NCBI GenBank assembly: GCA_017468465.1
Contig: JAFUIN010000010.1
Location: 1-37,125, forward strand
DNA from: Clostridia bacterium
GTDB lineage: Bacteria; Bacillota; Clostridia; UMGS1840
Direction of reading: 5' to 3'
Length of the DNA stretch: 37,125 nucleotides
This document shows, piece after piece, positions 1-37,125 of this stretch. A program made the translations under genes and the position numbers. The notes below the pieces were generated by a model. It ran no database searches. It was not told where the DNA came from and worked only from the letters and a program-made list of their open reading frames with translations. Position 1 is the stretch's first letter, and each line of letters opens with the position of its first letter.

Positions 1-37
1 TCCGTTCATCATGTGTAAAATGAATATATGACGACAT
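1..37 (-). CDS. IS30-family transposase, N-terminal fragment cut by window edge
   Basis: Reading the minus strand from position 37, an ATG preceded by an AAAGGAG ribosome binding site (rc of 44-50) opens a frame that starts MSSYIHFTHDER and runs off the window. This start resembles the N-terminus of IS30-family transposases, which typically begin with a Y-x-H-[LF]-[ST]-x-x-E-R helix-turn-helix entry. The call rests on only twelve residues plus the IS-like context: an identical upstream sequence recurs in inverse orientation at the far end of the window. The catalytic DDE domain lies outside the window and cannot be assessed. Confidence 0.6.
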   Translation of the reverse strand, partial: MSSYIHFTHDER

Positions 38-102
38 AGCAATCTCCTTTGTGTTAATTGTTTTGTAGCAAATTCATTTTACACAAAAATTGCTATGTTG
101 TC
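12..102 (-). promoter_or_regulatory. Interleaved inverted repeats in the transposase leader that cover the start codon
   Basis: Positions 89-102 pair with 30-43 (13 of 14), and 72-85 pair with 12-25 (14 of 14). In the minus-strand transcript the order is B'-A'-(RBS)-B-A, so the two helices interleave as an H-type pseudoknot. Segment B contains the transposase ATG and segment A covers codons 5-9. Known IS elements use leader structures to hide the transposase start from outside read-through transcripts; that role here is inferred. Confidence 0.55.
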
Positions 103-143
103 TATTTTTATTTAGTGTTGCACTTCAAATGATAACATACCCC

Positions 144-215
144 CCTTCCCCTCAAGGGGAAGGCATGAGAAGGGTATGCTTGTTGCGGTCTCGGTGATTT
201 TATCAAGCCGAGGGA
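144..215. repeat. 20-bp palindrome plus truncated structured-repeat fragment flanking the left IS
   Basis: Positions 144-163 are the palindrome CCTTCCCCTCAAGGGGAAGG. The following segment to about 213, read on the minus strand, contains the GGCTTGATAAAA and CCGAGACCGC motifs that open the structured repeats at 36.6 kb. The same palindrome sits at 37053-37072 beside the right IS copy. Confidence 0.65.
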
Positions 216-219
216 ATGA

Positions 220-256
220 AAAAAGTGCAGGACATGTTGTGTCCTGCACTTTTTTA
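220..256 (-). terminator. Rho-independent terminator, probably bidirectional
   Basis: A perfect 15-bp stem (220-234 with 240-254) with a 5-base loop is flanked by A- and T-runs on both sides. It lies just beyond the stop of the small-peptide gene and would end the minus-strand transcript from the secreted-protein genes. Confidence 0.85.
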
Positions 257-286
257 TTTCTGTTATTAAATTTAACTAACAGGCAA

Positions 287-448
287 TTAGATCTGAGAAC
301 CTTCGTCTAACAGAGCCATGTTGTAAGTAGTGGTGATTTTGCCACCAGCGGTAGTTACAACTGCGGTTTCTAACGGATTTTCATAAGCGATTGCTTCATT
401 AGCCTGTAAGGAAATAATTTCAACAGAAGGGCAAACATAATTTTTCAT
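287..448 (-). CDS. Small peptide of 53 residues, possible exported or modified precursor
   Basis: I chose the ATG at 448 because an AGGAGG site lies 9 bases upstream; a longer reading from 481 lacks a good site. The product begins MKNYVCPSVEII, followed by SLQANEAIAYENP and a Thr/Gly/Ala-rich C-terminal half. It has one Cys (residue 6), no membrane segment and no classical signal peptide. Its N-terminus resembles the many uncharacterised short Clostridia peptides of the form K-x-Y-x-x-P-x-x-E-I-x-x-L. It starts 22 bases after the stop of the cohesin-like gene and is followed by a strong terminator, so it is probably the last gene of that transcript. The presence of a PqqD-like RRE, an S26-type peptidase and an ABC exporter 4-7 kb away makes a leader-peptide role conceivable, but nothing proves it. 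Function is unknown. Confidence 0.6.
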   Translation of the reverse strand: MKNYVCPSVEIISLQANEAIAYENPLETAVVTTAGGKITTTYNMALLDEGSQI

Positions 449-470
449 TTCAATACATCCTCCTATAAAA

Positions 471-1337
471 TTATTGTACATTTACGGTGAAGTTGGTGTC
501 AGCGATAACGGTATCGTCAACGAAGAAGTCTAATTCTTTTTCACCAGCGTGAACGCCTTCTAAAATGATTTCGAAGGAACCATCCCAATCACCGAAGGTG
601 AAGGTAGTAGAACCATTGTAATCTTTAACGGTATCACCAGGCATTGCACCATAGTATTTCTGAGCTCTTGCGCCTTCAACGGTAGATTCTTTAGTGAATA
701 CTACACCGTAGTTGGTAGCAGTAGCAGCTACTTTACCGAAACAGGTAATGGTAGTACCTTCAGCAGAAGCACCAAAGTCGGGTTCTTCTTCAGGAACGAA
801 GGGAATAACTTCAACGGTGAAGTATGCGGGCTGTTTAGCAGAGGTAAAGTTGTTACCAGCAGCAATACCAGCTACAGTACCGCCAGTTTTGGTTACAACT
901 TTAGAAACGGTCAAAGCGGTAGTACCCATTTTGAAGTTATCTTCAGTTAAGGTAGCAGTAGGATCATCTTTGGTTACTTTGTAAGACATTGCTAAAACAG
1001 TACCAGCATTGTCAAATACATTTGCTAAGTCAGTATGAGTATGAGTCATTTTGATCTGACCAGCTTTAGAAGTGGTAACAGTCAGTTTACCAGCAGCGAA
1101 TAAATCGCCTAAAACTGCAGAACCATCAACATAGGTTAAACCATCAACTAATGCTAAAGAGGTAAAACCAGAGCAACCTACTACGTTAGAAACGTAGATA
1201 TCAACAGTAATGTCGGTTTCGCTTTCAGTCAGTACAGTGTGCATACCGCCAGCAGCGTTAGCAGGAGCAGCAGATGCAACTACAGACATAGAAACCAGCA
1301 TAGCCACTACTAATAAGAGTGAAAATACTTTTTTCAT
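471..1337 (-). CDS. Secreted protein with cohesin-like domain
   Basis: The 288-residue product starts at an ATG at 1337, with AAAGGA 11 bases upstream. It has a clear signal peptide: a Lys-Lys start, a hydrophobic run, and an Ala-x-Ala-type site near residue 24. Residues ~40-155 form a beta-rich module with a V-D-I-Y-V-S-N start, a G-F-x-S-L strand and a late G-T-V-L-A-M-S-Y-K-V strand. This layout resembles cohesin domains, which bind dockerins or act as cell-surface modules. A Pro/Glu linker (P-E-E-E-P) leads to a second Ig-like beta module at ~190-288. There is no LPxTG sorting signal, so it is probably secreted or held non-covalently. Upstream, in the same direction and 40 bases away, is a gene with dockerin-like repeats; downstream is the 53-residue peptide. 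The fold call comes from pattern alone and could instead be another Ig-like surface module. Confidence 0.6.
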   Translation of the reverse strand: MKKVFSLLLVVAMLVSMSVVASAAPANAAGGMHTVLTESETDITVDIYVSNVVGCSGFTSLALVDGLTYVDGSAVLGDLFAAGKLTVTTSKAGQIKMTHTHTDLANVFDNAGTVLAMSYKVTKDDPTATLTEDNFKMGTTALTVSKVVTKTGGTVAGIAAGNNFTSAKQPAYFTVEVIPFVPEEEPDFGASAEGTTITCFGKVAATATNYGVVFTKESTVEGARAQKYYGAMPGDTVKDYNGSTTFTFGDWDGSFEIILEGVHAGEKELDFFVDDTVIADTNFTVNVQ

Positions 1338-1377
1338 TGTAATCAAATTCCTTTCAAAATTATAATTAAACTAAATC

Positions 1378-2304
1378 TTACAGATTGTTCAGAATGAAGT
1401 CAGTACCGTAATCGTAAACAGACAGACCATTATTTTCTAATACTAAAATAATGTCACCGCCGTCAACGAAGAAGTCATGAGCGATATCCAAAGTTGCAAC
1501 TTCTGCACCTTCAGTGATATCTAAACCGTTTGCTTCTAACCACAGAATGGTGTCACCACCGTCAACGAAGTAGTCTTTTGCACCAATTACATCACCGAAC
1601 AGCATATCAACTGCATCCAATTCAACGTCGCCGTCTTCAACAGTTGCATATTCCATGTAGGGTAATGCAGCATTTCTGGTAATAACAACTGCATATTCAC
1701 CAGCTGCTAAATCTTCGAATGCATAGGTACCGTCAACGATTTCAACAGCATCAATTGCATCAATGATGAGTTCGTCACCATAGTTTCCAGCAAATTCTAA
1801 AGCTGCATCTACGGTGGTTAAATAAGCGGTAGTGCCATATGCTGCTTTGTAAGCATCTAAATCTTCTTCAGCAACAATGCCTTCTGAAACTAACATATCG
1901 TAGTATTCGCCTTCTACGAAATTGTTAACAGAACCACTTACGGTGTAGGTAGTTTCTTCCTGAGTACCATAGAAGATAGTACCAACTTCTTGTTTGTCGA
2001 TGGCTTCGCCACCCATTACAACTTTAACATTTTCAGTTAATTCATCTTTTAACTGGAAAGTAAAGCTGGTTGCTGCCGCCTGGTCGATATACTGGATAGA
2101 TCCAACATCGATAGTGTCGCCTTTGTAAGCAACGATGGTGGTCTGCTTACCAGTATTTGCGGTAGCTGCTTCGTCAGATAAAGCTGCGGTGTAAGTTGTG
2201 CCGTCTGTGTTCAGTTCGATTGCATCAGTAAATGCAGCGAAAGAAGTCAGAGACATGCTCATCAGAACAGCGATAGCTGCGAGGAACGCAATGAGTCTTT
2301 TCAT
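1378..2304 (-). CDS. Secreted protein with degenerate dockerin-like repeats
   Basis: The 308-residue product has an AAGGAGA ribosome site 6 bases before its ATG, and a signal peptide ending near residue 24 (S-F-A-A). The middle is acidic and rich in Thr and Ala. Residues ~190-240 carry a Y-A-F-E-D-L-A-A-G-E-Y pattern typical of small carboxypeptidase-regulatory or SpaA-like beta modules. The C-terminus has two similar ~24-residue repeats, one around D-Y-F-V-D-G-G-D and one around D-F-F-V-D-G-G-D, each followed by I-L and an N-G turn. Position and spacing recall the duplicated calcium loop-helix of type I dockerins, but the usual D-x-N-x-D ligands are mostly missing. The protein lies directly upstream of the cohesin-like gene, so a secreted partner pair is plausible. 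Function is not established. Confidence 0.55.
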   Translation of the reverse strand: MKRLIAFLAAIAVLMSMSLTSFAAFTDAIELNTDGTTYTAALSDEAATANTGKQTTIVAYKGDTIDVGSIQYIDQAAATSFTFQLKDELTENVKVVMGGEAIDKQEVGTIFYGTQEETTYTVSGSVNNFVEGEYYDMLVSEGIVAEEDLDAYKAAYGTTAYLTTVDAALEFAGNYGDELIIDAIDAVEIVDGTYAFEDLAAGEYAVVITRNAALPYMEYATVEDGDVELDAVDMLFGDVIGAKDYFVDGGDTILWLEANGLDITEGAEVATLDIAHDFFVDGGDIILVLENNGLSVYDYGTDFILNNL

Positions 2305-2404
2305 AATTTTTCTCCTTTTCTTTTTCCGGGAGGAAAATCCCGTTTATATTATTTTTTTTTATACGATGTTAAGATTGCGGAGAGAACGATCTCCCTCCAC
2401 ACAA

Positions 2405-2500
2405 GCGATCCCCTCCCTTTCGGCAAGGGAAGCAATGAGATTCCTCAAGGCGATGCCTTTCGGAATGACACCCTTCGGGCGGTTTTAGCCGTTGAGGTTA
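2405..2500. repeat. Dispersed intergenic repeat (GATTCCTCAAGGC family)
   Basis: The segment reads CAATGAGATTCCTCAAGGC, then a stretch containing CCTTTCGGAATGACA and CCCTTCGGGCGG. Close copies occur in inverse orientation at 12265-12355 and several times at 20690-20950. The rest of the 2305-2516 gap holds AT-rich upstream sequence of the dockerin-like gene. Confidence 0.75.
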
Positions 2501-2516
2501 TTAAGTAATTGAAGTA

Positions 2517-3758
2517 TTACTGTGCCTGGCTTGCGTATGCGTAATCACGCAAGGTGAGCATCAGCATAATTTCAGACATTAACTGTTTTTCAACATCATT
2601 GTCTTTGTTCCAGGGATAGTTTGCAGGAGAAACGATAACCATTCTCTGTGCTTCTAACCACTGAACGTCACAGTTTAATGCTTCGGACACTGCACGAAGC
2701 GGAACAAAGGTTCTGCTTTCTACGATTTCGGGAGCAACATCCATGGTTTTTTTCAGTCCGTCATTGGTGTAAGATAAAGAATCAATCTGGAATACCAGTT
2801 TGGTTTTACCATTTTCGATTAAAATTTCTCTGGTTTCTTCCACATAGTCTACTTTACATTTTAATTCTTCTGCAATGTAGCGGAGAGGAACCATAGTTCT
2901 GTTGTTTTTGATATAGGGTTTTACACCTTTATTGGTCTTGTCTACCCATTTTAAGGTGCCGTTTGCAACGGTGCCGTAGTTGTCAATCTGCAAAAATACC
3001 ACGTTTTCTGCTCTTAACTGTTTACGGGTAACCATATCGTTGCCTGCAGTTTTATCAGAAGATAAAGTATCGTTCGTACCTTTTACATCAACAGAGTTGG
3101 TTTTACCATCGGGATACTTAAACTCTACAGTACAATCCTGCATACCATAGGAGTTGATTACCATCATCCCGCCGTACACCATATTATTTTCTGCTAATTT
3201 GAACTCAATAGGAGCATCAGATAATTTTTTCATAGAAATCTGTGCAACTGCTAAACCGTTTTCATCAGCCAAAGCCTGGAATTTATCACTCACAATGGAG
3301 TTAGGAATTTTTACTTTGGTATTAGTAACAGCCAAAATTGCAATCAGACCGTCTTTCATTTTAGAGCCTTTGAAAGACTGCCAATCAGCAATTTCTGCGC
3401 CGGTTTCCAAATCTTTTGCTACGATGGGACAGCTTAACGCTTCCAACAATTCGGTGGTAGCTTCTTTGGTTTCTTTATTGACAGGAGTAACAACTGCTGT
3501 GTCATAAGAAATCGCAGAAACAATACCTTTGTATGTAGCGTTATAAAGAGTGATATCTAAAGTGAAATATCCGTCTGCATCGGGTTCGGTTGCTTCCAAC
3601 ACAACTCTGGGGGTAGTATCTACCGGTGCTGCGGAAATGAGCATTACATCTCCCTGAGTTTCGGTAGTGGTTCCGTCGCCTACTGCTTCTTCAGCGAATG
3701 CCACAAAGGAGCATGCCATAACCAGCACCAACATCATTGCTAACAGTTTCTTTGCCAT
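2517..3758 (-). CDS. Secreted protein: cohesin-like module plus copper-amine-oxidase-N 'stalk' domain
   Basis: The 413-residue product starts at the ATG at 3758 (AGAGGA upstream); a longer TTG reading from 3767 is less likely. It has a signal peptide up to A-F-A near residue 24. Residues ~50-200 look like a cohesin/Ig-like module (V-V-L-E-A-T start, L-D-I-T-L-Y-N strand, S-A-I-S-Y-D-T strand). Residues ~245-385 form the stalk domain, with a D-N-Y-G start, R-T-M-V-P-L-R-Y-I-A-E-E and R-T-F-V-P-L-R-A-V-S-E. This family is usually a cell-surface module of Firmicutes and is not an enzyme by itself. An acidic C-terminal tail follows. The gene begins 42 bases after its paralogue at 3801-4403 and probably shares its promoter. 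The binding partner is unknown. Confidence 0.75.
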   Translation of the reverse strand: MAKKLLAMMLVLVMACSFVAFAEEAVGDGTTTETQGDVMLISAAPVDTTPRVVLEATEPDADGYFTLDITLYNATYKGIVSAISYDTAVVTPVNKETKEATTELLEALSCPIVAKDLETGAEIADWQSFKGSKMKDGLIAILAVTNTKVKIPNSIVSDKFQALADENGLAVAQISMKKLSDAPIEFKLAENNMVYGGMMVINSYGMQDCTVEFKYPDGKTNSVDVKGTNDTLSSDKTAGNDMVTRKQLRAENVVFLQIDNYGTVANGTLKWVDKTNKGVKPYIKNNRTMVPLRYIAEELKCKVDYVEETREILIENGKTKLVFQIDSLSYTNDGLKKTMDVAPEIVESRTFVPLRAVSEALNCDVQWLEAQRMVIVSPANYPWNKDNDVEKQLMSEIMLMLTLRDYAYASQAQ

Positions 3759-3800
3759 TGGACTCAATCCTCTTTCTTTTCTAAAGTTTGTTCAAATATC

Positions 3801-4403
3801 TTACCGGATACTGTTTCTGCCGATGGGAGACAGCGCCAAGCGAACCTCTGCCATAACAGCCTGTTCTACAGCACCGCTTTCATTCCAGGGAGCAGACACG
3901 GGGGTAACAACCACCATGCGTTCTGCATCCAGCCATTTTACTGATTTTCCTAACGATTCAGACACAAAACGGACAGGAACGAACGTTCTGCCCTCTAAAA
4001 TTTCTGTCGCGCAATCCATTACAAATGCTTCGCCGTTGATGTAATACTCGGATTTATCAACCCAAAGCTCCATCACGGTGGCACCCAAAGTAATGGTGAT
4101 GCCTCTTGTCTGTTCGTCATAACCAACGGTTGCACCCATTTCTTCTGCTAAAAAGCGAAGGGGAACCATTGTTCTGCTATCTTTAATATACGGAATTACA
4201 TTTTTATTTTCCAAATCGATCCAGGTCAATGAACCGTTGGAAATTGCGCCATAATTATCAATTTGCATAATAATGACGTCTTTTTTGCGCTGCACAATGT
4301 CGGGATGTTCTTCTTCCGACTGCACTGCTGTATCCGCAGCAAAAGCGCTCATCGTCATAAAAACAACCAAAGCAGCAAGCAATGCAAACACTTTTTTAAC
4401 CAT
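3801..4403 (-). CDS. Secreted copper-amine-oxidase-N 'stalk' domain protein
   Basis: The 200-residue product starts at an ATG at 4403 with AAGGAGGG 7 bases upstream. A longer frame from 4466 would begin upstream of the predicted promoter -10 and is rejected. A signal peptide ends near residue 23 (A-F-A-A). The rest is one stalk domain with D-N-Y-G-A-I-S-N-G, R-T-M-V-P-L-R-F-L-A-E-E and R-T-F-V-P-V-R-F-V-S-E. It matches the C-terminal domain of the next gene almost motif for motif, including the final P-W-N and M-x-E segments, so the two are paralogues. It probably acts at the cell surface. It is first in a two-gene transcript driven by the promoter at 4452-4480. Confidence 0.8.
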   Translation of the reverse strand: MVKKVFALLAALVVFMTMSAFAADTAVQSEEEHPDIVQRKKDVIIMQIDNYGAISNGSLTWIDLENKNVIPYIKDSRTMVPLRFLAEEMGATVGYDEQTRGITITLGATVMELWVDKSEYYINGEAFVMDCATEILEGRTFVPVRFVSESLGKSVKWLDAERMVVVTPVSAPWNESGAVEQAVMAEVRLALSPIGRNSIR

Positions 4404-4451
4404 TGGCTTACCCTCCTTCGTCCCGAGACAATTAGCGATTTTACTATGGTC

Positions 4452-4480
4452 ATTATAGCACAGCATTCATTTTTTGTAAA
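4452..4480 (-). promoter_or_regulatory. Sigma-A type promoter for the stalk-domain genes
   Basis: On the minus strand, TTTACA (rc of 4475-4480) is followed by exactly 17 bases and TATAAT (rc of 4452-4457), with an extended TGC before the -10. The ATG it serves is about 49 bases further on. Confidence 0.8.
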
Positions 4481-4864
4481 CCCCTTTTGCAAAAAAAATG
4501 AAATTTTTTTGTAAAAATGAAGAGTACAATTTTGTGCAAAATGTATAAAGTTTTGTGCATTTCTTGTTCTCTTTTGCTATTTCCACAAAAAAATTCCACA
4601 AAATCTGTGGGTTTCTTTTTCAACAGCAAATTTTCCGTTTGAAAATTGGCAAATTTTACGGATTTTTGCGCACAATACAAAAACGACTGCATATTTATAT
4701 ACAATTATATATGAACATGGGGCGAAGTTTTGTGAAATGAATCATGAATGATGAATCATTTGGGTGGCAGGCGTTTGCCTGCCATAGAACCGGGCGGGTC
4801 GTCGAGGACGCCGACCCCTACAATGAGAGGAATGACAGCCATTGGCTGTTCTAACCTTTGGGTG
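4481..4864. repeat. AT-rich gap with a dispersed repeat at 4738-4862
   Basis: From 4481 to about 4735 the sequence is AT-rich with no credible gene. From 4738 it holds a TGAATCATGAATGATGAATC stretch, a TGGCAGGCGTTTGCCTGCC hairpin, and a GGGTCGTCGAGGACGCCGAC hairpin. These modules recur at 16.0, 32.0, 32.2 and 36.87 kb. Confidence 0.7.
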
Positions 4865-6466
4865 TTATTTCTCTACGATCTTTCGCTCAACTACTGCAAT
4901 TTTTTTGTCTGCCACATCGAATGCTGCTTGTTTATGAGAAATGATAATCAAGGATTTGTCTTTCAAATCTTTGAAGTTACGAAGCACTTTAGCTTCAGTC
5001 GCTTCGTCCAATGCAGAGGTGCATTCGTCCAGCAACAAGAGGGGCGCATCCAGATACACAGCTCTAGCAATAGCAAGACGCTGCACCTGTCCTTCGGACA
5101 AGCCCAACCCTTTTTCCCCTAATACAGTATCAAATCCGTCGGGCAGGGTTTGAATGAAATCATAAATTTCGGCAACCTTTGCACTGCGGATGATTTTTTC
5201 CTCATCAACGCTGCGATAAAATGCGATATTTTCCCGAATGGTGCCGGAAAGAATCATGTTCCCCTGGGGAACATAAGCAATTTCGCAACGACACAAAACA
5301 GTGCCGTCGGTTGGCTTCAAAATACCCATAACAAGCTTCAGAAGCGTGGACTTTCCGATACCGGAAATGCCGGAGATGGCAATAAATTCCCCTTGCTGCA
5401 TCGTGAAGTCGGTATGGGAAAAAATTTCTTCATCGCCATAGGAAAAGCTCATATCCCGAATTTCCACCAAAGGCGTTTTTTCGGAAATGAGGGCAGCCCG
5501 TTCATCCTCAGGCAGTTTTTCCAACTCTTCCAGACGTTCTGCAGAAGCAATGGTGGAAAAATATTGCGGAATTACTGCAGATAAATCTTTGAAGGGAGTT
5601 TGCACCTGGTTCAAAAGCTGCAAGATCGCCATCAGGGTACCGAAGGTCATCAGCCCCAGAGAAAGCTTCCATGCGCAGTAGCTTAAGGCAATGTAATAGC
5701 TTGCGGTAAGCGCCAGGTAAAATAATATGTTCATCAGAATACTGATGTGATTTCGTTTTAAGGTGAATTTGAAATGCAAAAACTGAAATTCCCGTGCATG
5801 CTCTACCACTGCATCTTCGTTGCGGTAGGCTTTGATGACCAGAAGATTCTGGAGAATTTCCTGCATAAAGGATTTGGTTTTGCCATCGGTCTCCATACAT
5901 TTTTTATGGAGTGATTTCATTTTGGAGGAATAAATTCTTGCGCTGATTAAAATGAAAGGGGACAGCACAAGACACGCCACAGCAAACAGCCAATCCAGAC
6001 GAAACAGCTCCACAAAGCTCAACACAATGCGAAAAATGAGGGACACCAGATTAGGAACCAACAGCATCACACCGGTGACAATTACATTCACGTCGGAATG
6101 GATGCGGTTAATCAGCTCGCCGGAATGAATTTTGCTGATTTCCTGCCAATCGCGCCCCAGGCAGACACGAAACACGTGTTCCTTCAGCTCTATGGCATAT
6201 TTCCCACTGATTCTGGCGTTGGACAACGAATATACAACTTGACTTCCCAACAGAAGCACCAGCATCACTGCCAGACGGATAATCTGCCCCATAAGGCTTC
6301 CGCCCCGGGCACCGGAGGCAATGTCCAGCACATCTTTGGACACAATGGCAAACCGCACGCCAAGGTAAGACATTACGACACCCAGCAAGGTGAGAAACAA
6401 AAGCTTTCCATACATTTTGGTGCCGGTGCGTTTTAACAGCCATTTAATTTGACTCTGATTTTTCAT
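4865..6466 (-). CDS. ABC exporter, fused membrane and ATPase half-transporter
   Basis: The 533-residue product starts at an ATG at 6466 with GGAGAG 7 bases upstream; the in-frame TTG at 6481 is less likely. Residues 1-~310 hold about six membrane segments of the type I ABC-exporter fold. The C-terminal ATPase shows Walker A G-I-S-G-I-G-K-S-T (~363-371), a Q-loop (Y-V-P-Q), a signature reading L-S-E-G-Q instead of LSGGQ, Walker B L-L-L-L-D-E, a D-loop (S-A-L-D) and an H-loop His. There is no N-terminal C39 peptidase domain, so any leader cleavage must be done elsewhere, possibly by the neighbouring S26-type peptidase. It overlaps that gene by 23 bases, showing translational coupling, and is last in the six-gene operon. 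A peptide substrate is inferred from context. A lipid or drug cannot be excluded. Confidence 0.9.
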   Translation of the reverse strand: MKNQSQIKWLLKRTGTKMYGKLLFLTLLGVVMSYLGVRFAIVSKDVLDIASGARGGSLMGQIIRLAVMLVLLLGSQVVYSLSNARISGKYAIELKEHVFRVCLGRDWQEISKIHSGELINRIHSDVNVIVTGVMLLVPNLVSLIFRIVLSFVELFRLDWLFAVACLVLSPFILISARIYSSKMKSLHKKCMETDGKTKSFMQEILQNLLVIKAYRNEDAVVEHAREFQFLHFKFTLKRNHISILMNILFYLALTASYYIALSYCAWKLSLGLMTFGTLMAILQLLNQVQTPFKDLSAVIPQYFSTIASAERLEELEKLPEDERAALISEKTPLVEIRDMSFSYGDEEIFSHTDFTMQQGEFIAISGISGIGKSTLLKLVMGILKPTDGTVLCRCEIAYVPQGNMILSGTIRENIAFYRSVDEEKIIRSAKVAEIYDFIQTLPDGFDTVLGEKGLGLSEGQVQRLAIARAVYLDAPLLLLDECTSALDEATEAKVLRNFKDLKDKSLIIISHKQAAFDVADKKIAVVERKIVEK

Positions 6467-6938
6467 GGTTCGTCTCTCCAAAGCGTTTACGGTATTTGCG
6501 TAAACGGAAATTTACAATTTTCCATCGAAACGGCATCAGAAGATGCCAGAGTCTCACATAGAGAAAGTAGCGGATGCCTTTGGGACGGCATAGCTTTCCC
6601 CAACGGGTAAACTCGGTGACCACACCCAGAATCTGCTCTCTTTTAACAGGCGGCTCCGGCTTTAATTCGTTGTCGCCGGCAATGAGATAGGTGCCGTCTT
6701 TCTGAATGCCGATGACACGGTGTAAAATGTATCTGCCATCCGACCGCTTATGAAAGGTGATATCATATTTTTTCACATCCGCTGCCGGTGCAAGAAGAAC
6801 CGTATCCCGCTTGGTATGAAAAAGGGGATACATACTGTTCCCCGTTACAATCAGCCGCACGTTGTCTCCGCGAAGCAAGGCTTCTTCTGCTAATTTTCCC
6901 ATAACGGATACGTCAGCAATTTTTTTCTTTTGTTCCAT
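6444..6938 (-). CDS. S24/S26-family peptidase, signal-peptidase-like, Ser/His type
   Basis: The 164-residue product carries a G-N-S-M-Y-P-L-F motif with the nucleophile at Ser35. An L-H-R-V-I segment puts His73 where bacterial signal peptidase I has Lys, and G-D-N-E follows at 88-91. This Ser/His arrangement is that of SipW or ER-type S26 enzymes. Unlike true signal peptidases it has no N-terminal membrane anchor; the hydrophobic/basic C-terminal stretch (R-Y-F-L-Y-V-R-L-W) may touch the membrane. Compact S24/S26 peptidases like this are often found beside PqqD-like RRE proteins and ABC exporters in Clostridia peptide clusters. Here the RRE gene ends 6 bases upstream and the exporter overlaps downstream. 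Its likely job is to cleave an exported or modified peptide, but the substrate is not known. Confidence 0.8.
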   Translation of the reverse strand: MEQKKKIADVSVMGKLAEEALLRGDNVRLIVTGNSMYPLFHTKRDTVLLAPAADVKKYDITFHKRSDGRYILHRVIGIQKDGTYLIAGDNELKPEPPVKREQILGVVTEFTRWGKLCRPKGIRYFLYVRLWHLLMPFRWKIVNFRLRKYRKRFGETNHEKSESN

Positions 6939-6944
6939 AGCGGG

Positions 6945-7205
6945 TTACTCTTCCAAAAGACTGTTGTCGGAAAGAATTTGAATAAATGCTTCGATATCTC
7001 TTTTTGCAGTTTGCTCATCAATGGCATATTCCCGCACCATATTGGCGCAGAGCTCTTCCACAGTAGAGCCATCCATCAGCTGCTCCCACAAAAAGGCACC
7101 CGTTTCGTTTACGGTAATCATTGCGGTGAAATCCACCTGACCAACGGGAATCACAATGTAGCTGCCTGCTACTTCTTTGAGCATAAAGCCTTCTTTTAAT
7201 TTCAT
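6945..7205 (-). CDS. PqqD-like RiPP recognition element (RRE) protein
   Basis: The 86-residue product starts at an ATG at 7205 with AGAGGA upstream. It follows the PqqD pattern throughout: two N-terminal strands (G-S-Y-I-V-I-P and F-T-A-M-I-T), then V-N-E-T-G-A-F-L-W-E-Q-L-M-D-G-S-T-V-E-E-L, an acidic third helix, and a C-terminal F-I-Q-I-L helix. PqqD and related RREs bind the leader of ribosomal peptides and present it to tailoring or processing enzymes. No radical SAM, YcaO, lanthipeptide or asparagine-synthase-like enzyme is encoded nearby, so any modification enzyme is missing from the window or the peptide is simply trimmed and exported. It sits between the capsule phosphatase gene (26 bases away) and the S26-type peptidase gene (6 bases). 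Confidence 0.85.
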   Translation of the reverse strand: MKLKEGFMLKEVAGSYIVIPVGQVDFTAMITVNETGAFLWEQLMDGSTVEELCANMVREYAIDEQTAKRDIEAFIQILSDNSLLEE

Positions 7206-7231
7206 AAAAAATTCCTCTTTTCTGCTGTAGT

Positions 7232-8014
7232 TTAACCAAACAGGCGGGAAAACAGTTTCTTTGGTGCCATCATATGATAGCTGCCCGAATATTTTTCAAC
7301 ATACTGGTCGTCTAACAGAAGATGACCGTTGACATTTAAGTAATGGGCAAATTCGCCCGAAATTTTCTTGGTCAATATGCGATAGCCTTCCTCCAGCTTG
7401 GCAGGACGGCTTGCAAGATTGTGCACATCGGAGCCGATGAACTGAATCAGATTTTGGCGAATCATTTTGAATGCGACCTGCTTATAGCCGCGCTCGCTTA
7501 ATGAATCTGCATTGATTTGAAAATACACATCCATGGAGGCAAGCTTTTCAATTTTCTTGCGGTCTACACTGCCGTAGCGTTCGATGTGCGCAATGATGGG
7601 AATGAGATTGGTTTGCGCCATTAACGCATACAGCGAATCGAACATCCAGTCGTTCCATGCGGTGTAGGGCATTTCAATCAGGATATAACGTGTGCCCTCA
7701 ATGGCAAGCTTTTCGATGCCTTCTACTTCGGACAGGTTGCACGCCATAAATACTTCCGCACCCATACGAATGTCGGGAATTTGGATGCCCTGTTCCTTTG
7801 CGGCAGCTTTAATTTCTGCTACCCGACGGGCACGGCGTTCAATAAAGCTGTCGATATCGGTGTGTTCAAAATCTTTGAAATGAGGGGTAACGATAACGGT
7901 TTCAACATGCTGCCGATATTGCTCCTCCAATATTTTCAAGGAGGTTTCCAAATGCTCCGGACCGTCATCAAAACGGTGCAGAATGTGGGAATGAACATCA
8001 ACATATTTCAGCAT
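7232..8014 (-). CDS. CpsB/YwqE-type PHP-domain protein-tyrosine phosphatase
   Basis: The 260-residue product opens with D-V-H-S-H-I-L and D-D-G-P, the metal-binding start of the PHP phosphatases of capsule loci. Further ligands appear as T-P-H (~43-45), A-H-I-E-R-Y and G-S-D-V-H-N. These manganese-dependent enzymes remove phosphate from the tyrosine tail of the partner BY-kinase and so set the phosphorylation cycle that controls exopolysaccharide length or output. Its length is typical. AGGTGATTCC precedes the ATG. It lies 45 bases after the kinase gene and 26 bases before the PqqD-like gene, in one transcript. Confidence 0.92.
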   Translation of the reverse strand: MLKYVDVHSHILHRFDDGPEHLETSLKILEEQYRQHVETVIVTPHFKDFEHTDIDSFIERRARRVAEIKAAAKEQGIQIPDIRMGAEVFMACNLSEVEGIEKLAIEGTRYILIEMPYTAWNDWMFDSLYALMAQTNLIPIIAHIERYGSVDRKKIEKLASMDVYFQINADSLSERGYKQVAFKMIRQNLIQFIGSDVHNLASRPAKLEEGYRILTKKISGEFAHYLNVNGHLLLDDQYVEKYSGSYHMMAPKKLFSRLFG

Positions 8015-8059
8015 GGAATCACCTGCTTTCTCTGTGTAATATGAAAGGCCGGCGGGGTG

Positions 8060-8965
8060 TTATTTCTTTTTCTTGACATCCATTTTTTGTCCGGCAGAGG
8101 AGCCTGCATTCTGGCGGATTTTCTTGAGCAATTCCGCTTTTTCAGTTTGACGGCTCTGTTTCGTGGAGGCACTGTAATCGTAAGAGCTTTTTCTGCCGTA
8201 GTACTGGCGTTTATAGTAATTGTATCTGCCGTGACCGCCATTGTAACGGTAGTAGGAGTTGCCTTCCTCAGACGCATCGTTTAACACGAAGCCCAACACT
8301 TTGGCACCGGAAAAGTTCAGCTTATCCAATGCTTCCTGCATGGATTTATGGTCGGTTACTCCCTGACGGGCAACCATGACCGTTCCGGAGGCATGACTTG
8401 CCAAAAGAAGTGCATCTGCCAAAAGATTTACCGGGGGAGTATCAATCAGAATATAGCGGTATTCTTTTTTCAGCTCATTGAGCATATCTTCCATTTCCTT
8501 GGAAGACATCAGCTCTGCCGGATTGGGCGGAATGTGACCGGATGGCATTACATACAAATTGTCATACTGGGTAGGATGAATGGCTTCCTCCACCGTACAG
8601 AAGTTACGCAAGGCATTGGAAAGCCCCATCTTAGACGGAATATTAAAAATTTTACCGATTCTGGGCTTACGTAAGTCGCAGTCAATGAGCAAGGTTTTTG
8701 CACCGGTCTGAGAGAAGGTGATTGCCAGATTGACACAATTGGTGGTTTTTCCCTCCATAGGCCAGGAGCTGGTAACAATAATAGTGCTGCTGGGTTCATC
8801 AGGAAGAGCAAAACGGATATTGGTTCTGCCGATTTTATAAGCCTCACGAATATTAAAATTAGATTTATCGTCAATTAAGTGTGTGGAACGGGTGGGACGG
8901 TTTGTCTTCTCTTTTTTGCGGGAACGAATCATCGTTCCAATGGTTTGGTTATTCAGCTTTTTCAT
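8060..8965 (-). CDS. Bacterial tyrosine kinase (BY-kinase) of the CpsD/YwqD type
   Basis: The 301-residue cytoplasmic kinase has Walker A S-S-W-P-M-E-G-K-T-T (66-75), Walker A' L-L-I-D-C-D-L-R-K-P-R (92-102) and Walker B I-L-I-D-T-P-P-V. Ten tyrosines lie between 238 and 264, the autophosphorylation cluster of this family. Unusually, the cluster is not at the very end: a basic, Lys/Gln-rich tail of about 37 residues follows, ending K-M-D-V-K-K-K-K. Its start overlaps the stop of the Wzz-like gene (ATGA), which is typical of the split Gram-positive arrangement where the membrane adaptor activates the kinase. Phosphorylation is expected to be reversed by the PHP phosphatase encoded next. Confidence 0.93.
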   Translation of the reverse strand: MKKLNNQTIGTMIRSRKKEKTNRPTRSTHLIDDKSNFNIREAYKIGRTNIRFALPDEPSSTIIVTSSWPMEGKTTNCVNLAITFSQTGAKTLLIDCDLRKPRIGKIFNIPSKMGLSNALRNFCTVEEAIHPTQYDNLYVMPSGHIPPNPAELMSSKEMEDMLNELKKEYRYILIDTPPVNLLADALLLASHASGTVMVARQGVTDHKSMQEALDKLNFSGAKVLGFVLNDASEEGNSYYRYNGGHGRYNYYKRQYYGRKSSYDYSASTKQSRQTEKAELLKKIRQNAGSSAGQKMDVKKKK

Positions 8966-9780
8966 ACCTGTTCTCCTCCTTTCGGATCTTCCGGTTGAGA
9001 TTCATAACCATAACCGTAGCCATAACCGTAGCCATAACCGTAATCGTAGCTGTAGTGCTTACGGCTGTAGTAATAGCCGCGGTGCGGCTTGTCGTCGCCA
9101 TACAAGTTGGGAATTACTGTTAAAACAGGAAGCTTGTACTGTTCGGCAAGCTCTTCCTTGCTTTTGATAGAAGTATTCATCAACTCAAAAAGGAATGCCA
9201 TGACGCACGCCAAAACAATTCCGATAACAATCCCGATAATGGTGTTCTGGGGAATGTTGGGGGAGCTGTGCTTGGTGGGCAGTGTTGCTTTGTCTACTGT
9301 TTCTACTGCACCGGCACGTACCACACGGATAATTTCTGCCGGTGCCACCTGTTCGATAGCGTCGGCTATAATTTTGGCATCCTCCGGATTGCCTGCAGAA
9401 ATTTTCACTTCAAATACCTCGGTCTCGTCCACAACCTCTGCACTGATCATGGAGCGGATTTCCGAAACCTTATAATTCAAGCCAAGCTTGCTGATTTTAG
9501 AGGAAACTGTTTCCAAAACCGAATCGCTTTTTAAGATAACCATGTAGGTATCTACCAAACGGGCAGACAAGGCAAAATCACTGCTGTTGAGCATTTGATT
9601 TACTTGCCCCGATTTATCGTTATACACATATAAGGTGATTTTTGACGTATATTTTTTGGGAAGCATATACTGCGAGTAAGTAAAGGCTACCAGCCCTCCC
9701 ACCAAAGCCAATACAACAATTAACCACAGGCGCTTCAAAATGATTGTGATAATGTCATTTATGGTAAAATTCCGTTCCAT
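8962..9780 (-). CDS. Wzz/CpsC-type chain-length and kinase-adaptor protein with Tyr-rich tail
   Basis: The 272-residue protein has two membrane segments (~17-37 and ~182-203) around an extracytoplasmic domain, the Wzz layout. A Pro/Ser-containing S-S-P-N-I-P-Q stretch precedes TM2, as usual. In Gram-positive loci its cytoplasmic C-terminus activates the separate BY-kinase. Here that tail is odd: it is rich in tyrosine (G-Y-Y-Y, Y-S-Y-D-Y, then about six Gly-Tyr dipeptides), encoded by a short tandem DNA repeat. AAAGGA lies 8 bases before the ATG. It is the first gene of the six-gene operon and follows the promoter at 9848-9876. Confidence 0.92.
   Translation of the reverse strand: MERNFTINDIITIILKRLWLIVVLALVGGLVAFTYSQYMLPKKYTSKITLYVYNDKSGQVNQMLNSSDFALSARLVDTYMVILKSDSVLETVSSKISKLGLNYKVSEIRSMISAEVVDETEVFEVKISAGNPEDAKIIADAIEQVAPAEIIRVVRAGAVETVDKATLPTKHSSPNIPQNTIIGIVIGIVLACVMAFLFELMNTSIKSKEELAEQYKLPVLTVIPNLYGDDKPHRGYYYSRKHYSYDYGYGYGYGYGYGYESQPEDPKGGEQV
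9003..9050. repeat. 12-bp tandem repeat encoding the Gly-Tyr tail
   Basis: About three direct units of CCATAACCGTAG run in phase with the Wzz-like reading frame, with imperfect units at the edges. Each full unit adds two Gly-Tyr pairs, so copy-number change would lengthen or shorten the tyrosine tail without a frameshift. Confidence 0.75.
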
Positions 9781-9847
9781 ACAACCGTTCCTTTCTAAAA
9801 ATCAGTTGATTTGTTTTGTTTGCTTCTAAAAATAGAATCTCTTTGTA

Positions 9848-9876
9848 ATTGTATCACGAAATTTTGTTAATGTCAA
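9848..9876 (-). promoter_or_regulatory. Sigma-A type promoter of the capsule-control/export operon
   Basis: On the minus strand, consensus TTGACA (rc of 9871-9876) is separated by 17 bases from TACAAT (rc of 9848-9853), about 70 bases before the Wzz-like ATG. Confidence 0.85.
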
Positions 9877-9956
9877 CCGATTTGCTGTTTTTTCAAGAAG
9901 TTTTCTATGGATTTTCCCGATTTTCAAATTCGTTTGGAATCTATGTCGGTTTAGAC

Positions 9957-9990
9957 TTGACTTTTTTCTTATTTTATAGTATGATATAAT
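9957..9990 (+). promoter_or_regulatory. Sigma-A type promoter for the sugar dehydratase gene
   Basis: TTGACT (9957-9962), a 17-base gap and TATGAT (9980-9985), with an overlapping TATAAT at 9985-9990. It fires divergently from the capsule-control promoter; the two -35 boxes are about 80 bases apart, leaving room for shared control. Confidence 0.7.
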
Positions 9991-10074
9991 AATCAAATTA
10001 TCAAGCAAAGCTCTATATCGTAATTTACTACAGATTTTGGACTGATTACGTTTCATTTGAGGAGGAAACATCCC

Positions 10075-11937
10075 ATGGGCTTCCTGAAAAAATACAAACG
10101 ATACGCCTTTATTCCTGTTGACATTCTGTGCATTATTCTGGCATATTTGTTTACGTTGCTGTTGCGCTGCGATAACGGCATTCCCAAAGAGTTTATGGAA
10201 ATGGCGCAAAACACCGTTGCCGTTGGCAGTGTGTTTACCGTGTTCTGCCTGCTGTTGGCAGGAGGCTACAACAACCTCTGGAAATACAGCAGCATCAAGG
10301 ATTATGCAAAAACCATTTTTTTATGCTGTGTCGCAATATTCGCGCTTCTGATTCTGAAGCTGATTTTCCCCACTCCCTTTCTCACCGTAAAACTGATTTT
10401 ATTCTCCGGTGCTGTCAGTGCGGTGCTGATTGTCTGCACCAGAATTGCAGCAAGAGTTATTCTTTCGGTTACCGACCTTCCTTACAAAAAAAATGCAGGA
10501 GAACGTACCCTTTTAATTGGCGGCGGCAGTGCAGCAAAGCTACTGTTGGACGATATTGAACGAGGTCATACCAGCTCCTATCACATTGTGGGGATCATTG
10601 ACGATAACCCGGAAAAGCAAGGCCGTTACATCGGGAACTATAAGGTTCTGGGCAACCGCAAAAATATTTTGGAAATCTGCGAAAAATATCAGGTTGAGGT
10701 GATTGTCATTGCCATTCCTTCTGCCGACCAGAAGGAGCTGCAAAAGCTCATTACCATCTGTTCCGAAACAAACTGTAAGGTCAAATTGATGCCCGGCATT
10801 GAGCAGTCCATCACCCAAAACGGAAAGCTTTCGTCCAAAGCAATTCGTGACGTGGAAATTGAGGACTTGCTGGAGCGGGACCCCATTCATCTGGATAATA
10901 CCAGTCTGAACAATCAGATTGCCGGAAAAACCGTTATGGTAACCGGCGGTGGCGGCTCCATCGGATCGGAACTGTGCCGGCAGATTGCAAAATACAGCCC
11001 CAAAAAGCTCATCGTGGTGGACTGCTACGAAAATAATGCCTACGATTTGCAGCAGGAACTTCGGTATCAGTATCCCGAGCTGTCTTTGGATACCATTATT
11101 GCTTCTGTGAGAGACGAAAAACGTCTGGACGAGCTGTTTGCCCTGTACCGACCCAATCTGGTGTTCCATGCAGCTGCTCATAAGCACGTTCCGCTGATGG
11201 AAAAAAGCCCTCAGGAAGCCATCAAAAATAATGTATTCGGCACCTGGAATGTTGCCCATGCGGCAGATAAATATAAAGTCGAAAAATTTGTGCTGATTTC
11301 TACTGACAAGGCGGTGAACCCCACCAATATTATGGGTGCCACCAAACGTATCTGCGAAATGATTACCCAGGCAATTCAAACCGTGTCCGACACCGATTTT
11401 GTTGCTGTACGGTTTGGGAATGTGCTTGGCTCCAACGGTTCTGTCATTCCGCTGTTCAAACGCCAGATTCAGTACGGCGGCCCTGTGACAGTTACTCATA
11501 AAGACATCACCCGCTATTTTATGACCATTCCCGAAGCGGCACAGCTGGTGCTTCAGGCAGCAAGCTTTGCCACCGGCGGCGAAATTTTTGTGCTGGATAT
11601 GGGCCGTCCGGTAAAAATTTACGATTTGGCAGAAAAGCTGATTCGCCTTTCCGGATATATTCCCAATCAGGATATTGACATCAAAGTAACAGGTCTTCGT
11701 CCCGGGGAAAAATTGTATGAAGAGCTTCTGATGGCAGAGGAAGGGTTAACCAACACCTCTCACAATAAAATTTTTATCGGACAACCCTTGGGATGCCAGT
11801 ATGAAGACTTAAAACAACAGCTACAGCAGCTGAAAAATGTCCTTTGGGATACCGATCCCGATGCAGTAAAACAGGCAGTTTCCGAAATGGTGGATACCTA
11901 TTCCCCCGATTTGGATTGCAATAAAGTAAAACAATAA
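10075..11937 (+). CDS. Membrane nucleotide-sugar 4,6-dehydratase (CapD/PglF/FlaA1-like long form)
   Basis: The 620-residue protein starts at an ATG at 10075 with GAGGAGG 9 bases upstream; a TTG reading from 10057 is rejected. It has about four N-terminal membrane segments (~10-115), a first Rossmann motif (L-I-G-G-G-S-A-A, ~145), then the catalytic SDR domain with V-T-G-G-G-G-S-I-G-S-E (~288). The active-site stretch S-T-D-K-A-V-N-P-T-N-I-M-G-A-T-K has Met in place of the usual SDR Tyr, as in the PglF/CapD class. These enzymes make UDP-4-keto-6-deoxy sugars, usually from UDP-GlcNAc, at the start of capsule, EPS or glycan pathways. It is divergent from the Wzz/kinase operon, so the two probably serve the same polysaccharide. 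No glycosyltransferase, flippase or polymerase is in the window. Confidence 0.92.
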   Translation: MGFLKKYKRYAFIPVDILCIILAYLFTLLLRCDNGIPKEFMEMAQNTVAVGSVFTVFCLLLAGGYNNLWKYSSIKDYAKTIFLCCVAIFALLILKLIFPTPFLTVKLILFSGAVSAVLIVCTRIAARVILSVTDLPYKKNAGERTLLIGGGSAAKLLLDDIERGHTSSYHIVGIIDDNPEKQGRYIGNYKVLGNRKNILEICEKYQVEVIVIAIPSADQKELQKLITICSETNCKVKLMPGIEQSITQNGKLSSKAIRDVEIEDLLERDPIHLDNTSLNNQIAGKTVMVTGGGGSIGSELCRQIAKYSPKKLIVVDCYENNAYDLQQELRYQYPELSLDTIIASVRDEKRLDELFALYRPNLVFHAAAHKHVPLMEKSPQEAIKNNVFGTWNVAHAADKYKVEKFVLISTDKAVNPTNIMGATKRICEMITQAIQTVSDTDFVAVRFGNVLGSNGSVIPLFKRQIQYGGPVTVTHKDITRYFMTIPEAAQLVLQAASFATGGEIFVLDMGRPVKIYDLAEKLIRLSGYIPNQDIDIKVTGLRPGEKLYEELLMAEEGLTNTSHNKIFIGQPLGCQYEDLKQQLQQLKNVLWDTDPDAVKQAVSEMVDTYSPDLDCNKVKQ

Positions 11938-11961
11938 CCCACGTAAATGGAGAGAAAAATG

Positions 11962-12264
11962 ATGATCAAACACATTGTATTCTGGAATATTAAGCCCGAA
12001 GTAAACGGCGAAACCAAAGAACAAATTATGCTTCGCATCAAAGAAATGCTGGAAGCCTTAAACGGTGAAATTCCCGGTTTGCTTCATGCAGAGGTCGGCA
12101 TCAACAAAAATCAGAAAGCCGGCGCTTATGACATTTGCTTATATTCCGAATTTCCCGATTGGGACAGCCTGGCATTCTATCAGGACCATCCCAAGCATGT
12201 TGCCTGCAAGGGCTATATCGGCGCTGTGGCAGAAAACCGTGCCGTTTGCGACTACGAAGTATAA
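11962..12264 (+). CDS. Dabb-family (stress-responsive alpha/beta barrel) protein
   Basis: The 100-residue product begins M-I-K-H-I-V-F-W, the usual Dabb start, and ends with an A-V-x-D-Y-E-V strand. GGAGAG at 11949-11954 fits ATG 11959 or 11962; an ATG at 11947 lies upstream of that site and is rejected. The family forms small dimeric alpha/beta barrels. Some members are plant stress proteins, and related folds include polyketide cyclases and monooxygenases. The catalytic role of bacterial single-domain members is mostly unknown. It follows the dehydratase by 24 bases and probably shares its transcript. Confidence 0.85.
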   Translation: MIKHIVFWNIKPEVNGETKEQIMLRIKEMLEALNGEIPGLLHAEVGINKNQKAGAYDICLYSEFPDWDSLAFYQDHPKHVACKGYIGAVAENRAVCDYEV

Positions 12265-12355
12265 AACAGCCAATGGCTAAAACCACCCGAAGGTTAGAAC
12301 ACCCGAAGGGTGTCATTCCGAAAGGCATTGCCTTGAGGAATCTCAACACAGGATA
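12265..12355. repeat. Dispersed intergenic repeat, inverse copy of the 2.4-kb element
   Basis: The segment contains ACAGCCAATGGCTAAAACCA, ACCCGAAGGGTGTCATTCCG and CTTGAGGAATCTCAACA. It is the reverse complement of elements at 2405-2500 and 20690-20815. It separates the Dabb gene from the GIY-YIG gene. Confidence 0.75.
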
Positions 12356-12363
12356 TTAGAAAT

Positions 12364-12639
12364 ATGTATTATGTTTACATTCTTACGAATAAATCAAATA
12401 AAGTCTTGTATACAGGAGTAACAAACGATTTACGTCGACGGTTATATGAACATAAAAATAAGTTAATACCGGGATTTACCAGTACCTATAATGTTGATAA
12501 GCTTGTGTATTATGCTTACACCTCAAACATTAATGAAGCTATTGCATTTGAAAAGAAAATTAAAGGTTGGCGTCGTAGTAAAAAGGATGCTTTAATCGAA
12601 GAAATGAATCCCGAGTGGAAAGAATTAAAGATTGATTGA
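12364..12639 (+). CDS. GIY-YIG domain protein (YhbQ/UPF0213-like)
   Basis: The 91-residue product is a stand-alone GIY-YIG module: V-Y-I-L (4-7), L-Y-T-G-V-T (15-20), an Arg-rich helix (L-R-R-R-L-Y-E-H) carrying the catalytic Arg, and F-E-K-K-I-K-G-W with the metal-binding Glu. Such small proteins are predicted nucleases; the YhbQ group has reported DNA nuclease activity. The gene is flanked on both sides by dispersed repeats and its stop codon lies inside the downstream one. Its codons look more AT-rich than its neighbours (many ATA, TTA and AAA). These points suggest it entered the locus together with the repeats. No strong Shine-Dalgarno site was seen. Confidence 0.88.
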   Translation: MYYVYILTNKSNKVLYTGVTNDLRRRLYEHKNKLIPGFTSTYNVDKLVYYAYTSNINEAIAFEKKIKGWRRSKKDALIEEMNPEWKELKID

Positions 12640-12722
12640 GATTCTTCGTCGCTTACACTCCTCAGAATGACATAGGAAGCGTTACAGCACAACCAACATT
12701 AAAACAGCCAATGGCTGTCACA
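12638..12722. repeat. Dispersed repeat with inverse copy at 20808-20882
   Basis: It begins GAGATTCTTCGTCGC and contains AGCGTTACAGCACAACCAAC and AAAACAGCCAATGGCTG. The reverse complement is found at 20808-20882 with only a few differences over about 75 bases. It starts within the stop codon of the GIY-YIG gene. Confidence 0.8.
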
Positions 12723-12766
12723 GAAAAAACACAAACAGCAAGTATACTAAAAAACAGGGAGGAACT

Positions 12767-13180
12767 ATGTATCCGAGAACCTTAGCCATTGATTATGGTG
12801 ACCGCCGAATCGGTCTGGCCGTTTCGGATTTATTGGGAATCACCGCTCAACCCGTGGGCTACATCACCGTAAACGGTGACCGGGATGCCATCCGTCAGAT
12901 TAGAGGATATCTCACCCAATATGATGTGAAACGGGTAGTGTTGGGGCTTCCCCGTAATATGAATGGCTCCGAAGGGGATCGCGTGGAGAAAACCCGTCTC
13001 TTTGCTGAAAAAATGAAAGAGGAATTTCCCGACCTTTCCTTTGATTTTTTTGATGAACGGCTCACCACAGTGGTGGCACAGCGTGCGCTGATTGATATGA
13101 ATGTGCGCAAAAAAGAAGGCAAAAAGGATATGCTTTCCGCCGCCATCATTCTGCAGGGCTATATGGACACACATCCATAA
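12767..13180 (+). CDS. ruvX: Putative Holliday junction resolvase / pre-16S rRNA nuclease RuvX (YqgF)
   Basis: The 137-residue protein has the RNase H-like YqgF signatures: L-A-I-D-Y-G-D-R-R-I-G-L-A (6-18) with the first catalytic Asp, G-L-P-R-N-M-N-G-S-E-G, D-E-R-L-T-T with the second acidic residue, and K-K-D-M-L-S-A-A-I-I-L at the C-terminus. GGGAGG lies 5 bases before the ATG. YqgF is implicated in 16S rRNA 5'-end maturation in E. coli and in junction resolution in other species. The next gene is DUF1292, the usual Firmicutes neighbour (yrrK-yrzB order), which supports the call. Confidence 0.93.
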   Translation: MYPRTLAIDYGDRRIGLAVSDLLGITAQPVGYITVNGDRDAIRQIRGYLTQYDVKRVVLGLPRNMNGSEGDRVEKTRLFAEKMKEEFPDLSFDFFDERLTTVVAQRALIDMNVRKKEGKKDMLSAAIILQGYMDTHP

Positions 13181-13251
13181 TGATTTTGGAAAAAACAGCA
13201 TACAATAATGCTGATAAAGTTTTATAAAATAGAAAAGGAGAATATAAAAAT

Positions 13252-13587
13252 ATGGAAGAAAATAAAGTAACTACCCCTCAGGAAGAAAGAGAAGACATCA
13301 TTCTGGCTCCCGGCGAAGAAGGCGAAGAAACCATTGAACAAATCGTAACCTTATATGATGAAGACGGCAATCCCGAAGACTATGAGCTGATTGACTTGTT
13401 TGAATTTAAGGACGGTATCTACGGTGCCTTCACTCCTGTATTAACCGGTGAAGAACCCGAAGAAGTAGACGTGGTTATGCTAAAAGTAACCGAAGATGGC
13501 AACGCATTTATCGAAATTGAAGATGCTTCCGAAGAAGAAGCTGCCTTCAAAGAACTTCTTCGCAGAGAAGAAGAAATGGAAGACTAA
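13252..13587 (+). CDS. DUF1292 (YrzB-like) acidic protein
   Basis: The 111-residue, very acidic protein contains the DUF1292 core: I-V-T-L-Y-D-E-D-G-N followed by a Y-E-L-I-D-L-F-E-F strand and V-V-M-L-K-V. Many Asp/Glu pairs occur, especially at both ends. The family's function is unknown, but it is a common partner of ruvX in Firmicutes. GGAG lies about 12 bases before the ATG. There are 71 bases between ruvX and this gene, and 19 between it and the Clp gene. Confidence 0.88.
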   Translation: MEENKVTTPQEEREDIILAPGEEGEETIEQIVTLYDEDGNPEDYELIDLFEFKDGIYGAFTPVLTGEEPEEVDVVMLKVTEDGNAFIEIEDASEEEAAFKELLRREEEMED

Positions 13588-13606
13588 TTAAAAAGAGGCT
13601 TTATTC

Positions 13607-15856
13607 ATGGTATTATGCTCAAAATGTAAAAAAAATATGGCGGTGGTTTTTGTAACCAAGATGGAGCATGGGAAAGAAATTTCTGAAGGATTATGCTTCA
13701 ACTGCGCCAAAGAAATGGGGATTAAACCCTTTGATAAGCTGCTCAGTCAGTTTGGCATTAACGAAGAAGATTTTGCCAATATGAACGAGCAGTTCTCCGA
13801 AATGATGGAGGATGGCTCCATGTTTGGAGACAATATGATGATGTTCCCCGGTGAAACACCGGAGGGAATGGAATTCGGCCCCACGGGAGAAGAAATCCGT
13901 CCTGAAGACATCGGCATCAAGGAAAAAGACAAAAAGAAAAAGAATAAGAAAAAATCACCCTTGGAATCCTACGGCACCAACTTAAACGACAAAGCAAGAA
14001 TGGGAGAAATTGATGCAGTCATCGGCAGAGAAACCGAAATTAACCGTGTCATTCACATCTTAAACCGCCGCACCAAGAATAATCCCGTTCTGTTGGGGGA
14101 ACCCGGTGTTGGGAAAACCGCCATTGCGGAAGGTCTTGCCTTAAAAATCGTGAATAAAGAAGTGCCACACAAGCTTCTGGATGCACAGATTTTTCTGGTA
14201 GATTTTGCCGGTATGCTTGCAGGAACCCAATTCCGCGGTCAGTTTGAACAGCGCTTAAAAGCAGTCATCAACGATGCCATCGAGCGCAAAAACGTGATTT
14301 TAGTCATTGACGAAATTCACAATATTGTGGCGGCAGGAGATGCCAACGGCGCAATGAATGCCGCAAACATCTTAAAACCCTACCTTGCAAAAGGGTCTCT
14401 TCGGATGATTGGTGCAACCACACCGGAGGAATACCGCAAGCATATTGAAAAGGATTCTGCATTGGAACGCCGTTTTGCAACGGTTATGGTGGAAGAACCC
14501 GACATCTACGAAACCATCGAAATCTTAAAAGGAATCAAAGGCTATTATGAAGATTATCATAAGGTAACCTATTCCGACGAAGCCATTGAAACTGCTGCTG
14601 TTATGGCAGACCGTTATATCTTTGACCGCAAGCTTCCCGATAAAGCAATCGACCTGCTGGATGAAAGCGGTGCGGTGAAAAATGTAGCTAACGATACCTT
14701 AATTAAGCTGGATGAATTGAACAAAGAGCTGGAAAAGATTGTCGCTTTGAAGGAAGCATCGGTGGAAAGCGATTCCATTGACGATTATCAGAAAGCGGCA
14801 GACTATAAAATCCAGGAATGCCAGCTGCGAGAACAGATTGCGGTATTGCAGAAATCTGCCTTCCGTGCTGTTTCTACCGAAGACATTGCAACGGTAATTG
14901 AAAATATTACCCGCATCCCCGTAAAAAATATTACCGGCATTGAAGCGAAAAATCTCATTCATTTAGAAGAAAAAATCGCAAAACGAATTGCCGGTCAGGA
15001 GGATGGTGTGAAAGCTGTTGCCGCTGCGGTGCGCAGAGGCAGAGCAGGGCTTTCCTCTAAACGTAAACCCACCTCCTTCATTTTTGCCGGACCTACCGGT
15101 GTGGGTAAAACCGAGCTGGTAAAAACTCTGGCATACGAGCTCTTTGGCAGTGAAGAAAGCATCATCCGCTTTGATATGTCAGAATATATGGAAAAGCACA
15201 CGGTAGCAAAGCTTATCGGTTCGCCTCCGGGCTATGTTGGATATGACGATGCAGGGCTGCTCACCGAAAAAATCCGGAAAAAACCCTATTCGATTATTCT
15301 GTTTGACGAAATTGAAAAAGCACATCCCGATGTGTTCAATCTGCTGCTTCAGATTTTAGATGATGGCATCTTAACCGACAGCCACGGCAAAACCGTGCGG
15401 TTCTACAACGCCATCATCGTGATGACCACCAATGCAGGCAGTGACTATAAAGCTGCATCGCTGGGCTTCTCCCAGGGAGAATCTGGCAAAGCAAAGGATA
15501 AGGTTAACAAAGCACTGCGTGAGTTTTTCCGTCCCGAATTTTTGAATCGTGTGGACCGTATTGTGGTGTTTGACCCTCTGGGAAAAGAGGAGCTCAAAAA
15601 AATCACCTCTATTATGCTGTCCGACATCCAAAAGAATCTGGAAGGAAAGAAGCTCTATGTTTCTTTTACCGATTCCTTGGTAGAATACCTCATCGAAAAC
15701 GGCTTTGACGAAAAATTCGGCGCCCGTCCCTTACGCCGTCTGATTGAACGGGAAGTGGAAGACAAAATTGCAGACCAATATATTTCCGGCGAGCTTCTCC
15801 CCGGCGAAGCCTTTACCGTTGACTATAACGGCACAGAGGTTACGATATTGAAATAA
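13607..15856 (+). CDS. clpE: ClpE-like AAA+ unfoldase with N-terminal zinc finger
   Basis: The 749-residue protein begins with a C-x2-C (4,7) and C-x2-C (30,33) zinc finger instead of Clp_N repeats, as in ClpE and McsA. A Met- and acid-rich linker and then a Lys-rich run (K-K-K-K-N-K-K-K) lead to D1, with Walker A G-E-P-G-V-G-K-T (~163) and Walker B V-I-D-E-I-H. A short UVR-like coiled middle segment follows. D2 has Walker A G-P-T-G-V-G-K-T (~494) and Walker B L-F-D-E-I-E. An L-G-F tripeptide (~617) stands where ClpC/ClpX carry the ClpP-docking loop, so it probably feeds substrates to ClpP. No clpP, ctsR or CtsR-type operator was seen here. A strong terminator follows directly. Confidence 0.9.
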   Translation: MVLCSKCKKNMAVVFVTKMEHGKEISEGLCFNCAKEMGIKPFDKLLSQFGINEEDFANMNEQFSEMMEDGSMFGDNMMMFPGETPEGMEFGPTGEEIRPEDIGIKEKDKKKKNKKKSPLESYGTNLNDKARMGEIDAVIGRETEINRVIHILNRRTKNNPVLLGEPGVGKTAIAEGLALKIVNKEVPHKLLDAQIFLVDFAGMLAGTQFRGQFEQRLKAVINDAIERKNVILVIDEIHNIVAAGDANGAMNAANILKPYLAKGSLRMIGATTPEEYRKHIEKDSALERRFATVMVEEPDIYETIEILKGIKGYYEDYHKVTYSDEAIETAAVMADRYIFDRKLPDKAIDLLDESGAVKNVANDTLIKLDELNKELEKIVALKEASVESDSIDDYQKAADYKIQECQLREQIAVLQKSAFRAVSTEDIATVIENITRIPVKNITGIEAKNLIHLEEKIAKRIAGQEDGVKAVAAAVRRGRAGLSSKRKPTSFIFAGPTGVGKTELVKTLAYELFGSEESIIRFDMSEYMEKHTVAKLIGSPPGYVGYDDAGLLTEKIRKKPYSIILFDEIEKAHPDVFNLLLQILDDGILTDSHGKTVRFYNAIIVMTTNAGSDYKAASLGFSQGESGKAKDKVNKALREFFRPEFLNRVDRIVVFDPLGKEELKKITSIMLSDIQKNLEGKKLYVSFTDSLVEYLIENGFDEKFGARPLRRLIEREVEDKIADQYISGELLPGEAFTVDYNGTEVTILK

Positions 15857-15860
15857 GTAA

Positions 15861-15898
15861 AAAACGCTGTTCTCAAGTTGAGAACAGCGTTTTTTTTG
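15861..15898 (+). terminator. Rho-independent terminator after the ClpE-like gene
   Basis: A perfect stem (AACGCTGTTCTC with GAGAACAGCGTT) is followed by eight T residues, 5 bases past the stop codon. It ends the plus-strand run that starts at 10.1 kb. Confidence 0.93.
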
Positions 15899-15904
15899 TT
15901 ATTT

Positions 15905-16444
15905 TGAAAATTCCATTTTTCTGTCATTCTGATGAGTCTGTCCTCAGTCTGTCATTCTGAACGAAATGGCTTGCCATGCAGGGAAATGAATAATGAATGA
16001 TGAAGAGTGAATAATTTCGGTGCCAGTCGTTTGCCTGCATTGAAAATATGCGGGTCGTCGAGGACGCCGACCCCTACAATGCTGCATGCAATGCTACGCC
16101 GAGAGGTAAGGTTGGCGGATAGCAAAAGGCATTATAATCTAAAATTTGTGGGACACAAATTTTCACCTTATAAAAATAAAAGGCATAGGAATAATCCTAT
16201 GCCTTTTGCGTTCTCGTTCATTTTATCCAGCCGGACGGCGCAGAGAAAAGGATGCAGAACGGACAAACTGAACCCGCAGGGGTTACCCGAAGGCGTACAC
16301 AGGTACGCCGAGAGGTGAAGTTTGTTCGTAACAAAAAAGCAATTTCAATCCAAAATTGTTGCAAACAATTTTCACATTATAAAAATAAATATATTCTCAT
16401 TCCCATTGCTTTTTTGTGGTCTGGATTCTTTTATCAAAGCCGTA
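15905..16444. repeat. Tandem structured-repeat array (two units, minus orientation) with dispersed modules
   Basis: No gene is supported in this gap. At 15.92-15.98 kb there are GTCATTCTGA modules. From 15.98 to 16.09 kb there are a TGAATAATGAATGATGAAG stretch and the GGGTCGTCGAGGACGCCGAC hairpin. Two structured units follow on the minus strand, about 208 bases apart. Unit L2 has outer arms 16331-16343/16405-16417 (13 bp) and inner hairpin 16352-16372. Unit L1 has outer arms 16122-16132/16199-16209 (11 bp) and inner hairpin 16141-16163. L2 also has a second helix at 16260-16269/16319-16328. Both share the GGATAAAA/TGATAAAA entry motif and a TTTTTATAA-GTG segment with copies at 31.6 and 36.6 kb. 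Confidence 0.8.
16178..16207. terminator. Terminator-like hairpin inside structured unit L1
   Basis: AAAAGGCATAGGA (16178-16190) pairs perfectly with TCCTATGCCTTTT (16195-16207) around a 4-base loop. Its right arm is also the right arm of the outer L1 helix (16122-16132/16199-16209), so the two foldings exclude each other. Confidence 0.55.
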
Positions 16445-17434
16445 TTAGAGAGAAATGGGTTTGTCGGTAAATTCCAACTCAATTTCAGTGGTGATGGATT
16501 CACCGGGCTGTAAGAATTTCAGTTCGCCGCGTTCCCGCATGGTTTTTCTGCCACAGGGCCAAGCGTTACCCGGTTCCAACCCAAGCACATATTCATATTC
16601 GCCCATCATTTTCCATTCAGTTAAGAAGGGGAGTGACTCCTTGGAAAAAGCCATGGTAAAGCCAACTTTGGAATCGGGGTTATAGATACCGATTTTTGCT
16701 TTTTTGTTTTCTTCTTTTACATCATACACATAGCATTCTTCAGAGAATCCTGCCTGAGGTTTTTCCATCACCTTTCTGTTGGGATACATTTCATTAAACG
16801 CATCAGCAGTGGGGAAGCTGGAATTTTCAGGAATGGTCAGCTGTGCCGCTTCGGAAAGCAGGGGATAGCCCAGGTTGAAATGATACAGCACCATGCTGGG
16901 TGCGGTTTTGTTGCCAATGTTTGTAATGGTGTCAGACAAGGTGATTTTATCTTCGGTTTTGGAAACCTTATAAGTACGTTTCATTTCGGTGTGACAAGCA
17001 AACAATGATGCTTCTTTTACCACTGCTTCCACAATGATTTCGTCTTCGGTTTCCCAGTAGCGATATTCTTCACAGGGGGTATTGCTGATGAGACCGTGCA
17101 TGGGGGTGCTTTCGCCATCATCCATACAGGAGCCGCCCACTGCAGTCAGACCGCAGGTTGTTAAAAAGCCGGCAGTAAAGTTCTGTAAAAAGCCTCTGCC
17201 TTTGGCATCGTCATAAAGAGCGGGAGAAACATAGCCCGCGGGAGAAAACCAGCCTAAATTTACACCTTTGTAAGTCAGGCGGGACATATCCATACATCTG
17301 TCACATACCAAAGTCAAATCAATACCTTTGGTATTTTTAATCTGCAAAAGATTCATTCCTTTTCCTTTGCCTTTTGCCAATACAACTTCCTCCACACCGC
17401 CAAGCTGGGAGGGATGCCCGATATATTTGTTCAT
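16445..17434 (-). CDS. Aldose 1-epimerase family protein (DUF4432-like)
   Basis: The 329-residue protein has an AAAGGAG site 9 bases before its ATG. It follows the DUF4432 branch of the galactose-mutarotase superfamily: an N-terminal D-L-T-L-V-C-D-R-C-M-D-M segment, a central P-M-H-G-L-I-S-N-T-P with the catalytic-type His, and Y-H-F-N-L-G-Y-P with a second conserved His. The superfamily interconverts sugar anomers, but the specificity of this branch is not known. It is cytoplasmic with no signal peptide. It stands alone between the repeat array and trpS; no sugar transporter or catabolic gene is adjacent. Confidence 0.85.
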   Translation of the reverse strand: MNKYIGHPSQLGGVEEVVLAKGKGKGMNLLQIKNTKGIDLTLVCDRCMDMSRLTYKGVNLGWFSPAGYVSPALYDDAKGRGFLQNFTAGFLTTCGLTAVGGSCMDDGESTPMHGLISNTPCEEYRYWETEDEIIVEAVVKEASLFACHTEMKRTYKVSKTEDKITLSDTITNIGNKTAPSMVLYHFNLGYPLLSEAAQLTIPENSSFPTADAFNEMYPNRKVMEKPQAGFSEECYVYDVKEENKKAKIGIYNPDSKVGFTMAFSKESLPFLTEWKMMGEYEYVLGLEPGNAWPCGRKTMRERGELKFLQPGESITTEIELEFTDKPISL

Positions 17435-17454
17435 AGAAAAACACTCCTTTTATT

Positions 17455-17546
17455 ATTTTATTTCTTTTTGAAATTTTACGGCTCCCTCTTTAGAGGGAGG
17501 AAGCCAATGGCTTGCTTGTGCCGGTCATTTTACTGTACCAAGGCAC
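17455..17546. repeat. Small palindromic repeat remnant between trpS and the epimerase gene
   Basis: It contains GGCTCCCTCTTTAGAGGGAG, a near-perfect palindrome, followed by a GCCAATGGCTTGC module that recurs in other intergenic gaps. It could also help end trpS transcription, but no clean T-run follows on the minus strand. Confidence 0.4.
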
Positions 17547-18554
17547 TTACCGTTCGATAAAGCCCACTTTTTTATAAACTTTTCTTAAAATCTTGCGGGA
17601 AGCAAGCCGTGCCTTTTCGGCACCCATTTTATACACCTGCTCCAGATATGCCTTGTCGCTTTGCAGCTGTAAATATTTTTCCCGCACCGGACGAAGCTCT
17701 TCCACTACGCATTCTGCCACATCGGCTTTGAAAATGCCGTAGTTTTTGCCCTGATATTCGGTTTCGATTTCTTCAAAGGATTTTCCGGTGATGGCACCCA
17801 TAATGCTCATTAAGTTTTCGATGCCTTCCTTTCCTTCTCCACGGCAGATTTTCATGTCGCTGTCGGTAACAGCCGATTTGATTTTCTTCACAATGGAGTC
17901 GGGATCATCGGTAATGGTGATGTAAGCCTTGGGGTTTTCGTCGGATTTGGACATTTTTTTGGTGGGTTCCTGCAAACTCATAATTTTTGCACCGGTTTTG
18001 GAAATGTAGCCTTCTGGAACGGTGAAGGTGTCGCCATAATAATTGTTGAAACGGATGGCAAGGTCTCTTGCCAGCTCCAAATGCTGCATCTGGTCAATGC
18101 CAACGGGCACCAGATCGGTTCCGTAGAGCAAAATATCTGCCGCCATCAAAACGGGATAGGTAAAAAGACCTGCTCCGATGGATTCATTTTGCTTGTTTTT
18201 GGTTTTATCCTTAAACTGGGTCATTCTGGACAGCTCACCCATATAGGAATTGCACATCAAAATCCAGGCAAGTTCTGCATGTGCCGGATTGTGAGACTGC
18301 ATAAACATAATGTTTTTTTCCGGGTCCAGTCCGCAAGCAATATACTGGGTTAAAAAGTCCAGACAGCGTCTGCGCAAATCCGCAGGAGTCTGCCGAACGG
18401 TGATGGCGTGCATATCCACCACACAGTAAGCACAGTCGTACTCATCCTGAAGCTTTACCCAGTTTTTCAGAGCACCGATGTAGTTCCCGATGGTGATATG
18501 TCCGGAGGGCTGAATGCCCGAAAAAATACGTTTTTTCATTTCTTTGGTTTCCAT
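17547..18554 (-). CDS. trpS: Tryptophan--tRNA ligase
   Basis: The 335-residue class I synthetase has the HIGH-type motif P-S-G-H-I-T-I-G-N-Y and the KMSKS loop K-K-M-S-K-S-D. The A-Y-C-V-V-D-M-H-A-I-T core and the M-A-A-D-I-L-L-Y substrate-pocket segment are typical of TrpRS. I chose the ATG at 18554 (AGAGG 8 bases upstream) over an in-frame GTG at 18563. No T-box leader (no antiterminator-type GGTGG-ACC motif) was found upstream. The gene follows the aminotransferase by 12 bases, in an rnc-aminotransferase-trpS transcript. Confidence 0.95.
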   Translation of the reverse strand: METKEMKKRIFSGIQPSGHITIGNYIGALKNWVKLQDEYDCAYCVVDMHAITVRQTPADLRRRCLDFLTQYIACGLDPEKNIMFMQSHNPAHAELAWILMCNSYMGELSRMTQFKDKTKNKQNESIGAGLFTYPVLMAADILLYGTDLVPVGIDQMQHLELARDLAIRFNNYYGDTFTVPEGYISKTGAKIMSLQEPTKKMSKSDENPKAYITITDDPDSIVKKIKSAVTDSDMKICRGEGKEGIENLMSIMGAITGKSFEEIETEYQGKNYGIFKADVAECVVEELRPVREKYLQLQSDKAYLEQVYKMGAEKARLASRKILRKVYKKVGFIER

Positions 18555-18566
18555 TGCATTCACCTC

Positions 18567-19751
18567 TTACAGATTTTCTTTTAATACCTCTGCCAAAATG
18601 CCGATGCCCTCGATAATCTTGTCATCGGTCATAGTGGAATAATTCAAACGGAAGCAGTTGCAGGGCTTTGACATATCGGTCATAAAGTTAGAGCCGGGCA
18701 CAAAGGCAACATTTTTTTCCACGCCTTTTTTCACAATGCCTGCAGCATCCATACCCTCGGGCAATGTGCACCAGATGAACAGCCCGCCTTCCGGACGGGT
18801 GTAGGTCACTTCTTTGGGGAAGTGTTTGTCCATTTCAGACAGCATCAAATCGCACTGATGTCCGTAAAGCTCTCTTGCTTTCTGGATGTGGGTGTCAATG
18901 TCACAGGTTTTGAGCCATTCCGATGCGATGACCTGTGTCAAAAGATTGGTATGTACGTCATTGACCTGTTTTGCAACCACCATTTTTTCCATAATTTCAG
19001 GGATTCCGTGGGTAAAACCAAGACGGAGACCCGGTGCCAGAATCTTGGAGAAGGAACCAAAATACATCACACAGTTTTCTTCGTCCATAGATTTTAAGGT
19101 AGGCACGTTTTCCCCTTTGAAGCGAAGCTCACCGTAGGGATTATCTTCAAAAATCACCACATTATATTTTGCTGCCAGAGAGAGCAGTTTTTTTCTTTTT
19201 TCCAAGCTCATGGTGATGCCGGTGGGGTTCTGGAAGGTGGGAATCACATAGATGATTCTCACTTTGTCATCTGTTTTTAAGAGTTCTTCCAGCTTTTCCA
19301 TATTCATGCCATCTTCTTCCACAGGCACGCCTTTCAGCACGGCACCGTAGGTACGGAAGGCGTTGAGCGCACCGATAAAGCTGGGCTCTTCCACAATGAT
19401 GGTGTCCCCTTTATTTACGATGCTTTTTACCGCCAGGTCAAGCCCCTGCTGGCCACCGGTGGTGATGATGGTGTTATTTCCCTCACGGTAGATGCCCTGT
19501 TTTTTAAGACGTGCTTCCACCTGCTCAATTAAAGGAGTGTAGCCCTCGGTAATGCCATATTGCAAGCAAAGAGACGGCATTTCGGTTAACACCCGCTGTG
19601 CAATTTCTTTAATTTCTTCCACAGGGAAGGTCAAGGGAGAGGGGTTTCCTCCCGCAAAAGAGATAATGCCCGGTTTTGCCATGGTTTTGAACATTTCACG
19701 AATGGCAGAGCCCTGCATGGTTTTCATAGTATCGGAAATATGGTATTTCAT
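18567..19751 (-). CDS. PLP-dependent class I/II aminotransferase (LysN / 2-aminoadipate type)
   Basis: The 394-residue fold-type I aminotransferase shows the N-terminal I-S-F-A-G-G-N-P motif of the LysN/MocR-catalytic subgroup and a Q-Y-G-I-T-E-G-Y segment. It also has T-T-G-G-Q-Q-G-L-D, the Asn/Pro motif F-Q-N-P-T-G and E-D-N-P-Y-G-E-L. The PLP-lysine loop is G-S-F-S-K-I-L-A-P-G-L-R-L-G, and the carboxylate-binding Arg lies in C-F-R-L-N-Y. Members transaminate aromatic, branched or 2-aminoadipate substrates; the exact substrate cannot be read from sequence. There is no DNA-binding GntR domain, so it is not a MocR regulator. GAAAGGAACC lies upstream of the ATG. The proximity to trpS does not by itself imply tryptophan chemistry. 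Confidence 0.9.
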   Translation of the reverse strand: MKYHISDTMKTMQGSAIREMFKTMAKPGIISFAGGNPSPLTFPVEEIKEIAQRVLTEMPSLCLQYGITEGYTPLIEQVEARLKKQGIYREGNNTIITTGGQQGLDLAVKSIVNKGDTIIVEEPSFIGALNAFRTYGAVLKGVPVEEDGMNMEKLEELLKTDDKVRIIYVIPTFQNPTGITMSLEKRKKLLSLAAKYNVVIFEDNPYGELRFKGENVPTLKSMDEENCVMYFGSFSKILAPGLRLGFTHGIPEIMEKMVVAKQVNDVHTNLLTQVIASEWLKTCDIDTHIQKARELYGHQCDLMLSEMDKHFPKEVTYTRPEGGLFIWCTLPEGMDAAGIVKKGVEKNVAFVPGSNFMTDMSKPCNCFRLNYSTMTDDKIIEGIGILAEVLKENL

Positions 19752-19768
19752 TTTTTTTGGTTCCTTTC

Positions 19769-20443
19769 TTATACTTCGTTTGGGTAATAGGTTTCAATGG
19801 CCTTCAGCGCAGCTTGTTTTTCCGCATCCTTTTTGGTTTTGCCTTCTCCCACACCCAAAACCTTGCCTAAATGGGTTACTTGTGACACAAAATGCTTATC
19901 GTGGTCAGGCCCTTCGGATTTTACAAGTTCATACACCAAATCCACCTTGGATTCTTTTTGCACCAGCTCCTGAAGCTTGGATTTGGAATCTAAAACATTG
20001 CGGTTTTTCACCGTTTCTGCCACGGCTTCTTTCATCAGGCGAAGCACCACTTCTTTTGCCGTAGGAAAATCGCTGTCTAAAAAAACAGCTCCGAAAATTG
20101 CCTCCAAAGTGTCTGACGTGGTGGAATCCAGCTTTTCAATTCCAAGAAGCCTTTCTCCGTTTCCAATCAGCAAATAACGTGGGATTTCTAAGCGATTTGC
20201 CACAATAGCCAAGGATTTTTCACAAACTACAGAAGCTTTTAATTTGGTCAGCTCCCCTTCTTTTACATCGGGAAGCAGTTTGTAAAGCTCCTCGGCGATT
20301 GTTAAGCCCAAAACCGAATCTCCCAAAAACTCCAGCCGTTGATTGTATTCTTCCAGATTATGCTCTACTGCGTAGGAACGTCTGGTTAACGCAATTTGCA
20401 AAAGCTTTGGATTTTGAAATTGGTATCCGATTTTTTTCTCCAT
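19769..20443 (-). CDS. rnc: Ribonuclease III
   Basis: The 224-residue protein has the catalytic signature N-Q-R-L-E-F-L-G-D-S-V-L-G (the metal-binding Glu and Asp) and the second site D-T-L-E-A-I-F-G-A-V-F-L-D. A C-terminal double-stranded-RNA-binding domain (~155-222) ends in K-D-A-E-K-Q-A-A-L-K-A-I. It processes rRNA precursors and cleaves structured RNAs as a dimer. The ATG at 20443 has AAAGGAGG 7 bases upstream; the in-frame TTG just before it is rejected. In many Firmicutes rnc lies next to smc, ftsY or acpP. None is here: the aminotransferase follows by 17 bases, and the upstream gap is filled with repeats. Confidence 0.95.
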   Translation of the reverse strand: MEKKIGYQFQNPKLLQIALTRRSYAVEHNLEEYNQRLEFLGDSVLGLTIAEELYKLLPDVKEGELTKLKASVVCEKSLAIVANRLEIPRYLLIGNGERLLGIEKLDSTTSDTLEAIFGAVFLDSDFPTAKEVVLRLMKEAVAETVKNRNVLDSKSKLQELVQKESKVDLVYELVKSEGPDHDKHFVSQVTHLGKVLGVGEGKTKKDAEKQAALKAIETYYPNEV

Positions 20444-20446
20444 CAA

Positions 20447-21040
20447 TTTTCCTCCTTTCTTTTGATTTTTTTAACACGCTGTCTCTTTGAAAAGTTTTTC
20501 TCCTGTCATTGTGAGGTGCATCTGCCACGAAGAATCTCCTTGTTATTCGTTCGCTGTTCCTTAACTTTACCGTCATTCTGAACGGAAGGGCAAGCCCTGC
20601 AGTGAAGAATCTCTTTTGCAGGATTTTATTAACCCACAATCCCTCAGTCAAGCCTTTGGCTTGCCAGCTCCCTTTACACAAGGGCGCCAATGAGATTCCT
20701 CAAGGCGTTGCCTTTCGGAATGACAGTAGAAACAGTCATCACCTTACGTTGAGATTCCTCGATGCCTTCGGCACTCGGAATAACACCCTTCGGGTGGTTT
20801 TAGCCATTGGCTGTTTTAATGTTGGTTGTGCTGTAACGCTTTCTATGTCATTCTGAGGAGCATCTGCGACGAAGAATCTCTTTTTTGAAATTTGCAATAA
20901 CTCTTACATAGAGATTCCTCAAGGCGTTGCCTTTCGGAATGACAGCCGGTGGCTGTTCTCTCCCTCCGTCTTTTGCTTTGCAAAATCCACCTCCCTCGTC
21001 AAAAAGGGGGCGAGCAAATGGTTGTTTCAGCCAATGGCTG
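20447..21040. repeat. Cluster of dispersed intergenic repeats
   Basis: This ~590-base gap holds no credible gene. It contains repeated modules in series: GTCATTGTGAGGTGC..GAAGAATCTC (20507-20545), GTCATTCTGAACGG (20571-20612), a CAAGCCTTTGGCTTG hairpin, two near-identical GAGATTCCTCAAGGCGTTGC copies (20690-20727 and 20910-20945), and CCCTTCGGGTGGTTTTAGCC. It also holds the inverse copy of 12638-12722 (20808-20882). Only short upstream sequence for rnc at 20447-20500 looks unique. Confidence 0.8.
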
Positions 21041-21640
21041 TTACTTCACCTTGAGGAAGTTTTCCAAAAGCTTCAGCCCTGTTTTTCCGCTTTTTTCGGG
21101 GTGAAACTGAGTTAAAAATACATGTTCTTTCTGATAGGCACAATCAAACGGAATGCCATAATGTGAGGTTGCGATGACTTCCTCTTTTTCTGCCGCATCC
21201 AGATAATAACTATGCACAAAATAGAAATAATCGTCGGGTAACTCTAAAAACAGCGGACTTTCCTTGGTTGTAATCCGGTTCCAGCCGATTTGCGGCACCT
21301 TTTTGCAGATATCCACCGGAAATTTCTTGATTTTTCCTTTGAAAATTCCAAGCCCTGTGGCATCGCCCTCTTCGGAATGCTCAAAACACATCTGAAGCCC
21401 CACACAAATCCCCAAAAATGGGGTTTTTTTATCAATCACTTCATAAACGGTTTCAATCAGCCCCGACTGTTTGATGCTATCCATTGCATCCCGAAAGCTT
21501 CCCACACCCGGCAAAATCACATGGTCTGCCGAGCGGATGGTGTCTTTGTCGGAAGTGATATACACTTCCTTACTAAACTGTTTTAAGGCGTTGGAAACCC
21601 CAAACAGATTTCCCGCACCGTAATCGATAATTGCTATCAT
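21041..21640 (-). CDS. hisH: Imidazole glycerol phosphate synthase, glutaminase subunit HisH
   Basis: The 199-residue class I glutamine amidotransferase begins I-A-I-I-D-Y-G-A-G-N, the HisH start. The catalytic Cys lies in L-G-I-C-V-G-L-Q, and the His/Glu pair in Q-F-H-P-E-K-S-G. HisH releases ammonia from glutamine for the HisF cyclase, which forms imidazole glycerol phosphate and AICAR. HisF is not encoded next to it, which is unusual. It follows hisG by 11 bases and is the last gene of the dnaN-aroA-hisZ-hisG-hisH series before a long repeat region. Confidence 0.95.
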   Translation of the reverse strand: MIAIIDYGAGNLFGVSNALKQFSKEVYITSDKDTIRSADHVILPGVGSFRDAMDSIKQSGLIETVYEVIDKKTPFLGICVGLQMCFEHSEEGDATGLGIFKGKIKKFPVDICKKVPQIGWNRITTKESPLFLELPDDYFYFVHSYYLDAAEKEEVIATSHYGIPFDCAYQKEHVFLTQFHPEKSGKTGLKLLENFLKVK

Positions 21641-21651
21641 TTGATTCCCTC

Positions 21652-22287
21652 TTATTCAATGACTGCTTTTAAGTTTTCAATCATAGGTAAAATTGCATGT
21701 TTCATTTTCATGCTGACTTTGTTCACAATGAGTCTTGCAGACAAGCTGCAAACCTCTTCCAGCACACCAAGACCGTTTTCTTCCAGAGTTTTGCCCGATT
21801 CCACAATATCTACAATCACATCGGAAAGCCCCACAATGGGTGCCAATTCAATGGACCCGTTTAACTTAATAATATCGGGAGAAGTGTTTTTCACTTCTCT
21901 GAAATATTTTCTTGCAATATTGGGATATTTGGTGGCAACCTTCAGAGAAGAAACCCGGCTTTGAAGCTTTTCTCTTGCACTTTCCGGCCCGCAAACACAC
22001 ATTCTGCATTTGCCGAAATTTAAGTTCAGCACTTCATATAAGCTTCTGCCTTCTTCCAAAATGGTATCCTTGCCGACAATGCCGATGTCAGCAGCACCGT
22101 ATTCCACATAACAGGGAACATCACTTGCTTTTACCAAAATATATTTGATTTTTCCCACTTCGTCGGTAAAAATCAGCTTTCTGCCTTTGTCTTCCAAACA
22201 GGAAATATCGTAGCCTGCTTTTCCGAAAATGCCTGCAGCATATTCTCCCAAACGTCCCTTTGCCAATGCAACTGTAATATATTCCAT
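21652..22287 (-). CDS. hisG: ATP phosphoribosyltransferase catalytic subunit HisG (short form)
   Basis: The 211-residue protein is the short HisG, lacking the C-terminal regulatory domain of the long form. Markers are V-A-L-A-K-G-R-L at the start, a D-I-G-I-V-G-K-D motif, and the PRPP site D-I-V-E-S-G-K-T-L-E-E-N-G-L near the C-terminus. Short HisG needs HisZ to form an active, feedback-controlled hetero-octamer, and hisZ is encoded 13 bases upstream. It catalyses the first step of histidine synthesis, ATP plus PRPP to phosphoribosyl-ATP. Confidence 0.95.
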   Translation of the reverse strand: MEYITVALAKGRLGEYAAGIFGKAGYDISCLEDKGRKLIFTDEVGKIKYILVKASDVPCYVEYGAADIGIVGKDTILEEGRSLYEVLNLNFGKCRMCVCGPESAREKLQSRVSSLKVATKYPNIARKYFREVKNTSPDIIKLNGSIELAPIVGLSDVIVDIVESGKTLEENGLGVLEEVCSLSARLIVNKVSMKMKHAILPMIENLKAVIE

Positions 22288-22300
22288 AAAAATTTCCCCC

Positions 22301-23377
22301 TTAGCCGTTCACAATGACCGATTTTCCATCTTTTCTAAGTTTCATTGCTTTTTCAATCATCGTTTTCTCATCATCTCCCGAAAGCACATGGTCTGCCTTG
22401 GGTGCAGTGTGGGAAATGGCGTGGCTCATTCCGTCGGTCAAACGGTTCACATAAATGGCAGAACCGGTTGCAGGAATCTCTTTTCCAAATCGGGAAATCA
22501 GCTTATCATACCGTCCGCCGCCGGCAACCGGAAACCCTACACCCTGGTGGAAAATTTTGAAAATCATCCCGGTGTAGTAATCCATATTTTTATTCATTCC
22601 CAAATCAAAGGTGATATAGTTCTCATAGCCGTAATAAGAAAGATACGTATAAATCTGCGACAATTCAACGAGCGCCTTTTTTGACTGCTCCGGCAAGGTG
22701 GACTGAAGCATTTCTTCCAGCACTTCCTTGCCGCCGAACAAGGTGGGAAGTTTTAAGATAATATGTTTGATTTCGTTTTTCAAAGGAACATTTTCCAACA
22801 CTTCTTCTATGGAAAGAATGTCTTTTTTAATCATCAAATCGTTAATTTCTTCCTGCAGCTCTTCCGACAAATGACTTTCCGATAACAACCCTCTCACAAA
22901 ATTTACATTTCCCAGCTCTACCATAAAATCGGTAGCGCCTGCATCAAGAAGTGCATTTACAGTCAGCGCAATGACCTCTGCATCATAAAATGTGCCTGTT
23001 TCACCCAGAAGCTCTATGCCTGCCTGGGTAAATTCGTTTTGTCTGCCCCCTTTGGTAGGGTCGGAAAAACGGTAAACATTGCCCAGGTAAGATGCTCTTA
23101 CCGGAAGCTTTTCATACAGCTTGGTGGCTGCCACTCTGGCAATGGGCATGGTCATATCAGGACGCAACGATACCACAGCGCCGTTTCTGTCAACCAAACG
23201 GTATAAGCCTTCTGCCTCGGAAAATACACTGTCATACTCCATTAAGGGAGTCTCCAGCTGAAAATATCCGTAGCCTTCAAAGCATTTCATGATTTTTTCT
23301 TCCACCTGATGCTTGAATTTGCATTCTGCAAATAAAATATCGTTGGTGCCTTCAATGGTCAATGCTGTTTTTTTCAT
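22301..23377 (-). CDS. hisZ: ATP phosphoribosyltransferase regulatory subunit HisZ
   Basis: The 358-residue protein is a HisRS-like class II synthetase fold: motif 2-type R-A-S-Y-L-G-N-V-Y-R-F, Q-N-E-F-T-Q-A-G-I-E-L-L-G, and a late A-G-G-G-R-Y-D-K-L. It lacks the anticodon-binding domain of true HisRS, and the following short hisG fixes the call as HisZ. The C-terminal part after G-G-R-Y-D is short (about 80 residues). The frame ends soon after K-A-M-K-L-R-K-D-G-K-S-V, so the usual last strands may be reduced. AGGAG lies 13 bases from the ATG, which is longer than typical. It starts 41 bases after aroA. Confidence 0.92.
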   Translation of the reverse strand: MKKTALTIEGTNDILFAECKFKHQVEEKIMKCFEGYGYFQLETPLMEYDSVFSEAEGLYRLVDRNGAVVSLRPDMTMPIARVAATKLYEKLPVRASYLGNVYRFSDPTKGGRQNEFTQAGIELLGETGTFYDAEVIALTVNALLDAGATDFMVELGNVNFVRGLLSESHLSEELQEEINDLMIKKDILSIEEVLENVPLKNEIKHIILKLPTLFGGKEVLEEMLQSTLPEQSKKALVELSQIYTYLSYYGYENYITFDLGMNKNMDYYTGMIFKIFHQGVGFPVAGGGRYDKLISRFGKEIPATGSAIYVNRLTDGMSHAISHTAPKADHVLSGDDEKTMIEKAMKLRKDGKSVIVNG

Positions 23378-23418
23378 ATTGGTATTGCTGCTCCTTTTTT
23401 ATAGTTTCTGAAAACAAG

Positions 23419-24678
23419 TTACTTTGTCACTTTTTCCATCAGTTCCCAAAATTCAGGAAAGGAAATGTTGACACATTCGCTGTCTTTTATGATAAATTCT
23501 TCCTCGGAAAGACAAGAAAGAATTGCTGCACTCATCGCCATTCTGTGGTCTTTGAAGGATTCATAGCATCCGCCTTTGATATGCTCGGTTCCAACCACCG
23601 AAAAGCCGTCTTTTTCTTCTTCATATTCTACGCCTGCCGTTTTTAACATTTCACAAATGGCAAAAATTCGGTCTGTTTCTTTGACCCGAAGCTCACCGGC
23701 ATCTTTAATCATGGTTTTCCCCTCTGCGTGGCAAGCGGCAACTGCTAAAATGGGAATCTCATCAATCAAAGAGGGAATGATGTCTCCCTCCACAGTAACA
23801 CCGTGTAATTGGGAAGAAGAAACAACCAAATCGCACACTTCTTCGCCCGAAACAATTCGTTTATTTTCTTCTTTGATGTTTCCGCCCATCTGGCGAAGTA
23901 CGGTTAAAAGGCCTGTTCTTGTGGGGTTTACCCCTACATTTTTTATTACAAGCTGGCTTCCCTTTGTAACAAGGGCACCCACAATAAAAAATGCCGCAGA
24001 AGAAATATCGCCGGGAACCTTTAGCTCCAAGGGAGACAACCGCTCCACAGGATTGACGTAGATTTCTTTCTCTTTGGTAACAATATCCGCACCCATATAA
24101 CGAAGCATGACTTCAGTATGATTACGGGAGCATTCTTTTTCTGTTAAGAGAGTTGTTCCGTCTCCATGAAGACCGGCTAAAATCAAGGCAGATTTCAGCT
24201 GTGCCGATGCTACGGGAAGTGTATAGGAAATGGCTTGTAAGCGTTCTTTTCCATCAATTTCCAAAGGACAGAAATTTCCGTCCTTTGCCTGAATGTCTGC
24301 TCCCATCAAAGAAAGAGGTTCTATCACACGCTTCATAGGGCGTTTGTTTAAGGAATCATCTCCAAATAGCGTTGTTTTGATGGGATATCCGGCTAAAAGC
24401 CCGCACAAAAGACGGGTGGTTGTGCCGGAATTTCCGGTATAAAGGGAAGAATCCGGTTGTTTTAATGTTCCCGTTCCAAACACTGTAATCCTGTCTTTTT
24501 CCTGTTCAATCCGAACACCCAGACGCCGAAAACAGTCAATGGTGGAAAGGCAGTCCTCTCCCATTAAAAAATTTTCAATTTTTGTAACACCTGTTGCAAT
24601 ACTGCCAAACATAATCCCACGGTGAGATATGGATTTATCAGGGGCAACGCTGATTTCTCCCCGAAAGCTTTTTTTCAT
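23419..24678 (-). CDS. aroA: 3-phosphoshikimate 1-carboxyvinyltransferase (EPSP synthase)
   Basis: The 419-residue two-domain enzyme has P-D-K-S-I-S-H-R near residue 13, G-N-S-G-T-T-T-R-L-L (~82), K-R-P-M-K-R, and the catalytic segment near I-P-S-L-I-D-E-I-P with the Asp and Glu of the family. R-V-K-E-T-D-R-I and F-K-D-H-R-M-A-M complete it. It transfers enolpyruvate from PEP to shikimate-3-phosphate on the way to chorismate and aromatic amino acids. It begins 14 bases after dnaN and so is probably co-transcribed with the sliding clamp. No other shikimate gene is in the window. Confidence 0.95.
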   Translation of the reverse strand: MKKSFRGEISVAPDKSISHRGIMFGSIATGVTKIENFLMGEDCLSTIDCFRRLGVRIEQEKDRITVFGTGTLKQPDSSLYTGNSGTTTRLLCGLLAGYPIKTTLFGDDSLNKRPMKRVIEPLSLMGADIQAKDGNFCPLEIDGKERLQAISYTLPVASAQLKSALILAGLHGDGTTLLTEKECSRNHTEVMLRYMGADIVTKEKEIYVNPVERLSPLELKVPGDISSAAFFIVGALVTKGSQLVIKNVGVNPTRTGLLTVLRQMGGNIKEENKRIVSGEEVCDLVVSSSQLHGVTVEGDIIPSLIDEIPILAVAACHAEGKTMIKDAGELRVKETDRIFAICEMLKTAGVEYEEEKDGFSVVGTEHIKGGCYESFKDHRMAMSAAILSCLSEEEFIIKDSECVNISFPEFWELMEKVTK

Positions 24679-24692
24679 AATATAATTCCTTC

Positions 24693-25787
24693 TTATAAAC
24701 GAACCGGAAGCACCATATAGATAAATTCATCAGTTTCCCCACGCAAAATGCAGGGGCTTAAATGATTGCTGAAATCTAAGAATATTTCTTCGGTTTCTGA
24801 TGCTTTCAAGGCATCCAGCAAAAATTTATGGTTAAATCCGATTTCCAGATCTTCCCCATCTTTTTGAATCATAACGGTATCCTGTGCCTGACCGATTCTT
24901 GACACAGTGTGTAAAATCATTTGATTTCCTTCCATCTTAATACGGATGGGAGCTTTGTTATCTGCCGTAATCAAAAGAGAAGCACGTTCCAGCGCATTGG
25001 TCAAATCACGGGTGGTAGCTTTTACTTTGATTTCTGCATTTTTGGGAATAATCTGCTGATAATTGAAAAATTCACCGTCAATCAATCTGGTATAGAATTT
25101 ATAGTTATCAATCTTAATCAGCGCTTTTTTACCGCCAAATTCAATGGTCAGCTCGCTGTCAGAATCAGACAGGATTTTCAGTAACTCATTTAAGCTCTTT
25201 CCGGGAATAATAAAGGAGCGTTCTTCCCCTGTGGGATAGATTTCTTCTTTTCTCACTGCCATACGGTAGCCATCTAAGGTAACTACAGTTAAGGAATCAT
25301 CCTTCACTTCAAACAAAGCACCGGTAAAGGTGATTTTGGTGTCGGCTGTTCCGATGGAAAAGATGGTTTTCTTAATGAGCTCTTTTAATTTATTTTCCGG
25401 AAGTTTAATGGAAAAATCGCTGATCATATCTTCCAAAAGTGGGAAAGGTTCTGAATCCATCGCAATAATTTCATACTTTGCAGAACCGCTTTCAATCACG
25501 GTGGTATAATCTTCCGAAACAGAAATATCAACATAGCCTTCCGGCATTAAGCGAACCATATCAAACAAATTTTTCGCGTTTAATACACAGTTGCCTTCTC
25601 TTTCAATATCTGCTTCAAAAACTGCCTGAATGGCAATTTCAGTATTATTACCGATGAAGGTAATCATCCCTTCTCCTGCTTCAATATATACCCCTTCCAG
25701 CTGAGGAACGGTTGCTTTGGGAGACACTGCCTTTAACACAGTTGATAAATTTTCTAAAAGAATTTCTTTTAAGCATTGAAATTTCAT
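24693..25787 (-). CDS. dnaN: DNA polymerase III sliding clamp (beta subunit)
   Basis: The 364-residue protein has the three-domain clamp layout and the diagnostic C-terminal end Y-M-V-L-P-V-R-L, which helps form the client-peptide pocket. The central T-L-D-G-Y-R-M-A and F-N-Y-Q-Q-I-I-P motifs are typical. The homodimer ring tethers polymerases and repair proteins to DNA. AGAGGA lies 8 bases before the ATG. It follows the origin gap downstream of dnaA as in most Firmicutes, but the next gene is aroA rather than recF. Confidence 0.96.
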   Translation of the reverse strand: MKFQCLKEILLENLSTVLKAVSPKATVPQLEGVYIEAGEGMITFIGNNTEIAIQAVFEADIEREGNCVLNAKNLFDMVRLMPEGYVDISVSEDYTTVIESGSAKYEIIAMDSEPFPLLEDMISDFSIKLPENKLKELIKKTIFSIGTADTKITFTGALFEVKDDSLTVVTLDGYRMAVRKEEIYPTGEERSFIIPGKSLNELLKILSDSDSELTIEFGGKKALIKIDNYKFYTRLIDGEFFNYQQIIPKNAEIKVKATTRDLTNALERASLLITADNKAPIRIKMEGNQMILHTVSRIGQAQDTVMIQKDGEDLEIGFNHKFLLDALKASETEEIFLDFSNHLSPCILRGETDEFIYMVLPVRL

Positions 25788-26324
25788 AATGAATGTCCTC
25801 TCTAAAAAAATGATCCTCTGTTTGAGAAATTATTTTTCAATAGATATATGTAATAAATATTTATATTTATTCGGTAATAGTATTAGAGGGTGTGGAAATG
25901 TTGAAATGTGTAGAAAAGCTTTTATTTTCCAACATTTTTTGTGTGGACAAGCCCACGAAATTTTTGTGTAATAAAAGAAAGCTTTTCCACATAGAATAGA
26001 GTGAGAAAATTTGTCCACACGAATTTAGCACGATTTCCCTGTGGGATTGTGTAAAAAAATGAAGAATTTATAATGTGTGAATTTTCCCCTTGTTGATAAC
26101 TGATTTATTTTCCTCATGAATTCTTTGTGGAATCCACCCAAATCCCACAAAAAAATGTGTAATACTCCAAAAACTTCTTTTTATAGATAGTATGTAAACT
26201 TTTATCAAAAGAAAAAAGATGGAGAAATCCGTTAAAATAACATGGGAAACGTGTTTTTTTGTGACAGAGGCAGAAAAAATTTTTTCGTCTTTTTTCGCTT
26301 CTTTTCTATCACAGCGGTTGGCTT
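25788..26324. other. Replication origin (oriC), dnaA-dnaN intergenic part
   Basis: This 537-base AT-rich gap has no gene. DnaA-box-like 9-mers with one mismatch to TTATNCACA or its complement are at 25942-25950 (TGTGGACAA), 25983-25991 (TTTTCCACA), 26011-26019 (TTGTCCACA) and 26048-26056 (TGTGTAAAA). Weaker ones are at 25891-25899, 26126-26134 and 26156-26164. A very AT-rich block at 25828-25872 is the likely unwinding element. Together with the boxes upstream of dnaA this makes a bipartite origin as in Bacillus. Confidence 0.8.
25875..25899 (+). other. Candidate DnaA-trio plus DnaA box (basal unwinding system)
   Basis: On the plus strand TAATAGTATTAG (25875-25886) is followed by GC-rich AGGG and the box-like TGTGGAAAT (25891-25899), with the AT-rich block on the 5' side. 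The order trio, GC cluster, DnaA box matches the basal unwinding system described in Bacillus. The box itself has two mismatches. Confidence 0.55.
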
Positions 26325-27650
26325 TTAATCCACCAAAAGACTTGTTATTTCTTCAATAATGGTGTCAATATACGCGTCTGTCTGTCTGGTTTCTTTAATT
26401 TTTTCAATGGAATACATAACGGTGGAATGGTCTCTTCCGCCAAACTCTTCGCCGATTTTTGGAAGAGACATTTCCAGCACTTCTCTTGCTAAAAACATGG
26501 CAACCTGACGTGCTTTGACAATTTCTTTCTTTTTGGAGGAAGATTTCAGAAGCTGGGGGTCAATGTTAAAGTATCCTGCAGTTTCTACCATCACGGTTTC
26601 AATGCCGGGCTTTACTTTTTTAGAGTCTGCAATAATAACTTTAATAACATCCTCTGCAAGCTCTTTGGTAATCTCTTTTTTGGATAATTTAGTCATGGCA
26701 ACCAGACGGGTAAAAATGCCCTCCAGCTCTCTGACATTGGATTTGATTTTGGATGCAATAAACTGGATAATTTCATCATCAATGGGGAAGTTTTCTTCTT
26801 CCGTTTTCTTTTTTAAGATGGCAATTCTGGTTTCTAAATCCGGTGCATTGATGTCACACATCAAACCGGCTTCAAAACGGGTTCTTAAGCGTTCTTCCAG
26901 TGTTCTGATATCCTTTGGAGGACGGTCTGAAGAAAGAACAATCTGCTTATCATTATGATAAAGATGGTTAAAGGTATGGAAAAACTCTTCCTGAGTGCCT
27001 TCCTTACCGCCGATAAATTGAATATCGTCTACCATCAAAACGTCAATGTTACGAAGTTTTTCACGGAAAGTGTTATTCTGACCGGATTTAATGGAATCAA
27101 TAAATTCATTGGTAAAGCTTTCAGAAGTAATATACAACACTCTTTTTCCTGGGTCATTTTCTTTGATACGGTTGCCGATTGCATGCAGCAAATGGGTTTT
27201 TCCAAGACCAACACCGCCATAAATAAACAGCGGGTTATAGTTTTCTGCCGGGCTTTCTGCAACTGCAATAGCTGCAGCATGGGCAAAACGGTTGGATTCG
27301 CCGATAACAAAATTCTGGAAGGTATACTTTTTATTTAAGGAAGAAGACTCGTCCTTAAAATCTTTGGCAAACTGGTCTAACACAGAGGGCGCGTTGGAAC
27401 GGTCCTCCACCAAAAATTCATATTCAGAAATATTTCCCTGGGATGCAGTGACCACTGCCGTTTTTAATAGCTCCTTATATTTCTTTTGAATCATATCCCT
27501 GGTATATGCAATGGGAACTTTTAAGTATAATGTGTTGTTTTCTATTTTCTGAGGCACCACAGAAGCAAACCAGGTGCTGAATGCCACAGGAGAAATTTCA
27601 TTTTTTATTATGTCTACTACCTCTTGGTAGAGAGATTCCGTAGAAAACAA
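26325..27650 (-). CDS. dnaA: Chromosomal replication initiator protein DnaA
   Basis: The 441-residue protein has the full domain set. Domain I (1-~85) is followed by a short linker. The AAA+ domain has Walker A G-G-V-G-L-G-K-T-H, Walker B L-M-V-D-D-I-Q-F and an arginine-finger region R-L-R-T-R-F. The C-terminal DNA-binding domain carries the DnaA signature G-G-R-D-H-S-T-V-M-Y. The start is a TTG at 27650 with GAGGTG 7 bases upstream; no ATG is available until well inside domain I. DnaA boxes lie on both sides of the gene, so autoregulation is likely. The usual upstream neighbours rpmH, rnpA and yidC are absent; serS is there instead. Confidence 0.97.
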   Translation of the reverse strand: MFSTESLYQEVVDIIKNEISPVAFSTWFASVVPQKIENNTLYLKVPIAYTRDMIQKKYKELLKTAVVTASQGNISEYEFLVEDRSNAPSVLDQFAKDFKDESSSLNKKYTFQNFVIGESNRFAHAAAIAVAESPAENYNPLFIYGGVGLGKTHLLHAIGNRIKENDPGKRVLYITSESFTNEFIDSIKSGQNNTFREKLRNIDVLMVDDIQFIGGKEGTQEEFFHTFNHLYHNDKQIVLSSDRPPKDIRTLEERLRTRFEAGLMCDINAPDLETRIAILKKKTEEENFPIDDEIIQFIASKIKSNVRELEGIFTRLVAMTKLSKKEITKELAEDVIKVIIADSKKVKPGIETVMVETAGYFNIDPQLLKSSSKKKEIVKARQVAMFLAREVLEMSLPKIGEEFGGRDHSTVMYSIEKIKETRQTDAYIDTIIEEITSLLVD

Positions 27651-27674
27651 GCTGTTTCACCTCATTTTTCGTAT

Positions 27675-27719
27675 TTTTCCACATTTTCTGTGGAATAATT
27701 TTTCATTTTGTGTGGAAAA
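27675..27719. promoter_or_regulatory. DnaA-box cluster upstream of dnaA
   Basis: TTTTCCACA (27675-27683) and TGTGGAAAA (27711-27719) each have one mismatch to the DnaA box, and TGTGGAATA (27689-27697) has two. They lie 25-70 bases before the dnaA start, in position both for origin function and for repression of dnaA. Confidence 0.7.
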
Positions 27720-27838
27720 ACCATCACGAAATCATTAGGTTTTTCCCATTTTTAGGTTTACATAATAATTTGAAAAATAATTTTCATTTATTTTTGCAAA
27801 ACCCATTGACAAGCAAACTAAGAAGAAATTTCGGTATC

Positions 27839-27895
27839 AAAAGGGAGAAGACTTTCCAGTGCGGAAAGGGCATGCTCCCTTTTTATATTTTTTGT
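27839..27895. terminator. Two-tier hairpin between serS and dnaA
   Basis: The outer stem AAAAGGGAG/CTCCCTTTT (27839-27847/27875-27883) encloses an inner stem CTTTCC/GGAAAG (27852-27857/27863-27868), separated by an asymmetric internal loop. A TTTTTATATTTTTT run follows on the plus strand and a shorter T-run on the minus strand. It lies just after the serS stop and probably ends serS transcription, but the better T-run points the other way. Confidence 0.55.
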
Positions 27896-27897
27896 AA

Positions 27898-29232
<1,335 letters not shown>

Positions 29233-29378
29233 TCAAGAATTTCACCTGGTCAATTTTTACCGAAAATTTTCCGTCGTTTTTAGAATCGGGAGTTTTCTTT
29301 TTTCGTTAAATTCAAGGGAATCGGGGATATTTATTTTTGTGCATCGGTTCTTTTGTGGCAACCTCTTTGAAAAAATGG

Positions 29379-30227
29379 TTAAAACAGCTTGTCCACAATT
29401 CGTTTCAGGTCATCCTGAGAGTAATATTCAATTTCAATTTTACTCTTGATTTTTCCGCTTTTAATCTGCACCTTGGTGCCGAATTTATTGGTTAACTGTG
29501 TTTCCACCTCAATGAGGTTGGGGTCTTTTTTCAAGGTTTTGCGAATCATGTTGGGGCGCTTCTTTTCCGACAGCTTTTTCGCAAGCTCCTCAGCTTCTCT
29601 CACGGAAATTTCATTTTTCACAATTTCATAAAGCAAAAGCTTTTTCATTTCGTCCGATTCCAGTGATGACAGGGCTTTTGCATGGCCCACCGAAACTTTG
29701 CCGTTTTTGATTTCCTTCACCACAAAATCCGGCAAATTGAGAATCCTCATAATGTTGGCAACGGTGGAACGGCTTTTGGAAACCCGCTTTGCGATTTCCT
29801 CCTGGGTAAAGCCGAACTGCTCTTTTAAGGTCTGGTAGCCCATTGCTTCTTCAAAGGGGTTTAAGTCCTCCCTCTGCAGATTTTCAATGAGGGCAATTTC
29901 CATGACTTCTTTGGTTTCATATTTTTTCACAATGGCGGGGATTTTTTTCTTTCCTGCCAGCTTTGAAGCACGCCAGCGGCGCTCTCCTGCAATAATTTCG
30001 TACAGTCCGTTTTCCTTTTGTCTCACCAGAATGGGCGATAACACGCCCACCTCCGAAATGGAGTCTGCCAGCGTGCGAAGAGCTTCCTGGTCAAAGTTTT
30101 TACGGGGCTGTTTGGGGTTTGGTTCAATATCTAAAACCGACAATTCGTGAACCTTTCCGGTTCCGGTCTCCAGCGTTTCTTCCAGAAGTGAAGAAAGCCC
30201 GCGGCCAAGTCCGCTTTTTTTCGTCAT
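29379..30227 (-). CDS. parB: Chromosome-partitioning protein ParB (Spo0J-like)
   Basis: The 282-residue protein starts at an ATG at 30227 (AAAGGA upstream), giving the family start M-T-K-K-S-G-L-G-R-G-L. The frame could be extended to 30353, but that reading would overlap the parA end. The N-terminal CTP-binding domain carries A-G-E-R-R-W-R-A and E-N-L-Q-R-E-D-L-N-P. A helix-turn-helix (T-Q-E-E-I-A-K-R-V-S-K-S-R-S-T-V) for parS follows, then a C-terminal dimerisation domain. ParB loads at parS and spreads as a CTP-dependent clamp. Three parS sites lie 0.9-1.1 kb away. Confidence 0.96.
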   Translation of the reverse strand: MTKKSGLGRGLSSLLEETLETGTGKVHELSVLDIEPNPKQPRKNFDQEALRTLADSISEVGVLSPILVRQKENGLYEIIAGERRWRASKLAGKKKIPAIVKKYETKEVMEIALIENLQREDLNPFEEAMGYQTLKEQFGFTQEEIAKRVSKSRSTVANIMRILNLPDFVVKEIKNGKVSVGHAKALSSLESDEMKKLLLYEIVKNEISVREAEELAKKLSEKKRPNMIRKTLKKDPNLIEVETQLTNKFGTKVQIKSGKIKSKIEIEYYSQDDLKRIVDKLF

Positions 30228-30324
30228 AGTAACAATCCTTTCATTTGCCGTTTCTAAAAAACAATGATTGATGCAGTTTTCAAAAATCCGGCATTTTGGC
30301 AATGTGTTGGCAAGGGAATTTTCA

Positions 30325-31086
30325 TCAATTTTTCTCCAGAATATCCTTTGCAATGTTTAAGTAAGCTTCCGTACAGCGGGAACGCTTGTCATAATATAAA
30401 ATAGGTTCTCCGTAGCTGGGCGCTTCCCCCAATCGCACACTTCTGGGAATGGGCGATTTGAACACCTTTTCTCCGAAATACTTTTTGATTTCTTCAGCAA
30501 CCTGCAGTGTCAGATTGGTTCTGCCGTCATACATGGTCAGGATAACACCCTCAATTTCCAGATGCTCATTATAGCGGGATTTGATTTTCCGAAGGGTGTT
30601 CATCAGCTGGCTTAACCCCTCCAATGCAAAATATTCACACTGAAGCGGAATCAGAATCGAATCGGACCCGGATAGAATGTTAATGGTAATCAACCCCAGT
30701 GACGGCGGACAGTCCACAATGATGTAATCATAATGGTCTCTTACCGGCTCTAAGGATTTTGAAAACTGAAATTCCCGGTCAGTTACGCCAACCAGCTCTA
30801 TTTCTGCACCGGCAAGGTCAATGTTACAGGGGCAAACCCAAAGATTTTCCCACTCTGTTTCTACCACCGATTTTTCGATGGGTTCGTTTCCGATTAACAC
30901 ATCGTAAAAAGAAATTTCAACATTTTCTTTGTCTACGCCTACACCGCTGGTGGAATTGCCTTGGGGGTCTGCATCAATGAGCAGAACTTTCTTTCCAAAA
31001 TGCCCTAAACATGCGGCAATATTGATGGCAGAGGTGGTTTTCCCAACCCCGCCTTTTTGGTTTGCAACAGCAATAATTTTTCCCAT
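30325..31086 (-). CDS. parA: Chromosome-partitioning ATPase ParA (Soj-like)
   Basis: The 253-residue ATPase has the deviant Walker A K-G-G-V-G-K-T-T (11-18), Walker A' L-L-I-D-A-D-P-Q-G-N and Walker B I-I-V-D-C-P-P-S. It is the short Soj form with no N-terminal DNA-binding domain. In Firmicutes it acts with ParB in segregation and modulates DnaA. GAAAGG lies before the ATG. Two parS-like sites sit 45-107 bases upstream of the start, so ParB binding could affect its own operon. Confidence 0.96.
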   Translation of the reverse strand: MGKIIAVANQKGGVGKTTSAINIAACLGHFGKKVLLIDADPQGNSTSGVGVDKENVEISFYDVLIGNEPIEKSVVETEWENLWVCPCNIDLAGAEIELVGVTDREFQFSKSLEPVRDHYDYIIVDCPPSLGLITINILSGSDSILIPLQCEYFALEGLSQLMNTLRKIKSRYNEHLEIEGVILTMYDGRTNLTLQVAEEIKKYFGEKVFKSPIPRSVRLGEAPSYGEPILYYDKRSRCTEAYLNIAKDILEKN

Positions 31087-31130
31087 ATTTTTACCTTTCT
31101 TGTAGTAATGTTTCTAAAAAAAATGGAAAA

Positions 31131-31146
31131 TGTTCCCCGTGGAACA
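31131..31146. promoter_or_regulatory. parS-like site 1
   Basis: TGTTCCCCGTGGAACA differs by one central base from a perfect parS palindrome. It lies 45 bases upstream of parA. Confidence 0.85.
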
Positions 31147-31177
31147 CGAGCGTTTCTATTGTAATTTTATCCAAAAA

Positions 31178-31193
31178 TGTTCCCCGTGGAACA
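31178..31193. promoter_or_regulatory. parS-like site 2
   Basis: TGTTCCCCGTGGAACA is identical to site 1, 47 bases further from parA. Confidence 0.85.
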
Positions 31194-31320
31194 TTTGGAC
31201 ACAAAATACCATCTAAAAAATTAGTTGGTAAAATTAATTGTAACATAATATGCTAAAAAAGTCTATAGTTTTTCCTAAAAAATATTATTTTTTTCGTATC
31301 CAGCAAATTGTGCCGCATTC

Positions 31321-31336
31321 TGTTCCACGTGGAACA
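31321..31336. promoter_or_regulatory. parS site 3, perfect palindrome
   Basis: TGTTCCACGTGGAACA is fully palindromic and fits the Firmicutes parS consensus. It lies in the 5' region of the small membrane-protein gene at 31388. Confidence 0.93.
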
Positions 31337-31387
31337 TTTCCGGCATTTTATTTTTTGGAAAGCTGCAGACGGGAAAGGGGTAATTCT

Positions 31388-31615
31388 ATGAAGCTTTCCG
31401 AAGCTGTAAAAACGGTTCAACCCAAATACATTTCCATTTTGAAATGGTTTCTGTTTATTGCCACCCTCATTGCAATCATAGGAATTTTTGTCGTTCTTGC
31501 GGGAGAATACCGCACGGAAGCACGCTATCTTACCATTTTGGCTGCCACTGTTGCCTGTCAGGGAGTGTGGGGGATGGTGCTCTGTGACTGCATTCACCGA
31601 AGAAATGCTGGATAA
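31388..31615 (+). CDS. Small two-helix membrane protein of unknown function
   Basis: I chose the ATG at 31388 because AAAGGGG stands 7 bases upstream; the longer frame from 31250 would translate through the parS site. The 75-residue product has a short polar N-terminus, one membrane helix (~20-40), a charged loop (G-E-Y-R-T-E-A-R) and a second helix (~46-68), ending C-D-C-I-H-R-R-N-A-G. I do not recognise the family. It is the only plus-strand gene between 16 and 37 kb and is divergent from parA, with parS just upstream. Its stop codon TAA lies inside the GGATAAAA motif that opens the structured-repeat array downstream. Confidence 0.65.
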   Translation: MKLSEAVKTVQPKYISILKWFLFIATLIAIIGIFVVLAGEYRTEARYLTILAATVACQGVWGMVLCDCIHRRNAG

Positions 31616-32272
31616 AAGAACCCAGAGCGCGACAAGCATAGGGAATAAGATTTAATTTTTTTACAAGGTGAAATTTCGTTTGGTAACGAAATTTGAATTG
31701 AAAATGCTTGTCGCTATTAACAAACTTCCCCTCTCGCAGTACCTATGTACGGCTTCGGGGTCAGTTTGTTAATTCTGAATCCTTTTCTCTGCGCATTTTT
31801 ATGGTTTTATAAAATGTGCATAATCAGCCAACCTCATCTCTCGGCGTACCTGTGTACGCCTTCTGGATTATGCCGTGCGCAGCACCCCTGCGGGTTCGGT
31901 TGACGAATTCTCGTCAATTTTCTCTGCGCCTTACTTGCGGCTTGATAAAAGGCGCCTTGGTTAGAGTAAACCTCACCCACCGCTCACTGTAGCATTGCAT
32001 GTAGCATTGTAGGGGGCGGCGTCCACGACGCCCCGCATATTTTTAATGCAGGCAAACGACTGGCACCGAAATTATTCACTATTCATCATTCATTATTCAT
32101 TTGTCCATATGCCGTGCGCAGCACTTCTAAATCCTTTTTTCTGCGCATTTTTGTGGATTGATAAAATGTGCATAATCAGCCAACCTCATCGCTCGGCGTC
32201 CTCGACGACCCGCATATTTCTGATGCAGGTAAACGCCTGCCACCGAAATTATTCATTATTCATTCTTGTGTG
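31608..32272. repeat. Structured-repeat array (plus orientation) with dispersed modules
   Basis: No gene is supported here. Unit M1 has outer arms GCGACAAGCAT/ATGCTTGTCGC (31629-31639/31704-31714), inner hairpin AAATTTCGTT/AACGAAATTT (31671-31680/31685-31694) and second helix ATTAACAAACT/AGTTTGTTAAT (31716-31726/31763-31773), all perfect. A further helix TGCGCATTTT/AAAATGTGCA lies at 31790-31799/31811-31820. Three more GATAAAA or TATAAAA entry motifs follow near 31.81, 31.94 and 32.16 kb, one with GCATAATC pairing GATTATGC. Between them are GGCGTAC/GTACGCC, the GGCGTCCACGACGCC hairpin, and CATTCATTATTCAT-type modules. Confidence 0.8.
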
Positions 32273-32273
32273 G

Positions 32274-32312
32274 AAATAGAAAAAGCCTTGCATTGCAAGG
32301 CTTTTTCTATTT
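32274..32312 (-). terminator. Long perfect hairpin terminator of mtaB
   Basis: Bases 32274-32292 pair perfectly with 32294-32312 (19 bp), centred on GCCTTGCATTGCAAGGC and flanked by A/T runs on both sides. The mtaB stop codon lies inside the right arm. It is symmetrical and may also stop plus-strand transcripts from the repeat array. Confidence 0.88.
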
Positions 32313-33602
32313 TACATATAAAAATTTTCCGTCGGTTTTATAAGGTGTTACAGAATAGATTTTATGGGGAGAAAGGGTTTTATTTTCCAATATAACAGGG
32401 AGATAGTTTTCCGAAAAGCCGAAGATTCCGCCGTTTTTTTCTTCTTCAGCCAGGACAGAAAGGGTTTTTCCTACAAATTGTGATAAAATTTGTTCTTCCA
32501 GACGGTCAGACAGGGCAAGCATTTCTTTTGACCGCTCTGTTTTCACCTCGGTGGAAAGCTGATTGGGCATACTGTCTGCCACTGTTCCGGATCGTCGGGA
32601 ATAAGGAAAGGTGTGTATTTTTAAGAATTGCACTCGTTGTGCCAGGGCAATGGTTTCTTGAAATTCTTCTTCGGTTTCTCCCGGAAATCCAACAATAACG
32701 TCTGTAGTTACGGTGGTTTCGGGGCGAATGCTACGCAGAGCTTCCACGGTTTTTTGATAATATTCGCCACTGTAATGGCGGTTCATCCGTAAAAGCACCG
32801 CATCCGATCCACTTTGTAAGGATATATGAAAATGGGGGCAAAGCTTTTTGGTTTCTTTATAAAATTCAAAAAATTTATCCGTAAATGCGAAGGGCTCTAT
32901 GGAGCTTAACCGAATCCGCTGGATGCCGTCAATTTTTTCAATTTCTTTGAGTAAATCCACTAAATCTTTCACCGATTCTGTGTTGGAAAAATCTTTTCCA
33001 TAATGGCAAACGTGAATGCCTGCAAGCACAATCTCAAGATAGCCGTTTGTTGCTAAAAGCTTGATTTCTTCCAGTATTTCCAAGGGATTTCGGCTTCTTA
33101 ACCGACCTCTTACATAGGGAATGATGCAGTATGAACAAAAGGAATTGCAACCATCTTGCACCTTGATAATGGCACGGGTTTTTTCCTGATACTGTGTGAC
33201 ACTGTCCGGCCCAAAAGAGGTTTCTGTCGTCAAGGGAAAAATGGAAATTTTTTCCAGTTCCTTTTCATTAAGCTTATCTTCTATCATCGAAAAGAGCAAA
33301 TGCTTGTTTCCGTTTCCGATGACCAAATCCACCCCATCAATTTTGGAAGCTTCCTCCGGCTTTGCCTGGGCATAGCATCCGCAGACAGCCAGCAGGTCAC
33401 AGTCCTTTGCAGTCTGGCGGATGAGCTTTCGGGACTTTCGGTCGCTGATATTGGTTACCGAGCAGGTGTTCACCACCCCAACAGTAGCTCGTTCCCCCTC
33501 CCTTGCCGGTTGATATCCATTTGCAAGAAAGGATTGTGCAAGAGATTCTGATTCATATTGATTCACCTTGCAACCCAAGGTAATAATGCGGAATGTTTTC
33601 AT
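32307..33602 (-). CDS. mtaB: tRNA t6A37 methylthiotransferase MtaB
   Basis: The 431-residue radical-SAM enzyme starts M-K-T-F-R-I-I-T-L-G-C-K-V-N-Q-Y-E, the MtaB form of the MiaB-like N-terminal domain. That domain's three cluster Cys are in L-G-C-K, N-T-C-S and C-G-C-Y. The radical-SAM motif C-N-S-F-C-S-Y-C follows, with R-G-R-L-R-S-R after it. A TRAM domain at ~370-431 completes it. It adds a methylthio group to t6A at position 37 of ANN-decoding tRNAs. GAGG lies just before the ATG. Confidence 0.93.
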   Translation of the reverse strand: MKTFRIITLGCKVNQYESESLAQSFLANGYQPAREGERATVGVVNTCSVTNISDRKSRKLIRQTAKDCDLLAVCGCYAQAKPEEASKIDGVDLVIGNGNKHLLFSMIEDKLNEKELEKISIFPLTTETSFGPDSVTQYQEKTRAIIKVQDGCNSFCSYCIIPYVRGRLRSRNPLEILEEIKLLATNGYLEIVLAGIHVCHYGKDFSNTESVKDLVDLLKEIEKIDGIQRIRLSSIEPFAFTDKFFEFYKETKKLCPHFHISLQSGSDAVLLRMNRHYSGEYYQKTVEALRSIRPETTVTTDVIVGFPGETEEEFQETIALAQRVQFLKIHTFPYSRRSGTVADSMPNQLSTEVKTERSKEMLALSDRLEEQILSQFVGKTLSVLAEEEKNGGIFGFSENYLPVILENKTLSPHKIYSVTPYKTDGKFLYVK

Positions 33603-33637
33603 AAAAACCTCAAAAAATCATGATTTTATAAATTACA

Positions 33638-33666
33638 CAAAAACCCTTGATTTTCAAGGGTTTTGA
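33638..33666 (-). terminator. Terminator of corA
   Basis: AAAACCCTTGA and TCAAGGGTTTT pair over 11 bp around a 3-base loop, followed on the minus strand by a run of T. It lies about 57 bases past the corA stop and before mtaB. Confidence 0.85.
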
Positions 33667-33721
33667 ATGGATTTTTCAGATTATTTTGTGCGGCTGGAGC
33701 CAACAGAAAAAATTTTATGAC

Positions 33722-34663
33722 CTATAGCATATCTTTCTTAATCAGAATCCACGCAGCCACACAGATTGCGATGACAGAAATAGCCGCCGGGAACCACCAG
33801 AAATGGTCCATGGGGATTCCGCCGGTAATATTCATTCCGTAGAAAGAGGTCACAATGTTTGGAATCGCCATCAAAATGGTGATGGACGCCAGCACCTTCA
33901 TGACGATGTTTAAGTTGTTGGAGATTACCGATGCAAAAGCATCCATGGTGCCGGAAAGAATGTTGGAATAAATGTTAGACATTTCGATTGCCTGATTGGT
34001 TTCGATGAGCACATCTTCCAGCAAGTCTTCATCCTCTTCATACAGACGGATAAATTTTCCACGACGGATTTTCTGCATGGTGATTTCATTTGCTTTTAAG
34101 GAGGTGGAAAAGAACACCAGAGATTTTTCCAAATCCAGAAGCTGAATGAGCTCTTTATTTTTCATAGAACGGTGAAGCTGACGCTCCACATAGTTAGAGA
34201 CTTTATCAATCTGTTTCAAGTAAAACAGATACTTGGATGCAACACGATATAAAATCTGCAGAATGAAGCGTGTTTTCATATTGGTATGTACCTGCTTCAC
34301 CACGCCGTCGGTAAATGCTTTCAAAATGGCATTTTCATCACTGCAGATGGTAATGATGTAATCTTTATTAACAATGATAGATAAAGGCAAGGTTTCAAAC
34401 AAAATGGTATTTCCCACATGCTCCTCTTTTTCGGGAGCGGGAATATCCACAATAATCAAAGTGGTTCCGTTATCGTCTGTTTCAACACGGGACATTTCTT
34501 CTTCGTCCAACGAAGAACGGATAAAGTCAGGGTCAATGCCCAACTGTTCGGTCAAAAAACGGGTATCCTTTTCATCCGGGTCTACAAAGTTAATCCAGCA
34601 ATCCTTTTCAATGGTTTCAATTTGCTGAATTTTTCCGTCAAAAGATTTATAAATGTTATACAT
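33722..34663 (-). CDS. corA: CorA-family magnesium/divalent-cation channel
   Basis: The 313-residue protein has a large soluble N-terminal domain and two C-terminal membrane helices, with the selectivity motif Y-G-M-N at the end of the first (~280-283). The loop after it reads I-T-G-G-I-P-M-D. The final helix ends with I-L-I-K-K-D, a basic cytoplasmic tail. CorA forms a homopentameric channel gated by intracellular magnesium. GGGGTGATTATCA precedes the ATG. It lies 55 bases after gpsA and may be co-transcribed with it. Confidence 0.94.
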   Translation of the reverse strand: MYNIYKSFDGKIQQIETIEKDCWINFVDPDEKDTRFLTEQLGIDPDFIRSSLDEEEMSRVETDDNGTTLIIVDIPAPEKEEHVGNTILFETLPLSIIVNKDYIITICSDENAILKAFTDGVVKQVHTNMKTRFILQILYRVASKYLFYLKQIDKVSNYVERQLHRSMKNKELIQLLDLEKSLVFFSTSLKANEITMQKIRRGKFIRLYEEDEDLLEDVLIETNQAIEMSNIYSNILSGTMDAFASVISNNLNIVMKVLASITILMAIPNIVTSFYGMNITGGIPMDHFWWFPAAISVIAICVAAWILIKKDML

Positions 34664-34718
34664 TGATAATCACCCCGTTTACGGCAGCTGCCGTTATTTT
34701 TATGGTACAAATGCTGTA

Positions 34719-35711
34719 TTATTCTGCCTTTTTGTCGCGTGTCATCAAGCGGAGAGCAGACTCTTTGGGGTCTTTTCCGCCATAAACAATAGCGTAGGCT
34801 TCTTCTAATATCGGCATATCTACCTGATATTTTTCTGCCGCTTTTTTAACAGCCTTCAGGCACTTGATGCCTTCCACAACCATGTTGACCTCTTTCATGG
34901 CGTCTTCCGGATTCATCCCCTGCCCAATTAAGATTCCGCAACGGCGGTTTCTGGAATGCAGACTGGTGCAGGTAACAATTAAATCGCCCATACCGGAAAG
35001 GCCGAAAAAGGTTTCCTGTTTTCCGCCCATCGCCATGCCAAGCTTGGCAATTTCGTGCATTCCGCGGGTCATCAATGCGGCCTTGGTGTTGTCTCCATAG
35101 CCACAGCCGTCGGAAATGCCGGCACAAAGTGCAATAATATTTTTCACCGTGCCGCCAAGCTCAACGCCTTTGACGTCGGTGCTGGTATACACACGGAAAT
35201 ATTCGTTGATAAAGGCTTCCTGTACCCGTTTAGAGACAGCTTCGTCTTCACAGGCTGCCACAATGGTGGTAGGAAGATCTTTCCCCACTTCTTCTGCATG
35301 GGTGGGGCCGGACAGCGCACAAACGTGGCTTCCCTTTGGGAGTTCATCGGCAATGACCTCCGACAGGGTGAAGAGGGTTTCTTCTTCTAACCCCTTTGCC
35401 ACACAAACAGCAATTTGCTGCTCGGGCAGAAAAAATTCTGCCGCAGATTTTGCAGTTTGACGAATGGCAAATGACGGAACGGCAAAGATAACAAAATCAG
35501 CACCCACAACAGCTTCTTTTAAGTCTGAAGTAAAAGAAATGTTATCCTGTAAGGGTACACCGGGCAAAAACTGCACATTTTCCCGATGGGTTTTCAAGCT
35601 TTTTGTTTCTTCCGGAAAGAAAGACCATATGGTAACTGTATTTTGCTTGGATAATGTATGAGCCAGAGCACAGCCCCAGCTTCCTGAGCCTAAAATTGCG
35701 ATTTTTGCCAA
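34719..35711 (-). CDS. gpsA: Glycerol-3-phosphate dehydrogenase [NAD(P)+]
   Basis: The 330-residue enzyme has the N-terminal dinucleotide motif I-L-G-S-G-S-W-G (residues 5-12) and catalytic-region G-G-T-V-K-N-I-I-A with the active Lys. The G-L-S-G-M-G-D-L-I-V-T-C and S-R-N-R-R-C-G motifs are typical of GpsA. It makes sn-glycerol-3-phosphate for phospholipid synthesis. I chose a TTG start at 35711 (AAAGGTG upstream), which puts the Rossmann motif at the normal distance. The longer frame from 35765 begins inside the predicted -35 box and is rejected. Confidence 0.94.
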   Translation of the reverse strand: MAKIAILGSGSWGCALAHTLSKQNTVTIWSFFPEETKSLKTHRENVQFLPGVPLQDNISFTSDLKEAVVGADFVIFAVPSFAIRQTAKSAAEFFLPEQQIAVCVAKGLEEETLFTLSEVIADELPKGSHVCALSGPTHAEEVGKDLPTTIVAACEDEAVSKRVQEAFINEYFRVYTSTDVKGVELGGTVKNIIALCAGISDGCGYGDNTKAALMTRGMHEIAKLGMAMGGKQETFFGLSGMGDLIVTCTSLHSRNRRCGILIGQGMNPEDAMKEVNMVVEGIKCLKAVKKAAEKYQVDMPILEEAYAIVYGGKDPKESALRLMTRDKKAE

Positions 35712-35736
35712 ACCGATCAACACCTTTCCAACTATC

Positions 35737-35765
35737 AGTATAGCACACAAAAGCCGATTTTGCAA
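35737..35765 (-). promoter_or_regulatory. Promoter of gpsA
   Basis: On the minus strand TTGCAA (rc of 35760-35765), 17 bases, then TATACT (rc of 35737-35742) with an extended TGC. Transcription would begin near 35730, about 20 bases before the TTG start, and so supports that start. Confidence 0.75.
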
Positions 35766-35807
35766 TGAATTTTTGAAATTTTTTTCGTTTTCTTCGGGAG
35801 AGAAAGA

Positions 35808-36560
35808 TTATCCCAATAAAACATCGGTCACAAGCATCACACAAAAACCGATTAAAAGTGCATAGGTAGCTCCCCGTTCGCTTCCGTGAGCGTGGGTTTC
35901 GGGAATCATTTCATCGCTGATAACATACAGCATGGTACCTCCTGCAAAGGCAAGCATAAAGGGCAAAACGGCAGTGGAAAGATTCACCGCAAAGTAGCCG
36001 ATTAAAGTGCCGATAATTTCCACAACACCGGTTAAAAGCGCGCAAATAAGGGTTTTTCCTTTGGAAACTCCTGCTGCCAGCATAGGTGCAATAATGACCA
36101 TCCCCTCCGGGATGTTTTGCAGAGCTATCCCACCGGCAATTAAGAGTGCCTGAGACAGATTTTCCGAGCCGAACCCCACACCTGCAGCAATTCCTTCGGG
36201 GAGATTATGAATAGCGATTGCCATGACAAAAAGCAGCACCTTATTAAGCCCTGCATTGTTGTGGGTTTCAATGTCTGCACCCACCATTTTATGTAAGTGA
36301 GGAACCAGCTTATCAATAAAATTCAGGCACAAGGCGCCCACAAAAATACCGGCAACCGTCATCACAATTCCAAATTTTCCGCCATATTCCAAAGAGGGCA
36401 GAATAAGACCTAAAACAGCTGCCGCCAGCATTACGCCTGCCGCAAACGATAGCACAATATCGGAAAACCGATGGGATTGTTTCTGAAATAAAAAGCCAAT
36501 GATGGCACCAATCATGGTAGCACCGCCAACGCCTAAGGCGGTCAGTAAAACCATAGTCAT
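35808..36560 (-). CDS. ZIP-family divalent metal transporter (ZupT/GufA-like)
   Basis: The 250-residue protein has about eight membrane helices. Helices 4 and 5 carry the metal-binding signatures H-N-L-P-E-G (~118-123) and N-I-P-E-G, diagnostic of the ZIP family. An H-x-H-K and a T-H-A-H-G-S segment lie in loops. It imports zinc, iron or manganese; the ion cannot be told. I chose the ATG at 36560 (AAGGAAGGG upstream) over a frame from 36614 that runs into the repeat. Its promoter must lie in, or very close to, the structured repeat at 36.6 kb. Confidence 0.92.
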   Translation of the reverse strand: MTMVLLTALGVGGATMIGAIIGFLFQKQSHRFSDIVLSFAAGVMLAAAVLGLILPSLEYGGKFGIVMTVAGIFVGALCLNFIDKLVPHLHKMVGADIETHNNAGLNKVLLFVMAIAIHNLPEGIAAGVGFGSENLSQALLIAGGIALQNIPEGMVIIAPMLAAGVSKGKTLICALLTGVVEIIGTLIGYFAVNLSTAVLPFMLAFAGGTMLYVISDEMIPETHAHGSERGATYALLIGFCVMLVTDVLLG

Positions 36561-36574
36561 AATTATCACCCTTC

Positions 36575-37048
36575 CTTGTAGGCTTGATAAAATTACCGAG
36601 ACCGCAAAAGGCATAGGGACTTGTTCTATATTATTTTATAATGTGAAAATTTGCAGTCTGCAAATTTTGGATTATAATGCCTTTTGCTATCCGCCAACCT
36701 CACCTCTCGGCGTAGCAACCTGCGCCTTCGGGTAACCCCTATGGGTTCGGTTGACGGATTCTTGCCAATTTTCTCTGCGCCTTGTTTTTGGTTTTGATAA
36801 AAGGCACAGAATCAATGAATCTCACCACTCGCTGTAGCATTGCATGCAGCATTGTAGGGGTCGGCGTCCACGACGACCCGCATATTTTTAATGCAGGCAA
36901 ACGACTGGCATCGAAATTATTCACTATTCATTTGTCCATATGCCGTACGCAGCCTATGCCGTGCGCAGCCTATGCCGTGCGCAGCACTCTCTGCGCCTCG
37001 GCTACGATTTGGTATAATCACTCAGACCACAAAAAAGAACACCTTTCA
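36575..37048. repeat. Structured-repeat unit (plus orientation) with downstream modules
   Basis: There is no gene in this stretch. Unit R1 has outer arms GCAAAAGGCAT/ATGCCTTTTGC (36604-36614/36677-36687), inner hairpin AAAATTTGCA/TGCAAATTTT (36646-36655/36659-36668), and second helix 36689-36699/36749-36759 (10 of 11). After it come CTCTGCGCC, a second TTGATAAAA entry with GATTCT/AGAATC pairing, the TAGCATTGCATGCAGCATTG module, the GTCGGCGTCCACGACGAC hairpin and ATTATTCACTATTCAT. A truncated entry (CAGACCACAAAAAAG) lies at 37023-37037, just before the right IS. Confidence 0.8.
36939..36986. repeat. Three tandem 16-bp units
   Basis: TATGCCGTGCGCAGCC occurs three times in a row with one or two differences per unit. 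Single copies of the core (ATGCCGTGCGCAGCAC) also occur at about 31.87 and 32.11 kb. Confidence 0.85.
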
Positions 37049-37052
37049 CAAG

Positions 37053-37072
37053 CCTTCCCCTTGAGGGGAAGG
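37053..37072. repeat. 20-bp palindrome beside the right IS copy
   Basis: CCTTCCCCTTGAGGGGAAGG is the same palindrome as at 144-163, here immediately upstream of the IS end. Confidence 0.75.
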
Positions 37073-37074
37073 TA

Positions 37075-37125
37075 GGTATGTTATCATTTGAAGTGCAACA
37101 CTAAATAAAAATAGACAACATAGCA
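37075..37125 (+). mobile_element. 5' end of an IS30-like insertion sequence (right copy, partial)
   Basis: The last 51 bases are the reverse complement of 91-141, so a second copy of the same element enters here in plus orientation and is cut by the window end before its transposase start. Both window ends stopping in one repeated element fits an assembly break at IS copies. Confidence 0.7.

Follow-up and report, generated by a model that had tools for sequence, protein, structure and literature searches.

The BOX elements of Streptococcus pneumoniae are modular (boxA-boxB-boxC), with ends that pair together and an inner module that can be replaced, and they occur clustered and inserted into one another (PMC3049150). 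BOX and RUP elements show target duplications and occur almost exclusively in pneumococcus and its close relatives, and the SPRITE repeats of S. pneumoniae are terminator-like and lie near the 3' ends of genes (PMC3049150). REP and REPIN sequences, with their RAYTs, are extragenic hairpin repeats that occur in arrays; their mobilization in trans as folded single strands has been proposed, and their stems fall into subfamilies with alternative complementary bases (PMC3116915, PMC3733652). The REPs themselves are hairpins of 20-40 bp tagged with GTAG (PMC3116915, PMC3733652). ERIC/IRU, RUP, Correia/NEMIS and CIR are MITE-like intergenic repeats whose transcripts would form long stem-loops (PMC2229807).

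The element described here is best read as comparable in kind to BOX, ERIC or REPIN repeats. It differs from them in its three-way junction with a conserved core, in arms that change freely yet remain paired, and in its spread through the class Clostridia. The likeness to BOX and SPRITE is one of organization (small interspersed modular units, paired ends, clusters). In contrast to BOX, the fold of the element spans many Clostridia genera, its arms covary freely, and it has an internal-loop core and a three-way junction. Compared with REPs and REPINs, the element is ~200-300 nt long and RAYT presence does not strictly track it; the element ends (RGGGNNTGTAAA or GGCTTGATAAAA) have no GTAG (or CGTC) tag of the kind found at the hairpin foot. 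The ERIC/IRU, RUP, Correia/NEMIS and CIR repeats, by comparison, are mostly simple long stem-loops of narrow host groups. Integron attC sites are recombination substrates that are read by their single-strand fold and that have variable arms, and the element resembles them in both the single-strand fold and the variable arms. We did not notice a cassette array, an integrase or a GTT core in the course of the analysis.

Searches for a described counterpart were negative. Rfam 15 families had no matches in the window (the whole 37,125-nt stretch that was analysed), and permissive scans of element-bearing stretches gave weak, chance-level matches only. A phage or plasmid origin was considered and rejected: copy 2 (below) had no plasmid or phage matches, and the core had no exact match in IMG/VR. 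We found no paper describing the element in the open-licence literature that we searched.

Architecture of the element and its copies in the window

The preliminary description of the window had reported four related hairpins, and all four are where it placed them, those of copies 1 and 2 on the minus strand. Their outer arms pair completely as written there, and each hairpin is stabler than its own dinucleotide shuffles (z -6.1, -4.4, -4.2 and -4.0). The segments said to be common to them (GATAAAA, AGAnCGC and TATAAnGTGAAA) are real. However, the hairpins had been taken for the whole element. Copies in distant genomes revealed that each is a single arm, P1, within a longer unit (e.g., 16237-16441, minus strand), and the other parts of that unit, P2 and P0, as well as its class-wide spread, had been missed. 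Nor are there only four copies: the window's genome (G000; 1.51 Mb in 32 contigs, the window being the entire contig 14) has 24 matches at E<=0.01, by E-values that are rough, and the window further has two left ends that are truncated, at positions 164-209 and 37006-37037. Repeats of other kinds surround the four hairpins.

The unit is an imperfect closing stem, P0, that holds two arms, P1 and P2, giving a three-armed fold. In gene-sense orientation, the 5' strand of P0 is GGGGATGTAAAAAAGTCCAGA (GGCTTGATAAAAGAACCCAGA in the window's genus) and its 3' strand is TTCTGAACATTTTTTCCTATCCCC. The complementary ends of P0 are terminal inverted repeats, and their sequence differs from copy to copy, unlike fixed transposase binding sites. 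P1 has arms such as GCAAAAGGCAT around a loop of ~60-130 nt that often contains a terminator-like hairpin, and both arms and loop are variable, the loop being replaceable. P2, again in gene sense, reads TATGAACAAACTTCACC-CTCGACGTACCTATGTACGCCTTCGGGT-variable P3-CAGTTTGTCCAT and has the conserved core CTCG..CTTCGGG. In several genomes, the 3' strand of P0 is followed by a tail hairpin (e.g., GGGGCTGTAA..TTACAGCCCC). A second form of the element lacks P1 and consists of P0 and P2 only. The three-way junction also appears in folds made without any alignment: it is the MFE fold of copy 2 on both strands (z -4.6 and -6.8), and single-sequence folding of a 291-nt copy from another family gives the same junction (z -8.4). 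A coding reading of ATGAACAAACTTCACC was rejected, as its ATG is lost where P2 covaries (ATG/ACG). The copies and associated repeats in the window are as follows (bit scores are for models R1 and R2).

164-209, minus strand: truncated left end (GGCTTGATAAAATCACCGAGACCGCAACAAGCAT), then the CCTTCCCC repeat, then the start of a further open frame
16095-16232, minus strand: copy 1, with the P0 5' strand and P1 (GCAAAAGGCAT) containing an internal terminator-like hairpin; P2 is broken after CTCTCGGCGTA by a GTAG repeat; R1 140.1 bits
16122-16209, minus strand: P1 hairpin of copy 1
16177-16208: terminator-like hairpin in copy 1, terminator-like on both strands
16237-16441, minus strand: copy 2, a complete element; P0 GGCTTTGATAAAAG..CAGA / TTCTG..CTTTTCTCTGCGCC, P1 of arm class B, P2 core CTCGGCGTACCTGTGTACGCCTTCGGG, and P3; R2 104.7 bits; junction in the MFE fold; orthologous site empty in the relative G004
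16331-16417, minus strand: P1 hairpin of copy 2, arms ACAAAAAAGCAAT
31607-31795, plus strand: copy 3, a complete element; P1 arms GCGACAAGCAT, P2 TTAACAAACT/AGTTTGTTAA; R1 121.6 bits, R2 84.7 bits
31629-31714, plus strand: P1 hairpin of copy 3
31818-31930, plus strand: P1-less unit (P0 and P2) in the same array as copy 3; R2 60.1 bits
36582-36781, plus strand: copy 4, a complete element adjoining the start of a minus-strand ZIP-family gene (Pfam Zip); P1 arms GCAAAAGGCAT; R1 141.9 bits, R2 90.8 bits
36604-36687, plus strand: P1 hairpin of copy 4
37006-37037, plus strand: second truncated left end, with a like continuation that runs off the contig
16046-16077, 31999-32040 and 36850-36885: REP-like hairpins with a GTAG tag (GTAGGGGTCGGCGTCCTCGACGACCCGC), part of the same intergenic mosaics and sometimes situated within P2 of an element copy

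The two ends of the contig carry identical sequence (1-180 on the minus strand and 37040-37125 on the plus strand), made up of the CCTTCCCC repeat, behind which an open frame begins (MSSYIHFTHDER...); the frame seems to resemble an IS30-type transposase. Repeat and open frame together interrupt the P1 loop of an element that is truncated. Elsewhere in the window, positions 12364-12639 encode a 91-aa GIY-YIG domain protein with dispersed GAATCTC/GTCATTC-type repeats on both flanks, and it looks as if the protein is carried by, or associated with, these repeats.

Covariation of the arms and the probable strand of the fold

Our alignments support selection on the fold, on a single strand, and the sequence of the arms is not conserved. 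P1 arms come in more than 20 different sequences, nearly all of which pair perfectly. The arms were placed only by the motif that precedes the left arm and by the start of P2 that follows the right arm, so complementarity played no part in finding them. In the genus alignment, P1 and its inner hairpin are 98.3% paired, with 119 two-sided changes against 25.5+-5.2 in shuffles (0/500); this alignment was fitted to the covariance model and thus leans towards structure. For P2/P2.1/P3 at the level of the class, 95 distinct rows are 91.1% paired and contain 276 two-sided changes (shuffles 73.2+-6.4; 0/500), and pairing in the P2 domain falls from 91% to 30-41% when the structure is slid along the alignment. 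Reducing the P2 alignment to one row per genus (20 genera) leaves 54 two-sided changes against 14.2+-3.0 (0/2000 shuffles); the genomes are drafts, and relatedness is controlled only in part. The ends of P0 score 3.77 with their own partners and 3.00+-0.10 with shuffled partners, in a test diluted by copies in which the right end had been misregistered.

The preliminary description had proposed selection on a folded single strand, and had held that a lack of covariation in a deep alignment would refute it. The deep alignments instead have covariation beyond every shuffle. Its further statement that each helix is fully paired holds for the four copies that it noted and fails for another copy in the same genome (L014/L145; G000:C22:17372-17501). 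In this copy, a left arm of class A faces a right arm of class B, which breaks P1; it is a hybrid produced by recombination between copies. P1 pairing is therefore not universal.

The mismatches in the fold show a strand bias. In gene-sense orientation there are 120 A.C mismatches and 25 G.T; the ratio is 94:1 at three pairs and even at the remainder. The A.C states, which recur across genera, are G.T or G.U on the opposite strand. The antisense fold is predicted to be the stabler one for 60 of the 62 P2 domains, for 56 of the 62 whole units and, with DNA energy parameters, for 64 of 68. That conservation of the fold is biased towards the antisense strand of the upstream gene is a strong claim but not a proven one, because purine-rich loops of that strand supply part of the energy bias. 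Neither the element nor its surroundings showed a promoter-like excess.

Distribution, placement and probable mobility

Covariance model R1 finds the element in each of the 5 genomes of the genus (these 5 also make up the whole family in our set), and covariance model R2 has matches in 46 of 291 genomes sampled from the class (28 of 180 genera). A pattern scan of named genomes gave one real match, RGIG7452 (water buffalo colon, same genus); the others were mostly chance. There are often tens of near-identical copies per genome. In several genomes (G060, G199, G257 and G054) such copies have flanks that are unrelated to one another, and many contigs end at them, often within a copy. Tandem copies also occur (L226, L231 and L306). 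The element is multi-copy, dispersed and non-coding, as classical MITEs are.

One site bears on mobility. Between the DUF4432 and ClpC genes, the close relative G004 has ~70 bp and lacks the array, the window has ~550 bp with the array immediately behind CTAATAC, and G001 carries a P1-less unit there, behind CTAAGAC; this is a comparison of a single site between species, in which loss from G004 looks the same as gain. No target-site duplication was evident at this orthologous empty site or in the flanks inspected by eye. Duplication of the target by the tail hairpin was considered and rejected, since left end and tail are consistently different in G060.

The left end of the element mostly lies 0-10 nt past a stop codon on the same strand. 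A same-strand stop falls within -14 to 60 nt of the left end in 56 of 67 copies (84%) and for 234 of 2000 random positions (11.7%); ~16% of copies have no adjacent sense gene end. The pattern of an intrinsic terminator (a GC-rich stem, then a T run, read in the direction of transcription) fits hairpins inside P1 in some copies, and by eye it fits the tail hairpin. These terminator-like hairpins are parts of the element and not the whole of it.

Several copies have rearranged modules. Within one genome, P2 has been swapped while the remaining element is nearly unchanged (L383 against the other G060 copies; L376 and L394), and an alternative core, CTTGATGTGC..GCACATCGGCGGGT, occurs among these copies. 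In L352 and L372 (G060), P2 is replaced after GCTATG by a shared longer insert that runs off the contig end. This insert was considered and set aside; it itself consists of short dispersed repeats. In L239 and L240, which are apparently orthologous, the loop of the internal hairpin is inverted (GCAGGTTCTGC in one, GCAGAACCTGC in the other).

Proposed explanations for the element and its mover

Among the options that the preliminary description had left side by side (a non-coding RNA, a non-autonomous mobile element or a protein-binding element), the mobile element is the best supported, by dispersed near-identical copies and by the empty site in a relative. We think it probable that the copies belong to a new family of miniature, non-autonomous mobile elements found in the class Clostridia, with selection acting on their single-stranded fold. 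The observations behind this view are covariation, dispersal, an empty site, position and strand bias. Units would insert singly or in tandem, with the left end right behind a stop codon and mostly in gene sense. Insertion behind genes would be tolerable or harmless because of the terminator-like hairpins within the unit. Since the fold is conserved rather than the sequence of the arms, we suspect that the copying or binding machinery reads a structured single strand. A trans-acting enzyme could mobilize the element via a folded single-stranded DNA intermediate, and our guess is that the enzyme would be of the HUH/Y1 type.

The alternative that we take most seriously, though we do not favor it, is a functional RNA of 3'-UTRs that is made together with the upstream gene, or in antisense to it, and whose fold serves to shield mRNA ends, to stop transcription or to bind a protein, with multiplication being secondary. 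The narrow siting behind stop codons could reflect such a 3'-end function: 84% of copies begin right behind a stop codon in gene sense, many contain terminator-like hairpins, two species of one genus have kept the same element behind one and the same gene (L239 and L240), and covariation is typical of RNA families. However, the fold is biased towards the strand that read-through from the gene does not produce, the promoter-like excess expected for an antisense RNA was not found, and ~16% of copies are not beside a sense gene end. Near-identical copies also lie behind unrelated genes, tandem arrays occur, and loops carry other repeats. This dispersal, together with the nesting of mosaics and the bias in strand, makes a mobile element likelier in our view than a cis-acting RNA. 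A narrower form of the mobile-element explanation, with which it shares part of its support, is that of a REPIN-like element for which the mover would be a tyrosine transposase of the RAYT type, with folded ssDNA as its substrate. RAYT-like tyrosine transposases of 150-175 aa (L330:716-1234, L331:841-1329, L333:738-1202 and L337:944-1444), mostly with 1-5 matches per genome, fall just under the cut-off of NCBIfam REP_Tyr_transpos and match Pfam Y1_Tnp. Their subfamily is enriched 5-fold in carriers (25 of 46 element-bearing genomes, 54%, against 27 of 245 others, 11%), an association that is confounded by phylogeny. A strand-specific fold, a lack of clear target duplication, GTAG repeats in the same mosaics and two RAYT genes that adjoin an element (L330 and L331, the only such cases among the loci inspected) would all fit. 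Yet the element end has no GTAG tag, in G024 and G216 RAYTs of this type have GTAG repeats, and not the element, as neighbors, and by our search the subfamily is absent from the window's genome and several high-copy genomes, with G017, G054 and G108 among the carriers that lack it. We regard this form as rather unlikely, and a RAYT as the sole mover is unproven.

Two further explanations would do without selection on the fold or without a single family. Palindromes might be kept perfect by template switching during replication (quasi-palindrome correction), and within genomes the stems of similar copies do differ on both sides, as one-step copying of an arm gives (P2 of L383 against the other G060 copies; the tail hairpins of G257). 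But this process would also erase the A.C mismatches that are conserved at pairs 9/127 and 31/70, along with the internal loops (the core CTCG..CTTCGGG), and predicts no strand bias, whereas the junction and the core are constant across the class; we consider it very unlikely. More improbable still is a mosaic of unrelated terminators and repeats that merely resemble one family. Modules do recombine and nest (the L014 hybrid, CCTTCCCC repeats in loops, P2 replaced in L352, L372 and L383), but a single covariance model finds the same P2 core and P0 3' strand in 28 genera, and the differing P1 arms occupy the same place in each genus. These matches, the placement of the arms and the covariation that persists with one row per genus have already largely refuted it.

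For the mobile element that we prefer, no transposase tied to the element was found among the genes considered. An autonomous, gene-carrying copy was sought among left-only ends in G060, G199, G257, G108 and G290 and rejected; these ends are deletions, swapped modules, other repeats or contig ends, and a transposase frame was not seen. More tentatively, we speculate that the element could be a bacterial counterpart of a SINE or an attC cassette that is addressed by structure, spread class-wide, its sole conserved specificity being a folded single strand, with a predicted enzyme that would read the three-way junction and the CTCG..CTTCGGG core, not the terminal sequence, and would target the 3' ends of genes.

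The copies would then form a family of small jumping elements that looks new, and its structure can be put to the test. If so, dozens of genera among the uncultured Clostridia of gut and rumen have, where ordinary genes end, a structured element that has escaped annotation, in up to tens of copies per genome, and the reading of 3' ends, terminators and assembly breaks in these genomes would change. The family would also provide a natural test of how a mobile element keeps its fold while losing its sequence, and it defines a hunt for the enzyme that recognizes it.
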